DNA from: Pigmentibacter sp. JX0631
GTDB lineage: Bacteria; Bdellovibrionota_B; Oligoflexia; Silvanigrellales; Silvanigrellaceae
Length of the DNA stretch: 64,000 bases
Assembly: GCF_029873255.1 (NCBI RefSeq)
Contig: NZ_CP123622.1
Span: 496,501-560,500 of the forward strand
Reading direction: 5' to 3'
Positions 1-64,000 of this stretch are shown in pieces (the first letter of the stretch is position 1; every line of letters starts with the position of its first letter). The notes beneath the pieces were generated by a model. It searched no databases. It was not told the origin of the DNA and saw only the letters and a list, made by a program, of their open reading frames with translations. A program made the translations under genes and the position numbers.

Positions 1-863
1 CGAATATCTCTTGCTCCAAAATATTCAGCTTCAGCATTTTCAAAATCCATTTTTGCTAGCATTACAGAAGGGGTTAATCTTTGAGTATATAGATTAAGAG
101 ATGCTGTTACAATATGCAAAGCTCTTGTATATGGTATTGTTGCTATAAAGGCCATGGTTGTTACCATATGAAAGTACCATAACGAAGTATAAATCATATT
201 GGCATTACTTGAATCCATATTTTTTGGAAAGAGAAGACTAAATAAGTAACCAACAAAAGCCCATTGCGTATCTGGTGCATGCAGATCAAAAGCTAATCTA
301 AATCCTTGCAACAAAAATCCTTGAATAACTAATAAAAAAAGGAAAGAATAAAGTAACGTATACCCAAGACTGTGGCTAAATTTATATTCTTTATTTGATC
401 TTCTGAAAATTCCCAGAAGAAGACCAATTGCTAAAGAAACACCTCCAATTTGCCCGGTAACTTTTACAAATGCATAAAACCAACCATGATAAAGATCTGT
501 GATGTTATAATCTTTTAAAGCAACAATAGTTGTACAGAAAAATAAAGCAAAAAAACCATAAAAAATGAGTCCATGCATCCATGCAGCATATATTGATCTT
601 GGTTTAGGATCTCTTTGCCTGCGTGAACGCAAAACTTTTGCTTGCGCAATAACATTCCGGAAAAATAAAATAATTCTTTCAACAGGCTTATCGAAACAAA
701 CTTCTGGTTTCCCAGCCCGCCAAAGAACTATGTGCTTCCAAACACCATAAGCAAAAACAACAGTGGCTATGGCTAACCAAAAGTACGTTGTCATATGCAA
801 AATTTCATTCAATCCACCAGAAGGTGACCAATATATTTGGCGTGTCAGTTGTTGAGCGTCCAT
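1..863 (-). CDS. Membrane-anchored Fe-S oxidoreductase, N-terminal part (runs off the window)
   Basis: The ATG is at 863 (MDAQQLTRQIYW), and 287 codons are open to the window edge, so the C-terminal part is missing. The visible protein has several hydrophobic helices with His-containing membrane segments, resembling the nitrate reductase gamma/HdrE-like cytochrome b domain. This domain heads a family of large Fe-S oxidoreductases that pass electrons between a quinone pool and soluble carriers. A cysteine-rich Fe-S domain would be expected beyond the edge but cannot be seen. The next gene on the same strand, hldD, lies 81 bp upstream and is functionally unrelated. Membrane location is clear from the sequence; the family call is an inference from the general pattern. 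Confidence 0.6.
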   Translation of the reverse strand, partial: MDAQQLTRQIYWSPSGGLNEILHMTTYFWLAIATVVFAYGVWKHIVLWRAGKPEVCFDKPVERIILFFRNVIAQAKVLRSRRQRDPKPRSIYAAWMHGLIFYGFFALFFCTTIVALKDYNITDLYHGWFYAFVKVTGQIGGVSLAIGLLLGIFRRSNKEYKFSHSLGYTLLYSFLFLLVIQGFLLQGFRLAFDLHAPDTQWAFVGYLFSLLFPKNMDSSNANMIYTSLWYFHMVTTMAFIATIPYTRALHIVTASLNLYTQRLTPSVMLAKMDFENAEAEYFGARDI

Positions 864-944
864 GCAAAAAACCTTCATTTTGTTTAGTTATATAACTGAG
901 TACAACCATAAAAATATAATAAAAAAAATTGAATTTTACAAATT

Positions 945-2030
945 CTACTGACCTCGCATTAAATGCTTTTGAACATATTTTGTAACTCCAGCACTTAAAG
1001 ATGTAAATTCATGTTGAATACCTATCGCACGTAGTGTTGAAAGATCTGCGCATGTATAATTTTGATATTGATTTATAATGTTAGAAGGCATTGGGATATA
1101 TTCAATATTGATAGGGAGCGAAAGAGCTGAAAAAACTTGTTCTGCCAAACTATTCCAAGATTCGGTAATTCCTCGACCAATATTTAAAAATAACCCATTT
1201 TCAGGTAAATTAATGTTAGATTGTTCATGCTTTCTTGCTAACGATAATTTAATTAATTGAATAGTCACTTGAACGATATCATCTATATATACAAAGTCTC
1301 TAAGTTGTTCACCATTTTTATATTTTGGAGAGTTACTTTCAAAAAGTTTTATCTTACCAGTGCGTGTTGCCTGTTGGTATCCATGATATACCATACTTGC
1401 TTGACCGCCTTTATGCGATTCAAATTGCCCAAAAACATTAAAATATCGCAGACCAAACCATGAAGGTGGTGTATTTGATTGTTTTAAAGTCCAAATATCA
1501 AAATCAAGCTTAGATTTTCCATATAAATTAAGAGGAGTATATTTTTCACAATCTTCTTTTTTATCAGAAAAACCTAAAGATCCATCACCATATGTTGCAG
1601 CACTTGAAGCATAAATAAATGGGATAGAGTACTTAGCACAAAATATCCATAATGCTATTGAGTAGTTTAGGTTTAATTCAGCAAAGACGTTGACATCAGT
1701 TTCTGTTGTAGAAGAGCAGGCTCCATTATGAATGACGACATCAGGTTTCTGTGGCAATTTTTCAAGATAGGATATGAGATCTCTGTAGTCAACATACTGA
1801 TAACGAGCTGAGCCTAAAAATCGCTTCGCTGTATCCCTATTTATACTAGTAGATAAGTCACTAGCGATGACGGAACATCCTAAATCTTGATGTCCTTGTT
1901 CCATAAAGTTAGAAAATTTAATTGGCTTTTGTTGCGGAAAACCCATTTCAGTAGGATCCATAGCCAGAATTTTTTCTACAATATTTGTCCCAATAAACCC
2001 ATGGGCTCCAGTCACAACAAAAAGTGGCAT
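945..2030 (-). CDS. hldD: ADP-L-glycero-D-manno-heptose-6-epimerase
   Basis: This is an NAD(P)-dependent extended SDR epimerase. It inverts C6 of ADP-D-glycero-manno-heptose to supply L,D-heptose for the lipopolysaccharide inner core. The N-terminal nucleotide-binding motif is TGAHGFIG (residues 7-14). The catalytic serine region is ASSAATYG (141-148), and the Tyr-x-x-x-Lys pair is Y170/K174 in LYGKSK. The family block FGLRYFNVFGQFESHKG is also present. At 361 aa it is longer than the roughly 310-aa enterobacterial enzyme, mainly through an insertion near residues 25-50. It implies a Gram-negative cell with heptose-containing LPS. The gene runs toward the Fe-S oxidoreductase gene. Confidence 0.88.
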   Translation of the reverse strand: MPLFVVTGAHGFIGTNIVEKILAMDPTEMGFPQQKPIKFSNFMEQGHQDLGCSVIASDLSTSINRDTAKRFLGSARYQYVDYRDLISYLEKLPQKPDVVIHNGACSSTTETDVNVFAELNLNYSIALWIFCAKYSIPFIYASSAATYGDGSLGFSDKKEDCEKYTPLNLYGKSKLDFDIWTLKQSNTPPSWFGLRYFNVFGQFESHKGGQASMVYHGYQQATRTGKIKLFESNSPKYKNGEQLRDFVYIDDIVQVTIQLIKLSLARKHEQSNINLPENGLFLNIGRGITESWNSLAEQVFSALSLPINIEYIPMPSNIINQYQNYTCADLSTLRAIGIQHEFTSLSAGVTKYVQKHLMRGQ

Positions 2031-2200
2031 ACTTTATCCTTTTTTCTTTCTAATTTAAGAAATGCCATTAAAATCAACAAAAGAATGTATTGAAAGAAAC
2101 AGCATACTTTGCAATATAAACTCTTAACATAAATTTAGGTATCGTTAAGACCCAAATTTATAAAATTTTATTTTTTCAGAATCTTAAAAAGGATAGTTCT

Positions 2201-3706
2201 ATGAATGTTGCAGTAATTGGCGCTGGATTAGCAGGTAGTGAATGTGCATGGATTTTAGCGGAACACTATCAATTGTCTGTCACTTTATATGAAATGAAGA
2301 CAAAAAAAACAACTCCAGCCCAAATATCTCCTCATTTATTTGCCGAATTAGTCTGTTCTAATAGTTTAAAGTCCAAAAGCCGTTTAAATCCAGCCGGAAC
2401 TTTAAAAATTGAGCTAGAAAAATTAGGAAGCCTTATTTTACCAGCAGCCAGAAAAGCTGAAGTGCCAGCAGGAGAAACTTTAGCTGTAGATAGAGAACTC
2501 TTTTCATCTGAAATTACGCAAAAGTTAAAAAATCATAAAAACATTGAAGTTATTGAGACCATAGTTCAATCAATCGATGAAATTAACCTTAAAAAAGATT
2601 TTAATGCCATCGTTATTGCAACCGGTCCTTTAACTGATGACGCACTCGCTGCAGACCTAAGAAAAATTACGAAAAGTGATCAGCTTTATTTTTATGATGC
2701 CATTGCCCCAATTTTAGATGGCGATAGCATTAATTATGATGTTGCTTTTTATGCGAATAGACTATCAAAAACCAGTTTATATGAAAAGAATTTAGCGCAA
2801 AATAAAGAAAAATCACCGGAATTACTGAATGTTTCTAATGCAGAATTAACGCAAGAAAAATTAACTGGATTGCCTGATGTTTCTAATGCAGATGAGGATG
2901 GTGATTATTTAAATCTCCCCTTTAATAAAGAAGAATATTTTGCTTTTGTTGAAAAAGTACTACTTGGAGAAAAAGTTCCCCATAAAAACTTTGAAGAACC
3001 TCGTTATTTTAATGGTTGCCAGCCAATTGAAGTTTTGGCAGAAAGCGGTCCACGCACCCTTTCATTTGGCCCGATGAAACCAAAAGGTCTTATCAATCCT
3101 AAAACCGGAAAAATGCCATATGCAGTAGTTCAATTACGGAAAGAAAGTTTAGGCGATAATGCTTGGAATATGGTAGGATTTCAAACTCGCCTAACATGGA
3201 AAGCTCAAAAAGAAATATTCTCCACTATCCCAGGCATGGAAAATGTTGAATTTTTTCGTCTAGGAAGCATGCATAGAAATACTTATTTAGTTTCGCCATC
3301 TGTATTAAATGAAGATTTTAGTTTAAAAGAAAACAATAAAATATACTTAGCTGGACAAATTATGGGAGTTGAAGGCTACCTTGAAAGCACCGCTATGGGA
3401 TGTTTTATAGGTCATTTAATTGGAATTAAATTAACTAAACAAAAAAAATTATCACTGCCACCAGCAAATACTTCTTTAGGATGTTTAGCTCGCTTTTGCA
3501 TCTATTCTGAAGCAAAAAAATTTACCCCTATGAACATTCATTGGGGCTTATTTAATGATTTAACTAAAGAAGATATTGAAAAATACAGTAGTAACTCTGA
3601 AAAAGTTTTAAAAATGAAAAAAATAGATAAATCAACAAAAAGAGAAATGCTTGCCTCTCGTTCAGAAGAATTATTTAATGATTGGTTTAATAAAGAGTTT
3701 ATTTAA
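2201..3706 (+). CDS. trmFO: Methylenetetrahydrofolate-tRNA (uracil-54-C5) methyltransferase
   Basis: TrmFO is a flavoprotein that forms ribothymidine at position 54 of tRNA, using 5,10-methylenetetrahydrofolate as carbon donor. The start VAVIGAGLAGSECAW is the FAD-binding dinucleotide fold. The family blocks ELVCSNSLKS, NGCQPIEVLAESGPRTL and GQIMGVEGYLESTAMG are intact. An Shine-Dalgarno (SD) sequence AAAAAGGA precedes the ATG. At 501 aa it is about 55 residues longer than usual. The extra length sits near residues 195-235, just before the conserved DYLNLPFNKEEY segment, and contains two related blocks (LLNVSNAEL and LPDVSNADE) 16 residues apart. The gene converges with the oxygenase-like gene to its right. 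Identification is firm; the role of the insertion is unknown. Confidence 0.93.
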   Translation: MNVAVIGAGLAGSECAWILAEHYQLSVTLYEMKTKKTTPAQISPHLFAELVCSNSLKSKSRLNPAGTLKIELEKLGSLILPAARKAEVPAGETLAVDRELFSSEITQKLKNHKNIEVIETIVQSIDEINLKKDFNAIVIATGPLTDDALAADLRKITKSDQLYFYDAIAPILDGDSINYDVAFYANRLSKTSLYEKNLAQNKEKSPELLNVSNAELTQEKLTGLPDVSNADEDGDYLNLPFNKEEYFAFVEKVLLGEKVPHKNFEEPRYFNGCQPIEVLAESGPRTLSFGPMKPKGLINPKTGKMPYAVVQLRKESLGDNAWNMVGFQTRLTWKAQKEIFSTIPGMENVEFFRLGSMHRNTYLVSPSVLNEDFSLKENNKIYLAGQIMGVEGYLESTAMGCFIGHLIGIKLTKQKKLSLPPANTSLGCLARFCIYSEAKKFTPMNIHWGLFNDLTKEDIEKYSSNSEKVLKMKKIDKSTKREMLASRSEELFNDWFNKEFI

Positions 3707-3728
3707 TATATAAAATTGATTAAAATTT

Positions 3729-4718
3729 TTATAATTCACTTTCATTTTCAACATAAGCTCGCACTGTTTCTTGAGTTATAAACTCTTCTACTGATTGCAG
3801 TTGATTTGGTGTTCCATTTTCATATCTAAAAATTTGTCCCTTTAAATTTGAATCAAGAAAAACTACATAAGATGTTCTATTTTTTTGTCCAGGTTTTCGT
3901 ATTGTTTGTAAAACTCCATGTATATTTGCTTTAACTGGTAATTGCATTGTTTCTGTCAATAATTCAAATGCACTACCAAAATTTATTACAAAATATCCTT
4001 CTTTAGGATTTAATGCATATAATTTATTATCAATGAATGCCACTAAACCTGGTTCTGTGCATCTTAAAACAGTTATCCAACCCGAATCGCGATGGAATTT
4101 AGTTCCTCTCGTTTTTTTCTCAGATCGATAATGGTTAAATGCTAGCATTTGATGCCCATTTTTCTTACTCAATCCGCTTGTTACAGTATCAATATGTGAT
4201 TCTGCGACTCCAATTTTTAGTAAAATACTTTTCAAAACTCCAATTCCAAGATCTGCCATAGCATGCCCTAAAGCTTCTATTTCTGCTGGAAGAAATTCTT
4301 TCCAGTGGGACATTTCAATGAAAAAATTTTCTAACTGATCATTTTCTCTATCAAAATACCCCTGAAAAAAACCTTGAATTTTTACATCTTTATATCCTCT
4401 ATAAGCATCATCTTTATCTCCATTTTTAGCTCGGAAAAAATTATTTGTAAATTTATCTCCTAACGAAACAGAAAAGTTACTTGGAATTTTTAAGAGAAAA
4501 AATCCATCATGAATCGCACGAAGGAATCCTTCTTCACCATTAGAAAATACAATATTTTCATCTATAAACTCAGATTCTTCCATATTAAATTCTGGTAATA
4601 ATTTTTCTTCTTCAGTACTTCTAGGCATTTGTGGCATACTAGAAATTTTTCTAAAAGTTACTGAAGTTGAGAGATCACTTGATAAGCTTTTTAAAACAGA
4701 AGTTTCAATATCATTCAT
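3729..4718 (-). CDS. Predicted 2-oxoglutarate/Fe(II)-dependent oxygenase (isopenicillin N synthase-like)
   Basis: I chose the second ATG (4718) because the SD AAAGGA abuts the first ATG and sits six bases from the second. The 329-aa protein has the pattern of the double-stranded beta-helix oxygenases. His209-x-Asp211 lies in FHRDSGW, a distal His267 in NIHGVLQTIRK, and Arg281-x-Ser283 in NRTSYVVFL, the expected 2-oxoglutarate-binding pair. The segment EGYFVINFGSAFELLT is also typical of the isopenicillin N synthase-like branch. The substrate is not predictable. It lies downstream of an SDR dehydrogenase gene but is separated from it by a terminator-like hairpin, so it is probably transcribed alone. 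The fold and metal triad are read from the sequence; the chemistry is inferred. Confidence 0.6.
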   Translation of the reverse strand: MNDIETSVLKSLSSDLSTSVTFRKISSMPQMPRSTEEEKLLPEFNMEESEFIDENIVFSNGEEGFLRAIHDGFFLLKIPSNFSVSLGDKFTNNFFRAKNGDKDDAYRGYKDVKIQGFFQGYFDRENDQLENFFIEMSHWKEFLPAEIEALGHAMADLGIGVLKSILLKIGVAESHIDTVTSGLSKKNGHQMLAFNHYRSEKKTRGTKFHRDSGWITVLRCTEPGLVAFIDNKLYALNPKEGYFVINFGSAFELLTETMQLPVKANIHGVLQTIRKPGQKNRTSYVVFLDSNLKGQIFRYENGTPNQLQSVEEFITQETVRAYVENESEL

Positions 4719-4769
4719 GCGCATTCCTTTGCTTTTTAAATAATAAAAATATGGATTTACTGTTAGTGG

Positions 4770-4805
4770 AGAAAAGAAAAATCGCTCTCTAACATTGTTA
4801 GAGAG
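4770..4805 (-). terminator. Intrinsic terminator downstream of the SDR gene operon
   Basis: CTCTCTAA and TTAGAGAG (4785-4805) form a perfect inverted repeat around a short CATTG loop. On the minus strand the stem is followed by a T-rich tract (ATTTTTCTTTT). This is the layout of a Rho-independent terminator for the leftward SDR transcript, and it isolates that transcript from the oxygenase gene. Confidence 0.6.
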
Positions 4806-4975
4806 TAAGCATAAAAATAACTAAAGGCAAGTTTCTTTAACCTAAATTTAGTTTGAATATTTAAAAGAAAAAATTAGCGTATAGTTTTAGACTTTAATAG
4901 ATTTAAAAACAATTTAAAAATGTTTGGTGCATAAACAGGTTCCACTTTTAATATTTAGCATTATTATTTGCTATT

Positions 4976-5773
4976 TTAAACAATTCCACGAAGAAGTCCG
5001 CCTTCAACTCGCAAAGCAGCTCCGTTCGTCGCTGAAGATAAAGGACTACAAATATAGGTAACAAAGCTTGCAACTTCATCAACAGAAGCAAATCTTTGGA
5101 TGAGTGACGAGGAACGATACTCTTTAAAAAATTTCTTTTCCATTTCCTTATTAGATAAATTATTTTGTACTGCTAAATCATTTACAAACTTTTCTACACC
5201 TTCAGACCATGTAGGACCTGGTAATATTGAATTTACAGTTACTCCCGTCCCTAAAGTCGTTTCTGCCAACCCTCTAGCCAAAGCTATTTGTGCCGTTTTT
5301 GTTACTCCATAATGTATCATTTCTGTTGGTATATGAATTCCTGACTCACTTGAAATAAAAACCATTCTACCCCAATCCTTTTTTTTCATTTGGTTTAAAT
5401 AATATCTACTTAATCTAATTCCTGACATTACATTTTGGTTAAATATCTCCATCCAATTTTCATCACTAATTTCTTCAAATTCACGGGCAGCATATACTCC
5501 ATAATTATTAATCAAAATATCAACACTGCTAACTTCCTCAATTACTTTTTCACAACCTTTTTTAGTACCGACATCGGCAGCTAAACCAGATATATTTTTT
5601 TTATGAATATTCTGTTTACTTAGCTTTTCAATAGCGGATTTAACCCTATCTTCCGTCCTACCATTAATAATAATAGAAACTCCTTCCTGTAGTAAGGATT
5701 GAGCAATTGCAAAACCAATTCCGGAAGTAGATCCTGTAATTAAAGCTTTTTTCTCTTGTAACTTTAAATCCAT
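4976..5773 (-). CDS. Short-chain dehydrogenase/reductase
   Basis: This 265-aa classical SDR has the cofactor motif TGSTSGIG near residue 14 and NNYGVY in place of the usual NNAG. Catalytic serines lie in FISSESG, followed by the Tyr-x-x-x-Lys pair in HYGVTKTA. The C-terminal GAALRVEGGLLRGIV resembles the common NGx-xRVDGG tail. It probably interconverts an alcohol and a ketone with NAD(P)H; the substrate is unknown. It is the last gene of a leftward group (TerC-like, SemiSWEET, SDR), with 31 bp separating it from the SemiSWEET gene and a terminator-like hairpin downstream. The NNYG variation is mild and does not argue against activity. Confidence 0.8.
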   Translation of the reverse strand: MDLKLQEKKALITGSTSGIGFAIAQSLLQEGVSIIINGRTEDRVKSAIEKLSKQNIHKKNISGLAADVGTKKGCEKVIEEVSSVDILINNYGVYAAREFEEISDENWMEIFNQNVMSGIRLSRYYLNQMKKKDWGRMVFISSESGIHIPTEMIHYGVTKTAQIALARGLAETTLGTGVTVNSILPGPTWSEGVEKFVNDLAVQNNLSNKEMEKKFFKEYRSSSLIQRFASVDEVASFVTYICSPLSSATNGAALRVEGGLLRGIV

Positions 5774-5804
5774 TTTTCATCCTTTCAATACCAAAGTAAC
5801 AATT

Positions 5805-6089
5805 CTATTTAATCCTTTTATTTTTATTTTTCAAGTTAGCAAAGCAAATTAATAAAATTAAAAATGAAATAATAAACGTAACTAAATTCGCTATTATTAT
5901 AATCAAATCAAATATCATTATTCCGTATATTAACCACAAAAAAACTCCAGAACAAAACATGGAATACATAACTAAAGAAATACCGCTTGTATCTTTGGTT
6001 TTGATAGTTTTTATTGCTTGCGGTAAAAAAGAAGATGTGGTTAAAAATGCGGCAATATACCCAATAATTAAATGTTTATATAACAACAT
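5805..6089 (-). CDS. SemiSWEET-type PQ-loop sugar transporter
   Basis: This 94-aa protein has three hydrophobic helices and the signature SSFLPQAIKTIKTKDTSGIS with a central Pro-Gln. Bacterial SemiSWEETs of this length dimerise to form a channel-like uniporter for small sugars. The size, the three-helix layout and the PQ motif followed by K-T-K-x-x-x-G-I-S all fit. It lies between the TerC-like and SDR genes, with no spacer large enough for a clear promoter. The actual substrate cannot be read from the sequence. Confidence 0.78.
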   Translation of the reverse strand: MLLYKHLIIGYIAAFLTTSSFLPQAIKTIKTKDTSGISLVMYSMFCSGVFLWLIYGIMIFDLIIIIANLVTFIISFLILLICFANLKNKNKRIK

Positions 6090-6148
6090 AATAATCCTTT
6101 AAAATTTATTTATTACATTACTATATCACAACTTTACGTTCCAAAATT

Positions 6149-6892
6149 TTATTTATTAATTTTTTTTAAGTATAATTTATTAAAAAATAAAGAAGCTACT
6201 AAAACAAAAAACATTATGAAAAGAAAAATATTTTCAGGAATTGGTTTATCTATAGTTAAGTATGTAAAGCCTAAATTTAAATCTTTAATTTTTAAAATGA
6301 CATTTATGCCTGCGATTCCCACTAAAACAAAAGCTGTTTTTTCAAGAATTGGAAATTTTTCAATTAATTTTATAAAAAATTGGGCCGCTATTCTCATCAG
6401 TAAAACACCTAGTAAAGCACCTGAAATTAACACCCACTTAACATCAGATATTGCCAGAGCAACTGCAATAGAATCAATAGAAAACATAAGATCCATCATC
6501 TCAACTTGAATAATGACTAAAATAAATTGTTTTGTACTTGCTTTCAATCCAGTTGGTATAATGATTTTTCCAATACTTTCTGAAGCAGATAATTCATGCG
6601 TTGATTCTTTATGAAAAAAAAGTTCGTGACAAGATAAATAAAGCAAATATAAACCAGCTATTGTTTTAACCCATTCATATTTCATCAACCAAACACCAAC
6701 AAAAATAATACCTATTCTAAACAGATAAGCTCCCCAGATTCCCAACAGTAACGCTTTCTTTTGTTGCTGAGGATCTTTTAGCTTTTTTTTGACTAAAGCT
6801 GCTAATGCCAATGCATTGTCAAAACTTAATAATCCTTCTAAAATAACGAGTTGAAAAACAATGAACAAATTGCTGAGAGTTAATTCAATCAA
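6149..6892 (-). CDS. TerC-family integral membrane protein
   Basis: This 247-aa polytopic protein has the two acidic helix motifs of the TerC family, EGLLSFDNALALAALV near residue 20 and MMDLMFSIDSIAVALA near residue 132. These Asp residues are thought to form the metal path. Characterised relatives export manganese or support metal loading of secreted enzymes. The final helix ends in a Lys-rich tail. It appears to be the first gene of a leftward group. Family membership is clear; the transported ion is inferred from family knowledge. Confidence 0.82.
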   Translation of the reverse strand: MIELTLSNLFIVFQLVILEGLLSFDNALALAALVKKKLKDPQQQKKALLLGIWGAYLFRIGIIFVGVWLMKYEWVKTIAGLYLLYLSCHELFFHKESTHELSASESIGKIIIPTGLKASTKQFILVIIQVEMMDLMFSIDSIAVALAISDVKWVLISGALLGVLLMRIAAQFFIKLIEKFPILEKTAFVLVGIAGINVILKIKDLNLGFTYLTIDKPIPENIFLFIMFFVLVASLFFNKLYLKKINK

Positions 6893-7044
6893 TTCAAAAT
6901 CCTTTCAAAATGAAACATTCTGTTACAATTAATGCTTTAACTTCATTTTTATGCTATTGAGCAATTGAGAAAAAATCATTTCTGATGCTTTTTTCAACAT
7001 TTAAACAATAACCAAAAATATCAACTACTTGGAGCCTTGCATCT

Positions 7045-8193
7045 GTGAACTATAGTGAACAATATCTATATGCTCTTACTACCCTTGTGGAAAAAATACA
7101 AAAGGCTCTAGCAACATTTAAAAGTGGCGGTCTCATCCTTGTTGGAGATGATGGTCGCCGTGAGAACGAAGCCGATCTCGTTTTTCATGCTTGTGGTGCT
7201 TCCCCAGAAAATGTAAATTTTGCCATCACCCATGCAAAAGGTTTATTATGCGTGTCTTTAAGTCATGAAGTTGCTAATAATTTAGGAATATATTCGGCTC
7301 CCCAGATTCCCGGAGGCATATCTCATACCAATTTTACCTTGTCAGTAGACGCAAAAAAAGGAATTACTAGTGGAATTTCTGCTAAAGATCGAGCCTATAC
7401 AATTGAACTTATGGCTGATCCAAAGGCTTCTATTGGAGATTTTGTTAGTCCGGGACATGTATTCCCTCTAAGAGCCATGCAAGGTGGACTCCTAGCTAGA
7501 GCTGGACATACAGAAGCTCTACTAGAACTCTGCAATTTTGCTAATTTACCAAGTGTAGCTGCAATGTGTGAAGTGTTAGACGAAAACGGGAATGCTATAA
7601 ATCCTAAACATTTCGCTGATATTAATCACAAATATAATGTATTTAAAGATATACCTTATATTACAACTATAGATATCCTTTGGGCTAAAATTTTCTTTCA
7701 GCCTTTAAAAAACCAAACGTTCCATGCAGTACAAAATTTCACAGCTCCTGAAATACGTGAAAGACCCATCTCAGTATTTGAATTCCAACAACGTCAAGAA
7801 AAAGAACTCACGTTGCCAACATTTCTCTGCGTTTATAAAGAACAAATAAATCCAGAAAAAATCCATATCAGTATTACAAATGCAGCAAATATTTGGAATA
7901 ATTCTGTTGAGTTAAATAATTGTGATGCTGCAGTTTTTTTATATTGCCCAGGAAATTGCTTTGAGAAAATACCATCAGATTTCTCTGATTTTTGCGATAT
8001 GAGTGCTAAAGAAGGATTAAGTAAAACAAAAATTTCAGTAAAAAGATGCATAAGTATCTTAAGAACAATGCAATTTATTTCTACAACATTCAATTTAAAC
8101 ATAAATCAAATAATTAATAATACTCCATACCTTGTCCCTGAAGACAAATACTTTCTAAGTAATATTGTTCATTCAAATTTTAAATTATATTAA
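7045..8193 (+). CDS. ribB: 3,4-dihydroxy-2-butanone-4-phosphate synthase with an extra C-terminal domain
   Basis: The start is GTG, with TTGGAG about ten bases upstream. The N-terminal ~205 residues are RibB, which makes the four-carbon precursor of riboflavin from ribulose 5-phosphate. Evidence includes the acidic metal/substrate loop GDDGRRENEADLV, the segment TLSVDAKKGITSGISAKDRA, and DFVSPGHVFPLRA followed by RAGHTEA. Residues ~206-382 sit where RibBA fusions carry GTP cyclohydrolase II. I see no CxxG...CxC zinc cluster or other cyclohydrolase motif there, so this half is degenerate or a different domain. No FMN riboswitch motif is visible upstream. An insertion-sequence remnant begins about 60 bp downstream. 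Confidence 0.85.
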   Translation: MNYSEQYLYALTTLVEKIQKALATFKSGGLILVGDDGRRENEADLVFHACGASPENVNFAITHAKGLLCVSLSHEVANNLGIYSAPQIPGGISHTNFTLSVDAKKGITSGISAKDRAYTIELMADPKASIGDFVSPGHVFPLRAMQGGLLARAGHTEALLELCNFANLPSVAAMCEVLDENGNAINPKHFADINHKYNVFKDIPYITTIDILWAKIFFQPLKNQTFHAVQNFTAPEIRERPISVFEFQQRQEKELTLPTFLCVYKEQINPEKIHISITNAANIWNNSVELNNCDAAVFLYCPGNCFEKIPSDFSDFCDMSAKEGLSKTKISVKRCISILRTMQFISTTFNLNINQIINNTPYLVPEDKYFLSNIVHSNFKLY

Positions 8194-8252
8194 ATAAAGG
8201 AATATTAATATAATTCAAAATTTCTCTTTTCCTTTTAATTACTTTTAATTTT

Positions 8253-8929
8253 GGTAGTCCTAAACTCTTAATGCTTCGTTGTAATGAAGTGCAAAATACC
8301 ACATAGCACAAATATGATTTTCAATTTTTTTTGAAAAAGATAAAGTTTTCCTCACCAATCTCGAACACCTTTGCCTGAAAGTGTTATTTAATCTTTCAAC
8401 ATAATTCGTTAATCCTGTATGTTTACTAACCGAACTGTGTTACTCTTTTGGAAAAATAACTTCATAGGATTCCCAAAAATCTGTGTAAAAATATCCTTGC
8501 TCTCTATAAATTTTAGGTATTGACTCCCACAACCCCTTTGCTCCTTTTGCAGATCTCGTTCCAATATAAAAACCAATAATTTCTCAATTTTCCTTATTTA
8601 TTGCAATCCAAATCCACTGTTTATTTTTTTTATTCTTTACGAATAACCACATTTCATCACATTCGATTTTAACTTGAATTTTTTTTATTATTAATAACAG
8701 ATTCCGGTATTTTCTTATCTAAATTATCGTATTTCTCATTGATATATTTCTGATTCCAAGGTTCAGAAATACCTGTGACACGTGAAATTTCAGCATTAGG
8801 AATTCTTTCAAGCAAAAGTTTATCAACTAAATTCCAAGCATCCTTGCCCTCCAATTATTTTCATATACTCTCAACAAAAATAATTGGGAATCATCAATAT
8901 CTTCGCAGCATTAAGAGATTAGGACTACC
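8253..8929 (-). mobile_element. Decayed IS1-family insertion sequence with both inverted repeats
   Basis: The ends are imperfect inverted repeats at 8253-8275 and 8907-8929. They begin GGTAGTCCTAA and match at 22 of 23 positions. The 677-bp element encodes, on the minus strand, a short helix-turn-helix ORF and a DDE-type transposase part joined through an A8 run, as InsA-InsB' is in IS1. Two in-frame stops interrupt the catalytic part, so the copy is dead. No target-site duplication is visible: the left flank is TTTTAATTTT and the right flank is CAAAAAATGA. This suggests rearrangement after insertion or insertion into another element, since an IS3-type fragment abuts the right end. Confidence 0.78.
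8262..8854 (-). pseudogene. IS1-family transposase, interrupted
   Basis: The first ORF (TTG 8854, SD-like GGAGGG nearby) reads KDAWNLVDKLLLERIPNAE, the helix-turn-helix part of IS1 InsA-like proteins. At an A8 run (plus-strand T8 at 8679-8686) a -1 step leads into IQVKIECDEMWLFV, the InsB block with the first catalytic acid. The rest reads IGFYIGTRSAKG, then [20 protein letters not shown] and [14 protein letters not shown], typical of IS1 InsB. In-frame stops occur in NKEN*EII (near 8580) and FPKE*HSS (near 8440). Length and order are complete, so decay is by point mutation rather than truncation. Confidence 0.75.
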
Positions 8930-8937
8930 CAAAAAAT

Positions 8938-9093
8938 GAAGGAATGACTGCTGTTACAGAGTATGTTGAAGTATTTCACAATAGAATTCGTGCTCACTCT
9001 GCCCTTGATTATCAAGCTCCTTTAGAGTATGAAATTATGAAATTTAACTGTTCACTTTTCGGGAATCAGACCAAATCTAGCCGTTCCAACTAG
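8938..9093 (+). pseudogene. IS3-family transposase C-terminal remnant
   Basis: The open frame reads [20 protein letters not shown] followed by DYQAPLEYE. This is the highly conserved end of IS3-family OrfB integrase-type transposases (x-Y-I-E-x-F-Y-N-x-x-R-x-H-S-A-L-G-Y-x-x-P). The frame stops at TAG 9091-9093. No N-terminal part is present; the reading frame is cut at the right inverted repeat of the IS1-like element. It is a dead fragment marking a site of repeated insertion. Confidence 0.72.
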
Positions 9094-9318
9094 CTGGAGG
9101 GGGTAAACGCCATATCTTTGGCTATTCCACTAGAAAGAATGAAGCTATATTTAGTAATCTAGTTTCAAAAATACATTTTTCGATGAAAAAATAAACAAAA
9201 TAAAATTCATTGAAATTTTTTTTTCTGCATTAAAATAATTTTATTTACTTGGAGAATTTCTAAATGTTTCAAAACAAACATAAAACTGAAAGAAACGTTA
9301 TAGAAAATCAATTAGAAT

Positions 9319-10083
9319 ATGAAAACTAATCTTAATTATGCTTTGTTAAAATTTATTTTATCATTAATAATTTTATTGCCTTTTTTTTCTATATACAGCT
9401 TAGAGGAAATAGAAGTTCTTTATGATGAAAGAATGATTCCTTGGACATATAGAGATTCTAATAGAAAATTAGTGGGTTCAAGCGTTGAAACTTTTAGTGA
9501 AGCACTCAAAGGAAAAGGTTATAGGATAAAATGGACAAATATGCCATATGCTAGGGCAAAAAATGAATTGCAAAAAACTTCAGGGAGAAACAAATACATT
9601 ATTTCAATAAATAGAGATTCAAATAATGAATCAAATTTTAAATGGATTTTCGAGATTAGAAAAACGTATCGAGGGATTTTTTCAAAAAAATTTCAAAAAG
9701 AAATGTCTATAGAAGAAATTAAACAAACACAGGAAAAGATTGGAATACGAATTGGTGCTTCTATATATAATGAATTGATAAATTTGGGTCTAAAAGATCA
9801 AGTCGAACAATCTATATCAGGAAATATTATAGCAAAAAAAATTTTAAATAATAGGATTGGATTTTGGGCTGCTAATTCAGATACAAGTAGTTATGATTAT
9901 AAAACTGCAGGAGGAAATTTTAAAGATCTTTTTCTAGTAAATAAATTTAAGAAAGATTCTAAATTTTATGTTGTAACTTCAAAAAATACAGAAGAAAAAA
10001 AAGCTTTAAAAATAAAAAAATATCTCAATAAATTTATAAAAACTCAGAAATATAATAAAATAATAGATAAATACTATAAATAA
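9319..10083 (+). CDS. Periplasmic amino-acid-binding-like protein (SBP family 3)
   Basis: The 254-aa protein starts with a signal peptide (Lys/Asn-rich start, then a hydrophobic core LKFILSLIILLPFF). The mature part, EIEVLYDERMIPWTYRDSNR, resembles the first lobe of extracellular solute-binding proteins of family 3, and a PYARAKNEL segment is typical of a subgroup of these. It lacks a lipobox, so it is probably soluble in the periplasm. No ABC permease or ATPase gene is nearby, so it may be a sensory or orphan binding protein. It stands alone between IS remnants and the aromatic gene block. Function is inferred from weak pattern similarity. Confidence 0.55.
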   Translation: MKTNLNYALLKFILSLIILLPFFSIYSLEEIEVLYDERMIPWTYRDSNRKLVGSSVETFSEALKGKGYRIKWTNMPYARAKNELQKTSGRNKYIISINRDSNNESNFKWIFEIRKTYRGIFSKKFQKEMSIEEIKQTQEKIGIRIGASIYNELINLGLKDQVEQSISGNIIAKKILNNRIGFWAANSDTSSYDYKTAGGNFKDLFLVNKFKKDSKFYVVTSKNTEEKKALKIKKYLNKFIKTQKYNKIIDKYYK

Positions 10084-10295
10084 AACAAATAGAAATAAAA
10101 ACAATAATAACTTATCTAGTTGATATATAGCTATTTTCAGATGTCAAAATTTAATACAATTTGTACAGAGTACTATTAACAGTAATACTTGTAGTAGTTA
10201 TTATTTTTTCAAGTATATTTCTTTTTTACCAATTATTCTTTATAAATCCTTATTGTTAAAGATTTAAAAAATTCAACATCCACTGTATGCTATTA

Positions 10296-11549
10296 CTAGT
10301 TTTTATGAATATATTTAAATATTAAATCTGAAAGATCTGTTAATTTATATTTTTGAGTTATCGGTGCATCTACGAAAGTATTTTTATCTAAACTAAAATG
10401 TCCATATCTTGGTAAACTTAGCAGACATTGCCCAGTATCTTCATTTTTTTTATCTTGCATTAAATATTTTTCAATATCTTCTAAAGAAATATTTTTAACA
10501 GTTTTTATTGGATATCTTTTAACTATATCAAGAATAATTTCATACATTTTTTCATGCTGTGAAGAAATAGATATAAAATTAGACTCAACTAAAAAATGTA
10601 ACCCGTGCGCAACAGCAATCCCATGCGGAAGAGTTTGCAAATATTTTTCTTCACCTAAAGCCTCTATGATATGGGCTAATGTATGTCCAAAATTTAAAGA
10701 AGATCTAATATCTTTCGTTTCAAGTAAATCTAAATTTACAATTTGCGATTTATATCCTATATTTTTAGCAACTAAATACTTAAATTCTGTATTACTATTT
10801 TTCCTGTGATAAATTTTTTGAATAGCTTCATAGTCATTAGCAAACTCTCCAAAAATCCAGGATTGTTTAATAGCTTCGACTAAACCACAAACGATATTTT
10901 CAAATGAAAGAGATTGAAAATACTCAGGATTGCAAAAAATTTTTTCAGCTGCATAAAATAATCCGACCTGATTTTTCCCAAAAGGATAAAAGTTAACTCC
11001 CGTTTTTCCACCTATTCCAGCATCAACAGAAGCTAATAGAGTGGTAGATAAGTAATTAACTTTAACATTTAATAATCCCGCAACAAAACCCACAATATCT
11101 AAAATAATTCCACCACCCATTACGAATAATAATTCTGTATTATTTGGCAAAATTTTTATCCAACTATTAACCGTTTCTAAGCTTTTTGTCGTTTCTTCTG
11201 GGGAATATACTAAAAAATTTTTATCTTTTAGGTAATCTGAAATATTGTTTTGCTTCTCATAAAAATTTTTATCTACAAAAAAATATACTTTATTTTTATC
11301 TAATGAATCTAAAGTTTTCAATAAGTCAAATTCATTAATTATTGTTGGTATTTGAATGGAAATATTTGTATTTAATTCATTATTTTGTAAAACAAACCCT
11401 CGTTTATAAATTTTACATACGAAGTCGAATAATTCTCTGCTATCTTTTAAATTATATTCTGGTTTAGATTTTCTAGAAAACCCCTTCAGAAAAAATTCAT
11501 TTAACATAATTAAAATTTCTGAGTAGTTTTGAGGAAGAATATGATCCAT
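10296..11549 (-). CDS. aroB: 3-dehydroquinate synthase
   Basis: AroB cyclises DAHP to 3-dehydroquinate, step two of the shikimate pathway, using NAD and a metal. The NAD-binding core is MGGGIILDIVGFVAGLL and the substrate region is STTLLASVDAGIGGKTGVN. The metal and active-site blocks are GLVEAIKQ, LNFGHTLAHIIEAL and LPHGIAVAHGLHF. At 417 aa it is about 55-60 residues longer than typical AroB; the extra length is a charged N-terminal stretch (residues ~1-70) without a recognised domain. It is the last gene of the leftward aroA-aroC-aroB run, 13 bp after aroC. Confidence 0.88.
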   Translation of the reverse strand: MDHILPQNYSEILIMLNEFFLKGFSRKSKPEYNLKDSRELFDFVCKIYKRGFVLQNNELNTNISIQIPTIINEFDLLKTLDSLDKNKVYFFVDKNFYEKQNNISDYLKDKNFLVYSPEETTKSLETVNSWIKILPNNTELLFVMGGGIILDIVGFVAGLLNVKVNYLSTTLLASVDAGIGGKTGVNFYPFGKNQVGLFYAAEKIFCNPEYFQSLSFENIVCGLVEAIKQSWIFGEFANDYEAIQKIYHRKNSNTEFKYLVAKNIGYKSQIVNLDLLETKDIRSSLNFGHTLAHIIEALGEEKYLQTLPHGIAVAHGLHFLVESNFISISSQHEKMYEIILDIVKRYPIKTVKNISLEDIEKYLMQDKKNEDTGQCLLSLPRYGHFSLDKNTFVDAPITQKYKLTDLSDLIFKYIHKN

Positions 11550-11562
11550 AAAATTCTTTCCA

Positions 11563-12663
11563 TTACTTTAAAAATTTTGGATTTAAAGAAATTTGGCGTA
11601 ATAAATGATCAGCAATAACTAACCAAAACATAGCTTCAACTAAAGGAACAGCCCTAGGTAACACACAAGGATCATGTCTGCCTGATTTTACTTTTAATTT
11701 TGATTCTTTTAGATCTTTTGTAACTGTCTTTTGTTCTTTGAATATTGTTGATACAGGTTTAAATCCAACACTAATAACAATGGGCATTCCATTTGAAATA
11801 CCACCTTGAATACCACCCGATTTATTTGTTTCAGTAACTACACTACCATTTTGATTTAGGAGGAATGGATCATTGTTTTCACTTCCTTTCGCAAAAGTAG
11901 AAGCAATACCATCTCCAACTTCAAAATATCTAACAGCCGGTAAACTTAGCATTGCTTTTGCTAAATCAGCTTCTAATTTATCAAATACAGGTTCACCTAA
12001 CCCTGCGGGAATATTTTTTGCAACGCAACGAATAACACCACCTAAAGAATCACCTTCAGTCTTAGCTTGTAAAATTTTTTCTTTCATTTTACTTTCAACA
12101 TATTCATCTGGACAGCGGATCATACTTGCTTCAATTTCTTGAAAAGAAATTGTATTCGCATTTACCTTAGCTTGAATATCATAAATTCTATCAACCCAAC
12201 CAATTACCTCTATATTTGGAAGTATGTGTTGGACATATGCTTTTGCCACGGCTGCTGCTGCAACTCGTCCAATAGTTTCACGAGCACTTGCCCTTCCTCC
12301 TCCACTAGAAGGATGAATTCCATATTTTTTGAAAGTAGTATAATCAGCATGCCCAGGACGAAATACCTGATTAATATCGCTGTAATCATTTCCTTTCTTG
12401 TCTTGATTGCGGACTACAATAGCAATAGGTGTCCCTAAAGTAATTCCATTTTCTAAGCCAGAAAGAATTTCACAAGTATCAAGCTCTCCTCTTGGAGTTG
12501 TAAATTCATTTTGTCCTGGTCTACGCCTATTTAAAAAAACTTGAACAGTTTGTTGATCTAAAGAAATTCCAGGGGGACATCCATCAATAATACAACCAAC
12601 CCCAACTCCATGCGACTCACCAAATGTAGAAATGCGAAAAAGTGTACCTAAATGACTCGCCAT
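11563..12663 (-). CDS. aroC: Chorismate synthase
   Basis: AroC converts EPSP to chorismate, the branch-point aromatic precursor, using reduced FMN. The signatures are all present: GESHGVGVGCIIDGCPPG near the N-terminus, RRRPGQNEFTTPR, FRPGHADYTTFKKYG, and GGGRASARETIGRVAAAAV. The late SGRHDPCVLPRAVP block is also intact. Length (366 aa) is normal. It sits 5 bp downstream of aroA and 13 bp upstream of aroB, indicating co-transcription. Confidence 0.95.
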   Translation of the reverse strand: MASHLGTLFRISTFGESHGVGVGCIIDGCPPGISLDQQTVQVFLNRRRPGQNEFTTPRGELDTCEILSGLENGITLGTPIAIVVRNQDKKGNDYSDINQVFRPGHADYTTFKKYGIHPSSGGGRASARETIGRVAAAAVAKAYVQHILPNIEVIGWVDRIYDIQAKVNANTISFQEIEASMIRCPDEYVESKMKEKILQAKTEGDSLGGVIRCVAKNIPAGLGEPVFDKLEADLAKAMLSLPAVRYFEVGDGIASTFAKGSENNDPFLLNQNGSVVTETNKSGGIQGGISNGMPIVISVGFKPVSTIFKEQKTVTKDLKESKLKVKSGRHDPCVLPRAVPLVEAMFWLVIADHLLRQISLNPKFLK

Positions 12664-12668
12664 AATTC

Positions 12669-14051
12669 TTAATTTTCCTTTAATGATTCAATTTGAAAGC
12701 CCAGTTCTTGAACTTGATTAAAAAATTGAGGTGCTGTTTTTTCTACACACTTAGGGTTGTTTATGATTACGTTATTTAATTTTGAAGCTATTAAAAAACC
12801 TGTCATTGCAAAACGATGATCTTCCCAAGTTTCAAATTCCCCCAATACTTCATCATATTTTTTATCAATTGGATATATAATAAATCCATCATTTTTTTCT
12901 TCTATTTTTAATCCTAAATTTAAAATATTTTTTACAAAACAAGAAATTCTATCACTTTCATGATGACGAATATGTGCTACACCAAATATTTCAACTGGAG
13001 CATCAGCAAATAAAGCAATAGCACCCATAGTTAACGCTTGATCACTATATTGAGAAAAGTCAAAACAAAAATTTCCTTTAGGTTTTGTTGGATTTTCATT
13101 TTTAAGAACAAAAATTTCATTGCTAAAAATTTGAATATTGGCTCCCATTTTTTGCAATAATTCAAGAAATTTAAAATCTGGTTGCAAAGTTGAGAACCCT
13201 AAATTTAATACTTTTAAATTAAAATTATGTAAAAATGCTAATGCTAGAAAGTAACAGCACGTTGAGGCATCAGCTTCAATAATATAATTTTCAATTCCTA
13301 ATTTTTTAATAGGTTGAAAACTAAAATTATTTAAATCTTTATCATGCTCAATAACACCACCAAATTTTTCAATAGCTTGTAACGTCATTCTTACATAATC
13401 CGGTTGCACTAAATTATCTATCCGCTCAATATTAATATTTTTATTAGCACCAACTGCACTTAATAGTAATCCACTTAAAAACTGTCCAGAGACTTTTCCA
13501 CTAATCTTACAACTTCCTTCAAGCTGTGAAGATTCTATCGCAAATGGCATTTGATCTGAATCTATTTTTGCATTTAGTTCTTTTAAAGCATGAATAAGTG
13601 GCGACAAAGGACGACGCATCAATTGCGGCTCACCACTAACCTTAGCTTTTAACTTTGAAAATGCGGGAAACGTATTTTGCCAATTTAAAATAACAGATGG
13701 AAAAAAACGGGCTAACGTACCAGCTTTGCCAAAAAACAATTCAACACTTTCATTATTATTATGCTTTGGAGGAGAAAGAACAACTTTTTTTAATTCATAA
13801 TCAACATATACGCTATAGCCAAGTCTTTTTAAAGACTCGAGTCCCCAATAGGAATCTTCTGAAAATAAAAAACCATATAAATTTATTGGTTTTGCACAAA
13901 GCCCTGCTAATACAATAGCTCTATTCGTAAAACTTTTAGATCCTGGTATCCATATTTCTTTTACAGCGCTATTTGTTACGCATGATGTTATTTTAATGGC
14001 TTTTACATCTTCAGAATGATTTAGTTCGAATAAAAATTTTTTTATCTGCAT
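12669..14051 (-). CDS. aroA: 3-phosphoshikimate 1-carboxyvinyltransferase (EPSP synthase)
   Basis: AroA joins shikimate 3-phosphate with phosphoenolpyruvate. Active-site segments are visible: PGSKSFTNRAIVLAGL (PEP/phosphate-binding Lys, Ser and Arg), GKAGTLARF (in place of the usual GNAGTAMR), GQFLSGLLLSA, EADASTCCYFLALA with the catalytic-site Asp, HHESDRI and WEDHRFAM. At 460 aa it is slightly longer than usual. The Asn-to-Lys change in the GNAGT loop and the N-terminal extension make it a divergent member. It heads the leftward aroA-aroC-aroB operon; the aminotransferase gene upstream is on the same strand, 120 bp away. Confidence 0.9.
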   Translation of the reverse strand: MQIKKFLFELNHSEDVKAIKITSCVTNSAVKEIWIPGSKSFTNRAIVLAGLCAKPINLYGFLFSEDSYWGLESLKRLGYSVYVDYELKKVVLSPPKHNNNESVELFFGKAGTLARFFPSVILNWQNTFPAFSKLKAKVSGEPQLMRRPLSPLIHALKELNAKIDSDQMPFAIESSQLEGSCKISGKVSGQFLSGLLLSAVGANKNINIERIDNLVQPDYVRMTLQAIEKFGGVIEHDKDLNNFSFQPIKKLGIENYIIEADASTCCYFLALAFLHNFNLKVLNLGFSTLQPDFKFLELLQKMGANIQIFSNEIFVLKNENPTKPKGNFCFDFSQYSDQALTMGAIALFADAPVEIFGVAHIRHHESDRISCFVKNILNLGLKIEEKNDGFIIYPIDKKYDEVLGEFETWEDHRFAMTGFLIASKLNNVIINNPKCVEKTAPQFFNQVQELGFQIESLKEN

Positions 14052-14171
14052 AATATTTCATAGTATTATAGGTTTAAGTAGTAATTAAAACCATCTTAGA
14101 CAAGATAATCTTAACCAATCAGGCAATCACTGAATATCTCATTTTGTTATTTAGAAATCAAATAAATATAT

Positions 14172-15350
14172 TCATAATAATTTACTTGCTGCTATTAGAG
14201 TTTCATCTTTTTTACAAAAAGCAAATCTAACCCAATTAAAATTATTTGGGGACTTTTGATAAAAGGAAGATAATGGAATTGTAGCTATTTTTTTTGTTAT
14301 AAGCAATTGTTTTGTATAGATAATATCAGAAATATCTCCACCTAAATTCTTATAATTAGCTGTTATAAAAAATGTCCCTTCTGTTTTGCTCACTAAATAT
14401 CCTGATTTTTCTAAGGTTGTAGTTAAAAAATCTCTTTTTAGCTGATATAATTTTCTTTGTGAACTAAGATAAGAAGTTAGCCAATCTGTCTGGGACAGAA
14501 TTTCAGCAAGTCCGAGTTGCGTATAAGGGTTAAGGCAAAAAACAGTTGCTTGATGAACAATTCTAATATGTTCTGTTATATTAGCGGGAGCACATACCCA
14601 ACCAGTTCTAAGTCCTGTAAAGCCAAATGTTTTGCCAGCAGAGCTAATTCTAATCACTAAAGGGCGAATTTTTGCTACATTGCTCAAAGAAAAGTGCTTA
14701 AACGGTTCATAAACCAGATTTTCATACACTTCATCACATATTGCAATAATCCCATGTTTAGCAAAAATAGAAGCAATTCGTAATATTTCATCTTCAGTAA
14801 AAACTTTACCAGTTGGATTATGTGGGGAATTAAATATAGCTAATTTAATTCCTGAAGCACAAACTGCTTCAAATTTAGACCAATCAAGTGTCCAACTTCC
14901 CAATGAAATATCTGGCGCCTTTAGAGAAAAAGGAACAACTGTACCACCCGCATTGGCTATGGCTTGATAATATAAATCAAACGCAGGCTCAAAAAGCAAA
15001 ACTTTATCACCTTGATTTACTAAAGCTGTAACAGAAGAAAAAAGTGCTTCCGTCGCACCATGTGTGATTGTAACTTCAGAATTAGGATCATAGGTAACAC
15101 CAGCTAAATTTTCAATAAATTTTGCTACTTGTACTCTTAAAAGAGATTCACCTTGGGGAGGGGAATATTGATTATGACAATGAACTAATTGATTAGAAAT
15201 GGAATGAAGAATTTCTTGTGGCCCAGAAAAATCTGGAAAACCTTGGCCTAAATTAATGGCATTATGTTGTTGTGCTAATGCAGACATTTCAGAGAAAATA
15301 CTTTTTCCAATATTTTTCCATCTTTCTGCTATTGAATTTTGAATTTGCAT
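14172..15350 (-). CDS. Class I/II PLP-dependent aminotransferase
   Basis: This 392-aa fold-type I aminotransferase belongs to the kynurenine/methionine/aromatic branch (YbdL- and KAT-like). The start region INLGQGFPDFSGP and the substrate loop NQYSPPQGE are typical. It has the cofactor segments FNSPHNPTGKVFTEDEI and CDEVYENLVYEP, the PLP-binding lysine in SSAGKTFGFTGLRTGW, and the phosphate-binding Arg in FVRFAFCK-type context (VRFAFCKK). It sits between aroA and the divergent DAHP synthase operon, so transamination of phenylpyruvate or related keto acids is a reasonable guess. A methionine-salvage role would also fit the family. The enzyme class is firm; the substrate is inferred from neighbours. 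Confidence 0.82.
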   Translation of the reverse strand: MQIQNSIAERWKNIGKSIFSEMSALAQQHNAINLGQGFPDFSGPQEILHSISNQLVHCHNQYSPPQGESLLRVQVAKFIENLAGVTYDPNSEVTITHGATEALFSSVTALVNQGDKVLLFEPAFDLYYQAIANAGGTVVPFSLKAPDISLGSWTLDWSKFEAVCASGIKLAIFNSPHNPTGKVFTEDEILRIASIFAKHGIIAICDEVYENLVYEPFKHFSLSNVAKIRPLVIRISSAGKTFGFTGLRTGWVCAPANITEHIRIVHQATVFCLNPYTQLGLAEILSQTDWLTSYLSSQRKLYQLKRDFLTTTLEKSGYLVSKTEGTFFITANYKNLGGDISDIIYTKQLLITKKIATIPLSSFYQKSPNNFNWVRFAFCKKDETLIAASKLL

Positions 15351-15641
15351 ATCTTACCTATCCATAATAAGTATAATTAATATCATTAAAAAATTATCCA
15401 TCCTTACTGTTGATATTTAATATCATTAAGAAATACCTAGTAAATTATTTATTTCTACATATTTTCTTATAAAAAAGGTTTTACTTTTAATTAATTCTTA
15501 ATCTTAATTGCACAATAAAGTTTAAGTTAACAAGAGTACTCAATAAAAAATTAAAAACTATTCAGAAAAAAAAATCAACATATAAAATATATTTTTTCTT
15601 CCAGATATTTCAAAGAAAAATCATTAAAAATAAAATTAAGC

Positions 15642-15692
15642 TTGAAAATAAATATTTTTTCTATAGAATAAATTTTACGTACAATGTTACGT
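15642..15692 (+). promoter_or_regulatory. Putative promoter and overlapping palindromic operator of the aromatic leader
   Basis: TTGAAA (15642-15647) and TAGAAT (15664-15669) are spaced by 16 bp and resemble a sigma-70 promoter. The inverted repeat ACGTA-N6-TACGT at 15677-15692 would lie at the predicted transcription start, where a repressor could act. In such an AT-rich region promoter-like matches are frequent, so support is weak. The rest of the 374-bp stretch 15351-15724 shows two copies of TTAATATCATTAA (near 15377 and 15418) and nothing else I recognise. Confidence 0.3.
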
Positions 15693-15724
15693 GTATTTAA
15701 ACCGCCATAACAGGGAATAAAATC

Positions 15725-15838
15725 ATGCTGGCCAATTTACGAAGAATAAAAATAAATACTAATATTAATAATTTATTAACCTCATTTTCTTCTTCAGCAT
15801 CTTTTTATTTTTATTCCTTCCGATTTTATAACTATTAA
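15725..15838 (+). CDS. Phe/Tyr-rich leader peptide (candidate attenuator)
   Basis: This 37-codon ORF lies about 120 bp upstream of the DAHP synthase gene and has a well-placed SD, AGGGA at 15712-15716, eight bases before the ATG. The peptide begins MLANLRRIKINTN and ends FYFYSFRFYNY, so eight of the last eleven residues are Phe or Tyr. Runs of codons for the end-product amino acid close to the stop are the hallmark of transcription-attenuation leaders such as those of pheA, trpE and his. The genes downstream make DAHP, prephenate-derived keto acids and prephenate, the route to Phe and Tyr. I read it as a sensor of charged tRNA-Phe and tRNA-Tyr. The peptide itself probably has no other function. 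Confidence 0.75.
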   Translation: MLANLRRIKINTNINNLLTSFSSSASFYFYSFRFYNY

Positions 15839-15877
15839 AAAAATCCATTCATAAAATTAAATATTACTAAAATTAAA

Positions 15878-15917
15878 CTTATTAATTGATGATAAAAATA
15901 TTTTATTAATTAATAAG
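15878..15917 (+). promoter_or_regulatory. Hairpin between leader peptide and DAHP synthase gene
   Basis: CTTATTAATTGAT (15878-15890) can pair with ATTAATTAATAAG (15905-15917) over 13 positions including one G-U. The loop of about 14 nt is itself partly self-complementary (AAAATATTTT). It lies 40 bp after the leader stop codon and ends about 25 bp before the DAHP synthase SD (GGAAAG). No U-run follows directly, so it is not a textbook terminator. It may be the anti-anti-structure, a Rho-related or translational control element, or part of the attenuator with partners I could not define by eye. Confidence 0.4.
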
Positions 15918-15956
15918 ATAATTCAAGAAAAAAAACAATTATATTGGAAAGTATAT

Positions 15957-16997
15957 ATGAATTACAATATTTTAAAAAAATTACCAGATTTCACCGAGAT
16001 AAAAAACCATGCACCACTAAAAATAAGTACTAAAGAAAATATAGCTCAACATAGAAGCGAAGTAAAAAATATTTTAACCGGAAAAGATAATCGTATATTA
16101 TTAATTATTGGTCCTTGCTCTGCGTGGCCTGAAGAAGCAGTATTAATATACGCTGATAAATTATTAGCTTTAGAAAAAAAAGTGAATAAAAAAATAAAAA
16201 TTGTTATGCGTGTTTATATTCAAAAACCAAGAACAACAAAGGGATGGATTGGTCCAATTATTCAAGCAGATCCTTTTAAAAAACCTGATTTAGTGACTGG
16301 ATTAAAATATTCTAGAAAGATGATGATCGATGTCGTAGATAAAGGACTCGCCATTGCTGATGAAGCCTTGTCAACTCATAATGCTGATTTATTTTTAGAA
16401 CTTCTTTCTTGGGTTGCAATAGGTGCAAGAAGTAGTGAAGATCAAGAACACAGGATTTTTGCCTCTGCAATTGAATGTGCTGTAGGTTTAAAAAATCCAA
16501 CTCATGGTTCACTAAAAGTTAGTGTCAATAGTATAGTGGCGGCTCAACATCATCATACCGCTCATTTTGACGGATATGAAGTTGAAACTAAAGGCAATCC
16601 TTATGCCCATTTAGTTTTACGTGGTAGTAATAATGGTCCAAATTTTTCAAATGAAAATTTAATTGAAGTAAAAAAATTTATGACAGCTCAAAACATCAAA
16701 AATCCAGCTGTTATCATTGATACTAGCCATGATAATTGTTTAATAAATGGGAAAAAAAATCACCTCTTCCAAATTAACAATATGTTTGAAATTTTAAATA
16801 ATATAAAAAATCAACACGAAATAAAGAAACTGGTTAAAGGATTTATGGTTGAAAGTTTTTTGAAAGATGGAAACCAAATTCTTGATTTAAACAAACCTAA
16901 CCAACTTGACTTAAATGGATTATCGATAACTGACCCATGTATTGGATGGGAAAAAACTGAAGAAATGATATTAAATTTATTTAATAATTATGCATAA
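15957..16997 (+). CDS. 3-deoxy-7-phosphoheptulonate synthase, class I (AroG/AroF/AroH type)
   Basis: DAHP synthase condenses erythrose 4-phosphate and PEP, the entry step of aromatic biosynthesis. Class I motifs are clear: LLIIGPCSAWPEEAVLIYA, VMRVYIQKPRTTKGWIG, WVAIGARSSEDQEHR and IIDTSHDNC. The last includes the metal-ligand region. At 346 aa the length matches the Escherichia coli isoenzymes. The feedback specificity cannot be read reliably. It is the first structural gene of a rightward trio and lies behind the Phe/Tyr-rich leader peptide. The SD is GGAAAG. The downstream gene starts 27 bp after its stop. Confidence 0.92.
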   Translation: MNYNILKKLPDFTEIKNHAPLKISTKENIAQHRSEVKNILTGKDNRILLIIGPCSAWPEEAVLIYADKLLALEKKVNKKIKIVMRVYIQKPRTTKGWIGPIIQADPFKKPDLVTGLKYSRKMMIDVVDKGLAIADEALSTHNADLFLELLSWVAIGARSSEDQEHRIFASAIECAVGLKNPTHGSLKVSVNSIVAAQHHHTAHFDGYEVETKGNPYAHLVLRGSNNGPNFSNENLIEVKKFMTAQNIKNPAVIIDTSHDNCLINGKKNHLFQINNMFEILNNIKNQHEIKKLVKGFMVESFLKDGNQILDLNKPNQLDLNGLSITDPCIGWEKTEEMILNLFNNYA

Positions 16998-17023
16998 TAA
17001 TTTGTTATCTGGAGGAAATAAAA

Positions 17024-17584
17024 TTGAAACTAGGTATTTCTGGAGACATTGCTTCTTTTTCTGAAGAAGCTGCAAAAATATATAGCAATTTATCGAAAAA
17101 TGAATTTAAATTTAGTTACTATAATGACATTGACGAAGTTTTATTTGCTGTATCAAAAAAAGAAATAGAATACGGCATATTTCCTATTTACAATTCCAAA
17201 GCGGGAATTGTGAGAAATGCATTTGCAGCTATGGGTAAATTTAATTTTAATTTTATTGAAACTATAACAATTAAAATTGAGCATAATTTAATTTTAAAGA
17301 AAGATATTGAATTAAATGAAATAAATAATATTATTTCTCACCCCCAAGCATTTGCTCAATGTGAAAATTATTTAAAAAAAACATTCAAAAATATTAAATA
17401 TATTGAAGAAAAAAATACCGCACTTGCAGGAAGAAAATTATCAAATGGTATGTATCCGGAAAATTCAGCAATAATAGGTCACAAAAATATTGCTGCAGTA
17501 TACAATTTAAAAATCAAAGCTAATAAAATACAAGATAATCCTGATAATCAGACTACATTTATTATTGTTGAAAATATTATTTGA
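17024..17584 (+). CDS. Prephenate dehydratase-like protein lacking the ACT domain
   Basis: The start is TTG behind a strong GGAGGAAA. The 186-aa protein matches only the catalytic domain of prephenate dehydratase, with GISGDIASFSEEAAKIY, GIFPIYNSKAGIV, ISHPQAFAQCENYL and NPDNQTTFIIV. The usual PIENS is PIYNS, and the catalytic TRF motif is T177-T178-F179: the Thr is kept and the Arg is replaced. No C-terminal ACT domain follows, so ACT-type Phe feedback is absent. It lies between DAHP synthase and chorismate mutase, supporting a role in making phenylpyruvate. ACT-less homologues also include non-aromatising prephenate decarboxylases (BacA type), so the exact reaction is uncertain. Confidence 0.72.
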   Translation: MKLGISGDIASFSEEAAKIYSNLSKNEFKFSYYNDIDEVLFAVSKKEIEYGIFPIYNSKAGIVRNAFAAMGKFNFNFIETITIKIEHNLILKKDIELNEINNIISHPQAFAQCENYLKKTFKNIKYIEEKNTALAGRKLSNGMYPENSAIIGHKNIAAVYNLKIKANKIQDNPDNQTTFIIVENII

Positions 17585-17624
17585 GAGTTTTATTTATCTT
17601 TTATTTTTGGAAAGGAAATAAATT

Positions 17625-17888
17625 TTGAATTTAGAAAATCTCAGAACAGAAATTGAAAAAATAGATAAATTCATAATTGCATCAATGGCAAAAAGAGAAA
17701 AAATTTCTTTTAAAATAGGCGAATTAAAGAAAGAAATGGGAATCCAAATTTATGATTCAGAACGAGAAGAAAAATTAAACAATTACTACAGAAAATTATC
17801 TGAAAAGTATAATCTTGATCCTGTTTTTATTTTAGAAATTTTCAGTTTAGTCATTAAAAATTCTAGGACTATTCAAAAAAGAAAGTAA
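17625..17888 (+). CDS. Monofunctional chorismate mutase, AroQ type
   Basis: The start is TTG preceded by GGAAAGGAA. The 87-aa all-helical protein has the AroQ pattern: LRTEIEKIDKFIIASMAKRE, FKIGELKKEMG, IYDSEREEKL and a final helix ending in NSRTIQKRK. It rearranges chorismate to prephenate, feeding the neighbouring prephenate dehydratase-like protein. In enterobacteria both domains are fused in PheA; here they are separate neighbouring genes in reverse order. Only 40 bp separate the two genes, so they are probably co-transcribed. It converges with ftsY. Confidence 0.85.
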   Translation: MNLENLRTEIEKIDKFIIASMAKREKISFKIGELKKEMGIQIYDSEREEKLNNYYRKLSEKYNLDPVFILEIFSLVIKNSRTIQKRK

Positions 17889-17896
17889 ACTAAACT

Positions 17897-19135
17897 TCAA
17901 TGCTCTTCACTAAATAGAGCATTGACAAATTCGTGAGCTTCAAACACTTCAAGATCCTCTACAGCTTCACCAACACCAACATAGCGTATTGGTACTTTTA
18001 ATTCTGCGGCAATAGCAATAGCAATTCCGCCCTTTGCTGTTCCGTCAAGTTTAGTTAAGACTAACCCTGTTATATTAACGACTTCTTGAAATATTCTTGC
18101 TTGCTGTAAAGCATTTTGCCCAGTTGTAGCATCTAATACAAGCAAAACTTCATGGGGTGCTTCCGGATTTTCTTTTGCAATAACTCGACTTATTTTGGCC
18201 AACTCTTGCATAAGATCTTGCCTATTTTGCAGTCTTCCAGCTGTATCAATTAAACAAACACTTGAACCATTTTCTGCAGCTTTTTTAACTGTTTCAAAAG
18301 CAACCGAAGCGGGATCTGTTCCTTCTTTTAAGCGAATCATTTCTGCATTTGAGCGTTGCGCCCAAATAGCCAATTGCTCTACTGCAGCAGCACGAAATGT
18401 ATCAGCAGCACCTATCACAACCTTTTGGCCTTTTAAATGTGATTTAAAAGCCAATTTACCTGTTGTTGTAGTCTTTCCTACGCCATTAACACCGACCATC
18501 AAAACAACATGTGGGAGTTTTTTTTCACTTAAACTTTGCAAGGGATTCTCAAGAACACCCTTAGGATTTTCTTTGGTGGAGGTTAAAATAGTAAAAATTT
18601 CTTCCCGTAAGATACCTTTAAATAATTTAGGATCAAGATAAGCTTCTGGAGTTAAGCGCCCTTTTACTCTGTCAACAAGATATTCAGAAGTTTTAACACC
18701 GACATCTGCCTGAACTAGAAGTTCGAATAATGTTTCATGTATTTCTGCTCTAGTGGCTTTGTCTTTTTTAGAAAGAAAAAACTCATCCAAATTTGTTACT
18801 AATTGAGTGTGAGTTTTTCTAAGCCCTCCTTTAAGACGCTCAAACCAATTATGAGTCGGCAATGATTCTTTAATGGAAACTTCTTTAGGAACATCCTTTT
18901 GCACAACAATTTTTTTTGCTGTTGAAGAAGCCTTAACACTTTCCTTATCTTTTGCTTTTTCTTCTGTTAAAGCTATTAAAGATTCGCGAATTGTATCTTT
19001 AGATTGTAATTTTAGAGATGAATTTTCTTTTTGTTTTTTATTATAACGAACAATACCTGATATAACCAGGATTGAAATTATTAAAAAAGTAATTCCTCCA
19101 ACAATTACAAACTGATTGGTAGTCCATTCATTCAT
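17897..19135 (-). CDS. ftsY: Signal recognition particle receptor FtsY
   Basis: FtsY is the membrane-associated GTPase that receives SRP-ribosome complexes for co-translational insertion. Residues 9-31 form a single membrane helix, followed by a charged Lys/Glu-rich linker (residues ~35-95), then the N and G domains. GTPase motifs are GVNGVGKTTTTGKLA (P-loop), DTFRAAAVEQL, DTAGRLQNR and TKLDGTAKGG. A true N-terminal anchor instead of the long acidic A domain is common in many phyla. It is the last gene of a five-gene leftward run, 5 bp after the VOC gene. A hairpin (CAATGCTCT/AGAGCATTG, 17898-17924) overlaps the stop codon. Confidence 0.95.
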   Translation of the reverse strand: MNEWTTNQFVIVGGITFLIISILVISGIVRYNKKQKENSSLKLQSKDTIRESLIALTEEKAKDKESVKASSTAKKIVVQKDVPKEVSIKESLPTHNWFERLKGGLRKTHTQLVTNLDEFFLSKKDKATRAEIHETLFELLVQADVGVKTSEYLVDRVKGRLTPEAYLDPKLFKGILREEIFTILTSTKENPKGVLENPLQSLSEKKLPHVVLMVGVNGVGKTTTTGKLAFKSHLKGQKVVIGAADTFRAAAVEQLAIWAQRSNAEMIRLKEGTDPASVAFETVKKAAENGSSVCLIDTAGRLQNRQDLMQELAKISRVIAKENPEAPHEVLLVLDATTGQNALQQARIFQEVVNITGLVLTKLDGTAKGGIAIAIAAELKVPIRYVGVGEAVEDLEVFEAHEFVNALFSEEH

Positions 19136-19140
19136 ACTAA

Positions 19141-19536
19141 TTAATTCCTATTATACCAGAAATATTCTACTAAATTTCCAAATGGATCCCGAAAATAAAA
19201 TGCTCTTCCATCGGATCGATCATACGGAGCTCGAATAATTTCAATGGAAAATTTTTTCAAATGCTCATAAAATAAATCTACTTTTTCTGCAGATTGTGCT
19301 TGAAAACCATAATGGTCTAATACTTGTTTTTCTAAAGCACCCGCTTGACGTGATTTATCTACAGCATCTTTTTCAAGTTTAGCTACAAGAATTGAAGTCG
19401 AAAATGGAATCATTATTTGAGTATCTCGAAACATAAAGTAAGGCGTTTGCAGAACCTCACCAAAAAACCATTTTCCTTTTTCGAGATCGTCAATGACAAT
19501 AGCTAAGTGACCAATGTTCTCAATCCAGGGATTCAT
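19141..19536 (-). CDS. VOC (glyoxalase/bleomycin-resistance fold) family protein
   Basis: The 131-aa protein has the repeated beta-alpha-beta-beta-beta pattern of the vicinal-oxygen-chelate fold. It begins ENIGHLAIVIDDLEKGKWFF, with a candidate metal-ligand His in the first strand, and ends DPFGNLVEYFWY with a Glu, as in methylmalonyl-CoA epimerases and glyoxalase I. The substrate is not evident. Its ATG overlaps the stop of the HEAT-like gene by 4 bp (ATGA), and ftsY follows after 5 bp, so it is translationally linked to both. Confidence 0.72.
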   Translation of the reverse strand: MNPWIENIGHLAIVIDDLEKGKWFFGEVLQTPYFMFRDTQIMIPFSTSILVAKLEKDAVDKSRQAGALEKQVLDHYGFQAQSAEKVDLFYEHLKKFSIEIIRAPYDRSDGRAFYFRDPFGNLVEYFWYNRN

Positions 19537-20198
19537 GTCTCATTCCAGCGATGATTTTGAATTATTGAATTGACAACTCCTAAAAATCTGGAGTTATCAT
19601 CACTTATTGGACTTTTAGCTAAATTTAAAATAATGTCTTTCGCTTTTCTATTGCTTCTAGCTTGTTCTTCTAGACACTCCAGAGCTGCCATTCTTAAATT
19701 GTCGTCCCTGCTAGATAAAAATTCCACAACTTTACCAACTATGATATCATTTGCTTCTTTTACATCTTTTAAAGCTAACAGAATTTCTTCATTTCTTTCA
19801 ATTGTAGCTTCATCAAATTCGGCTATATTTGTTGATAAATTACTCAATAATAAATTGATAAATTCTGATTCAGCATATAATTTTTCAGCAATTTTTATTG
19901 GCCAAGATATTTTTCGTTCTTTAGCTAATACATTTTCAATAAAAACCTTAGCTTGATCACCATAAGCAACAATCAATTTCATACATTGTTCTTTTTCTTT
20001 GGTATCTTGCAAACCAGAATCAACTGAAATTTCAAATCGCTTTAGTAATTGAGGCACAGCTTGTTCAGCTGTAAGACCTTCCAAAGCTTCTATTGCTTCT
20101 AGTCTTTGTTCTTTAGTAGTTAATATTTTTTTTAATACATCTCCGTATTTATCATAAGACTTACTTGAAGAAGAAAATAATTTACTAAATAAACCCAC
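19533..20198 (-). CDS. HEAT-repeat-like helical protein
   Basis: The 221-aa protein is almost entirely amphipathic helices. Segments such as EALEGLTAEQAVPQLLKRF and DDNLRMAALECLEEQARSNR match the paired-helix HEAT/PBS-lyase-like pattern. It has no signal peptide or membrane helix; the N-terminal GLFSKLFSSSSKS is basic and serine-rich. It is probably a cytoplasmic scaffold. It sits between the 45-aa membrane protein and the VOC gene in the ftsY run. No specific function can be assigned. Confidence 0.6.
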   Translation of the reverse strand: MGLFSKLFSSSSKSYDKYGDVLKKILTTKEQRLEAIEALEGLTAEQAVPQLLKRFEISVDSGLQDTKEKEQCMKLIVAYGDQAKVFIENVLAKERKISWPIKIAEKLYAESEFINLLLSNLSTNIAEFDEATIERNEEILLALKDVKEANDIIVGKVVEFLSSRDDNLRMAALECLEEQARSNRKAKDIILNLAKSPISDDNSRFLGVVNSIIQNHRWNET

Positions 20199-20210
20199 GT
20201 TTAACCCCTT

Positions 20211-20348
20211 TTACCTATAAAACTTAGCAGAATATATCACCATGAAGAGGCCTACAACGCAAAAAAGAATCCCTAAGATTACTCCAATTTCCATTGCTAT
20301 AAAAGAATATTGAGATGCGTGATGGATTTTGACTTCTTGATTTATCAT
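20211..20348 (-). CDS. 45-aa single-pass membrane microprotein
   Basis: The frame MINQEVKIHHASQYSFIAME continues into a hydrophobic helix (IGVILGILFCVVGLFMVIYS) and a short basic tail, AKFYR. Its ATG overlaps the TGA of the upstream DUF1573-type gene as ATGA, and the HEAT-like gene begins 12 bp after its stop, so it is embedded in a translated operon. The length, the well-formed membrane helix and the coupled start all argue that it is a real gene. Function is unknown; a partner or stabiliser of a membrane complex encoded in this operon is one possibility. Confidence 0.68.
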   Translation of the reverse strand: MINQEVKIHHASQYSFIAMEIGVILGILFCVVGLFMVIYSAKFYR

Positions 20349-21595
20349 GGTTCTTTCCTCAAAACACCAAAAAATGGCACAGTAATTTCTTTGTAATCGG
20401 GATCATTTGTTTTTACAACAAAAAAACCAGAAACATTCACACCAGGTGGAACAGAAGAATCGCTACTAACACTTGTCATTTTTTTTGGGAAGCTAAGTTT
20501 AAATTTGACAATATACGATGAAACTATTCCTTCAGATGTTGCCTGACTATGCAGCGATTTATCTTTACGTACATCAAATAGATCAGTTTCTTTGATATTT
20601 TTTAATTCAGGTAGCTTTTTTAAATCAACTTTGACTCCAGTAATAGCAAAATTTTTATCTGTTGATTTAAAACTGATAACTCTCTCAGAAGGTTTTTGAC
20701 TATTAACTACGCCAAACTCAACATACTTTGCTGACATTTGCACATGCCCAATAGATTCACCAATAATAGGAATTTCAAAATTTTTATAGAAAGTTGAATT
20801 ATTCCAAATTTTTAATTTGGCATTAATCGTTCCAATGGGAATATTTTTTTCATCAAACTCTAATATTATTTGCGGCGGTTGCCCTGTTACTGTAGGCACT
20901 AATTTAGTTTTTATATAGGGAACAGAGGATTCAACTGCAATAATTCTTAATATATCAGAATTAGAGAGAATACTATCCTTGTTAGATTCTGCTATTTTTG
21001 AATTTGTAATTTCCTTTAATAGATAATCTTTCACTTCACTTTTATTTGATGATTTTGCACGTCCTAAAAGATTTACTGTTATTGTATAATTTTTTTTATT
21101 TTCTCCAGTAATTTTTCCAACGTATAATAAAGCAGGATTAGAAGTAATTTCTTGAAGGACATTTGCAGTTAAAGTTAAAGTAACAGTTGGTGACGATGAG
21201 CCCATATTCGTTTCTAAAGTAATTGTCCTAATTATACTACCTGAAAAGTCTTGCGAATTGAATTCAACATTAACTACTCCACTTTCATTTGGTTTAAATA
21301 CATTTTTTAGAGTTTTACCATCATCTGCATAAATCTTTGTATTAATACATCCGCATGCTGCATGAATATTACTAAAAACTAGGACTCCATTCCCAGTATT
21401 TTGAAATTTAAACAAGTGAGTCATTCTCTGCCCGCGATAAATTTCACCAAAATCGTAACGAGTATAATCAAACTCAACTCTTGGGATTTGACCTTGTAAA
21501 TTGATTTCAGATGGGTTTTGTGCATAACTTAATATGGAGTGAAAAAAAGTGAGTGATAAAAAGAAAAAAACTACTATAAGTCGCAAATGGCTCAT
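20345..21595 (-). CDS. Secreted DUF1573-type Ig-like protein
   Basis: I place the start at the internal ATG 21595 (MSHLRLIVVFFFLSLTFF), because GGAG stands nine bases upstream and a signal peptide follows at once. The mature protein begins EFDYTRYDFGEIYRGQ, then HLFKFQNTGNG and AACGC. This is the DUF1573/ASH-like immunoglobulin fold found in many Bacteroidota and Deltaproteobacteria-like secreted proteins. Further Ig-like strands follow to the end, with YVEFGVVNSQKPSERVISF as a second repeat. It is probably periplasmic. It heads the leftward operon that ends with ftsY, and its start region faces the divergent lnt gene. Confidence 0.68.
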   Translation of the reverse strand: MSHLRLIVVFFFLSLTFFHSILSYAQNPSEINLQGQIPRVEFDYTRYDFGEIYRGQRMTHLFKFQNTGNGVLVFSNIHAACGCINTKIYADDGKTLKNVFKPNESGVVNVEFNSQDFSGSIIRTITLETNMGSSSPTVTLTLTANVLQEITSNPALLYVGKITGENKKNYTITVNLLGRAKSSNKSEVKDYLLKEITNSKIAESNKDSILSNSDILRIIAVESSVPYIKTKLVPTVTGQPPQIILEFDEKNIPIGTINAKLKIWNNSTFYKNFEIPIIGESIGHVQMSAKYVEFGVVNSQKPSERVISFKSTDKNFAITGVKVDLKKLPELKNIKETDLFDVRKDKSLHSQATSEGIVSSYIVKFKLSFPKKMTSVSSDSSVPPGVNVSGFFVVKTNDPDYKEITVPFFGVLRKEP

Positions 21596-21691
21596 ATTGA
21601 GATCTCCAATGCCCCATGTTATCATCAATGCCGCAGTTGGTATAAACTTTTTTTCTGTTTAAGTCCAAATCTTATAGGTCATAATAAGTCC

Positions 21692-23398
21692 ATGATTAAC
21701 TTTAAATCAAGTTTTCTTAAGTATCTTAGTGTTATTTTAAGTGGTATCTTAGTTTCAATGGGGTTTCCAGGACTTCATTTTCCAACTATAGGTCTTGGAA
21801 TTATCTTGCCTTTTTCTCTTATCCCACTTTTTATAGTGATAGAAAATTTATCAAGAACTAAGCATGTTTCTTCCCACTTAAAACAACATTTAATAGCGTG
21901 CTCACCTTTTCAAAGATCTTTGAAAGCTTTTTTATGCTTTTGGTTATTTGGATTTGTATTACAACTTTGCGCCTTTTTTTGGATATCTAAGCCAATTATT
22001 TTCTTCAGTTCTTTTAAAGCTACAACAGCTTATCCCTTATATATAGGGATAAGTTTTTTTACCGCTTTGTACTTTCCCTTTATTTTCTCTCCATTAATCT
22101 TTAAAACTTGGATTTCAACACGTCATCCAACAAAAAAACTTCCAACTATTGCAATTGCTATGATGATTGTTCTGTTAGAAATAATGGCTCCCCGTTTCTT
22201 TAACTGGACTTTTGGAAGCTTAATGCATTCAGAAATATATGTTAGCCAATTAGCTAATTTATTTGGTTTTAATGCAGTTTCATTTTTTATTTTATTTACA
22301 AGCTTATCTCTTGCTAACGCCTTTTCAAATATTGTAAAAAATAAAAACCTTCTCATCTCTGCTATTGTTGTAAATTCAATTCTTTGGGGGCTAGTCTATT
22401 GTTACGGTTTTTATAGAATTTACGATGCTGAACACACAGAAGAAAAACCTAAAACTTCTAGAATTGCTTTTGTTCAGCCAAATTTTACTTTTAATTCAAT
22501 AGCATCATTACCATTACCTGCAAATGATGCACAAAAACAAAATATTACTAGACTTCTTGAAATGACTGAAGAAGCCATTCAAAAAGCAATTCAAGCTGAT
22601 GGAAAAAAACCCGATTTAATTGTTTGGCCTGAAAGTGCCACCCAAAGTTTTTATTTACTTGATCAAAGAGAAATAAATCTTACAAAACAATTCACTGCAA
22701 AAAATCAAATTCCAATCTTAGTTCAAGCTACCAAGTGGGATGTAGAAAATATAAAAGAAGTAGGAATTGAAAAAGCCCCAGTTTGGTCAGCTTCTTTTTT
22801 GATCCGACCCGATGGTTCTAAAAGCAAAGATTTTGAAAAATGGGTGCCAATGCCGTTTGGTGAAAGTTTTCCTTTTGAAGATTATTTTCCAGCATTAGGA
22901 GATCAATATCGAAAAATTTTTGAAAATGCCAGTAAACTTGAAATTGGTTCAAGCTTTGATGGGTTAGCATACAATGAAAATGAATTTGTCGCGCCTTTAA
23001 TTTGTTTTGATTCTATCAACCAACAACTGCCAAGGTTACAAGCAAGTAAAGGAAAGGCAAGCCTGTTTGTCAACCAAGCAAATTTTGTTTGGATGGTTGA
23101 TAGCAATGCTGGATTAGAATTCAGTATTTTGAATAAATTTAGGAGCATAGAAAACTCAAGAAGTTTAGTAATGGTATCAAATACGGGACCTACTTTAGCT
23201 TTTGATCAATTTGGCAGAGAAATTATAAAGCCAACAAAATTATTAACACAAGCAACTGGATTTGTAGATGTTCCTTTATCAAAAGAAGTAACAGTATTTT
23301 CTTTATTAGGTAACTGGCCCTTAATTATATTAGGCATTATTTCTACTATTTGGTTTCTTTTTTCAATGAAAAATAATTCTAATGATTATCGAAGATAA
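21692..23398 (+). CDS. lnt: Apolipoprotein N-acyltransferase
   Basis: Lnt adds the third acyl chain to lipoproteins at the inner membrane before Lol sorting. I take the start as ATG 21692 (MINFKSSFLKYLSVILSG), at the beginning of the first membrane helix, rather than the longer frame from 21587, which has no signal-like content. Five to seven membrane helices precede a nitrilase-like domain. The catalytic residues are visible as Glu in VWPESATQ, Lys in FEKWVPMPFGESFPFE and Cys in APLICFDSIN. A last helix closes the protein. It overlaps rarA by 17 bp. Confidence 0.9.
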   Translation: MINFKSSFLKYLSVILSGILVSMGFPGLHFPTIGLGIILPFSLIPLFIVIENLSRTKHVSSHLKQHLIACSPFQRSLKAFLCFWLFGFVLQLCAFFWISKPIIFFSSFKATTAYPLYIGISFFTALYFPFIFSPLIFKTWISTRHPTKKLPTIAIAMMIVLLEIMAPRFFNWTFGSLMHSEIYVSQLANLFGFNAVSFFILFTSLSLANAFSNIVKNKNLLISAIVVNSILWGLVYCYGFYRIYDAEHTEEKPKTSRIAFVQPNFTFNSIASLPLPANDAQKQNITRLLEMTEEAIQKAIQADGKKPDLIVWPESATQSFYLLDQREINLTKQFTAKNQIPILVQATKWDVENIKEVGIEKAPVWSASFLIRPDGSKSKDFEKWVPMPFGESFPFEDYFPALGDQYRKIFENASKLEIGSSFDGLAYNENEFVAPLICFDSINQQLPRLQASKGKASLFVNQANFVWMVDSNAGLEFSILNKFRSIENSRSLVMVSNTGPTLAFDQFGREIIKPTKLLTQATGFVDVPLSKEVTVFSLLGNWPLIILGIISTIWFLFSMKNNSNDYRR

Positions 23399-24665
23399 AA
23401 TAGAAAAAAATGAATCTTTGCTTCTAGCAGAAAAATTGCGACCTACTAAAAACTCTATCCATTTATTGGTGGGATCTGCAAAAAAAATATGGGATAGAGA
23501 CTTAGCACAATGGAGAATGAATCATAAATTTCACTTAATATTATGGGGGCCGCCAGGATCTGGCAAAACAACATTAGCTAGACTCCTTGGAGAAAACTGT
23601 AACCTTCCTTTTATTATGCTCTCGGGTGTGAGAGATGGAGTAAAAGAAATTCGCACTGCTATTCAAAATTGTTCAACTCCGCCTATTTTATTTATTGATG
23701 AAATTCATAGATTATCTAGAACACAACAAGATGCTTTGTTACCTATTTTAGAATATTCAGAAGCTTGGCTTATTGGAGCAACTACAGAATCTCCTACAAC
23801 TGAATTAAGCGCTCCTTTTTTAAGTAGAGTAAGATGTATTTATAATGGACCACTCCAAGAAGAGGATATCCTTCATGCTTTAGAGCAAGGGTTAAATTAT
23901 TTAACAATAAATAAACCAAATATTTTTCAAAATAAAGAAACAAATTATATTGATTACTTAAAAAACGTTTGCTTTGAAAAAATTGCGAAAATGAGTGGTG
24001 GAGACTTAAGATTTTCCTTAAACTTACTAGAAAATATTTGTTACTGTAATTCTCTTGAAGAAGAAACCGAAGTTTTTGCTAATACTTTAAAATCATTTAC
24101 AGCAAAAAATCATTATGACTATATCAGTGCAATGATTAAAAGTATGCGCGGCAGCGATCCAGATGCTGCTTTGTTTTATGCGATAACCTCTTTAGATAAA
24201 GGTGAAGATCCTTTATTTATAGCTAGAAGGTGTATTATTTTTGCTAGTGAAGATGTAAGTAATGCCGATCCTCAAGCCTTAACTTTAGCTTTAAGTGCAT
24301 ATAAAGCCATTGAGGCTGTAGGAATGCCTGAAGGCAGAATACCACTTGCACAATGTGTTACTTATTTAGCTAGTACCTTTAAAAGTAACAGAGCCTATAA
24401 AGCTATTGAAACAGTAAGAAATTGGCGCCAAAAAGCAGAAGAAAATGGAATGTCAATTCAACCACCTGTTGAATTGACTCTAAAAGGTAAAAGTAAATAT
24501 AAATATCCTCATGATTTTGAAAATTCTTTTGTTTCTTTTAATTATCTACCAGATTCTATTGTAGAGTTAAAAAGAACAGAAAAAAAACCAGCCTATCTTC
24601 CAACTGATAATGGGGTAGAAAGTCGCTTAAAAAGTAGATTGTCAGAGCTTTGGAAGAAAAAATAA
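23382..24665 (+). CDS. rarA: Replication-associated recombination protein A (AAA+ ATPase)
   Basis: RarA/MgsA acts at stalled replication forks. The 427-aa protein has Walker A GPPGSGKTTLARLLG, Walker B LFIDEIHRLSRTQQDALL, sensor 1 IGATTESPT and the arginine-finger region FLSRVRC. A helical C-terminal domain contains SMRGSDPDAALFYA and the typical CRRCIIFASEDV-like stretch (ARRCIIFASEDVSNAD). The start overlaps lnt, suggesting co-transcription. Its stop codon lies inside the left copy of the 62-bp direct repeat (24662-24723). Confidence 0.93.
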   Translation: MIIEDKIEKNESLLLAEKLRPTKNSIHLLVGSAKKIWDRDLAQWRMNHKFHLILWGPPGSGKTTLARLLGENCNLPFIMLSGVRDGVKEIRTAIQNCSTPPILFIDEIHRLSRTQQDALLPILEYSEAWLIGATTESPTTELSAPFLSRVRCIYNGPLQEEDILHALEQGLNYLTINKPNIFQNKETNYIDYLKNVCFEKIAKMSGGDLRFSLNLLENICYCNSLEEETEVFANTLKSFTAKNHYDYISAMIKSMRGSDPDAALFYAITSLDKGEDPLFIARRCIIFASEDVSNADPQALTLALSAYKAIEAVGMPEGRIPLAQCVTYLASTFKSNRAYKAIETVRNWRQKAEENGMSIQPPVELTLKGKSKYKYPHDFENSFVSFNYLPDSIVELKRTEKKPAYLPTDNGVESRLKSRLSELWKKK

Positions 24666-24723
24666 TTAGGCAGCAGAATCATTTTTATTATTGTTACTAT
24701 TAATAGTATTTTCTTCTTTATTT
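24662..24723. repeat. 62-bp direct repeat, left copy
   Basis: This stretch is identical to 27968-28029, offset by 3306 bp. It begins ATAATTAGGCAGCAGAATC and ends TTCTTCTTTATTT. In the right copy these bases encode the last 19 codons and stop of the TPR/membrane gene. In this copy the same bases start inside the rarA stop codon and have no coding role. The simplest reading is that rarA and the TPR gene were once convergent neighbours with abutting stop codons, and that a 3.2-kb block entered with duplication of this boundary. Confidence 0.95.
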
Positions 24724-24825
24724 TTTTACATTATTCTTAATTATCAATTTGGAATTAAAAATTTTAAAGAAAAACCAATAAAGATAGATTATATGTTGTA
24801 TTATTAATGTTTTGAAATGCCCTGT

Positions 24826-24932
24826 AAGCCCATTCTAAATTACTCCTTAAAGATTTATTTGATTTAAGGAGTAATTTAAAGCCGTATAGTCTTGTATAAT
24901 TTTTTATGACATTATATTTTCAGAATAGGCTT
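24826..24932. other. Nested hairpin structure inside the repeat-bounded block
   Basis: AAATTACTCCTTAAA (24837-24851) pairs perfectly with TTTAAGGAGTAATTT (24863-24877), extendable by one pair. Flanking this, AAGCCCATTCT (24826-24836) pairs with AGAATAGGCTT (24922-24932) with one G-U, so an 11-bp outer stem encloses a 15-16 bp inner hairpin. It could be a structured RNA, a terminator for the lipoprotein gene or a DNA recombination structure. Outside it, 24724-24825 and 24933-24983 show nothing recognisable. Confidence 0.5.
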
Positions 24933-24983
24933 TAATATTCAAAAAATTATTAAATAATATTTTAAGAAAAAATAATTTTTTTT

Positions 24984-25784
24984 TCATAGTATGTTCTCAT
25001 CAAAATTTTCAACAACATTGTAAATTCTATTATTATCAAAGGTTCCATTATATACTATTTTTAAATGAGCTTTCTTAAAATATAAGTCACAAATTAAATC
25101 TTTATATGAAGTTTTTAATTCCATTGATCCTGAAAGGATTAATTCCTTATATATTAAAATAGATAAACCTGAAGAAAGGGTTTTTGTATTTCCTAAAATA
25201 TTAGAAATAGCATCACTATCAAAATCAATAGAATATGAAATATTTTCAAAATTTAAATGATTTGTAAAAGTTATATTTTTTCTGCTTATATTTATCTCTC
25301 TTTCAACATTAGATAATATTTTTGTAATAAATTTATTACTTAGAAAATCAACTCTTGAAATAAATTTAATACTTGAACTCTCATTTTCTCTTACAAATTG
25401 AATCATTTTTAAATTAGCAAAATCTCTTATCTTATTACAATTATCTTGAGTTGGAGAAAACAAGGAGTCTGAAATTATTTTCATCTGTCCAGTATATATT
25501 GCTGGAAATGATTTTATTTCAACAATTGCTGTGTTTTTTTTCCTTTTAACAACAACATCAATTTTCTGATCTGAACCCTCCGCTGGAATTTGGATATTGG
25601 TTACTAACTCATCTCCTGGTATCTGCGTTTCTTGATTACCTACATCAACAATATTACCTATACCATCTATTTTATTGTTATTGTCTGGCTTATCTTTTGA
25701 AGAATCATTACGACTATTTTCAATTCCACAGGATGTAATCAATATAAATGAAATAAAAAATATTAATACATTAAATATTTTCAT
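24984..25784 (-). CDS. Hypothetical lipoprotein
   Basis: The 266-aa protein begins MKIFNVLIFFISFILITSCG. The lipobox ITSC places the lipidated cysteine at residue 19. An Asn/Asp/Lys-rich linker follows, then a beta-rich domain without a motif I know. AGGAGA lies about a dozen bases before the ATG. It is downstream of the split coiled-coil gene on the same strand, within the block bounded by 62-bp repeats. Both are exported, so they may act together at the envelope. I assign no function. Confidence 0.6.
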   Translation of the reverse strand: MKIFNVLIFFISFILITSCGIENSRNDSSKDKPDNNNKIDGIGNIVDVGNQETQIPGDELVTNIQIPAEGSDQKIDVVVKRKKNTAIVEIKSFPAIYTGQMKIISDSLFSPTQDNCNKIRDFANLKMIQFVRENESSSIKFISRVDFLSNKFITKILSNVEREINISRKNITFTNHLNFENISYSIDFDSDAISNILGNTKTLSSGLSILIYKELILSGSMELKTSYKDLICDLYFKKAHLKIVYNGTFDNNRIYNVVENFDENIL

Positions 25785-25878
25785 AGTAAATTGTATCTCC
25801 TATATTTTGTGTAAAAGTTTTGCAACAACAAGTTCTAAAGACCTATACTTCATTTTATTTATGTACCCTTTACAATAT

Positions 25879-26829
25879 TTATTTGCTGATAAAAGTTATT
25901 TGATTTGTCCTATCTATTATTTGATATCCACTAACGCTGTCTTTAGACCACACGTTGGTTTTCTTTTGAAATTCAGAAGCGGCATTTGAGCCACCAAAAA
26001 GTGATCCGATAGTTCCCAGAACAAAGGATCCCACTTGGCAATAGAAATGATTACATAAATTTAGTCTATTAGACGCATACATTATTCCAGAAACCGGCGG
26101 TGGCATTAAACCTGGAGGAGTGGATCCAGCATTTATCATTGCAAATTGTCTCAGAGCCCTATCTACTAGTAATGTTTTTTCATCTATTTCAATTTCTTTT
26201 TGTTCTTGAGGTGTATAACCAAATTCTGCAGCATTTCCATCAAACTTGATCCTAAACCAATCTTCAGATTTATTATCTTCAATTATGGAATGCACGGATG
26301 CAGTAGAAAACCACCCCCTTGAAGATGAAGCCTTTTCAATTCTAGAAAACATATTGAAAAGATTATAGGTAGCTGTAAACGAACGATGCGCTTTCAATTG
26401 AAAAGTATAGTTTGCTCTTAAAATCAAATTGTCAGATATGTCGTTAATGTCTTTGCCAGGAATTGGTTTATTTACATCATCAAAATATTTGCATGCACCA
26501 AGCAAATTTAACCTGACTATCCCAGAACTACTACCAAATACCGTTTTTTCGCTGGATACTTCTTCTGTAAGCGAAGGTGGTGGTAAAGTAGTATCAAAGT
26601 TTTTAACATTTTGAAATTTCATCCCAGGTATAGTGGCATCTATTATCGCTCTATAAGTTGACTCAGCTTCTCCGGTAGCATCTTTTGTTGAGGCATAAAC
26701 TACAGCATCTTTAATTTGCATATTTTGCCAAGTAACATGATTTAATGAAGGATTTAATCTTATATACTGCTGAATAATATCTGAATTACTTGGATTAAAT
26801 AATAATTGCGCTGTTAATCCTTCTAACAT
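25879..26829 (-). CDS. Downstream part of a split secreted protein
   Basis: This 316-aa reading frame begins MLEGLTAQLLF but is open further upstream, through the residues LVDDLAQSVIRSYERYS, to about 26901. There it meets the end of the preceding ORF in the -1 frame. The content (TWQNMQIKDAVVYASTKD, FQLKAHRSFTATYN, EQKEIEIDEKTLLVDRALRQ) is unlike any family I recognise. A short hydrophobic Gly-rich segment (GSFVLGTIGSLFGG) lies near the C-terminus. It has no signal peptide of its own and no good SD before the first ATG, which suggests it is the second half of one 566-aa product with the ORF at 26865-27578. Confidence 0.55.
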   Translation of the reverse strand: MLEGLTAQLLFNPSNSDIIQQYIRLNPSLNHVTWQNMQIKDAVVYASTKDATGEAESTYRAIIDATIPGMKFQNVKNFDTTLPPPSLTEEVSSEKTVFGSSSGIVRLNLLGACKYFDDVNKPIPGKDINDISDNLILRANYTFQLKAHRSFTATYNLFNMFSRIEKASSSRGWFSTASVHSIIEDNKSEDWFRIKFDGNAAEFGYTPQEQKEIEIDEKTLLVDRALRQFAMINAGSTPPGLMPPPVSGIMYASNRLNLCNHFYCQVGSFVLGTIGSLFGGSNAASEFQKKTNVWSKDSVSGYQIIDRTNQITFISK

Positions 26830-26864
26830 AGAATATCGTTCATAAGACCGTATGACAGATTGTG

Positions 26865-27578
26865 CTAAATCATCAACCAGCTTTTGTAATTCATTAAAGG
26901 TTTTAAATTTTCATTATATTTATTTTGTTCATACTCATATTCTTCTTTAGAAACAGAATATCTTTTTTTAGAAATATAATATTTATCCTCTACAGGATTA
27001 AATTCATTGTCTAAAAATTCACGATATTTTTTTCTTAAATCTTCAAGAATTAAAAGTGCATTTTTAGTTTCTTGTGAGTCAGGATCTTTCCTTTTTAATT
27101 TGTTGTAAATTAAGTAAGCTTGATCAATTTCTTCTCCTATTTTTTGCTCTTTAACTTTCAATGAATCAAATTGTTCTTTAATAGCATTAAAAGTTGATTC
27201 ATTTTTTTTCATTTCGAAATATAATTGATCTACTTCTTTTTTAAAAGGTTCATAGTCTTTTATCATCTTAGTAATAGTTTTAGTAATTTCTAATCTATTA
27301 CTTTCACTTTCTTTTACTGATTCAGAAACCAAATTTAATGTTTTACAAAACCCCAAATTCATATTTTGCTGAACTGCTGTTACGCTAACTTTACCAACTT
27401 CTGGAGGAAGAACATAAGCATTGGAACATTCTTCATCAAATGCAATTCCCATAGAGTTTTTAGGATGATTTATATTGCCAACATAACATTTATTATTAAC
27501 TGTCGGGGTTCCACTAAAAGCACTGGTAATAAAAAATAGAGAAGGCAAAGTAATCAAAGAATGAAACTTAATTCTCAT
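26865..27578 (-). CDS. Upstream part of a split secreted coiled-coil protein
   Basis: The start ATG has the strong SD GGAGGA. Residues 1-22 form a signal peptide (LITLPSLFFITSAFS, with cleavage likely after SAFSG). Several Cys residues (in NNKCYVG, EECSN and GFCKT) are followed by a long heptad-rich coiled coil from ~75 to 226. The frame then leaves the coiled coil abruptly (KPLMNYKSWLMI) and stops. A -1 shift at 26901-26907 instead gives TFNELQKLVDDLAQSVIRS, which continues the heptads and enters the next ORF. Family unknown; probably periplasmic or surface-exposed. Confidence 0.6.
   Translation of the reverse strand: MRIKFHSLITLPSLFFITSAFSGTPTVNNKCYVGNINHPKNSMGIAFDEECSNAYVLPPEVGKVSVTAVQQNMNLGFCKTLNLVSESVKESESNRLEITKTITKMIKDYEPFKKEVDQLYFEMKKNESTFNAIKEQFDSLKVKEQKIGEEIDQAYLIYNKLKRKDPDSQETKNALLILEDLRKKYREFLDNEFNPVEDKYYISKKRYSVSKEEYEYEQNKYNENLKPLMNYKSWLMI
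26901..26907 (-). other. U UUA AAA heptamer at the frame change between the two ORFs
   Basis: On the coding strand the 0-frame reads AAT TTA AAA CCT. The last T of AAT plus TTA AAA fits the X XXY YYZ rule for -1 slippage. A -1 step here joins both ORFs into one 566-codon frame, and the joined length accounts exactly for 25879-27578. Loss of one A from an A5 run would leave the same sequence, so mutation or assembly error cannot be separated from programmed shifting by reading alone. Confidence 0.5.
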
Positions 27579-27781
27579 ATAATTCCTCCAAAAAAAAAAA
27601 TAAATCTAAATCTTGTCTCTAAAGTTTCAATTAGGTAACAAAGTAAAAAATACTTGTCAATACAGTTTCTATTTCCTAAAAAATTGATAAAAAATTTATG
27701 TATTTAATATTTTTTAGATATTAAATTTATCTTTATTCATATGAATTACATAAAAAATACTAGAATTATTTTCCAAATTTT

Positions 27782-27824
27782 TTAAAAAAGTAAATAATAA
27801 ATTAATTATTATTTACTTTTTTAA
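27782..27824. terminator. Strong bidirectional terminator-like hairpin
   Basis: AAAAAAGTAAATAATAA (27784-27800) and TTATTATTTACTTTTTT (27806-27822) are perfectly complementary around ATTAA, extendable to 19 bp. The A6/T6 edges give a U-tract in both directions. It could end the leftward TPR-gene transcript 150 bp after its stop. The rest of the 389-bp gap 27579-27967 is extremely AT-rich with no gene visible. Confidence 0.55.
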
Positions 27825-27967
27825 TGCAATAATATTTATGAAATAGAATTATTTTTTAATCAAATAAAATTTTTAATTTAAAAGATAATTTTTTTAGATA
27901 ACAGTCTATGATTATAATTTTTAATAGAATAAAATTATCTGATTATAAAAAATAGTTAAATATTAAT

Positions 27968-28029
27968 ATAATTAGGCAGCAGAATCATTTTTATTATTGT
28001 TACTATTAATAGTATTTTCTTCTTTATTT
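27968..28029. repeat. 62-bp direct repeat, right copy
   Basis: This copy is identical to 24662-24723. Here it forms the 3' end and stop codon of the TPR/membrane gene, encoding its Asn-rich tail (NTINSNNNKNDSAA). It marks the right edge of the 3.2-kb block containing the lipoprotein and split coiled-coil genes. Confidence 0.95.
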
Positions 28030-28787
28030 GTTGCTTTCCCTCTTGGAACATAACTTACAGTATCAATGTAACTAAGAATTAAACGGACAAAATGTCTTCT
28101 TGCCCGAACTACACTTTTTGTTTTTGAAATATCAAAATTAAAAAGAGGTTCTCGAGTTAAGCGTGAATATACTATCATATGTAAATAATCTTCTTTTAAA
28201 TTAGGATCATATTCTATCACAACATGCCCCATTTGCTCCCAACTATATTCAATTTTTTTCATTCCATAAAATACTTGAATTCCAGCAAGTCCAACTAAAA
28301 TCTTTTTAATTCCATGCATATTGATTAAAAGTAACATAAACCAAGGAATAACAACTAAAGTAAAAAATGAAAATAACAAACCTGGAGGAATGGAAGATTT
28401 TGAATGTTCAAAAAAAGTTGGACTTGTTATCAAAAATAAAAAACATCCCATTAAGCCTATTAACGAGATGAGCATTTGCAAAGGTGAAAATTGAAAGTAC
28501 CATCTCCCCTCTGGAGTCAATCTGCTATAAATTAGTGACTCTCTATCCTCATCTATTCTTTTATCTAGTTCGGCATAAGGCTCTTCTTCCGAAGAAGACA
28601 ACTTGCCCAAAGTATGCAAAAGAGATAAAGATTCATCGAATCTTCCCCAAGCATCTAGGATAAAAGCTTTCATTCTTATCGCTTCAGTGTTTCTAGGTGA
28701 TAGAGAAAGCAAATTCTCTAGAACTTCCATCGCCCCTGCTGAATCGCCCTCTTCTATTAGTAATTTAGCATCTTTCAAATGTTTCAT
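27972..28787 (-). CDS. TPR-like membrane protein, function unknown
   Basis: I use the ATG at 28787 (MKHLKDAKLL); a TTG two codons earlier is possible. Residues ~1-60 contain two TPR-like helix pairs (AKLLIEEGDSAGAMEVLENL and TEAIRMKAFILDAWGRFDES). Two membrane helices lie near 107-130 and 140-163. A PH-like or DUF304-type globular segment follows (KKIEYSWEQMGHVVIEY), with a polar Asn-rich tail. The tail and stop lie in the right 62-bp repeat. It is transcribed leftward and is separated from rplI by a strong terminator. No specific role can be given. Confidence 0.6.
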   Translation of the reverse strand: MKHLKDAKLLIEEGDSAGAMEVLENLLSLSPRNTEAIRMKAFILDAWGRFDESLSLLHTLGKLSSSEEEPYAELDKRIDEDRESLIYSRLTPEGRWYFQFSPLQMLISLIGLMGCFLFLITSPTFFEHSKSSIPPGLLFSFFTLVVIPWFMLLLINMHGIKKILVGLAGIQVFYGMKKIEYSWEQMGHVVIEYDPNLKEDYLHMIVYSRLTREPLFNFDISKTKSVVRARRHFVRLILSYIDTVSYVPRGKATNKEENTINSNNNKNDSAA

Positions 28788-28835
28788 AATCAAGACAATC
28801 GTCTTAAAAAGGAAAAAACTTAAAAAGAGTCAAAA

Positions 28836-28864
28836 AAAAAGTAAGGGCATTTCCCTTACTTTTT
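28836..28864 (-). terminator. Intrinsic terminator of the rpsF-DUF2232-rplI operon
   Basis: AAAAAGTAAGGG and CCCTTACTTTTT pair over 12 bp around CATTT, with A9 on one side. On the minus strand this becomes a stem followed by a long T-run, the classic Rho-independent form. It lies 25 bp after the rplI stop codon. Confidence 0.85.
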
Positions 28865-28889
28865 AAATTATACACATTCACTAAAGAAT

Positions 28890-29336
28890 TTAGTTTTGCG
28901 CAACAACCCAAATATTGAATTGAGCAGAAACCTCTGGATGAAGTTTAACTACACCTTTATAAACACCAACAAGTTTGATTTCATCAAGGATAGAAATCAT
29001 ACGGCGGTCAATTTCATGTCCAGCTGCACGGAAAGCATCAGCTAGTTCTTGTGTAGTAACTGTACCGAAAATTTTATCTTCTTCACCTACTGGTTTTTGG
29101 ATGGTTAAAGAAAGAGCACTAATAGTAGCTGCAAGTTCTTTAGCACTAGTAAGATCTTTTTGTTTTTTAGCATCAGCTTGTCTACGTTGATGATCTAATA
29201 GTTTTTTATTTCTTTCATCAGCTAAAACAGCTAATTCACGAGGAAAAAGATAGTTTCTAGCATAGCCAGCTTTTACCTTAACAAGGTCCCCGATATGACC
29301 TAAATTTGGTACATTTGCTTGTAAAAGTACGAGCAT
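28890..29336 (-). CDS. rplI: 50S ribosomal protein bL9
   Basis: This 148-aa protein has the bL9 N-terminal signature VLLQANVPNLGHIGDLVKVK followed by GYARNYLFPRELAV. A long connecting helix and a C-terminal domain (KIFGTVTTQELADAF, then a beta-rich end) follow. Length and domain order are standard. It is the last gene of the rpsF operon, 54 bp after the DUF2232 gene, and is followed by a strong terminator. Confidence 0.97.
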   Translation of the reverse strand: MLVLLQANVPNLGHIGDLVKVKAGYARNYLFPRELAVLADERNKKLLDHQRRQADAKKQKDLTSAKELAATISALSLTIQKPVGEEDKIFGTVTTQELADAFRAAGHEIDRRMISILDEIKLVGVYKGVVKLHPEVSAQFNIWVVAQN

Positions 29337-29390
29337 AATTTATATCCTTCTTTCATAATATCAATAAAAAGTTGATGTGAATAACGCAAA

Positions 29391-30794
29391 TTAGCTTTGT
29401 TTCTTGCTAATTCCACGCCAATCATACACATAATCAAGTAAGCCAATGACTCCAAAAAAGCCAATAATTTCATATGTTCCAATGAATTTATTCACTAATA
29501 GCAGAGCAAAAATAAGCACTATCGGAAATAGAGCTATAGTCGTTAGTCTTTTATACAGAGTAAACATTCCTTGTAAAGCAACAATTGTAAGCAGAATAAA
29601 AGAAAATAAACTAATTCCCGCTATTAATGGTGCATAAGAAGAATGTTCAAGAACTTTAAGCATAGTTTCAAAATTAGTAAAGCTTAATCCAATGGAAGCC
29701 AATCCAGCAATAGATGCAATAACTAATGGAAAAGGGAGAGTGAACTCTCTTAAATTCCAAGAACTTTGGCCTTGGAATCGAAAAGCATAACCCTGCCAAA
29801 ACATAGAATTTTTAGGTTTTAAAGGCTTCCAGAAATAAGCTAAAATACTAGAATCTTTTTTATCGCTGTCTTCTGAATTAAGTAATTTATGCTTCTCTAT
29901 CATGATTGGTGTACTTGTTCGGCCTGTATTAACCATCGGCATTGCCAGCAGACTGTTGACTAGCTGGGATGTAAAAGATGAAGAGTTTCTTAATATATAA
30001 TTAACTATAGATCTTAAACGCTCAATTTGTTCAAAGCCAAAATCGACAAAGACAACATTTGCAAATGAAATAAGTAAGCATAATAATAAAAATATAGATC
30101 CTGACCCAAATACAAAAAATAGAATTCGTTGCCATGAACTATAGTTCAGAAAATCAGTAACATACTTAATAAGGCCAGGATTTCCCTTTTCGAAATTTTC
30201 ATAAAAGGCTTTAACATCCGGACTTTTAGGATTACTAGCTTTGTTAGTTTTTTCAGCGATGTTGGTATCAGGATTATTAATCTTTTCAGAAGCACTGAAG
30301 TTTTGCATGGATTTATCTTGGCTTGAAGCTGATTTTTCCTGCTGAACTAATCCAATATTTTCACCCATCTGTTGAGCAAACTCTTTTTTGTCAGCTACAA
30401 AAATAGCTGTATAAAACAGAAAAAGAGTGGGTAAAAACATAATAACAGCGGCAAATAACCAATGCTTATTTTTCTCCCTGATCATAACAGCAGACATAAA
30501 AAACGGAATAGCCAATAGAACAAGAATTCCAGTAGCCAAAATAGTAGGAGCAAAGGCGCTTCCTATCAGGATTAAAACTAAAGCTACCGCTATCATTAGC
30601 AAAACAGCTTTTCTTTTTCCAAGAATTGCAGAAATTTGTGCAACATTAAAAACCGCAAGAGGAATAATTTGAGTTATGAAACTTACAGCAATGAAAAATC
30701 CTGAAAACAGCAACGTAGGAGTAAATTTTTTGGACGAATTTACTTCTTTATTATGGCTATTTTGGTTTTGTGACTCATTTTTATTTGGTTTCAA
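29391..30794 (-). CDS. DUF2232-like polytopic membrane protein
   Basis: The longest frame overlaps rpsF by 70 bp, but a TTG at 30794 has AGAGGA seven bases upstream, so I start there (467 aa, beginning with KPNKNESQNQ). It has at least seven membrane helices in two groups, separated by a polar Ser/Asn/Lys-rich stretch (around EKSASSQDKSMQNFSASE). The location between rpsF and rplI is typical of DUF2232 proteins, which occur in this operon in several deltaproteobacterial-type groups. The C-terminal helices (LIAGISLFSFILLTIVALQG, then ...GVIGLLDYVYDWRG) fit that family. Function unknown. Confidence 0.65.
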   Translation of the reverse strand: MKPNKNESQNQNSHNKEVNSSKKFTPTLLFSGFFIAVSFITQIIPLAVFNVAQISAILGKRKAVLLMIAVALVLILIGSAFAPTILATGILVLLAIPFFMSAVMIREKNKHWLFAAVIMFLPTLFLFYTAIFVADKKEFAQQMGENIGLVQQEKSASSQDKSMQNFSASEKINNPDTNIAEKTNKASNPKSPDVKAFYENFEKGNPGLIKYVTDFLNYSSWQRILFFVFGSGSIFLLLCLLISFANVVFVDFGFEQIERLRSIVNYILRNSSSFTSQLVNSLLAMPMVNTGRTSTPIMIEKHKLLNSEDSDKKDSSILAYFWKPLKPKNSMFWQGYAFRFQGQSSWNLREFTLPFPLVIASIAGLASIGLSFTNFETMLKVLEHSSYAPLIAGISLFSFILLTIVALQGMFTLYKRLTTIALFPIVLIFALLLVNKFIGTYEIIGFFGVIGLLDYVYDWRGISKKQS

Positions 30795-30843
30795 AATAAA
30801 TCCTCTTTTTGCAACCTTAAATAAATTCAGTAAATACAAGAAA

Positions 30844-31260
30844 TTAGTCTTCTTGTCCTCTACGTGCACCCAAGGATTCAGCTTCTGCTTTTTCACGCGC
30901 GGCTTCTGCTGCACGTTGAGCAGCAGCTTCTGCTTGTTTTTGTAGTTCTAGACGACGTGCTTCAACATTTACGCTATCAGCAAGTTTTATTACCATAGAA
31001 CGTAGAACATTTTCTTCTAATTTAAGAATACGCTCTAGTTCATGAATATTTGCTTGATTTGTAGCAACATCATAAACGAAGTAGTTACCACGTGTTTGTT
31101 TATTTATTGGATAAGCGAGACGACGAACGCCCCAAGTCTCTTTTTTGACTACTTGTCCACCATCTGTTCCAATGATAGTCTCCCATTTAGAGACCATTTT
31201 GGATAGTTCAGCTTCAGGTAAGTCAGCCTTTGCAATAATCATTGCTTCGTATTCACGCAT
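30844..31260 (-). CDS. rpsF: 30S ribosomal protein bS6
   Basis: bS6 binds the 16S platform together with uS15 and bS18. The start MREYEAMIIAKADLPEAELS and the block KKETWGVRRLAYPINKQTRGNYFVYD are standard. At 138 aa it has a C-terminal extension rich in Ala and Glu (AAAQRAAEAAREKAEAE), a common variable tail. GGAG precedes the start. Normally rpsR (bS18) follows; here the next gene is the DUF2232 protein, so rpsR must be elsewhere. Confidence 0.96.
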   Translation of the reverse strand: MREYEAMIIAKADLPEAELSKMVSKWETIIGTDGGQVVKKETWGVRRLAYPINKQTRGNYFVYDVATNQANIHELERILKLEENVLRSMVIKLADSVNVEARRLELQKQAEAAAQRAAEAAREKAEAESLGARRGQED

Positions 31261-31321
31261 AGAATTCTCCTTATGGATCGTGCAACTTAAACTTGAGCCC
31301 CAAATATGAGGAGCAAGGAGT

Positions 31322-32167
31322 TTGGTCGAAGTATTTCCCCTAACTTTATTTCACAATTTTTTCAAGTCTAATTTAATAAAGGCTGTTTCTTTTAAGGTTT
31401 TCCTCTTAGTTTTCATCCTTCTCCCTCTAAAAGGCTATGCTGACAGAAGAGTTATTACTCTATTTCCCCATGATGATTTACAACTCATTGATAATAATGA
31501 AAATTATAAACTTATTCGCATTGGTGTTACTGAAAGTCTTTTGAACCTCAGTTTTATTCCCTGTCTATTCGAGTTTAATCAAATTCCTCTTCTCTATTCA
31601 GTTTTACAAGTAGGACTAAGCTGTTCTACCAAAATTGCTCAAGCAAACATTCTTTCAGTTAGCGTACATCCCGAGACAAATTATAGTAAGGAAGTAAATA
31701 AAAAGGGCGTCGCTCTCGGTATAGGTTTAGCTTATAATTACTATTTAAATACAGAAAATAATGATTGGCTCTTTTTCTTTAAATTTAATTATAAATTTTG
31801 GGATAATGAATTAACTGATTCTTCATATCAATTATCAACTAAACAATTGTATCAAATTTGGGGCAGTGTTTTTGATTCAAATTATAAAATAGGATTGATT
31901 CACAATTACTATGATAGCGACACACCTTTGCAGACAAATCTTTCTCTGGAATTTTACTATCTTCAAAGTTTTCCTTTAGAATGGAGACAAATAGGTGGAG
32001 CTAGAAATACAGCATCAGTCGAGTACAAAGCTTTAGGCTTTTCAGTAAGAAAAGAATTTATTTCTCATTTTATACTTGGAGTAGGAATTGCCTACTGGAA
32101 TTTGACTTTTGATGGCATTAGGATATCAGGCCCTCTTCCCGATGCATACCTTGGAATAGATTTTTAA
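31322..32167 (+). CDS. Predicted outer-membrane beta-barrel protein
   Basis: The only usable start in frame is TTG 31322, with GAGGAG eight bases upstream. A signal peptide follows (VSFKVFLLVFILLPLKGYADRR, hydrophobic core in the middle). The 281-aa protein then alternates polar and aromatic residues (GLAYNYYLNTENNDWLFFF, KFNYKFWDN, IGLIHNYYDSD, LSLEFYYLQSF) and ends in GIDF with a terminal Phe. This pattern is typical of barrel proteins inserted by the BAM machinery. The ceramidase-like lipoprotein gene starts 20 bp after its stop, so the pair is probably one operon. No closer family is recognisable. Confidence 0.6.
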   Translation: MVEVFPLTLFHNFFKSNLIKAVSFKVFLLVFILLPLKGYADRRVITLFPHDDLQLIDNNENYKLIRIGVTESLLNLSFIPCLFEFNQIPLLYSVLQVGLSCSTKIAQANILSVSVHPETNYSKEVNKKGVALGIGLAYNYYLNTENNDWLFFFKFNYKFWDNELTDSSYQLSTKQLYQIWGSVFDSNYKIGLIHNYYDSDTPLQTNLSLEFYYLQSFPLEWRQIGGARNTASVEYKALGFSVRKEFISHFILGVGIAYWNLTFDGIRISGPLPDAYLGIDF

Positions 32168-32187
32168 ATTCATAATTTGGAAAAAAA

Positions 32188-33630
32188 ATGAATAGTTTTA
32201 AATTGGGAATTCTAATTATATCATTGTATTTTATTGTTGCTTGCCAGATTGAAATCAATAAACCTCCTTTTAATGCTTCTAATAATGAAAACAGTCTTTT
32301 TTTTCCAGCAGACTCAAGTGGAGGAATGGGATCTCTTTCCTCCAATTTGCAAGTTGGCATGAGCGCAAAATCAATTTACCCAAACTTTCCAGTAAGCTTA
32401 TCAGGATTTGGCTCACCACTACGTAGATTAATTCCTCCTGATTTAATTAATATTGGGGATAGCTCAACTTTTTGTAAACCTTTTCAAAATATTGATCATT
32501 CACCGAGAATAAAAGTAATTCTTTTCAAAGGAAAAAATAACTCCCAAGATATGTATTACTTACTTATTAACTTAGATATAATTGCTATTCCAAGTGATTT
32601 TAATTTAAAAATGATAAAAGAACTACAAAATAATTTTCCTAGTTTAAATTTAAGTCATGCAAATGTTCAATTTATTGCTACACATACCCATTCTGGTCCT
32701 GCAGGATTAACAGAAAATCCTTTTTGGGCTGCGGCTGTTTGTGATAGATTTAATCCAAAGATCTACGAACTTGTAAGAGCACAAATTTTTTCTGGATTAA
32801 ATGATGCAATAAGTAATTTAGGAACAATCCAGTCTTATGATAATGCAAATTATACTGCATCCGGATACAACTTTACTAGATTTGCAGGAATGGAGGTTGA
32901 TAGATCTACATATTATTTAAATTTAAAAGACGTAAGTTCAAATTCGCTTGCTTGTTTCAAAGTATTTAGTGGTCATCCTACTTGGTATGGAGCTGCGGAG
33001 TTAACATTAAGTGGTGACTTTGCTGGATATTTAGAAGAATCTCTTCAAAATTTAACACACTCTACAAATTGTGCTTTTTTTAATTCTGTAGTAGGAAATG
33101 CATCAATAAATGCCATAGATAATATAACTGATAGAAAAACATTTGCAAACACGTTTGTTAACGAAACTATCGCAAATATATCAAATAATTCCAATTTATT
33201 GAGTTTAAATTATGGAACTTTATTTATTACTTTACCTGGATTTCAAATTAACTTTACTGGTTGTGGTATAAGTTTTGGAATAATACCAGAAAAATATTTT
33301 TCGGATATTATTTCTATAAAATCTACTGATATAACAAATAATATTACAAAAATTTCTTGGTTTTCACTAGGATCAACTTATTTCTTTTTATTTCCGGGAG
33401 AACCTCTCTTTGATACAAAACAGCTTCTTCAATCAATGCTAGCTACTTACTTTCCAACTATTTCATCAATTGTAGTATTATCAACTGCTAATGATTATGT
33501 TGGTTATCTAATGACTAGTAGCAATTATTTAGTTAAAAACATGGATACTTGTTCAACTATTCATGGCCCAAATACCTCTGCAAGTATAATAGACGGATTT
33601 AAAAACTCTTTAAATCAATTTGGCCTATAA
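32188..33630 (+). CDS. Neutral/alkaline ceramidase-like lipoprotein
   Basis: The 480-aa protein begins with a lipoprotein signal; the lipobox VAC in ISLYFIVACQIEINK puts the lipidated Cys near residue 19. The rest resembles the catalytic domain of neutral/alkaline non-lysosomal ceramidases, with QVGMSAKSIYPNFPVSLSGF at the start, the metal-site motif ATHTHSGPAGL, FNFTRFAGMEVD-like and FSGHPTWYGAAELTLSGDFAG. The second histidine motif is present. The C-terminal Ig-like domain of full-length ceramidases (~650 aa) is missing. It would hydrolyse ceramide or a related N-acyl lipid at the cell surface. Similarity is clear in the histidine motifs; the true substrate is uncertain. Confidence 0.72.
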   Translation: MNSFKLGILIISLYFIVACQIEINKPPFNASNNENSLFFPADSSGGMGSLSSNLQVGMSAKSIYPNFPVSLSGFGSPLRRLIPPDLINIGDSSTFCKPFQNIDHSPRIKVILFKGKNNSQDMYYLLINLDIIAIPSDFNLKMIKELQNNFPSLNLSHANVQFIATHTHSGPAGLTENPFWAAAVCDRFNPKIYELVRAQIFSGLNDAISNLGTIQSYDNANYTASGYNFTRFAGMEVDRSTYYLNLKDVSSNSLACFKVFSGHPTWYGAAELTLSGDFAGYLEESLQNLTHSTNCAFFNSVVGNASINAIDNITDRKTFANTFVNETIANISNNSNLLSLNYGTLFITLPGFQINFTGCGISFGIIPEKYFSDIISIKSTDITNNITKISWFSLGSTYFFLFPGEPLFDTKQLLQSMLATYFPTISSIVVLSTANDYVGYLMTSSNYLVKNMDTCSTIHGPNTSASIIDGFKNSLNQFGL

Positions 33631-33976
33631 ATTATTTTTTAAAGAACTTTGAAATTTTTCTTTTTAATATCTTAATAATTTAGAATATCTCCAAAAAAAT
33701 TTTTGATCAATATTTTTTTCTCATTAACAAAAAATCATGCCTAACTTTGGAATTCTTTTTATAGGAAAAAACATATTTTTATATAAAAATTATCCAACAT
33801 GCTAAAAATTTTATGTAAATTATTTTTTTTTAAAAAATTTGCAAACTATAAAAAAATATATTATTTATTTGCTTTATTTAAAATAATTTGTTACGAAGGT
33901 TTTATAGTTATATAAATTAAAATATCTTTAATATAAACTTTATTAATTTTAAATATTAATAAAAAGGAGTATTGCA
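33631..33976. other. AT-rich intergenic region before the NRPS gene
   Basis: These 346 bp contain no ORF of note on either strand, no tRNA and no clear inverted repeat. They must hold the NRPS promoter, but I cannot separate a real -10/-35 pair from chance matches in such AT-rich DNA. The only firm signal is the SD AAAAAGGAG before the NRPS start. Confidence 0.6.
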
Positions 33977-36900
33977 ATGAAAAGAGAAATCGTTGCTCCT
34001 AAAATCTTATTACCTTATTACTATTCTTGGAAAATAAATGAAAATAATACAAATTATAACGTGTGTTTTTCATATAGCTTACCAATGAATATATCAATTG
34101 AAAAATTAAAATCATGTATTTTAAAGCTTGTAGAGTATAGACCAGCCTTGAGAGCAAATTTTGGATTCAAAAATAATGAAGTAAAATACTACGTCCATGA
34201 TATTTTAGCTCCAATATTCTATGAATTAAGCGCAAAATGCGAGGATGATTTTAAAAATTTATTGAACAAAGTAAAAAATATAAATCATGATTTACATAAT
34301 GAATCATTAATCAAAGTAGGGTTCATCAGAAAAATTTATAGTTTAGATACTGAAATTATATTTAACATTCATCATTCAATAATTGATGGAACTTCACTAG
34401 ACAAATTTATTTTAGATCTAAGCTCTTTATACAATGAAGGTAGTATTCTAGAAGAAAGTACTGAATCACATTTAAATTCTTTTTTAATTCTAAATAAAAA
34501 TGAACAAAATTTAAATGAGAACAATATTAAATTATATGCTAATTTATTAAGTGAAATTTCTTTAAAAAATGAAAAAATATCTATAAAAAACAATGAAATT
34601 ATAAACACTTCCAAATTTGCATTAGATCATTCAGAATTAAAAAAATTAAAAGCATTTACAGAAAAATATAATATTAGTTTGTTTAATTTTCTTTTAGTAT
34701 GCTGGTGTATTTTTGAAACAAAACTATTAAATAAAGAATTTTGCATCACTAATTACCCAGTTAATATAAGAAATAACAAAGAAGTTTCAGGTTGTATGTT
34801 AAATAATATCTACTTTCCTTTTATCTATAAGAAAAATTCCAATATAGAAGAAGTTCTGAAAGGTTTAAAAAAACAACTGCCTTTTCTTAAAAAGCTTCAC
34901 CATATTAGTCCAGTAGATCTTTTCGATAAAAATGATAGCAAACTAAGTCATTTCGCCTATTCAGGATTTGCTAAACTAAGAGATTTGCAATTACAAAATT
35001 TTCATATTGCAGGAAACGCTTTTCCCCAAATGGCTAACTCAAGTTTAGGTATGCGCTATGTGGAAACAGAACAATCTTTACATTTATTATCTGAATGTTA
35101 TGAAAGCATTCTTCCACAAAATATAGCCTGTGAACTCAGCAAAAGATTTGCCAATTTTGTAGGAAAATTAGTTGACAATTCTACAAGCAACTTTCAAAAA
35201 ATTGATATACTTTTTGAAAACGAAAGAGCAACTCTTTTAAAAAAAAATGTTTCCAAACCGAACAAAGATCCTGGGAATTCAATTGTTTCTCTCTTTAGAA
35301 AGATATCTGAAAAATTTCCAGAAAAATACGCTGCGGTTGAAGGCGATAATAAAATAACATATAAAAATTTAAATGAAAAATCAGATAAATTAGCTAAGTT
35401 TCTCAGCGCAAAAACCTCTAGTGAGAACATAATTGGCATTTTAATTGATAATAAAATAGAAATGTTAATTGGTATTCTGGGAGTATTAAAATCAGGAAAT
35501 TCTTACCTACCTTTATCCCCAGATACTCCTCGCGAAAGAATTGAGTATATTTTAAAAGACAGTAATGTAACAACTGTTTTAAGCTTAAAAAAATATTCAA
35601 ATTTAATATCTTCAGCAAGGCAATTTTATGATTTGGAAGATGAAATTTTATATTCACTAACTGAAAAATTCTCCGCACAATATCAAAAATCTCCTTCCGA
35701 TTTATCAGCTTATGTTATTTATACCTCTGGCTCTACAGGTCATCCCAAAGGTGTCCTAGTCAATCAGCATAGTGTCATTAACTTAATAGAAAATTGTAAA
35801 AATTTATTTAATATTAGTGAAAATGATAATATTTCTAAGTATTCTTCTTTTAGTTTTGATGCCTCAGTAATTGAAATCTTTGTCTCTATACTAAATGGTT
35901 GTACGTTATATTTTGTTCCAGAAAAAATGCGCTACAATATTAATCTACTAAATGATTTTTTTCATACCAATAATATCACTTTTACATTTTTAACCACTAA
36001 AATTGCAGAAGTTTTTATGGAATTAGAAAATTTTTCTTTAAAAACTTTACTTACTGGAGGAGAAAAATTAAAAGCATTTAAAAAAAATAACTACAATTTA
36101 GTAAATGCATATGGTCCTACTGAAACAACTGTATTTGTTACTTCATATAATGTTCAACAGTATGACGAAAATATACCAATAGGAAAAGCAATAGAGAATG
36201 TTGATGTTTACATTTTAGATAAAGAATTAAATCCATGCTTGTATGGAATGCGGGGAGAGATTTATATTGGTGGAGAAGCACTAGCTATTGGATATATTAA
36301 TAATGATGCGCTTACGAAAGAAAACTTTATAATCAATCCTTTTTGTCAAGAGAAAGAAGAAAAATATAACAGACTTTATAGAACAGGTGATATTGGGATA
36401 AAGTTATTTGATGATAGTATTTTAATTTCAGGAAGATTAGATTCACAGATAAAAATTTGTGGATATAGAATTGAATTATCAGAAATTGAAAAACAATTAT
36501 TATCTTTTCCTGATATAATAAATGCAGCAGTAGTTGCCTATGATGATGCTAGTGGGTATAAATATTTATGTGCTTATATTGAAGGTAAAAGCAAGATTAT
36601 AATTGAAGAATTGGAAGAATATTTAAATCTTCAATTACCTGAATATATGCTTCCTAAAAAAATAATTCAATTAGAAAAAATACCTTTAAATTATAATGGC
36701 AAAACTGACATAAAAGCTTTAAAAATGCCTAAGGACTTATTTACAATTAGCAAAGTGTATTTTCCACCTATAAATTCTTATGAGGAGAAAATAAGTACTT
36801 TTTTTAAAGAAATTCTTCAAATAGAAAGAGTAAACAGAACTGATGACTTTTTCTCACTCGGCGGAAATTCTATCAAGGCAATTCAACTTATTACAAGAAT

Positions 36901-36994
36901 GCAGAAAAGCTTTAACATTGATATTTCTTCTATTTACAAGCTAAGATCAATCGATAAAATTGCGGAAAAAGTAAGGATAGATGAGGAGACTTAA
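33977..36994 (+). CDS. Single-module non-ribosomal peptide synthetase (C-A-T)
   Basis: The 1005-aa protein has three domains. The condensation domain (residues ~1-425) carries the catalytic HHSIIDG at 132-138. The adenylation domain (~440-915) has YTSGSTGHPKGV, NAYGPTETTVF, GEIYIGGEALAIGY, YRTGD, GRLDSQIKICGYRIE and the A10 lysine in NYNGKTD. The thiolation domain (~925-1000) has FFSLGGNSIKAIQL with the phosphopantetheine serine. There is no thioesterase, reductase or epimerase domain. By eye the substrate pocket reads D-A-I-F-L-G-A-V-F-K, suggesting a hydrophobic amino acid. The C domain needs an upstream donor not encoded nearby. It ends 5 bp from tRNA-Pro on the other strand. Confidence 0.93.
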   Translation: MKREIVAPKILLPYYYSWKINENNTNYNVCFSYSLPMNISIEKLKSCILKLVEYRPALRANFGFKNNEVKYYVHDILAPIFYELSAKCEDDFKNLLNKVKNINHDLHNESLIKVGFIRKIYSLDTEIIFNIHHSIIDGTSLDKFILDLSSLYNEGSILEESTESHLNSFLILNKNEQNLNENNIKLYANLLSEISLKNEKISIKNNEIINTSKFALDHSELKKLKAFTEKYNISLFNFLLVCWCIFETKLLNKEFCITNYPVNIRNNKEVSGCMLNNIYFPFIYKKNSNIEEVLKGLKKQLPFLKKLHHISPVDLFDKNDSKLSHFAYSGFAKLRDLQLQNFHIAGNAFPQMANSSLGMRYVETEQSLHLLSECYESILPQNIACELSKRFANFVGKLVDNSTSNFQKIDILFENERATLLKKNVSKPNKDPGNSIVSLFRKISEKFPEKYAAVEGDNKITYKNLNEKSDKLAKFLSAKTSSENIIGILIDNKIEMLIGILGVLKSGNSYLPLSPDTPRERIEYILKDSNVTTVLSLKKYSNLISSARQFYDLEDEILYSLTEKFSAQYQKSPSDLSAYVIYTSGSTGHPKGVLVNQHSVINLIENCKNLFNISENDNISKYSSFSFDASVIEIFVSILNGCTLYFVPEKMRYNINLLNDFFHTNNITFTFLTTKIAEVFMELENFSLKTLLTGGEKLKAFKKNNYNLVNAYGPTETTVFVTSYNVQQYDENIPIGKAIENVDVYILDKELNPCLYGMRGEIYIGGEALAIGYINNDALTKENFIINPFCQEKEEKYNRLYRTGDIGIKLFDDSILISGRLDSQIKICGYRIELSEIEKQLLSFPDIINAAVVAYDDASGYKYLCAYIEGKSKIIIEELEEYLNLQLPEYMLPKKIIQLEKIPLNYNGKTDIKALKMPKDLFTISKVYFPPINSYEEKISTFFKEILQIERVNRTDDFFSLGGNSIKAIQLITRMQKSFNIDISSIYKLRSIDKIAEKVRIDEET

Positions 36995-36998
36995 TAAA

Positions 36999-37073
36999 TG
37001 GTCGGGGGTGCGGGATTCGAACTCGCGACCCTCTGCTCCCAAGACAGATGCGCTACCACTGCGCTAACCCCCG
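36999..37073 (-). tRNA. tRNA-Pro (anticodon UGG)
   Basis: The minus strand folds as a cloverleaf: acceptor CGGGGGT/ACCCCCG, D stem GCGC/GCGC, anticodon stem TCTGT/GCAGA around the loop CTTGGGA (anticodon TGG), and T arm GTTCGAATC. The discriminator A is followed by an encoded CCA (36999-37001 on the plus strand as TGG). It lies between the NRPS gene and recD2. Confidence 0.95.
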
Positions 37074-37185
37074 AACTCAGTGAAACGATACTTGCCACAG
37101 AAAAAAATTAAGTGCAAGCTCAGATTCTGATTTTTTTTAGAATTCACTTATTTTTTTTAGAAATAAGCAATATCATGAGGTTATA

Positions 37186-39504
37186 GTGTCGCAAGAAGTT
37201 GTAGGGGTCCTAGCAAAAATTATCTTTGAAAATGAAAGGGGAGATTTTAGAGTTGCTGATTTCATTGATCCACAAACTGCCAAAAGATTTAGAGCTTCAG
37301 GAAAAATTTTTCTTTCCCAAAAAGCAGATGCTAGGCAGAAATACAGGCTCATAGGAAATTGGGAAAATAACCCTAAGTATGGAGAGTCTTTTGTAGCTAT
37401 CTACTCAGAAGCGGCAAGACCTGCTGAAGCAAAAGGAATCGCGCCATATCTTGCTAATAACGTCAAAGGGGTTGGAGAGGCCACTGCATTAAAACTTGTA
37501 GAAGCTCTAAATATCAAGAATATTGATATGTTAGTGCGAATTTGCAAAGAAGATAAAGAAAAAATTTATTCATTTTTTGGTTCTAAGCGAAAAAAAACAG
37601 CTGAAAATGTCATCACTTCTATGATTACCGACGAAGTCTTTAGAAGTGTGATGATATTTCTTCATGAACATAATATTCCTCCAAAATTTGCAAAAAGAAT
37701 TTATGAAAAATACGGAGCGCATTCTTTAAACAATTTAAAAGAAAATCCATATCGATTAATAGCAGATTTTAGACAAGTAGGCTTTAAAAGAGCCGATGCT
37801 ATTGCTGAAAAATTAGGAGTTCCACCCACTTCACCATTTCGCATGGAAGCCGCATTTGTTTACACTTTAGAAGTGGCACAGGATGATGGCCATTGCTGTT
37901 TACCAAGAGATCTTTTAATTGATAAAGCTCGAGATATTCTTGGTGTGAAAATAAATCCGGTTTTTTCACGTGAATTTGTCTTAGATAATTTAAGACAAGT
38001 ATACAAAAAAAATCGTGAAGTAAAAAATGAAAGTTTTATAATTCGTGATACAACAATTTTTAAAAACAATCAAAATATCGAAAATGAAGTATTATTTTAC
38101 TTACCTGAAGTAATTAAAATGGAAGATGATGTTGCTGGTTTTATTTCTAGTTTACTTAATAAAAGTATAGCTACTGAATACAAAGAACAACAAATATTAA
38201 AAGAATTAGATGCTGGTGACAAAAATATCGATGAATTATTTCCTCATTTACCTTGGGATAAATTATCTGATGAACAGCAAACGGCTGTCAGAATGAGCCT
38301 TGATTCGCGTATAATGGTTCTAACAGGAGGACCAGGTTGTGGAAAAACCTTTGTACTAAAGGCAATATATGGAATACAAAGAGCTTTAAATCGCAAAGTG
38401 GCATTGTGCGCTCCAACTGGTCTTGCCGCAAAAAGAATGACTCATTCAATTGGTGAACACGCCAGTACTTTACATAAATTACTTGGATTAGGCAGAAAAA
38501 AAGAGGAACAAGTAAATATTATTGAAGAACTTGAAGGCAATACTAGTGCATTAGATAATTTTAATGTTGTTATAATTGATGAAAGCTCTATGCTTAGCCT
38601 TGATTTATTTCATTCGTTACTTTCATCTCTGGGCCCCAATCGCAGATTAATATTAGTTGGAGACGTTGATCAATTACCTAGTGTTGGCGCAGGAAATTGT
38701 TTAAGAGATATTATTAAATCTAATAAAGTACCAATAGCTCGTTTAACAAAAATATTTCGCCAAAGTTCAGAAAGCCCAATACCTATAGCAGCAAGAGAAA
38801 TTATCTCTGGCAATAAACCAAATTTTAATTTTGTAAGTTACTCTCCAATATTTTCTTCTCCTGAACCTATTGCATTTATTCCATGCTCAACACAAACATT
38901 TTTTGATCTCTTACAAAACTTTTTATCCAACACTATTCCAAACATATATGAGCTTGATCCGGTAAAAAATGTTCAAATTTTGGTTCCTATGCGAAAAACT
39001 GAGGTTGGCCAAGAAAATATAAATAAAGTAATGCAAAATTTTCTCAATCCTTCTTCTGAAAATAAAAAAGAATGCTCATTAGCATTTGGTGGAATATTAA
39101 GAGAAGGTGATAAAGTTATTCAAACTAAAAATAATTATGAGTTAGATGTTTTTAATGGAGATCTTGGCTTTTGTAAAGCAATTACTAAAACAAAAGACAA
39201 GCTAGAAGTAACAATTGAATTTAGCGATAAAACTGTGGCATATGAAGATGAAGATATTGATGATTTACAACTTTGTTATGCAATGACTGTCCACAAATCA
39301 CAAGGCTCTGAATTTCCTTTATGTATCATTCCTATGTTTGGCGTTTATTATAGTATGTTAGATAGAAATTTACTTTACACAGCAGTAACTAGGGCAAGTA
39401 AATATATCATTATTTTTGGTGAAGAATGGTCAATAAAAAAAGCTGTTGCTAGCCAAAATGCAATTAAAAGACACACTTTTTTAGACAGCTTAATTGAATC
39501 TTAA
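37186..39504 (+). CDS. RecD2-like DNA helicase
   Basis: This 772-aa SF1B helicase starts at GTG with GAGG upstream. The N-terminal half has the RecD2/YrrC-specific tandem helix-hairpin-helix region (GIAPYLANNVKGVGEATALK and FRQVGFKRADAIAEKLGV). The motor has Walker A TGGPGCGKTFVLKAIYG near residue 381, Walker B VIIDESSMLSLDLF, GDVDQLPSVGAGNCLRDII, and the final blocks AMTVHKSQGSEFP and LLYTAVTRAS. RecD2 proteins act outside RecBCD in replication-fork and mismatch-repair contexts. No recB or recC is adjacent, in line with this. Confidence 0.9.
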   Translation: MSQEVVGVLAKIIFENERGDFRVADFIDPQTAKRFRASGKIFLSQKADARQKYRLIGNWENNPKYGESFVAIYSEAARPAEAKGIAPYLANNVKGVGEATALKLVEALNIKNIDMLVRICKEDKEKIYSFFGSKRKKTAENVITSMITDEVFRSVMIFLHEHNIPPKFAKRIYEKYGAHSLNNLKENPYRLIADFRQVGFKRADAIAEKLGVPPTSPFRMEAAFVYTLEVAQDDGHCCLPRDLLIDKARDILGVKINPVFSREFVLDNLRQVYKKNREVKNESFIIRDTTIFKNNQNIENEVLFYLPEVIKMEDDVAGFISSLLNKSIATEYKEQQILKELDAGDKNIDELFPHLPWDKLSDEQQTAVRMSLDSRIMVLTGGPGCGKTFVLKAIYGIQRALNRKVALCAPTGLAAKRMTHSIGEHASTLHKLLGLGRKKEEQVNIIEELEGNTSALDNFNVVIIDESSMLSLDLFHSLLSSLGPNRRLILVGDVDQLPSVGAGNCLRDIIKSNKVPIARLTKIFRQSSESPIPIAAREIISGNKPNFNFVSYSPIFSSPEPIAFIPCSTQTFFDLLQNFLSNTIPNIYELDPVKNVQILVPMRKTEVGQENINKVMQNFLNPSSENKKECSLAFGGILREGDKVIQTKNNYELDVFNGDLGFCKAITKTKDKLEVTIEFSDKTVAYEDEDIDDLQLCYAMTVHKSQGSEFPLCIIPMFGVYYSMLDRNLLYTAVTRASKYIIIFGEEWSIKKAVASQNAIKRHTFLDSLIES

Positions 39505-39598
39505 TCTAATCAATTTAAATATTTTTTTGTAACCTTAAAATTGACAAATATCTTCAATACACTATTATAAAAATTCAAAAATTTATTGTGGAGGTTTT

Positions 39599-40165
39599 AT
39601 GTCGCAAATTTCTATAGTCTATCATTCAGGATACGGTCATACTGAAAAAGCTGCTAAGGCCGTTTTAGAAGGTGTTAAGTCTGTTGCAAATACAACAGCC
39701 CATTTAATTTCAGTAGCAAATATTGACTCAAATTGGGATGTGTTAAAAAATTCTAGCGCAATTATTTTTGGTTCTCCTACTTATATGGGGAGTGCTTCCG
39801 CCCCTTTCAAAGATTTCATGGATAAAAGCTCAAAAATTTGGATGACACAGGACTGGAAAGATAAAATTGCTGGAGGCTTTACTGTTTCGGGAAGTCAAAG
39901 TGGCGATAAATTAAGTACTTTAGAACAGTTTATGGTTTTTGCAGCACAACATGGAATGATTTGGGTTTCTTTAGGTATTTTACCAGGAAATAATTCAAGT
40001 AAATCAAGTGTAAATGACTTAAATAGATTAGGTTCTTCTATTGGGCCTATGGCACAAGCAAATGTAGATCAAGGAGCTGATGCCATGATAGAAAGCGATC
40101 TAAAAACTTTGAATTTGTATGGCAAAAGGATAACTGAAATAGCTCTTAAGTTTAATAAAGCATAA
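39599..40165 (+). CDS. Flavodoxin-family NAD(P)H:quinone oxidoreductase-like protein
   Basis: The 188-aa protein has the FMN phosphate-binding start SIVYHSGYGHTEKAAKAV, the second flavin loop FGSPTYMGSASAPFKDFMD and the third TVSGSQSGDKLSTL. This matches WrbA-type flavodoxin-like reductases. Such proteins reduce quinones by two electrons and limit redox cycling. GGAGG precedes the ATG. It is a single gene, followed after 100 bp by the first RND operon, so a link with xenobiotic handling is possible but only suggestive. Confidence 0.78.
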   Translation: MSQISIVYHSGYGHTEKAAKAVLEGVKSVANTTAHLISVANIDSNWDVLKNSSAIIFGSPTYMGSASAPFKDFMDKSSKIWMTQDWKDKIAGGFTVSGSQSGDKLSTLEQFMVFAAQHGMIWVSLGILPGNNSSKSSVNDLNRLGSSIGPMAQANVDQGADAMIESDLKTLNLYGKRITEIALKFNKA

Positions 40166-40265
40166 ATTCTCCTATGCCTTTTTCTATCTCATGCAAAATA
40201 TTCCTATTTAATTAAAAAATTTTAATTACTAAAATTCACATATAGCTTTTATTTTAAAGGTTAAT

Positions 40266-43200
40266 ATGTGGATAATTGAGTTCGCATTAAAACGCCCATA
40301 TACAATTGCAGTAGGAGTAATACTTTCCTTTATATTAGGATTTATTTCTATTAATAAAATGCTAATAGATATTTTTCCAGTAATTGATATTCCAGTTGTA
40401 AATATCATATGGAATTATCCAGGATTGACTCCTAATGAAGTTGAAAAAAGAGTTATTTTTCTAGCTGAAAGAGCCTATACAACAACAGTTAATGGAATTG
40501 CAAAATTAGAATCAACATCAATTCAAGGTTTAGGAATTCAACGGATTTATTTTGAAGAAGGAACTGATATTGGATCTGCTATTTCCCAAATTTCAGCAGT
40601 ATCAGGAACCGTAACAAGAATTATGCCGCCAGGAATAACACCACCCGTTATTTTGAAATTTAATGCTTCCAATGTCCCAGTAGCTCAATTAACTTTATTT
40701 AGTAGTAAATTAAAAGAAGAACAAATTTATGATTACGCAACTAATTTTTTAAGAGTTCAACTTTATACTATTCCTGGAATATCATTACCAGCTCCGTATG
40801 GAGGCAAACAAAGACAAGTAAACATAGATCTTATTCCAGAACTTTTAGAAGCAAAAAAACTTTCACCGCAAAATATTGTAGACTCTTTACAAGCATCAAA
40901 CATAATAGTTCCTGCAGGAAATGCAAGAATACATAACTATGAATATAATATTTTAATGAATTCCAGTCCTCTAAGTGTAAATGAATTTAATGACATTCCA
41001 ATTAAAGTTATTAATGGTGCAACTGTTACTTTGAATAGTGTTGCAAAAATTTCTGATTCATTTGCAGAACAAACAAATATTGTAAGAATAAATGGGCAAA
41101 GAGCGTCGTATTTAAATATCTTAAAAAAAGCACAGGCTTCAACACTTAATGTTATTCAATCTATCAAAAATAAATTACCAGAAATTTCAAACTTGGCACC
41201 AGCTGAATTAAAAATGCAACTCGATTTTGATCAATCTTTTTTTGTAAAATCAGCAATACAAAATGTTTTGCTTGAAGCTATTATTTCATCCCTCCTTGTT
41301 TCAGTTGTTATTTTGCTTTTTTTAGGGAGCTGGAGAAGTGTTATCATTGTTTGTACTTCTATTCCAACTGCTATCTTTTGCTCACTCGTAGTCCTTTATC
41401 TTACTGGAAATTCTATTAATATCATGACAATGGGGGGACTTTCTTTAGCAATCGGAATGTTGGTAGACGATGCCACAGTGGCGATTGAAAATATTCACCG
41501 CTTACACAAACAAAATAAACCTCTCATATATTCTATAATAGAAGGGTCACGGCAAATAGCTCTTCCAGCTTTATCAGCGACTTTAGTTATTTGTATCGTT
41601 TTTTTTCCAATTGTTCTTCTAACAGGCCCTGCAAAATTTTTATTTACTCCATTAGCACTTGCTGTTGTTTCAGCAATGTTAGCTTCGTATATTTTATCAA
41701 GAACATTGGTACCATTATTGGCAAAAATGTTATTAGTAAATGAACAAAATCATCAAAATAATATTAATCTTTCAGAAAAATTTAATAACCTATTTTTATT
41801 ATTTCAAAACAAATTTGGCGAAATATTAAGGGTTTGTCTAAAATATAGAAAATTTGTTTTAATAAATTTCTGTATTTTTTTAATCCTGTCTTCATCTTTA
41901 ATTTTTCTAGTAGGCACCGACTTTTTTCCTCAAACCGATGCTGGAATAGTAAAGTTACACTATCGTGCTAGGGCAGGAACTAGAATTGAGGAAACAGAAA
42001 AACAGGTTCAGATTTTAGAAACAAAAATTAGAGAAATTATTCCAAAAAAAGAATTGCAAACAATTAATTCAATGATTGGAATTCCTGTTAGCTTTAATTT
42101 AGCTTTCGTTCAAACAGATAATTATGGTCCTATGGATGCTGAAATTTTAATTTCATTCCAGAAAGAACATGAAAATATTCAAAATTATATGAAAAAAATT
42201 AGAAAGATGATTACTAATACTTTTCCAGAATCTGAAGCTTTTTTCCAATCAGCAGATATTGTAAATCAAGTTTTAAATTTTGGATTAAGCGCGCCAATTG
42301 ATATACAAATAGAATCTCAAAATCTAGATAATTCAATTAAAATAGCAAAAAAATTACTTTCGAATCTTAAATTAATTCCAGGATTAGAAGATATAGCTTT
42401 GAAACAAGTTTTAAATTATCCCGGACTTTATTTTAATATCGATAGAATCAAAGCTGCACAAGTAGGAATAAGTCAAAAAGACATTTCTAATAGCCTTCTA
42501 ATTGCTTTATCTTCAAGCTCACTGATTTCTCCATCTTATTTTCTAAATCCTCAAAATAATGTAAATTATTCAGTGATTGTGAAAACTCCTTTAGAAAAAA
42601 TATCAAACTTAAATAGTATTTTAAACATTCCTATAGCAAGTAATGGAAACATTTTAGAAAGTAACTTAACCTCAACTTACATGAATCAACTCAATCTAAC
42701 TCAACAGACTTCCCAAACCATACCTCTAAGAAATTTAAGTACCATCCAAACAATAGAAACAATGACAGGAAACTCTCATTTAAATGTTCAAAGAGTTTTG
42801 GATATTTATGGTACACCTGAGGGGCGAGATTTGGGATCGATAATAAAAGATATTGAATATCAAATTAAAAAATTAGGTGAACTTCCAAAAGGAGTTAAAG
42901 TTACAATAAATGGTCAAGGAAAAGTAATGCGTGAAGCTTTTTCTACATTAAGTATTGGGCTAATTTTAGCTATTATTCTTGTTTATTTATTAATTGCAGT
43001 TCTATTTCAATCATGGCTAGATCCTTTTATTGTCATGGTTGCTGTCCCCGGAGCTCTTTCTGGCATTCTTTGGATCTTATTTTTAACAGGAACAACAATA
43101 AATGTGGAATCCTTTATGGGAGCAACCATGGCTGTAGGTATTGCGTCTTCAAATTCTATTTTGTTAGTAAGTTATGCAAATGATCTAAGAATATCAGATA

Positions 43201-43484
43201 AATTAACTGCCATAGATGCCGCACTTGAATCAGCAAAAACACGATTGCGGCCTGTTTTAATGACGGCAATTGCCATGATTATTGGAATGTTACCTGCCGC
43301 ACTAGCAATAGGAGAAGGTGGCGAACAGACAGCCCCCTTAGGAAGAGCTGTAATTGGAGGATTAATAGTTGCAACGACTGTAACTTTAATCATTGTTCCC
43401 ATAATATATTCTCTCTTGAGAAAAGAAATGCCTAAAAAATATTTGCTTGACGAAGAATTGAGAAAGGAAAAAATGATCAAATGA
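40266..43484 (+). CDS. RND efflux permease (HAE1-type), system 1
   Basis: This 1072-aa inner-membrane proton antiporter has the duplicated six-helix plus porter-domain plan. Transmembrane helix 4 keeps the proton-relay aspartates (GMLVDDATVAIENIHRLH, near residue 400). In helix 10 the motif is GIASSNSILLVSYAND, so the lysine of the AcrB-type relay (AKNA) is replaced by serine. The porter domain has an extra polar stretch (NLTQQTSQTIPLRNLSTIQ). The stop overlaps the next gene's ATG (ATGA). It forms a complete tripartite operon with the membrane fusion and outer-membrane genes downstream. The substrate is unknown. Confidence 0.88.
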   Translation: MWIIEFALKRPYTIAVGVILSFILGFISINKMLIDIFPVIDIPVVNIIWNYPGLTPNEVEKRVIFLAERAYTTTVNGIAKLESTSIQGLGIQRIYFEEGTDIGSAISQISAVSGTVTRIMPPGITPPVILKFNASNVPVAQLTLFSSKLKEEQIYDYATNFLRVQLYTIPGISLPAPYGGKQRQVNIDLIPELLEAKKLSPQNIVDSLQASNIIVPAGNARIHNYEYNILMNSSPLSVNEFNDIPIKVINGATVTLNSVAKISDSFAEQTNIVRINGQRASYLNILKKAQASTLNVIQSIKNKLPEISNLAPAELKMQLDFDQSFFVKSAIQNVLLEAIISSLLVSVVILLFLGSWRSVIIVCTSIPTAIFCSLVVLYLTGNSINIMTMGGLSLAIGMLVDDATVAIENIHRLHKQNKPLIYSIIEGSRQIALPALSATLVICIVFFPIVLLTGPAKFLFTPLALAVVSAMLASYILSRTLVPLLAKMLLVNEQNHQNNINLSEKFNNLFLLFQNKFGEILRVCLKYRKFVLINFCIFLILSSSLIFLVGTDFFPQTDAGIVKLHYRARAGTRIEETEKQVQILETKIREIIPKKELQTINSMIGIPVSFNLAFVQTDNYGPMDAEILISFQKEHENIQNYMKKIRKMITNTFPESEAFFQSADIVNQVLNFGLSAPIDIQIESQNLDNSIKIAKKLLSNLKLIPGLEDIALKQVLNYPGLYFNIDRIKAAQVGISQKDISNSLLIALSSSSLISPSYFLNPQNNVNYSVIVKTPLEKISNLNSILNIPIASNGNILESNLTSTYMNQLNLTQQTSQTIPLRNLSTIQTIETMTGNSHLNVQRVLDIYGTPEGRDLGSIIKDIEYQIKKLGELPKGVKVTINGQGKVMREAFSTLSIGLILAIILVYLLIAVLFQSWLDPFIVMVAVPGALSGILWILFLTGTTINVESFMGATMAVGIASSNSILLVSYANDLRISDKLTAIDAALESAKTRLRPVLMTAIAMIIGMLPAALAIGEGGEQTAPLGRAVIGGLIVATTVTLIIVPIIYSLLRKEMPKKYLLDEELRKEKMIK

Positions 43485-44584
43485 ATTTATTCAATAAAGA
43501 GCTTAAATTCAAGACTTTTTTACTTATCATTTTATTAACTATTATTTTAATATTTATTATTTTAGTAGCTAATAAGAGTAACAAAATATTAGCTGCAAAT
43601 TTAGAAAAAAAAGCAGAAAGTGAGAAAGGTTTAAAGGTAAAGGTTATAAAAGTAAGAAAATCTACTTCTGAAAAAGAAATTTCACTTAATGGAGAAACAA
43701 AACCATCTCAAAGTGTAACTATTTATACGAAAATTAGTGGATTTCTAAAAAAAATTTATGTTGATAAGGGCGACTATGTAAGCAAAGGTAAAATTCTAGC
43801 CACAATAGAATCACCAGTAATTGATGAAGCCTATTTAGGAGCATTATCTAATTTTAAAAATAAAAATCTAATCGCAAAAAGAGCTTTGGAGTTAAGAAAA
43901 GAAAATTTAGTTTCAGAGCAAGAAAAGGATCAAGCCGTATCAGATGCGGAAATTGCAAAAGCCCAATTGAATACGCAAAAAATTTTAAAAGATTATGAAA
44001 TTATTAAAGCCCCTTTCTCTGGCACAATTACAGCGCGTTACGCTGATATAGGTGCTCTTGTCCAAAATGCTGAAAACTCTCAAAACACAGCATTGCCAAT
44101 TGTAACTCTATCAAACATTGAAAAATTAATAGTAACAATATTTATTGATCAACTTAATGCACCCTTTGTAAAAAAGGGTACAAAAGTAATAATAGAAACC
44201 GCAGACAGTATTAAAATTGAAGGATTTATCTCTCGAGTTACTGATAATTTAGACCCCAAAACAAAAATGATGCTTGCAGAAATAGATATTACAAATGAAA
44301 ATAAAAAAATTCTATCTGGCAGTTTTGTTAAGGTACTTATATTTACAAAAACACAAGTTAATTACATCCTTCCAGTTGAATGTTTAATCATTCAAAATGA
44401 CAAAAAATTTATTGCTTCTATTGATGAAAAAAGCAAAGCAAAGTTCAAAGAAATTAATGTAACTAGCAATGATGGAAAAAACATTTTTTTCACAGGAGAA
44501 ATTAGTGAAGATGAATACTTCATATTAACTCCTACTATAAATCTAAAAGAAGGAAATCAAGTGCAACCTTTAATTCAATATTAA
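43481..44584 (+). CDS. RND membrane fusion protein, system 1
   Basis: The 367-aa protein has one N-terminal membrane helix (KTFLLIILLTIILIFIILVA) followed by a short coiled region. The lipoyl/barrel-sandwich parts are SVTIYTKISGFLKKIYVDKG and YEIIKAPFSGTITARYADIG. The beta-barrel and membrane-proximal segments follow. It bridges the RND pump and the outer-membrane channel in the periplasm. It is translationally coupled to the permease gene by a 4-bp overlap, and the channel gene follows after 13 bp. Confidence 0.88.
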   Translation: MNLFNKELKFKTFLLIILLTIILIFIILVANKSNKILAANLEKKAESEKGLKVKVIKVRKSTSEKEISLNGETKPSQSVTIYTKISGFLKKIYVDKGDYVSKGKILATIESPVIDEAYLGALSNFKNKNLIAKRALELRKENLVSEQEKDQAVSDAEIAKAQLNTQKILKDYEIIKAPFSGTITARYADIGALVQNAENSQNTALPIVTLSNIEKLIVTIFIDQLNAPFVKKGTKVIIETADSIKIEGFISRVTDNLDPKTKMMLAEIDITNENKKILSGSFVKVLIFTKTQVNYILPVECLIIQNDKKFIASIDEKSKAKFKEINVTSNDGKNIFFTGEISEDEYFILTPTINLKEGNQVQPLIQY

Positions 44585-44597
44585 TATTGGGGAAAAA

Positions 44598-46007
44598 TTG
44601 ATTTTTGTTAAACATACTAAAAAAATTATATACTTTTTTTTAACCTTTTGTAAATTGATACCAGTAATTGCAATTGAGTTGGAATCATATTTAACAAAAT
44701 TACCAACTAGTTATATCGAATTGAGTTTAGAAAAATGTATTAATCTAGGATTACAAAATAGCATTAGTATTTTAAGGAACAAAAGCAATCTGGAACTTAC
44801 TGGTTATGATATCCTAAAAAGTTATGGAAATTTTTTACCAAATTTAGCACTACAACTAGGAAATAATTATACCTATGGAAATTCTTACTTAACCACGACT
44901 TCACCTACTTACGTTAATACAGCCGGTTTTTTTGGAAATTTTACTATTTCAAGTACATTAAATATATTTAATGGATTTGCTGATATTACTAATTTAAATT
45001 CAATTATTACAAAAAAAGATTCGGAAAATTTTACTTTTGAAAAAGCGAAACAAATAATAATTATTGATATTATCCAAAATTATTTGCAAATTACTCTTGA
45101 CAATAATATGATAGAAATTGCTACACAAAATTTACAGGAATACCAAACCAGAGAAAAATTGTTATTAGCTCAAACAAATTTAGGAGCAAAAAGTATTGCT
45201 GACTTATATTTACAACAAGCACAAACCAGTTTAGCCGAATCAAATTTAAATAGTCTTAAAAATAAAATACGAAATGATGAAATATTATTACTAAAAAAAA
45301 TAAGATTAGATTATCAAAAAAATTACAAATTTATTCCTGTAAAATTTGAAGATGTACTACAAGATACAAATCAAATTACAGAAAGCAATTTGATTAAGAT
45401 TGCTTTAAATAAAAGATCTGATCTAAAATCAATCCAAGCTTTAAAAAAAGTTTCTGAATTGGAAATTGAAACCGCTAAATCTTCATATTATCCAAAAATC
45501 GATTTTACCGTGTCTGCAATATCAAATGCAGCTTATGTGAATAGTCAAATTGTAAATGGTTCAAATATACCTTATTCATCTCAAGACCCCTATCAAAAAC
45601 AATTTTTAAGTAACTTTAAATATCAATTTTTATTAAATCTAAATTGGATTATTTTTGACAAGTTGATTTCCTATTCAAATGAAAATCAAGCTATACAAAA
45701 ATATTCGCAAAGTAAAAATGAGGAAATAGAAGAACAACAAAAAATAATTAGTGAAGTAAGAACTGAATTTGGAAACTATAGACTTGCCTTACAAGAGTTA
45801 GATTCTACAGCAAAAGTATTATTAGCATCAAAAAAAGCATATCAAGTAATGAGTGGAAGATATAAAGTAGGTTCAGCAAGTTTTATAGATCTGATTACTT
45901 CTCAAAGCACACTTGAGCAAGCAGAATACAATAGATCAAAATCACTAATAAACTTTTTAATGCAAAAGTGGAACTTAAAATTTATAACCGGAGATCTGCA
46001 AAATTAA
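44598..46007 (+). CDS. TolC-like outer-membrane efflux channel, system 1
   Basis: The start is TTG with TGGGGAA upstream. A signal peptide is present (IIYFFLTFCKLIPVIAI), and no lipobox is evident. The 469-aa protein has the duplicated helical-barrel repeat of TolC-family proteins: IELSLEKCINLGLQNSISIL, LYLQQAQTSLAESNLNSLKN, and, in the second repeat, LIKIALNKRSDLKSIQALKK and ASFIDLITSQSTLEQAEYN. It completes the tripartite system with the two genes before it. It converges with the histone-like gene. Confidence 0.85.
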   Translation: MIFVKHTKKIIYFFLTFCKLIPVIAIELESYLTKLPTSYIELSLEKCINLGLQNSISILRNKSNLELTGYDILKSYGNFLPNLALQLGNNYTYGNSYLTTTSPTYVNTAGFFGNFTISSTLNIFNGFADITNLNSIITKKDSENFTFEKAKQIIIIDIIQNYLQITLDNNMIEIATQNLQEYQTREKLLLAQTNLGAKSIADLYLQQAQTSLAESNLNSLKNKIRNDEILLLKKIRLDYQKNYKFIPVKFEDVLQDTNQITESNLIKIALNKRSDLKSIQALKKVSELEIETAKSSYYPKIDFTVSAISNAAYVNSQIVNGSNIPYSSQDPYQKQFLSNFKYQFLLNLNWIIFDKLISYSNENQAIQKYSQSKNEEIEEQQKIISEVRTEFGNYRLALQELDSTAKVLLASKKAYQVMSGRYKVGSASFIDLITSQSTLEQAEYNRSKSLINFLMQKWNLKFITGDLQN

Positions 46008-46055
46008 AAAGTCCTTACTTAAAAAGAACAATTCAAGAAGGACTTCTAACTTTAA

Positions 46056-46430
46056 TTAATTTAAATTCATTCCAGGTTCTTGATTACCACCTTCAGTTGA
46101 CTCTGAAGAAGCTTTCTTTGATTTCCTTGTTCTAGTTTTTTTCTTTAATTTATCAAGTTTGCTTGGACGACCGCGTTTTTTAGCTGTTTTTGTACCAGCC
46201 TTTTTTGGACGACCGCGTTTAGCTGTTTTTCTTTTTGCTGTAGTCTTCTTTTTAGTAGTTTTTTTAGTTGTCTTTTTTGCTGTTTTTCTTTTTGTAGTTT
46301 TCCTCTTAGTAGTCTTTTTACCAGCTACCTTCTTTTTCTTTGTTCCTGTTTTTCTAGTTGACTTTTTGCGAGTCGCTTTTTTTGCTCCAGTTTTTTTTGC
46401 AGTTGACTTTCTAGTTTTTTTAACAACCAT
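46056..46430 (-). CDS. Histone H1-like Lys/Thr-rich protein with two AT-hooks
   Basis: I start at ATG 46430 (MVVKKTRKST), because the SD AAAGGGAA lies at the correct distance from it and overlaps the first ATG at 46445. The 124-aa protein is over half Lys, Arg, Thr and Ala, in repeats such as KKTTKKTTKKKTT, like the tails of H1 and of AlgP/HctB-type proteins. Two AT-hook cores RGRP are visible (residues 72-75 and 86-89). The tail is acidic and polar (ASSESTEGGNQEPG). It probably binds AT-rich minor groove and compacts or regulates DNA. It is monocistronic, flanked by efflux genes and msrA. Confidence 0.8.
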   Translation of the reverse strand: MVVKKTRKSTAKKTGAKKATRKKSTRKTGTKKKKVAGKKTTKRKTTKRKTAKKTTKKTTKKKTTAKRKTAKRGRPKKAGTKTAKKRGRPSKLDKLKKKTRTRKSKKASSESTEGGNQEPGMNLN

Positions 46431-46615
46431 AAAATTCCCTTTCATTTAAAGTAAATTAATATTAATTTAACTTTAGCAGTAATCATAAAAGAAAGATAGT
46501 CATTAAAGTCAAATCATTGACTTTAAATTAATTTTTATTTTTATATTCTGATGAAAACAAAATTTTTATTTTTCTATTTTTAAAAAATAATTACAAAAAT
46601 AACTGCTAAAAAAAA

Positions 46616-47104
46616 TTATTTTCTTAGGTAATGACAATTATATCCATTCGGATTTTTCTTTAGATATTTCTGATGATATTCTTCTGCTAAATAAAATTTC
46701 ACAAAAGGAACAATTTCTGTAACAATAGGTTTTACCCATTTTTTTGAAACTGTTAGTTTTTCTTTTATGTCCTCAGCATTTTTTTTCTGTGTTTCGTTGT
46801 GATAAAAAATTGCTGATCTATATTGTGTACCTTTATCATTCCCTTGTTGATTTAAAGTAGTTGGATCATGGAGTCTAAAAAAATACTCCAAAATTTTCTC
46901 AAAAGAAATCTTTTCAGGTAAAAATTCGATTTGGATAGCCTCTGCATGTCCTGTTGTTCCTAATTTAACAAGTTCGTAAGTAGGTTTTTCAATTATTCCA
47001 CCAGTATATCCAACCCTAGAGGAAACAACTCCATCTAACTTTGAAAATAACTCTTCTACACCCCAAAAACATCCACCAGCCAGAGTTGCTAATTCTGTTG
47101 TCAT
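46616..47104 (-). CDS. msrA: Peptide methionine-S-sulfoxide reductase
   Basis: MsrA repairs oxidised methionine. The catalytic block is LAGGCFWGVEELFSKLDGV, with Cys at residue 12. GYTGGIIEKPTYELVKLGTTGHAEAIQI and FFRLHDPTTLNQQGNDKGTQYRS are fully conserved. The C-terminal YHQKYLKKNPNGYNCHY carries a possible resolving Cys. Length (162 aa) is typical of MsrA without an MsrB fusion. AGGAGGA precedes the start. It seems monocistronic. Confidence 0.96.
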   Translation of the reverse strand: MTTELATLAGGCFWGVEELFSKLDGVVSSRVGYTGGIIEKPTYELVKLGTTGHAEAIQIEFLPEKISFEKILEYFFRLHDPTTLNQQGNDKGTQYRSAIFYHNETQKKNAEDIKEKLTVSKKWVKPIVTEIVPFVKFYLAEEYHQKYLKKNPNGYNCHYLRK

Positions 47105-47351
47105 TTATTCCTCCTCAAAAAAAATATTCAGCTAATTATGTTTTATGCCAATTAACCTTATTTTCAAATTTTTAATTTCCTAAAAGTAAACTTTCAAAAA
47201 AAATAGATTCGTAGAGTTATGCATTTTGAAGGTGATGTACAAATGAACTTACAGGAAAAGGGACTTTTCATTAAACTCTTAAATTTATTTTTTTTTAGGA
47301 TAGTTAAAATAGAAGAAAGGGAAAAGCAAAGTATGGAAATACTTTCAAATT

Positions 47352-47873
47352 TTACTTAGTAATAGTTTCATTATCTATTTTATTAACAAACTGCTGCTGA
47401 ATAGCTTTTTTAAGATCATTTTGAGATTCTCTTTGAGAGAATCGTTTCATTTCTTCCATAATAAAATGTTTAGTTTGATATTGAGGATCTTTTAATACAA
47501 CTTGTTTTCCTAACCTATTACTTAGGTTAAATACTAAAGGTGCTTTTAAGTTAGCACTCATTTTCTTTGGATCCATCGGTATAGTAACAATAACAGAGAT
47601 AACAGCTTCGTTAGGATTTGAAAGCTTTAACGAAGCAACTTCTTCTTCTGTAACCTCAACCATATAGTCTGGACGAAAAGATAGAGGACTGATAACGATA
47701 AATGCCATCGCTGAATCAGTTACCGATTGAAGCCATTTAAATGGTGAATCTTGATCATGATCTAATAATACAAACTGATTCAATTCAGGAAAACCAATCA
47801 GACCTTCAGGTAAGGTGATTATATCTTTTTCATTAATTTCTACTTCTCCAAAACGCGAGGTATTTATTTTCAA
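47352..47873 (-). CDS. fliW: Flagellar assembly factor FliW
   Basis: I start at TTG 47873 (KINTSRFGEVEI), five bases from the strong SD GGAGGG; the longer frame would start inside the SD. The 173-aa protein has the FliW core: ITLPEGLIGFPELNQFVLLD, FKWLQSVTDSAMAFIVISP and LSNPNEAVISVIVTIP. The block NLKAPLVFNLSNRLGKQVVL is intact. FliW binds flagellin and, when free, antagonises CsrA. csrA is usually adjacent but is not found here. It implies flagellar motility in this organism. Confidence 0.92.
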   Translation of the reverse strand: MKINTSRFGEVEINEKDIITLPEGLIGFPELNQFVLLDHDQDSPFKWLQSVTDSAMAFIVISPLSFRPDYMVEVTEEEVASLKLSNPNEAVISVIVTIPMDPKKMSANLKAPLVFNLSNRLGKQVVLKDPQYQTKHFIMEEMKRFSQRESQNDLKKAIQQQFVNKIDNETITK

Positions 47874-47956
47874 GGTCACCCTCCTCAAATTTCTATAGTC
47901 TTCTCATTATTTAGGTTAAGTGAGCAAAATAAATTCTGCAATAAGTTTAGATTTTT

Positions 47957-49180
47957 TTATTGACGTGTCAAAATATCTTTAGGTGTATTAGCAGTAATTA
48001 AATATTCAAATGCAAAAATTATTTTATATTTTGGTATGTTAGGTGTACTGCCGGGATTCATTCCCCGTATATTAGACTGTCCATAAACATCAGCGGATTC
48101 ATACCTATAATCAATGAAAGTTTTAATTTGTTCATTAAACTTATAGCTTAAACCAGTATGAAAAGAACTGATTTGAAATCCAGGAAAATAATTTGCAGAT
48201 ATTGCAGATGGAGGAACAGAATTTTGTTCTGCAAAAAATTTATAAAAAGCAAGAAGTAAATTTAACTGACCAAATTTAAAATTTTGTTCAAAACCAAACA
48301 TTTTTCCAAATGAATAATTTGCTGAGATTAAATTATTCCAATATTTTGCATTAATATTTGTTTGAAAAAAATTATTTCCCAAACTTAGTGAGCCCGAATA
48401 TGTTAACAATCTATATTGCTGATCATAATTAGTTACAGGATTTTCAATATATTGCTCTCTACCAAAAGTTAATGAACTTAATGTATAATCAGGATCTGAA
48501 AAATAATCATAAAAGGTTCTCATACTAACAGAAAGAAGAAAATTTTCAAAATCATATCGATAATTTAAATCTCCTTCAACCCTTGTTCTTTCAATATCAG
48601 TAGAAGTCGATTTATTAGATCTGGAAGAATATACCGAAAGAAGATCATGGCGTGCTAGAAAATTTAAAGAGAATGGTTTTGTCTCAACAAGATCTATTTT
48701 TGTGAACACCGATTGATAAGGCCAACTTTTTGGGGTAAGCTCATCTATTTCATCAGGAAATCTTCCAAATTTAAATTGCAGCTGGCTAAAAATTTGATAC
48801 TTTAACCAAATTTCACTTACTTGTGAAAAGTCGTAGTCTCTCAATGGTATTTCTATGAAACCATCTTCTTCACGGGTAGGTGACTGGGTCATAATTTTTA
48901 CTTTTGCTTCTAATTTATTAAAATTATGAATTGGATAAAATAAAAAAGTTAAACTTGATTGCAATAAATTAGGATGATGTTGATTCATATACAAAGCATT
49001 CCCAAACCCGAGAGAATACAAAATTTGCCAATCTGGTAAATTTTCTTTTTCCTCAAATTGCTGGAATGCATATGCTCTTGAATTATTCCAATTCTGAATT
49101 TGCCAAATTAAAGAAATAACAATTAAATACCGACACGTTAGAAAGATAATTCGACTAATAGGAATAAGAAGCTTTAACAT
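47957..49180 (-). CDS. Predicted outer-membrane beta-barrel protein (porin-like)
   Basis: The 407-aa protein begins with a hydrophobic region (LIPISRIIFLTCRYLIVISL, then IWQ) and a likely cleavage after SRAYA. The rest is rich in alternating aromatic and polar residues, e.g. FGNALYMNQHHPNLLQSSL, IWLKYQIFSQLQFKFGRFP, LNFLARHDLLSV and LSYKFNEQIKTFIDYRYE, the pattern of a 14-18-strand barrel. The end FEYLITANTPKDILTRQ is polar, with no terminal Phe. Its ATG abuts the ATG of the divergent coiled-coil gene, so its RBS would fall inside that gene. Specific function not recognised. Confidence 0.6.
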   Translation of the reverse strand: MLKLLIPISRIIFLTCRYLIVISLIWQIQNWNNSRAYAFQQFEEKENLPDWQILYSLGFGNALYMNQHHPNLLQSSLTFLFYPIHNFNKLEAKVKIMTQSPTREEDGFIEIPLRDYDFSQVSEIWLKYQIFSQLQFKFGRFPDEIDELTPKSWPYQSVFTKIDLVETKPFSLNFLARHDLLSVYSSRSNKSTSTDIERTRVEGDLNYRYDFENFLLSVSMRTFYDYFSDPDYTLSSLTFGREQYIENPVTNYDQQYRLLTYSGSLSLGNNFFQTNINAKYWNNLISANYSFGKMFGFEQNFKFGQLNLLLAFYKFFAEQNSVPPSAISANYFPGFQISSFHTGLSYKFNEQIKTFIDYRYESADVYGQSNIRGMNPGSTPNIPKYKIIFAFEYLITANTPKDILTRQ

Positions 49181-49537
49181 ATGCCGATCTTAGAAGACCT
49201 CAATAAAAGAAAAAAAGAAATAGAATCTACTCTTGAATCGTTACATGAACTGATCGACAGACGTAATGCATTTCTTGCAAGTGTTGAACGCTTGGCATTT
49301 AATAGAGTTGTGACAAAAAAACGCACTTTACTTAATTTGAGCAGCAAAGGCAGCAATGTTAATTTTATGAAAAGATCGACAAAATCAACTGATCTTGAAA
49401 TGAAAAATAGCAGAAAATGTCTTTTTTATTTACATGCAAGAAAAAGATACTTAACTAAGCTTTTAAATGAAATAATTGCACGTATTGATGACTTGCAAAG
49501 TACCAATGATGATTTTGTTCCCAAAGAATCCAGCTAG
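49181..49537 (+). CDS. Short basic coiled-coil protein, unknown
   Basis: The 118-aa protein begins MPILEDLNKRKKEIESTLES and is helical and Lys/Arg-rich, with heptad-like spacing in the first ~45 and last ~50 residues. A Ser/Lys-rich middle (KGSNVNFMKRSTKSTDLEMK) separates them. It has no signal peptide, membrane segment or known motif. AAGAAG lies about 10 bases before the ATG. It starts exactly where the divergent barrel gene starts (CATATG), and the mdtABC-type operon follows 100 bp later. A DNA- or partner-binding role is only a guess. Confidence 0.6.
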   Translation: MPILEDLNKRKKEIESTLESLHELIDRRNAFLASVERLAFNRVVTKKRTLLNLSSKGSNVNFMKRSTKSTDLEMKNSRKCLFYLHARKRYLTKLLNEIIARIDDLQSTNDDFVPKESS

Positions 49538-49638
49538 AATATTTTTCCTATTTACAATTAAATAAACATAAAATAAATTATTCCTAACAGTAATATAATA
49601 TTTAAGGAAAATATTTCCTACTATTTTGAGAAAATTGA

Positions 49639-50823
49639 ATGAATATGTTAGATATTCTAAAAAATACTAAAAAAAATATTCGTAGATTTATTATTATTTT
49701 TATTTTCATTTTAATACTTTTGACTGCATTGATTATTGTAATAAATTTTTTAAGCACAAATGGTTCACAGAAGAAAAACGAATATGTACCAACTATGAAG
49801 CAAAACAAAAAATTAAATGCAAAAAATATGGTGCTTGTTCAAACTACTGAAGTAAAACAAAAAGATGTGCCCATTTATCTCAGTGCCATTGGAACTGTTA
49901 CTGCTTTAGATAGCGTAACTGTGAAAACTCAAATTAATGGAGAACTAACTAAAGTAAATTTCAAAGAAGGTCAATTTGTCAAAAAAGGAGAAATTCTTGC
50001 TGAAATAGATGATAGAACTTATAAAGCTCAATTTCTTCAGTATCAAGGACAACTAAATAGAGATCTAGCACTACTAAATAATGCAGTAACAGATCTGAGA
50101 CGTTATAAAAATTTATATCCTGCTGGGAGTATTTCCAAACAAACATTAGATACTCAAAAATCTTTGGTTAAGCAGTATGAAGGAATAGTTGAATATGATA
50201 AAGGTCAATTAGAAGCAATTAAAATTAATTTAAATAATTGCAAAATTTCCTCTCCGATATCAGGAAAAGCTGGATTAAGACAGATTAATCCGGGAAATTA
50301 TGTGCAAATAAATGATCAAAGTGGAATTGTAGTAATAAACAAATTGCAACCAATTTCAGTTTTATTTTCTTTATCTCAAGAATATCTTCCTAAACTTACA
50401 GAAAAATTTACAGATACAAATCCTTTAAAAGTTCTCGCTTTTGATAAAGAAAATAAAGAACTTATAGCAGAAGGAAAATTGAATACTATTGATAATCAAA
50501 TAGACACAACAACTGGTACTATAAAACTAAGAGCTGAATTCGAAAATAGCAATTTAAATTTATTTCCAAATCAATTTGTAAACATTAAACTTTTATTACA
50601 GGTTGAAAAAAATGCACTTACAATTCCAATATCTGCAGTACAACATGGGAAAAACGGGGACTATGTATATTTAAAAGAACAAAACAAGGCTAAATACAAA
50701 AAAATAGTTACTGGGGATATGGATCAAGACAATATATTAATAAAAGAAGGATTAAAATTAGGTGAAATTGTTATAACTGATGGACTTGATAAACTTACTG
50801 ATGGAGCTGATCTTCTTCAATGA
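49639..50823 (+). CDS. RND membrane fusion protein (MdtA-like), system 2
   Basis: The 394-aa protein has one N-terminal membrane helix (FIIIFIFILILLTALIIVI). The MdtA/AcrA-type sandwich halves are VTVKTQINGELTKVNFKEGQ and NLNNCKISSPISGKAGLRQI, with a helical hairpin between them. GNYVQINDQSGIVVINKLQP is characteristic of MdtA. The stop overlaps the start of the first permease by 4 bp (ATGA). It is the adaptor for the two permeases encoded next. Confidence 0.9.
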   Translation: MNMLDILKNTKKNIRRFIIIFIFILILLTALIIVINFLSTNGSQKKNEYVPTMKQNKKLNAKNMVLVQTTEVKQKDVPIYLSAIGTVTALDSVTVKTQINGELTKVNFKEGQFVKKGEILAEIDDRTYKAQFLQYQGQLNRDLALLNNAVTDLRRYKNLYPAGSISKQTLDTQKSLVKQYEGIVEYDKGQLEAIKINLNNCKISSPISGKAGLRQINPGNYVQINDQSGIVVINKLQPISVLFSLSQEYLPKLTEKFTDTNPLKVLAFDKENKELIAEGKLNTIDNQIDTTTGTIKLRAEFENSNLNLFPNQFVNIKLLLQVEKNALTIPISAVQHGKNGDYVYLKEQNKAKYKKIVTGDMDQDNILIKEGLKLGEIVITDGLDKLTDGADLLQ

Positions 50824-53800
50824 TCAATATTTCAGATCCATTTATAAAACGACCTATTGCAACTACACTTATTATGTGTGCAGTTTTTTTAGTAGGTATA
50901 TTAGCTTATAAATTAATTCCAGTTGCTGCTTTACCTGAAGTTGATTATCCTACTATCCAAGTTAAAACTTTATATCCAGGTGCAAGTTCCATTGTTGTTA
51001 CCTCGTCAATTACAGCACCACTTGAGAAACAATTTGGACAAATGAGTGGACTAAAATTAATGACATCTTCCAGTGGAGATGGATTATCTTTAATTAACCT
51101 TCAATTTGATTTGGCAATGAATTTAGATATTGCTGTTCAAGAAGTTCAAGCAGCGATAAACACAAGCTCAAACTTATTGCCACAAGATATCCCAAGTCCA
51201 CCAATTTACTATAAAGTGAATCCTGCAGATACACCTATTATGACCCTATCATTTACCTCAGACACTTATACTCTACCAGAAATACATGAACTTATTGAAA
51301 CAAGATACGTACCAAAATTATCAGAAATTCCTGGTGTTGGACTTGTAACAATAAATGGAGGGCAAAAACCAGCAATTCGTATTCAAGTAAATCCTACAGC
51401 AATAGCAGGATACAATTTAAATATTGATGATATTAGAAATGCTATATTAGCTTCAAACGTTAATTTAGCAAAAGGAAACATTGATGGTAACAGAGTATCT
51501 TTCACCATCAATGCAAATGATCAATTACTCGATATAAATTCTTACAAAAATTTGATAGTGTCATACAGAAATAATTCTCCAATTTATTTAAAAGATTTAG
51601 CTAATATAGAAAGTTCGTCAGAAAATATACGTCTGGCAGCATGGAAAAACTTAACACCAGCACTTATCTTAAATATTCAAAAACAACCCACATCCAATGT
51701 TATTGATGTGGTAAATAGAATAGAAAAACTTCTGCCAATTTTACAAGTGAATATTCCGAAAGATATTAAAATTGAAATTTTAAATGATCGGACTCAATCT
51801 ATAAGAAATTCTGTTAGCGACGCTCAATTTGAACTTTTTCTTGCTGTAATTTTAGTTGTTCTAATTATTTACGTTTTTTTAAATGATCTTAAAACAACTC
51901 TAATTCCAAGCGTTTGTGTACCATTATCACTAATTGGTACCTTTTCAGTAATGTATATGCTAAATTTTAGCTTAAATAATTTAACTATTATGGCTCTTAC
52001 TATAGCCACAGGTTTTGTTGTCGATGATGCTATAGTAATGATTGAAAATATTTCACGATATGTTGAATTAGGAGAAACAAAGATAAATGCAGCTTTGAAA
52101 GGTTCCGCCCAAATAGGATTTACAATAATATCTCTTACTGTTTCATTAATTGCAGTTTTAATACCTTTGCTATTTATGGGTGATATCATTGGTAGATTAT
52201 TTCGTGAATTTTCTATTACATTGGCTGTTTCAATACTTATATCAGCGTTTATATCTCTTACATTAACTCCTATGCTTTGCCGTTTCTTTATCAATGATAA
52301 TCATATTAAAAAAGATAACAAGTTAAATAAATTTCTTAAATCAATGATTGATAAATTGATATTTAATTACTCTATTACTTTAAAAATAATATTAAATAAT
52401 CAAAAAACTGTATTATTAATATCTATATTAACTTTTTTTGCAACAATAATGCAATACTATTTTATCCCAAAAAACTTTTTCCCTCAACAAGATATTTCAT
52501 TAATTCAAGGAATAACCGAATCTTCTGAAAGTATCTCATTTACAAATATGCTTGAAAAACAAAAACTTATTGTTAATGAAATTTTACAAGACGAAGCTGT
52601 ATTAAATGTTTCTTCTTATATTGGAGTTGATGGCAATAATTATTCAATTAATAATGGAAGATTACTTATTCGATTAAAAGACAATGAATTAAGAAAAGAA
52701 AAAATAAATACAATAATTGAAAGGATACAAAATAGTGTTCAAAAAATAAAAGATATTTCTTTATATATGCAAGCTGTTCAAGATATTAATATTGACAATC
52801 GGGTTAGTAAAACTCAATATCAATTTAGTCTATCATCACCATCTCTTACTGAGGTTGATAAATGGACAAAAATACTTGTAAGTGAATTAACTCATTCTGA
52901 AAATTTAAAAGATATCAACCATGATTTACAAAATAATGGTTTACAACTAAAAATAGAAATTGATAGAAATTCTGCTGCACGTTTCGGAATAACAACAAAT
53001 ATGATCGATACAGCTTTATATAATGCATTTGGACAAAGACAAATTTCAACAATATATACTCAATCTAACCAATATCATGTCATTTTAGAAGTTAATCCTT
53101 CTTTAGACATTAATGCAAACAATATATTAAATAAAATATTTATTTTATCGAATAATAAGATAAGTATTCCATTATCTGCTTTTACAAAAGTGAGTTATGA
53201 TACAGAACCACTTGTAATTAATAAACAAGAACAGTTTCCTGTTGCAACTATATCTTTCAATTTAATTTCAGGTCATTCGCTTGAACAAGCTGTTAATGAT
53301 ATTGAAGAAGCAAAATTAAAAATTAATTTACCCAAAAGTATAGAAACAAGATTTGAAGGAGCTACACAAAGTTTTCAAAATTCTTTAAAAAATCAAATTT
53401 ACTTAATTATAGCCGCTATTATTGTTGTTTATATTATTTTAGGAATATTGTATGAAAGTTATATTCATCCGATTACTATTATTTCCACACTGCCTTCTGC
53501 AGGAATGGGAGCTTTGTTCTCCTTACAATTAACTAAACAAAATTTTGATATTATTTCGCTAATAGGTATTATTTTGTTAATAGGGATTGTGAAAAAAAAT
53601 GCAATAATGATGATTGATTTTGCATTAGAATTAGAAAGAAAAGAAAAGAAGAAACCAATAGAAGCTATTTATGAAGCCTGTTTATTAAGATTTAGACCAA
53701 TACTAATGACTACTTTAGCTGCATTATTAAGTGCTATTCCATTAGCTTTCGGAACAGGAATGGGATCAGAATTAAGACGACCATTAGGTATTTCTATTAT

Positions 53801-53939
53801 TGGAGGACTTATTGTAAGTCAATTACTAACTCTTTATACAACACCTGTTATATACTTATTTTTCTCTAAATTATTTTCTGAAAAAAAGAAAAATATAATT
53901 CAGAAAGAATCTAATTTATCTTTTCGTGAGGATCATTAA
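50820..53939 (+). CDS. RND efflux permease (MdtB-like), system 2
   Basis: The 1039-aa permease starts ISDPFIKRPIATTLIMCAVF, typical of MdtB/MdtC. Helix 4 has TGFVVDDAIVMIENISRYVE with both aspartates, and helix 10 has IGIVKKNAIMMIDFALELE with the relay lysine intact. The porter domain begins LPEVDYPTIQVKTLYPGA. Paired with the next gene it should form an asymmetric B/C-type trimer, as in MdtBC. Its stop shares one base with the next start (TAATG). Confidence 0.92.
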   Translation: MINISDPFIKRPIATTLIMCAVFLVGILAYKLIPVAALPEVDYPTIQVKTLYPGASSIVVTSSITAPLEKQFGQMSGLKLMTSSSGDGLSLINLQFDLAMNLDIAVQEVQAAINTSSNLLPQDIPSPPIYYKVNPADTPIMTLSFTSDTYTLPEIHELIETRYVPKLSEIPGVGLVTINGGQKPAIRIQVNPTAIAGYNLNIDDIRNAILASNVNLAKGNIDGNRVSFTINANDQLLDINSYKNLIVSYRNNSPIYLKDLANIESSSENIRLAAWKNLTPALILNIQKQPTSNVIDVVNRIEKLLPILQVNIPKDIKIEILNDRTQSIRNSVSDAQFELFLAVILVVLIIYVFLNDLKTTLIPSVCVPLSLIGTFSVMYMLNFSLNNLTIMALTIATGFVVDDAIVMIENISRYVELGETKINAALKGSAQIGFTIISLTVSLIAVLIPLLFMGDIIGRLFREFSITLAVSILISAFISLTLTPMLCRFFINDNHIKKDNKLNKFLKSMIDKLIFNYSITLKIILNNQKTVLLISILTFFATIMQYYFIPKNFFPQQDISLIQGITESSESISFTNMLEKQKLIVNEILQDEAVLNVSSYIGVDGNNYSINNGRLLIRLKDNELRKEKINTIIERIQNSVQKIKDISLYMQAVQDINIDNRVSKTQYQFSLSSPSLTEVDKWTKILVSELTHSENLKDINHDLQNNGLQLKIEIDRNSAARFGITTNMIDTALYNAFGQRQISTIYTQSNQYHVILEVNPSLDINANNILNKIFILSNNKISIPLSAFTKVSYDTEPLVINKQEQFPVATISFNLISGHSLEQAVNDIEEAKLKINLPKSIETRFEGATQSFQNSLKNQIYLIIAAIIVVYIILGILYESYIHPITIISTLPSAGMGALFSLQLTKQNFDIISLIGIILLIGIVKKNAIMMIDFALELERKEKKKPIEAIYEACLLRFRPILMTTLAALLSAIPLAFGTGMGSELRRPLGISIIGGLIVSQLLTLYTTPVIYLFFSKLFSEKKKNIIQKESNLSFREDH

Positions 53940-56900
53940 TGCATAGTTTATCCTCACCATTTATTAATCGACCAATAGCAACCTCTTTAATAGCTTTACT
54001 TATTATTTTAGTTGGAATTCTTGCTTTTAATTTATTACCAGTTTCACAATTACCTCAGATTGAATTTCCTACAATATCTGTGCAGGCAAATCTCCCGGGA
54101 GCAAGCCCAGATGTGATGGCTACTTCTGTCGCAACTCCCTTGGAACACTATATCGGAAAAATTTCTGGAATAACAGAAATGACTTCTAGTAGTTCCTTAG
54201 GAAAGACAAATATAGTTATTCAGTTTGATTTAAACCGAGATATTAATGCCGCTGCTAATGAAGTTCAAGCGGCTATAGATCAGGCACTACCATCTTTGCC
54301 AGCAGAAATGCCAAATCGTCCTACATACCGAAAAGTAAATCCTGCAGATGCACCTATTATGATTCTCGCATTAACTTCTACTGAGCATACAAAAGGTCAA
54401 ATGTATGATATTGCTACAAATATTTTGCAACAAAAAATTTCACAGGCCAAAGGAGTTGGACAAGTAATTGTTGGTGGTAGTTCATTACCAAGCGTTAGAA
54501 TTGAAGCAAACCCTTTTTTGTTGAATAATTATGGATTAACTATTGACGATATTAAAAATACAATTCAAAATTCAAATCAAAATTCACCAAAAGGGCAATT
54601 ATCAAATTTATTTCACACTTATTACATAGCAACAAATGATCAATTGCATTATTCTGAACAGTATAAGCCACTGATTATTAGTATTAATAACGGAAGTGTC
54701 ATTACTTTAAAAGATGTTGCTGAAGTTAAAGATTCTGTGGAAGATATTAAAAATACAGGCTTGGCTGATAATAAACCAGCTGTTTTATTGATTATATTTA
54801 AAGAACCAGGAGTTAACGTTATAGAAACTGTAGATGGAATTAAAGGATTAATTCCTCAACTTTCAGCTTATATTTCTGCTGACATGCAACTTACCGTTAT
54901 GATGGATAGAACATCAACTATACGCGCATCACTAATTGATATTGAAAAAACATTACTTATTTCTATTGCTTTAGTGATTTGTGTGGTTTTTTTATTTTTA
55001 AAAAATATTTATACGACAATTATTCCAAGTATTGTTGTACCTATTTCAATCTTAGGTACATTTGCAGTAATGTATTTACTAAATTTCAGTTTAGATAATT
55101 TGTCTATCATGGCTTTAACAATTTCTACCGGATTTGTTGTAGATGATGCAATAGTTGTTATTGAAAATATAACTCGCTACCTTGAAAAAGGTTTTTCTCC
55201 GCTAAAAGCGTCTTTAATTGGAGCCAAAGAAGTTGGATTTACAGTTCTTTCAATGAGTGTTTCGTTAATAGCAGTTTTTATTCCAATTTTACTTATGGGA
55301 GGAATTGTTGGAAGATTATTTCGAGAATTTGCAGTTACTCTATCTATTGCTATTCTAGTATCATTACTTGTTTCTTTAACAATTACTCCATCTATGTGTT
55401 CTAAAATTTTAAAACCTGACAAAGAAAGAAAACAAGAAAAAAATGTTGCAAATTCTTATTATGCTGCATCATTGCAGTGGGCAATAAAACATAGCAAATT
55501 TATGTTAACTGTTCTCATCTGTATAGTTATCTTAAATATTTACTTTTATATTAAAATACCCAAAGGGTTTTTCCCCCAACAAGATACTGGCAGAATAATG
55601 GGGTTTGCTCTCACCGATCAAAATACATCTTTTAAAAATATGGAAAAAAAATTTGGAGAAGTAATTGAAGTATTGAAATCAGATGAAAACATTGAACATG
55701 TTGTCGGATATGTAGGAGGGGGTTCAGTTAATTCAGGAAATATATTTATTAGTTTAAAATCTCAATCTAACCGGAAATTAACCGCAGATGAGGTTATTGG
55801 TGTTTTAAGAAAAAAACTCATAAAAATACCTGGAATCTCTGTTTTTCTTTTGGCAGCACAAGATATTATGATTGGTGGAAGACAGGGCGGTGCACAATTC
55901 CAATATTCTATTTCTGCAGCAAATATCAAAGAATTAAATAAATGGGGAGATTACTTAATTCAAGAACTTAGTAAAATTCCAATTATAGCTGATGTAAACA
56001 GTGATCAAAAAGATAAAGGAATTGAAACCTATATATCTATTGAACATGAGACAGCAAAAAAAATTGGAATTTCACCATTACTAATAGATAATGCCCTATA
56101 TGATTCTCTTGGCCAAAGACAAATTTCGGTAATTTATAAGGACTTAAACCAATATCATGTCGTCTTAGAAACAGATCCAAAATTTACAAATTCACCAAAT
56201 TTTCTTAATGTTTTATATTTAAAAAATAATAATAAGCAAATTGTTCCTTTAAATGCAGCTGCAAGTTTTGAAACAAAGAAAGCAATTCTTTCTATAAGTC
56301 ATCAAAGTCAATTTCCTTCTATAACTTTATCTTTCAATTTAATCCCTGGAACAGCACTGGGAGAAGCAGTCAATAAAGTGAGTGATAAAGTATCAGAATT
56401 AAATTTACCCTCTAATCTATCAGCTTCATTCCAAGGTACTGCTAAAGTGTTTCAAGCAACTCTTGCGAATCAACCAACATTAATTCTAGCAGCAATCCTT
56501 ACAGTTTATATTGTACTAGGAATTCTATATGAAAATTTAATTCATCCAATTACTATTATTTCTACTTTACCTTCAGCTGGTTTAGGGGCATTACTTGCTT
56601 TATATTTCACTAAAACTGATCTTTCATTAATTGCTTTTGTAGGCATCATACTTTTAATTGGTATCGTAAAGAAAAATGCAATCATGATGATAGATTTTGC
56701 TATTACCTTGCAAAAAAATCAAAATTATCCAGCTGATAAAGCTATTTTTGAAGCAGCAATTCTTAGATTAAGACCAATTATGATGACTTCCTTTGCTGCA
56801 TTACTAGGTGCTGTTCCTTTAGCTTTTGATCATGGAGTAGGCTCTGAATATAGAAAACCATTAGGGATCTCAATTATTGGCGGTTTACTCATTAGTCAAT

Positions 56901-57013
56901 TACTAACACTTTACACTACTCCTATAGTTTTTCTTTATTTTGAAAAAATAGCTTCTTGGCTAAGAGGAAAAAAGTTAAAAGGAAAAGTTTATGAAGCTAA
57001 ATCAAATTACTAA
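53939..57013 (+). CDS. RND efflux permease (MdtC-like), system 2
   Basis: The 1024-aa permease is a close relative of the gene before it. It starts SSPFINRPIATSLIALLIIL, carries STGFVVDDAIVVIENITRYL in helix 4 and IGIVKKNAIMMIDFAITLQ in helix 10, and ends with the conserved LLTLYTTPIVFLYFEKI. The two permeases probably arose by duplication and, by analogy with MdtBC, assemble as a heterotrimer. The channel gene begins within its last 23 bp. The exported drug or bile-salt-like substrate cannot be predicted. Confidence 0.92.
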   Translation: MHSLSSPFINRPIATSLIALLIILVGILAFNLLPVSQLPQIEFPTISVQANLPGASPDVMATSVATPLEHYIGKISGITEMTSSSSLGKTNIVIQFDLNRDINAAANEVQAAIDQALPSLPAEMPNRPTYRKVNPADAPIMILALTSTEHTKGQMYDIATNILQQKISQAKGVGQVIVGGSSLPSVRIEANPFLLNNYGLTIDDIKNTIQNSNQNSPKGQLSNLFHTYYIATNDQLHYSEQYKPLIISINNGSVITLKDVAEVKDSVEDIKNTGLADNKPAVLLIIFKEPGVNVIETVDGIKGLIPQLSAYISADMQLTVMMDRTSTIRASLIDIEKTLLISIALVICVVFLFLKNIYTTIIPSIVVPISILGTFAVMYLLNFSLDNLSIMALTISTGFVVDDAIVVIENITRYLEKGFSPLKASLIGAKEVGFTVLSMSVSLIAVFIPILLMGGIVGRLFREFAVTLSIAILVSLLVSLTITPSMCSKILKPDKERKQEKNVANSYYAASLQWAIKHSKFMLTVLICIVILNIYFYIKIPKGFFPQQDTGRIMGFALTDQNTSFKNMEKKFGEVIEVLKSDENIEHVVGYVGGGSVNSGNIFISLKSQSNRKLTADEVIGVLRKKLIKIPGISVFLLAAQDIMIGGRQGGAQFQYSISAANIKELNKWGDYLIQELSKIPIIADVNSDQKDKGIETYISIEHETAKKIGISPLLIDNALYDSLGQRQISVIYKDLNQYHVVLETDPKFTNSPNFLNVLYLKNNNKQIVPLNAAASFETKKAILSISHQSQFPSITLSFNLIPGTALGEAVNKVSDKVSELNLPSNLSASFQGTAKVFQATLANQPTLILAAILTVYIVLGILYENLIHPITIISTLPSAGLGALLALYFTKTDLSLIAFVGIILLIGIVKKNAIMMIDFAITLQKNQNYPADKAIFEAAILRLRPIMMTSFAALLGAVPLAFDHGVGSEYRKPLGISIIGGLLISQLLTLYTTPIVFLYFEKIASWLRGKKLKGKVYEAKSNY

Positions 57014-58406
57014 AATTGGAATTTTATCTTTTTTCTTTTTCACCAAATGTACAGTTGGTCCAGACTATCAAAAAATTGTAACTGATAGACCTGAATTTTT
57101 TAAAGAAACAAAAAGCGGTAATTGGAAAACAGCAGAACCTAAAGATGATATTTTCAAAGGTAAATGGTGGGAAATTTATAATGATCCTTATCTAAATGAA
57201 CTAGAAGAGCAAATAGAAACTACCAACCATAATATTTTAGCTAGCATTGCACAAATGGATCAAGCTCAGGCTCTTTTAGGACAAAGTAAAAGTAATTACT
57301 TTCCCACAATTGGAGCAAATTCAGGAATAACACGTCAAAGACAAGGATCAGGTTATTCACAAAATCCAACAGAAACAACAAATTATTCAGTAAATTTAAA
57401 TGCAACATGGATTCCTGATCTTTGGGGAAATATAAGGAGATCTGTAGAAGCTAATGAAGCAGCTTTTCAAGCTAGTGAAGCGCAAGTTGAAAATATAAAA
57501 TTATCTGTCCATGCATCGCTAGCGCAATATTATTTTCAACTTAGAACAGTAGATAAAAATCAAGTTATTCTAAATGAAATTGCAGAATGCACAAAAAGAC
57601 AATTAGAAATGATTTATAGAAGTAAAGAATTAGGGACTGCTAATTCTATTGAGGTACAAAAACTAGAATCTCAATATGATTTAGCCAAACTTAATGCCGA
57701 AGATAACTCTATTTTGCGAGAACAATATGAACATGCAATTGCAATAATATTAGGAAAATCTCCGGCGGAATTCTCTTTAGAAATTAAAAATACTAATATT
57801 CAAATCCCAATTTTACCTATGGTTTTACCATCAGAGTTACTAGAAAGAAGACCGGATATTGCACAAGCTGAACGCCTTGTTGCACAAGCTAATGCACAAA
57901 TTGGTATTGCGAAAGCTGCTTATTTTCCTAATTTAAATTTAAGTTCGAATGTTGGTTATTCTAGTAATGATATTTCTAATTTATTTACTTTACCTACTCT
58001 TATTTGGTCTGTTGGAGCAAGTTTAGCTGAAACAATTTTCGACGCTGGTTCAAGGAAAGATAAAGTTGAAGCAGCTGAGGCTAATTACAGAGCTGTTGTT
58101 AATCAATACAAACAAACGGTATTACAAGCTCTTCAAAATGTTGAAGATAATTTAAGTGCATTTAATCACTTGAAAAGTGAAGAACTTTTTCAGTTCAATT
58201 CAATGAACAAAATTGAATCTATTTATAATTTAAGTAATGAACAATTTGAACAGGGAATAATAAATAATATAGATTTACTAACCGCTAAAATAAATTTGCA
58301 AAATAGTAAAAAATCATTAAATGATTTAATCAATAAAAGAGTTTTAAATTCTGTTAATCTTATCGCATCTTTGGGAGGTGGTTGGAAACAATTTTTTATG
58401 AAGTGA
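56991..58406 (+). CDS. NodT-type outer-membrane efflux lipoprotein, system 2
   Basis: The ATG lies inside the permease end, with AAAAGGAAAAG upstream. The 471-aa protein has a short signal and a probable lipid-modified Cys at residue 20 in SFFFFTKCTVGPDYQ; Lys at -1 is unusual for a lipobox, though the following TVGPDY is the standard NodT start. Blocks WWEIYNDPYLNELEEQI, ATWIPDLWGNIRRSVEANEA, LPSELLERRPDIAQAERLVA and QANAQIGIAKAAYFPNLNLS are conserved. It forms the exit channel of the MdtABC-like system. Confidence 0.9.
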   Translation: MKLNQITKIGILSFFFFTKCTVGPDYQKIVTDRPEFFKETKSGNWKTAEPKDDIFKGKWWEIYNDPYLNELEEQIETTNHNILASIAQMDQAQALLGQSKSNYFPTIGANSGITRQRQGSGYSQNPTETTNYSVNLNATWIPDLWGNIRRSVEANEAAFQASEAQVENIKLSVHASLAQYYFQLRTVDKNQVILNEIAECTKRQLEMIYRSKELGTANSIEVQKLESQYDLAKLNAEDNSILREQYEHAIAIILGKSPAEFSLEIKNTNIQIPILPMVLPSELLERRPDIAQAERLVAQANAQIGIAKAAYFPNLNLSSNVGYSSNDISNLFTLPTLIWSVGASLAETIFDAGSRKDKVEAAEANYRAVVNQYKQTVLQALQNVEDNLSAFNHLKSEELFQFNSMNKIESIYNLSNEQFEQGIINNIDLLTAKINLQNSKKSLNDLINKRVLNSVNLIASLGGGWKQFFMK

Positions 58407-58736
58407 CTAAACTTTAAGATAACTGTAAAAAAAGTAAAAGCTTAAAATCCCTATAAAAATAGAAATTGTAGCATTTCTTTTCCATACAAAAAAAAGAATA
58501 ACTGGAATTGCAGCTAAAAAACTTGAAAATACAAAAGATCTTTGAATATGCTCTTCAAAAAGACCAGCCGAATACAAAAATAAAATAATCATAATTCCTG
58601 GTGGCAATTTTTTCCCAAAACTTAACATAAAATCATTTTGAATAATTTTTTTGGGTAATATAAAAGGTACTATTCTTAATAAAAAGGTAATGACTGCGAT
58701 GACGGAAATTAAAATTAGCAACTCAGTTAATGACAT
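58407..58736 (-). CDS. azlD: Branched-chain amino-acid exporter small subunit (AzlD family)
   Basis: I start at ATG 58736 (MSLTELLILIS), which follows GGGA at six bases and overlaps the azlC stop region; two upstream ATGs lie within azlC. The 109-aa protein has four membrane helices and the motif TFLLRIVPFILP, characteristic of AzlD. Together with AzlC it exports branched-chain amino acids or analogues such as azaleucine. It ends next to the stop of the efflux lipoprotein gene on the other strand. Confidence 0.8.
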   Translation of the reverse strand: MSLTELLILISVIAVITFLLRIVPFILPKKIIQNDFMLSFGKKLPPGIMIILFLYSAGLFEEHIQRSFVFSSFLAAIPVILFFVWKRNATISIFIGILSFYFFYSYLKV

Positions 58737-59424
58737 GTTTTTTCCCATAAATTTTATACCATTCATAAATAAGCATAAAAATGAAGTAAAGAACTACTGC
58801 GAGCAATAAATTTCTTTTGAAGCAAAAAAAAGAAATAAAGAAACAGATTGTTCCCAATATGACAGACATATAATATTTCGATGAAATTAAACCATCCAAT
58901 GCCATAATTAGAAAAAGAGCCGTTAAAGCATAAACTAAAAATTCAGTATCAAAATGTCCCATAAGAGAGTAGCAGTATACACCTAGAAAAGTTCCAAAAA
59001 CCCAATAAAAATGACTTAAAAAAGAAATATAAAAACTATATGTATTGTTATAAGCTTTAGGATTGTTTGCAAGTAACGCATAAGACTCATCTGTTAAAGC
59101 AGAAACCATATAAGTTTTTAATAAAACATTTGTTTTAAATTTATCAAGGAATGAAAACCCATAAAATACATGCCGTAAATTAACTATAGCAGTTAAATAA
59201 ACAATACTCCAAAATGAACTATTTGCTATAAGCATACTTACTAAAATAAATTGAGATGCTCCTGCATATATAAACAAACTAATTAAAGGAGCAATAAACC
59301 AGGGATAACTTAATTTTTGACAGACTATTCCAAATGAAAGCCCAATCGGGATATAACCCGTCATGGCAGGAATACTATCTATAAAAGCTTCTTTAATAGG
59401 GCTTTTCTGAAAATTATATTCCAT
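58723..59424 (-). CDS. azlC: Branched-chain amino-acid exporter large subunit (AzlC family)
   Basis: The 233-aa membrane protein has the AzlC signature PAMTGYIPIGLSFGIVCQKL near the N-terminus, then IYAGASQFILVSML and VNLRHVFYGFSF. About seven helices follow. It works with AzlD as a two-component exporter. It begins 4 bp after the methyltransferase gene, so the three genes form one unit. The substrate range is inferred from the family. Confidence 0.86.
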   Translation of the reverse strand: MEYNFQKSPIKEAFIDSIPAMTGYIPIGLSFGIVCQKLSYPWFIAPLISLFIYAGASQFILVSMLIANSSFWSIVYLTAIVNLRHVFYGFSFLDKFKTNVLLKTYMVSALTDESYALLANNPKAYNNTYSFYISFLSHFYWVFGTFLGVYCYSLMGHFDTEFLVYALTALFLIMALDGLISSKYYMSVILGTICFFISFFCFKRNLLLAVVLYFIFMLIYEWYKIYGKKHVIN

Positions 59425-59428
59425 TATT

Positions 59429-60829
59429 CTAATTCCTATTATTATTTTTCCTGAAACAAACTAAATGGGTACCTGAGTTATAAAAACTACCCTTTGATGT
59501 TGAATAAATTCTTTCATGTAGTATGATTTCAAAATCATTTTCAATAGCCATTGATATTAAATTTTCTACACTTGTTTTACACTCTACTTCATAATCTAAA
59601 CCAGCAACTAATGCTTGTAGTTCTAAAAATGATAATCGATAATAAGCTATAAAAGAGTTAGAAATATTGAAGTTATTTTTAAGTAGATCACTCATTCCTA
59701 TAAGTAACTCTCTACACATAATTTCTGCTTCTGAAACTTTTCCGCTCAAAGCCAAAATATTAATTTTTGGAAACATCTTATGAGATAATTTTATTAATTG
59801 TATTTCATCATCGGTACAATTTTTTGGTATTTCATTAATTTGAGGAGCTAATTTTAAAATATCAATGATATATCCAAGATGATGTTTAATTATATTTTCA
59901 TATCTTTCTATTTTTGTTTTAAATGGTGATAAAAATTCATCAGAAATCAATAAATATCCTCCATTTGCTAAAATTTTGTTTGCATGCTGAAATAAAAAAT
60001 GTGTATTAAAATGATGGGAAGCACCAATCGAAATTGCTAAATTTAAGGTTTTACTTGGGTAGTAATCAAAAAAACCTTTTAAAAAAGGATGTACAAAGTG
60101 ATTATCTTTAAATCTTTCCTTTAAATATGTGAAAGCTGTTGGACTTGGTTCAATTAAATCAACTTGAGCATAAGAATCTAAAAGTTCTAGTAACATTTGG
60201 ATGGCGGTTCCAGGACCAGAGCCAATATCAATAAAATAATTAGTGTCTACATTGTTTTTTAGTAAAAATTTATAAATACTTATAACTTGATATGCATAAG
60301 CGGGATGCACCGCTTCAAAAAAATTATATGAATTAACATCGATTTTATTTTCAAATAAATTCCATTCATCCGGATTAGCATATACAGATGTTAAAAGTTT
60401 TTCATTCTCATTTTTTATAAAATTTGGAGCGTTAAATTTTCTTTTTTTAATACTATTGAATTCACTTATTAATGTTTGTTTCAAATATGACAATGGAGTT
60501 AAGTTCTTTAAATAAATTTCTATATCGCTTAATAATCTATTTTCATAATTTAAATTATGATTAAGAAATGAATATATTTCTATATGATTTTCATCCGTAA
60601 TATTAATTAAATAATTAATTTTCCAAATAAATTCATTGCGATTAAAAAAATTGTTTACGCAATTCATAAGAACAGTATATTCAATTGTTGATTTCATTAC
60701 TAGGATATAACTACAATCAATACCATTTTGAATTTCAATCCATTTTTTTTCTAAAGTTTGTAATAAAAACTCACTACTCTCAAGATTTTCTATTATTAAT
60801 TTATTTTCTTCAAACAGATCCTTCTGCAT
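59429..60829 (-). CDS. SAM-dependent methyltransferase with long N-terminal domain
   Basis: The start ATG has AAGGA eight bases upstream. Residues ~1-180 form a helical domain of unknown type. Residues ~205-340 form a class I methyltransferase: motif I FIDIGSGPGTAIQMLLELL, the acidic residue of motif II in QVDLIEPSP, and motif IV LNLAISIGASHHF. The remainder is helical and ends in a basic tail. The arrangement resembles accessory methyltransferases of natural-product pathways. It is directly upstream of azlCD, suggesting modification followed by export of an amino-acid-related compound. The substrate is unknown. Confidence 0.68.
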   Translation of the reverse strand: MQKDLFEENKLIIENLESSEFLLQTLEKKWIEIQNGIDCSYILVMKSTIEYTVLMNCVNNFFNRNEFIWKINYLINITDENHIEIYSFLNHNLNYENRLLSDIEIYLKNLTPLSYLKQTLISEFNSIKKRKFNAPNFIKNENEKLLTSVYANPDEWNLFENKIDVNSYNFFEAVHPAYAYQVISIYKFLLKNNVDTNYFIDIGSGPGTAIQMLLELLDSYAQVDLIEPSPTAFTYLKERFKDNHFVHPFLKGFFDYYPSKTLNLAISIGASHHFNTHFLFQHANKILANGGYLLISDEFLSPFKTKIERYENIIKHHLGYIIDILKLAPQINEIPKNCTDDEIQLIKLSHKMFPKINILALSGKVSEAEIMCRELLIGMSDLLKNNFNISNSFIAYYRLSFLELQALVAGLDYEVECKTSVENLISMAIENDFEIILHERIYSTSKGSFYNSGTHLVCFRKNNNRN

Positions 60830-61099
60830 TAAAAAATCCTTCTATTATCAATATTAATAAATTTAAATTACCAAATTTTAATAGCATATCTCGTAATATA
60901 AATATGACAACTATTATTTAAATGAATCATTCTTAAAATGAACGAAAATCAATAACGGGATAGCATCGAATTTCATATTAATCAAATTTTAAAAAAAATA
61001 AATTAAAAAAGATTACCAACTTAATTATTATGATTTTTTTTGCTTACCAATAAAAAAGAATTAAAAAAAGAATTACATTAGTATCAACAATAATTTAAA

Positions 61100-62011
61100 T
61101 TACTTTTCATTCGTAGAAAGTTGATCAAGTAAATCTTTAACAGTCATTCTAGATACCCCCAAGCTTCTTAGAGATGACGAAACAACATTTAGGATTGATT
61201 TTTCTAAATCAAATATTTTTTGTTCACCAATAAGTTTGTAAACCGGCTGATGGGCATCTACTAAAGCTATAGCGTCTGAACCTAATTCAGTCTTAAGATA
61301 ATCAACGCTAGGATGAACATTTTCTATATAAAATTGATAACGACTAAGTAAAGAAGTTTCATCATCATCCGCTCTTCCTCTTTTAGTTGCTCTTGACAAC
61401 ATTTCTTGTTTACTAATACTTAAATGTAATACTTTAATAACTGGAATATTAAATCTTCTTAGAAATGCTATTAAATGTTGAGCTGCTTTCACTGTTCTAG
61501 GATAGCCATCAAGAATAAATGGATTTACTTTAAAACTTGAATTGTGTTCTATATGTGCAACAATAAAGTCTTGTGTCCAACGATTTGGAACAAGTAATCC
61601 ATTCATAGTACAAAATTCCAGCCACTCTAGCTGACTAGTAAATTTATCCATATCTTGTCTTTTAAAATAGACTTGCATTTCAGGTAAATAATTTAAAACT
61701 TTTTTAGTCAATTCTTCAGTTGTATCTACGCAATCAAAAATATTCGAATCTGCTGAAAGTTTATAATTTTCTGCTAAGAGTTTAGCATAACTTTTATCAT
61801 TCTTTGCTTTTTGAAAAGTATTTCTTAATATTTCACCCATAGAAAGATGTGCATCTTGCGGTATTGACATAACTTTAGAAAGCGCCGATGCCACCTCTCC
61901 TTTTCCGCAACTAGATGGTCCAGTTAATATCAAAACTCCCGGTCCTCTTAATGAAACACGCTCTACTTTAATCTTTGATTCAAGTTCATAAGCTACACGA
62001 TTCAAACTCAT
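61100..62011 (-). CDS. Adenylate-kinase-like nucleoside monophosphate kinase
   Basis: The 303-aa protein has a P-loop, LTGPSSCGKGEVASAL, the NMP-binding start LSMGEILRNTF, the DGYPRT motif in FILDGYPRTVKAAQ, and a LID-proximal RGRADDD. These define the adenylate kinase fold. It is ~85 residues longer than typical Adk, with an insert at ~70-140 and a C-terminal helical extension (LGVSRMTVKDLLDQLSTNEK). It might be the housekeeping enzyme or a divergent paralogue. It lies 8 bp after dapA, so the two are co-transcribed. Confidence 0.7.
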   Translation of the reverse strand: MSLNRVAYELESKIKVERVSLRGPGVLILTGPSSCGKGEVASALSKVMSIPQDAHLSMGEILRNTFQKAKNDKSYAKLLAENYKLSADSNIFDCVDTTEELTKKVLNYLPEMQVYFKRQDMDKFTSQLEWLEFCTMNGLLVPNRWTQDFIVAHIEHNSSFKVNPFILDGYPRTVKAAQHLIAFLRRFNIPVIKVLHLSISKQEMLSRATKRGRADDDETSLLSRYQFYIENVHPSVDYLKTELGSDAIALVDAHQPVYKLIGEQKIFDLEKSILNVVSSSLRSLGVSRMTVKDLLDQLSTNEK

Positions 62012-62019
62012 AGATAATC

Positions 62020-62967
62020 CTATAATAAAATTTCGTCTGGTATATTATTTTGTTTTAATTGTTTTAAAATTCCTCTTAGCAGTTCTTCTTCATGCTGTTC
62101 TGCGGGATATAAAGGTGCTCGCAAAATATTTTCACACTCACCTAAATAAGCGAGCATTCCTTTCACACCTATAGGATTAGGAAGAGCAAAAATTCCATTG
62201 TTTATACAGTAAGAAGACAAATGTAATTTTTGTGCTTCCTTAATATTCCCATTAAAAAAACTATCCTTAATTTTTAAGAGGGTTTTTGGAATAATGTGAG
62301 AAGTAACAGAAATAACTCCATCTGCACCGCACATTAATGCAGGAGCGTATGTAGCATCATCGCCTGACAATATTCTTACATCACTTTTTTTATTTAAGTT
62401 TAATATATTTCTCATTTCAACAATTGAGTTAACATTTCCAGCTGCTTCTTTGATTGCAACTATATTTGAATTTTCTTCAACTATCTTAGCTAATGTATTT
62501 GGGAGAATGGTAATTCCTGTCCTGCCTGGCACATTGTAGATACAAATTGCTGTATCTTTAAGTAATTTAGAAACTTCTGAATAATGTTTAACTAAACAGG
62601 ATTGGCTTGGTTTATTGTAGTAAGGAGTTACAAGCATTATTCCATTTGCCTTATTTCTATTTTTTCCCAAAATATTTGCAAATTTTATGCTTTTTTCTAT
62701 GGTAGATTTAGTGTAATTTGTACCTGTTCCAACATAGATATGAAAAGAATCTTCTTGATAATTTAGAGCTTTTAGCACCAAAGCTTCAGACTCTTGATCA
62801 GATAAAGTAACATTTTCACCAGTGGTTCCTAAAACTACAATTCCATTAATTCCAGATTTTTTTTGCTTTAGTATTATTTTTTCAAAAGAATTAAAATCTA
62901 TTTCACCGGTGGGCAAAAATGGGGTAATGATGGCGGTCATAACGCCTGAAAAAGGTAAGTGACTCAA
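62020..62967 (-). CDS. dapA: 4-hydroxy-tetrahydrodipicolinate synthase
   Basis: I start at TTG 62967 (SHLPFSGVMTAIITPF), with AAGGAGAA four bases upstream; the longer frame adds 23 residues that do not fit the family. DapA condenses pyruvate with aspartate semialdehyde on the lysine/diaminopimelate pathway. The motifs are GIVVLGTTGENVTLSDQE, YNVPGRTG with the catalytic Tyr, the Schiff-base Lys in IVAIKEAAGNV, and the GADGVISV block. Length 315 aa is slightly above the usual ~295. The adenylate-kinase-like gene follows after 8 bp. No lysine riboswitch was recognised upstream. Confidence 0.92.
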   Translation of the reverse strand: MSHLPFSGVMTAIITPFLPTGEIDFNSFEKIILKQKKSGINGIVVLGTTGENVTLSDQESEALVLKALNYQEDSFHIYVGTGTNYTKSTIEKSIKFANILGKNRNKANGIMLVTPYYNKPSQSCLVKHYSEVSKLLKDTAICIYNVPGRTGITILPNTLAKIVEENSNIVAIKEAAGNVNSIVEMRNILNLNKKSDVRILSGDDATYAPALMCGADGVISVTSHIIPKTLLKIKDSFFNGNIKEAQKLHLSSYCINNGIFALPNPIGVKGMLAYLGECENILRAPLYPAEQHEEELLRGILKQLKQNNIPDEILL

Positions 62968-63101
62968 GAGGTTCTCCTTCAAGTAAAATGATTGAGATTC
63001 GCTGCAGAGAATAGCTTTCTTACCTTCAGTGCGCAAGAAATCTTCGCTGAACTTATTGACCTCCGCTTAAGGATTTGCTAACCACTCAAATACTAAAAGT
63101 G

Positions 63102-63178
63102 GGGCCGGTAGCTAAATGGTTACGGCGGCTCGCTCATAACGAGAAGATCTGGGGGTTCGAGTCCCTCCCGGCCCACCA
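63102..63178 (+). tRNA. tRNA with anticodon CAU (Met elongator or Ile2)
   Basis: The acceptor pairs GGGCCGG with CCGGCCC, followed by discriminator A and encoded CCA. The anticodon arm is CTCG-CTCATAA-CGAG plus one mismatched pair, and the T arm is GGGGG-TTCGAGT-CCCTC. The anticodon CAT fits elongator tRNA-Met or lysidine-modified tRNA-Ile2. The acceptor base order resembles Ile2 but does not decide. It ends 4 bp from the glutathione peroxidase stop. Confidence 0.93.
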
Positions 63179-63181
63179 CAA

Positions 63182-63670
63182 TTAGTTTAAAAGCTCTTCA
63201 ATATCCTTAGCGATTTGATCTGGAGTGTCGGTCGGAGCATACCTTTTTAAAACTTCTCCGTTTTTCCCAATTAAAAATTTAGTAAAATTCCATTTTATAA
63301 ATTCAGTTCCAAGAAATCCTTTGCTATTTTTCTTTAAATATTTATATAACGGATGCGCATTTGCTCCATTCACTTCAACTTTAGCAAACATTGGAAATGA
63401 AACATTATAATTTAAGGAACAGAAATTTTTTATTTCTTCCTCATTTCCTGGTTCTTGACTACCAAATTGATTACAAGGAAACCCTAATATTTTAAGCCCT
63501 TTCGACTGAAAACTTTGATAAAGTTTCTCTAACCCCTCAAATTGAGGGGTAAATCCACATTTACTAGCAGTATTTACAACTAATAAAGCGTTACCTTTAA
63601 ACTCAATTAATTTCTTAGTATTACCTTCGATGTCTTTAACTTCAAAATCATAAATAGACTCTTGTGTCAT
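63182..63670 (-). CDS. Glutathione peroxidase (cysteine-type)
   Basis: This 162-aa thiol peroxidase has the catalytic motif NTASKCGFTPQFEGLEKLYQ (Cys rather than selenocysteine, codon not TGA). The Gln of the catalytic tetrad lies in GFPCNQFGSQEPG, and Trp/Asn in IKWNFTKFLIGKNG. Such enzymes reduce hydroperoxides with thioredoxin or glutathione. A run of AGGTGATAAAATG precedes the start. It lies between two plus-strand tRNA genes. The annotation is secure; the electron donor is not. Confidence 0.94.
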   Translation of the reverse strand: MTQESIYDFEVKDIEGNTKKLIEFKGNALLVVNTASKCGFTPQFEGLEKLYQSFQSKGLKILGFPCNQFGSQEPGNEEEIKNFCSLNYNVSFPMFAKVEVNGANAHPLYKYLKKNSKGFLGTEFIKWNFTKFLIGKNGEVLKRYAPTDTPDQIAKDIEELLN

Positions 63671-63818
63671 TTTATCACCTCTTTTTTAGCAACAATTTGG
63701 GTTTATATCTTATCAATATAAAAATAACTGTCTACTATCTTTAAACTCTTAATCAAATTAGGAAACTAGACACTTCCTATTGACAATGTTACCCTGCTTA
63801 GGTAAACGAATTTTCACT

Positions 63819-63895
63819 GCAGTCGTAGCTCAGTTGGTTAGAGCACCACGTTGACATCGTGGGGGTCAGAAGTTCGAGTCTTCTCGATTGCACCA
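63819..63895 (+). tRNA. tRNA-Val (anticodon GAC)
   Basis: The acceptor pairs GCAGTCG with CGATTGC (one G-U), followed by A and encoded CCA. The anticodon stem is CCACG/CGTGG around TTGACAT, giving GAC, which reads Val codons GUC and GUU. The D arm (GCTCAGTTGGTTAGAGC) and T arm (AGAAG-TTCGAGT-CTTCT) are regular. A short GC-containing hairpin with a T-run (AAGG/CCTT then TTTT, near 63899-63914) follows and could end the transcript. Confidence 0.95.
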
Positions 63896-63914
63896 TCTAA
63901 GGGTGTCCTTTTTT

Positions 63915-64000
63915 ATGGACTCTAACAATTATAATATTTATAAAGGGTTACATTCTTCCCTTGCACAAATATATGACGCAACTAATGACACCTTAACTTT
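63915..64000 (+). CDS. Start of an unidentified ORF (runs off the window)
   Basis: An ATG at 63915 opens a frame reading MDSNNYNIYKGLHSSLAQI and continuing open to the window end (28 complete codons). It begins inside or right after the T-run that follows tRNA-Val. No good SD is visible and the fragment is too short to name, so it may not be a gene. Confidence 0.35.
   Translation, partial: MDSNNYNIYKGLHSSLAQIYDATNDTLT

Follow-up and report, generated by a model that had tools for sequence, protein, structure and literature searches.

Leader peptides rich in Phe and Tyr codons are conserved before a phenylalanine operon and a TrpX-like importer in Pigmentibacter sp. JX0631 and its relatives, and probably act as attenuators

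Background

The classical attenuators pheL/pheA and pheST rely on an intrinsic terminator, and DAHP synthase is not known to be included in the pheA unit; unlike these systems, the operon described here includes a DAHP synthase gene, and no intrinsic terminator was found for it. In Escherichia coli and other gammaproteobacteria, the Phe-rich leader of pheL/pheA precedes chorismate mutase-prephenate dehydratase (PMC11802643). Among known systems, the nearest to ours is AroR of Corynebacterium glutamicum, whose leader carries Phe-Tyr-Phe, lies before aroF (DAHP synthase) and acts through ribosome-mediated attenuation (PMC11802643, PMC4046766), and for which transcription changes on limitation of Phe only and not of Tyr (PMC11802643). 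The original prediction made for our locus, according to which known attenuators sense one amino acid, was therefore wrong on this point, since mixed leaders such as the Phe-Tyr-Phe leader of AroR are known (PMC11802643). Both AroR and the present leader combine Phe and Tyr codons before a DAHP synthase operon, but the present run is much longer, no terminator was found, and leaders of the same family also precede an importer operon.

In TnaC, Rho can be blocked by a ribosome that sits at the ORF's end, and the catabolic operon is induced by high free Trp, whereas the present leader would induce biosynthesis and uptake at low Phe/Tyr. The leader ORF of TnaC (tnaCAB, Escherichia coli), a system cited in PMC1262725, is followed by a hairpin-free region. 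The mycobacterial Cys leaders have their control codons just before the stop, are conserved across species and lack a terminator; when these terminator-less leaders were noted in 2005 their mode of regulation was unknown and Rho-dependent termination was first proposed (PMC1262725), and translation attenuation was reported later for the polycysteine uORFs (PMC9031893, PMC13236596). Our leaders resemble them in having control codons next to the stop and no terminator found, but the mycobacterial uORFs are leaderless and concern another amino acid in another phylum, while the present leaders have a Shine-Dalgarno (SD) sequence. Finally, LeuL, TrpL and MetL of Campylobacter carry C-terminal control codons, with RNAs that end shortly after the stop (PMC3847290); the likeness lies in an AT-rich organism, a short ORF and C-terminal control codons, the amino acids being different there. 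No description of the present leader family was found in the open-access literature, and what is new is that a dual codon run, a post-stop element that is conserved and the lack of a terminator are combined in a single leader family serving both synthesis and uptake.

Results

The window (i.e., the whole 64 kb stretch of Pigmentibacter sp. JX0631 DNA that was analysed) carries a short ORF originally predicted to be a leader peptide of 37 codons with a well-placed SD and a FYFYSFRFYNY end, 118 bp ahead of genes of the Phe/Tyr pathway. The ORF, its SD and its aromatic end were all confirmed, as was its position, and the three downstream genes were identified by profile matches, as follows.

15712..15716, + strand: Shine-Dalgarno AGGGA of the leader ORF, read from the sequence
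15725..15838, + strand: leader peptide ORF of 37 codons, encoding MLANLRRIKINTNINNLLTSFSSSASFYFYSFRFYNY, read from the letters
15803..15835, + strand: control-codon run FYFYSFRFYNY, with Phe/Tyr at 8 of its 11 codons
15957..16997, + strand: DAHP synthase, class I (AroFGH type; PF00793 3.7e-48; TIGR00034 277 bits, over cut-off)
17024..17584, + strand: prephenate dehydratase, 186 aa (PF00800 2.9e-42)
17625..17888, + strand: chorismate mutase, AroQ type, 87 aa (PF01817 3.8e-18; TIGR01791 over cut-off)

The leader stop is separated from the ATG of the next gene by 118 nt, and TTG is the start codon as listed for genes downstream. Of the 1291 window ORFs (at least 11 codons, ATG/GTG/TTG start, both strands), 15725-15838 alone has 8 or more Phe/Tyr among its final 11 codons. 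Phe and Tyr together make up 9.1% of the codons in the long ORFs of the window, and the binomial chance of 8 Phe/Tyr in the last 12 codons is ~2e-6, uncorrected for the number of ORFs. The control-codon run also includes the rare codons TCC, TTC, CGA and AAC (codon usage and all background frequencies were taken from the 64 kb window).

When 58 genomes of the phylum were compared, G011, a genome of the same genus, was the only one whose DAHP synthase is close to that of the window (74% identity), all other matches being at 42% identity or less. The G011 operon consists of the same three genes, and a leader ORF of 36 codons (MKVSLRENQIKSIISNSSSCKTSAAYSFYSFRFYNF, ending in ...SFYSFRFYNF) with an SD lies 125 nt upstream of the first of them, so that the leader, its SD and its aromatic tail are kept in the sole relative with the operon, as the original prediction anticipated. 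When the two loci are aligned, one block is identical, whereas the beginning of the ORF and most of the flanking sequence drift.

15808..15833, + strand: 26-nt block identical in this genome and G011 (pairwise alignment)

The prephenate dehydratase family was detected in three of the 15 genomes of the order (G000, G011 and, as a different gene, G003). A wider scan of genome contigs for DAHP synthase turned up a single Clostridiales relative (44% identity), among whose listed ORFs no leader could be recognised; plasmid relatives were all below 60% identity, and viral contigs contained none. Note that aroC-aroA lies within a few kb of the Phe operon both in the window (11563-14051, - strand) and at the G011 locus L082 (11611-15366, - strand), in arrangements that differ between the two genomes, with an aroB-like gene adjoining aroC in G011. 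This proximity hints at an early presence of the Phe operon in the genus, followed by its loss from the other species.

A signature scan of the loci under study revealed further ORFs of this type before an ABC transporter, with the ends ...FSFYFAYRFYF in G000 and ...FTFYFAYRFYF in G012. The first gene of this transporter encodes a PF04392 substrate-binding protein and is followed by those of a permease and an ATPase. The best NCBIfam match of the binding protein is TrpX, at 196 bits and below the model cut-off of 390. Close copies of this protein (at least 59% identity) exist in seven genomes of the genus, with no match in the other genera of the order, and each of the genus's seven fairly complete genomes has at least one leader of the family before the importer. 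These importer leaders are METLLKVLLKNRQQRNTLFLTSSTFFSFYFAYRFYF, METLLKVLLRNRQQRNTLSIASSAFFTFYFAYRFYF, MKANLELKLSNRHQQTCLINASFSFYASYFAYRFYF and MQTKIRSKVIQRNTQLSSPLSSSCTTSYFTYRFYFFF, as well as MQTKIRSKVIQRETQLSSPLSSSCVTSYFTNRFYFFF, MHTNIGFIETERNFQFSLPFSSARKSSYLAYRYYFFF and MLTRPPVLLRSLIHNIKRNISTSLMSSYFAYRFYY, the last of these having identical upstream DNA in G008 and G009; two more (MLVKLFRDIVHKLKQNKIAKTTPKSYYSYYLAY and MLVKLFRNIVIKLKQNKIAKLTSKSYYSYYQAY) contain Tyr only. Altogether, 11 distinct leaders were found in seven genomes, before the Phe operon or the TrpX-like ABC importer, with a length of 33-37 codons, and most importer leaders end in SYFxYRFYF. From the content of its leaders, we infer that the importer carries Phe/Tyr.

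The Tyr-only leaders belong to second importer copies (L094, G000:C1 ~3202604-3202750; L095, G012:C1 ~1124980-1125125), and their tails, SYYSYYLAY and SYYSYYQAY, reach a TGA stop exactly where other leaders have CGA; they possibly represent a Tyr-specific branch of the leader family. In G010, the second importer copy (L093) comes straight after another transporter gene, with its leader ORF lost and only a post-stop fragment (TTTTTTTTAAAAATTCCTTTAGG) remaining. In G000, the importer operon adjoins a trp operon (L077 4826-6061, - strand) that begins with a class II DAHP synthase and includes trpEG and trpDC fusion genes, and no Trp-rich leader ORF was seen upstream of it. Similar leaders were found neither before this class II DAHP synthase nor before other class II genes.

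Profile searches separated the family clearly from the background. A DNA profile of 80 nt (model R1), covering the last codons and the post-stop element, was applied to 56 genomes of the phylum; all 12 loci scored E <= 2e-5, and the best match after them had E = 0.003. A protein profile run over 15 genomes of the order recovered the same 12 loci at E <= 5e-11, with the next at 0.014. Since the leaders themselves had served to build the two profiles, the E-values measure separation from background and not independent discovery; the window leader scored E = 1.2e-11 in the protein search and is itself a row of the profile. The next-best matches were considered as further members of the family and rejected, as they lay inside other genes or in an unfitting context: the 12 weak DNA matches inspected were nearly all inside or across long reading frames, with the leader arrangement in none, and four of the weaker protein matches, also inspected, had no fitting context.

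The conservation within the family is concentrated at the end of the leader and just after it. Indeed, mean pairwise identity among eight divergent leaders rises from 0.41 in the 5' stretch and 0.45 in codons 1-24 to 0.70 in the last 13 codons and 0.73 in the 35 nt that start at the stop, and falls to 0.58 in the remaining spacer. Three close pairs, compared over their last 12 codons, show 7 synonymous changes over 21 sites versus 4 non-synonymous changes over 87 sites (Fisher p = 0.0008), with no synonymous excess in codons 1-24 alone; Phe and Tyr are exchanged at the DNA level (TTT to TAC, TTT to TAT), extra Phe codons are inserted in threes, and gaps in the tail measure 3 or 6 nt. The exchanges, the insertions in threes and the synonymous excess indicate that selection maintains the aromatic tail, either as a peptide or as a codon run, with 5-9 Phe/Tyr in the last 12 codons of the 11 distinct leaders and no Trp codon in any of them. 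Moreover, a GGAG, GGGA or GGAA motif stands at the SD place in 11/11 leaders, and the start codon, the SD and the frame are equally kept in all of them, although the ORF diverges over its first two thirds. The conservation of the frame argues that the leader ORF is translated.

Some features are conserved at the nucleotide level as well. The codon two before Arg (S/A/T) is always NCC, a form found in 6-11% of such codons in the background, and, with one exception, the leaders that keep the Arg encode it by CGA, when CGA accounts for 10% of background Arg codons. These near-constant codons indicate that something beyond the peptide is also held constant, which sensing by a codon run alone does not require. 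The extreme reading would be a DNA or RNA binding site over which the ORF is incidental, and the NCC and CGA codons, together with GCCTATYGATT being kept where the frame ends in TGA, speak for it; as start codon, SD and frame persist over a diverging ORF, and as the tail gaps and synonymous excess respect the codons, we regard it as extremely improbable. A second possibility is an arrest peptide, whose YFxYRFY tail in the exit tunnel would stall the ribosome on free Phe/Tyr, in the way that TnaC responds to Trp, and not on uncharged tRNA. The tail is indeed conserved as a motif with a fixed Arg, beyond its aromatic codons, and leader length is nearly constant (see above). However, Arg is replaced by a stop in two leaders, Ala, Thr and Ser interchange, Phe and Tyr interchange freely, and the motif thus varies at places where arrest peptides usually do not; in addition, the sign would need to be repression by the free amino acid, and the conserved rare codons point to RNA too, against a pure arrest peptide. 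An arrest peptide is therefore improbable in our view.

The signals around the ORF were then located as follows.

15642..15669, + strand: probable sigma-70-type promoter TTGAAA-N16-TAGAAT (consensus scan), 55 nt before the leader ATG
15809..15817, + strand: TTTTATTCC, able to pair with GGAATAAAA (15714-15722) across the SD of the leader itself, predicted duplex -10.7 kcal/mol
15839..15873, + strand: post-stop conserved element, UCC at 15844-15846, then AAATTAAATAT at 15854-15864, predicted unstructured

The leader region as a whole contains no more promoter-like sites than shuffled sequences. In G011, the end of the best promoter-like site (TTGATT-N17-TATACT) is likewise 55 nt from the leader ATG, and five importer leaders have TTGCCA-N17-TANNNT 89-94 nt before the ATG, the sites being less clear in the remaining leaders. 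As to a transcription start downstream of 15838, the best promoter-like site was predicted upstream of the ORF in both genomes, in line with the original prediction. A promoter inside the post-stop element was also considered, and it was dropped because -35/-10-like spacings were seen by eye in some loci and not across them. An imperfect inverted repeat (ACGTACAATGTTACGT, window 15678-15693) lies just after the -10 box and could be an operator; it is absent in G011.

The post-stop element is common to the Phe-operon and importer leaders, and its UCC starts 4-6 nt after the stop in 9/11 leaders and 14 nt after it in two early-stopping ones. RNAalifold predicted no pairs in a consensus structure of the conserved block, no terminator-like site was found in 15351-16000, and the importer spacers, folded without a terminator scan, gave no G+C-rich hairpin with a T run. 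Rfam leader, riboswitch and T-box families had no match up to E = 5 in 15351-16100, and the folding energy of the leader transcript was close to that of shuffles, with z = -1.6 for the window and -0.1 for G011. Classical attenuator folds, in which two RNA structures exclude each other, were expected from the original prediction and sought by folding and RNAalifold, with long-range alternatives covered in part; none was found.

The missing terminator would also suit translation attenuation, as proposed for ermC-type and mycobacterial polycysteine uORFs, in which the leader end masks the SD of the gene unless a ribosome stalls there, and in several loci the UCC right after the stop could pair with GGA of the gene's SD. 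Nevertheless, covering the stop region did not consistently change the predicted accessibility of that SD, and cognate pairs of post-stop element and gene SD paired no better than swapped ones (p = 0.93), so we consider this reading unlikely. A further reading invokes messenger stability, the stalled ribosome shielding the AU-rich post-stop element from RNase E or a similar enzyme. Its conserved AAATTnAATAT is AU-rich, predicted single-stranded and begins 16-19 nt after most stops, and it may match a preference of RNase E; even so, we give this reading slightly less weight than the arrest peptide.

One weak structural signal was seen, in that the tail of each leader can pair with its own SD. 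Cognate pairs were better than swapped pairs (permutation p = 0.016), and in 9/9 leaders tested the pairing beat synonymous recodings (z -0.5 to -2.7); the combined z of -4.2 assumes independence, and the leaders are not fully independent. The register of the pairing differs between loci. We suggest that this predicted pairing may shut off re-initiation on the leader, a shut-off of the kind that reportedly was described earlier for trpL.

Discussion

Our findings suggest that a leader-peptide attenuator responsive to Phe and Tyr very probably controls the Phe operon. This reading of the sequence is strongly supported by the conservation of the leader in a second biosynthetic operon and before a putative aromatic amino acid importer; the Tyr-only tails ending at TGA (second copies in G000 and G012) were counted against it. 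In the mechanism that we propose, expression of the operon would depend on charged tRNA-Phe and tRNA-Tyr through the translated leader. When Phe and Tyr are both plentiful, the ribosome would complete the leader and leave, thus exposing the post-stop element, and the exposed element would cut off downstream expression, most likely through Rho-dependent termination. A shortage of either amino acid would make the ribosome wait on the last codons and cover the element, and transcription would continue. Indeed, since the control codons occupy the last ~10 codons and UCC comes just after the stop, a ribosome held there would cover the element.

Because no terminator was found, Rho is the simplest agent for the output step, and we propose it tentatively, at somewhat less than even chances. 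An excess of C over G after the stop, as would be expected for Rho, occurs in 11/11 leaders, but it is modest, for the most part no larger than control spacers can show, and is no proof. Alternatively, the codon run, the motif with its fixed Arg and the post-stop element could form a terminator-less module that senses Phe and Tyr and acts through a new output step other than intrinsic termination or SD masking, in which the nascent peptide might take part, and that joins uptake and synthesis in one regulon of a phylum that has been little studied; we hold this to be rather unlikely, if less so than translation attenuation.

The gene content of the order, which comes from partly incomplete assemblies and on which the following metabolic reasoning is based, offers a reason for a leader containing both Phe and Tyr codons. 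No prephenate dehydrogenase (PF02153) scored over the cut-off in the 15 genomes of the order, when 14/14 control genomes were positive, and phenylalanine hydroxylase (PF00351) is present in 10 of the 15, including both operon carriers (G000 and G011). Thus, Tyr is probably made from Phe, and the operon probably feeds both, which would explain why both are sensed; the dual reading of the original prediction thereby gains a plausible metabolic basis. In the rest of the genus, neither prephenate dehydratase nor prephenate dehydrogenase was detected, some of these assemblies being incomplete, which suggests that those species need imported Phe. Most of the genus is thus probably unable to make Phe and depends on phenylalanine hydroxylase for Tyr, and this need for import would give the importer leader a reason to sense the same Phe/Tyr pair.

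Conclusions

Altogether, these results would bring leader-peptide control to a phylum for which we found no description of it, and would extend such control from a biosynthetic operon to the matching importer. The absent terminator makes the family a test case for leader function in AT-rich genomes. Lineages that make Phe and lineages that probably import it provide a natural comparison within the genus, and, as Tyr is probably derived from Phe, the leader would respond jointly to a product and to the compound made from it.
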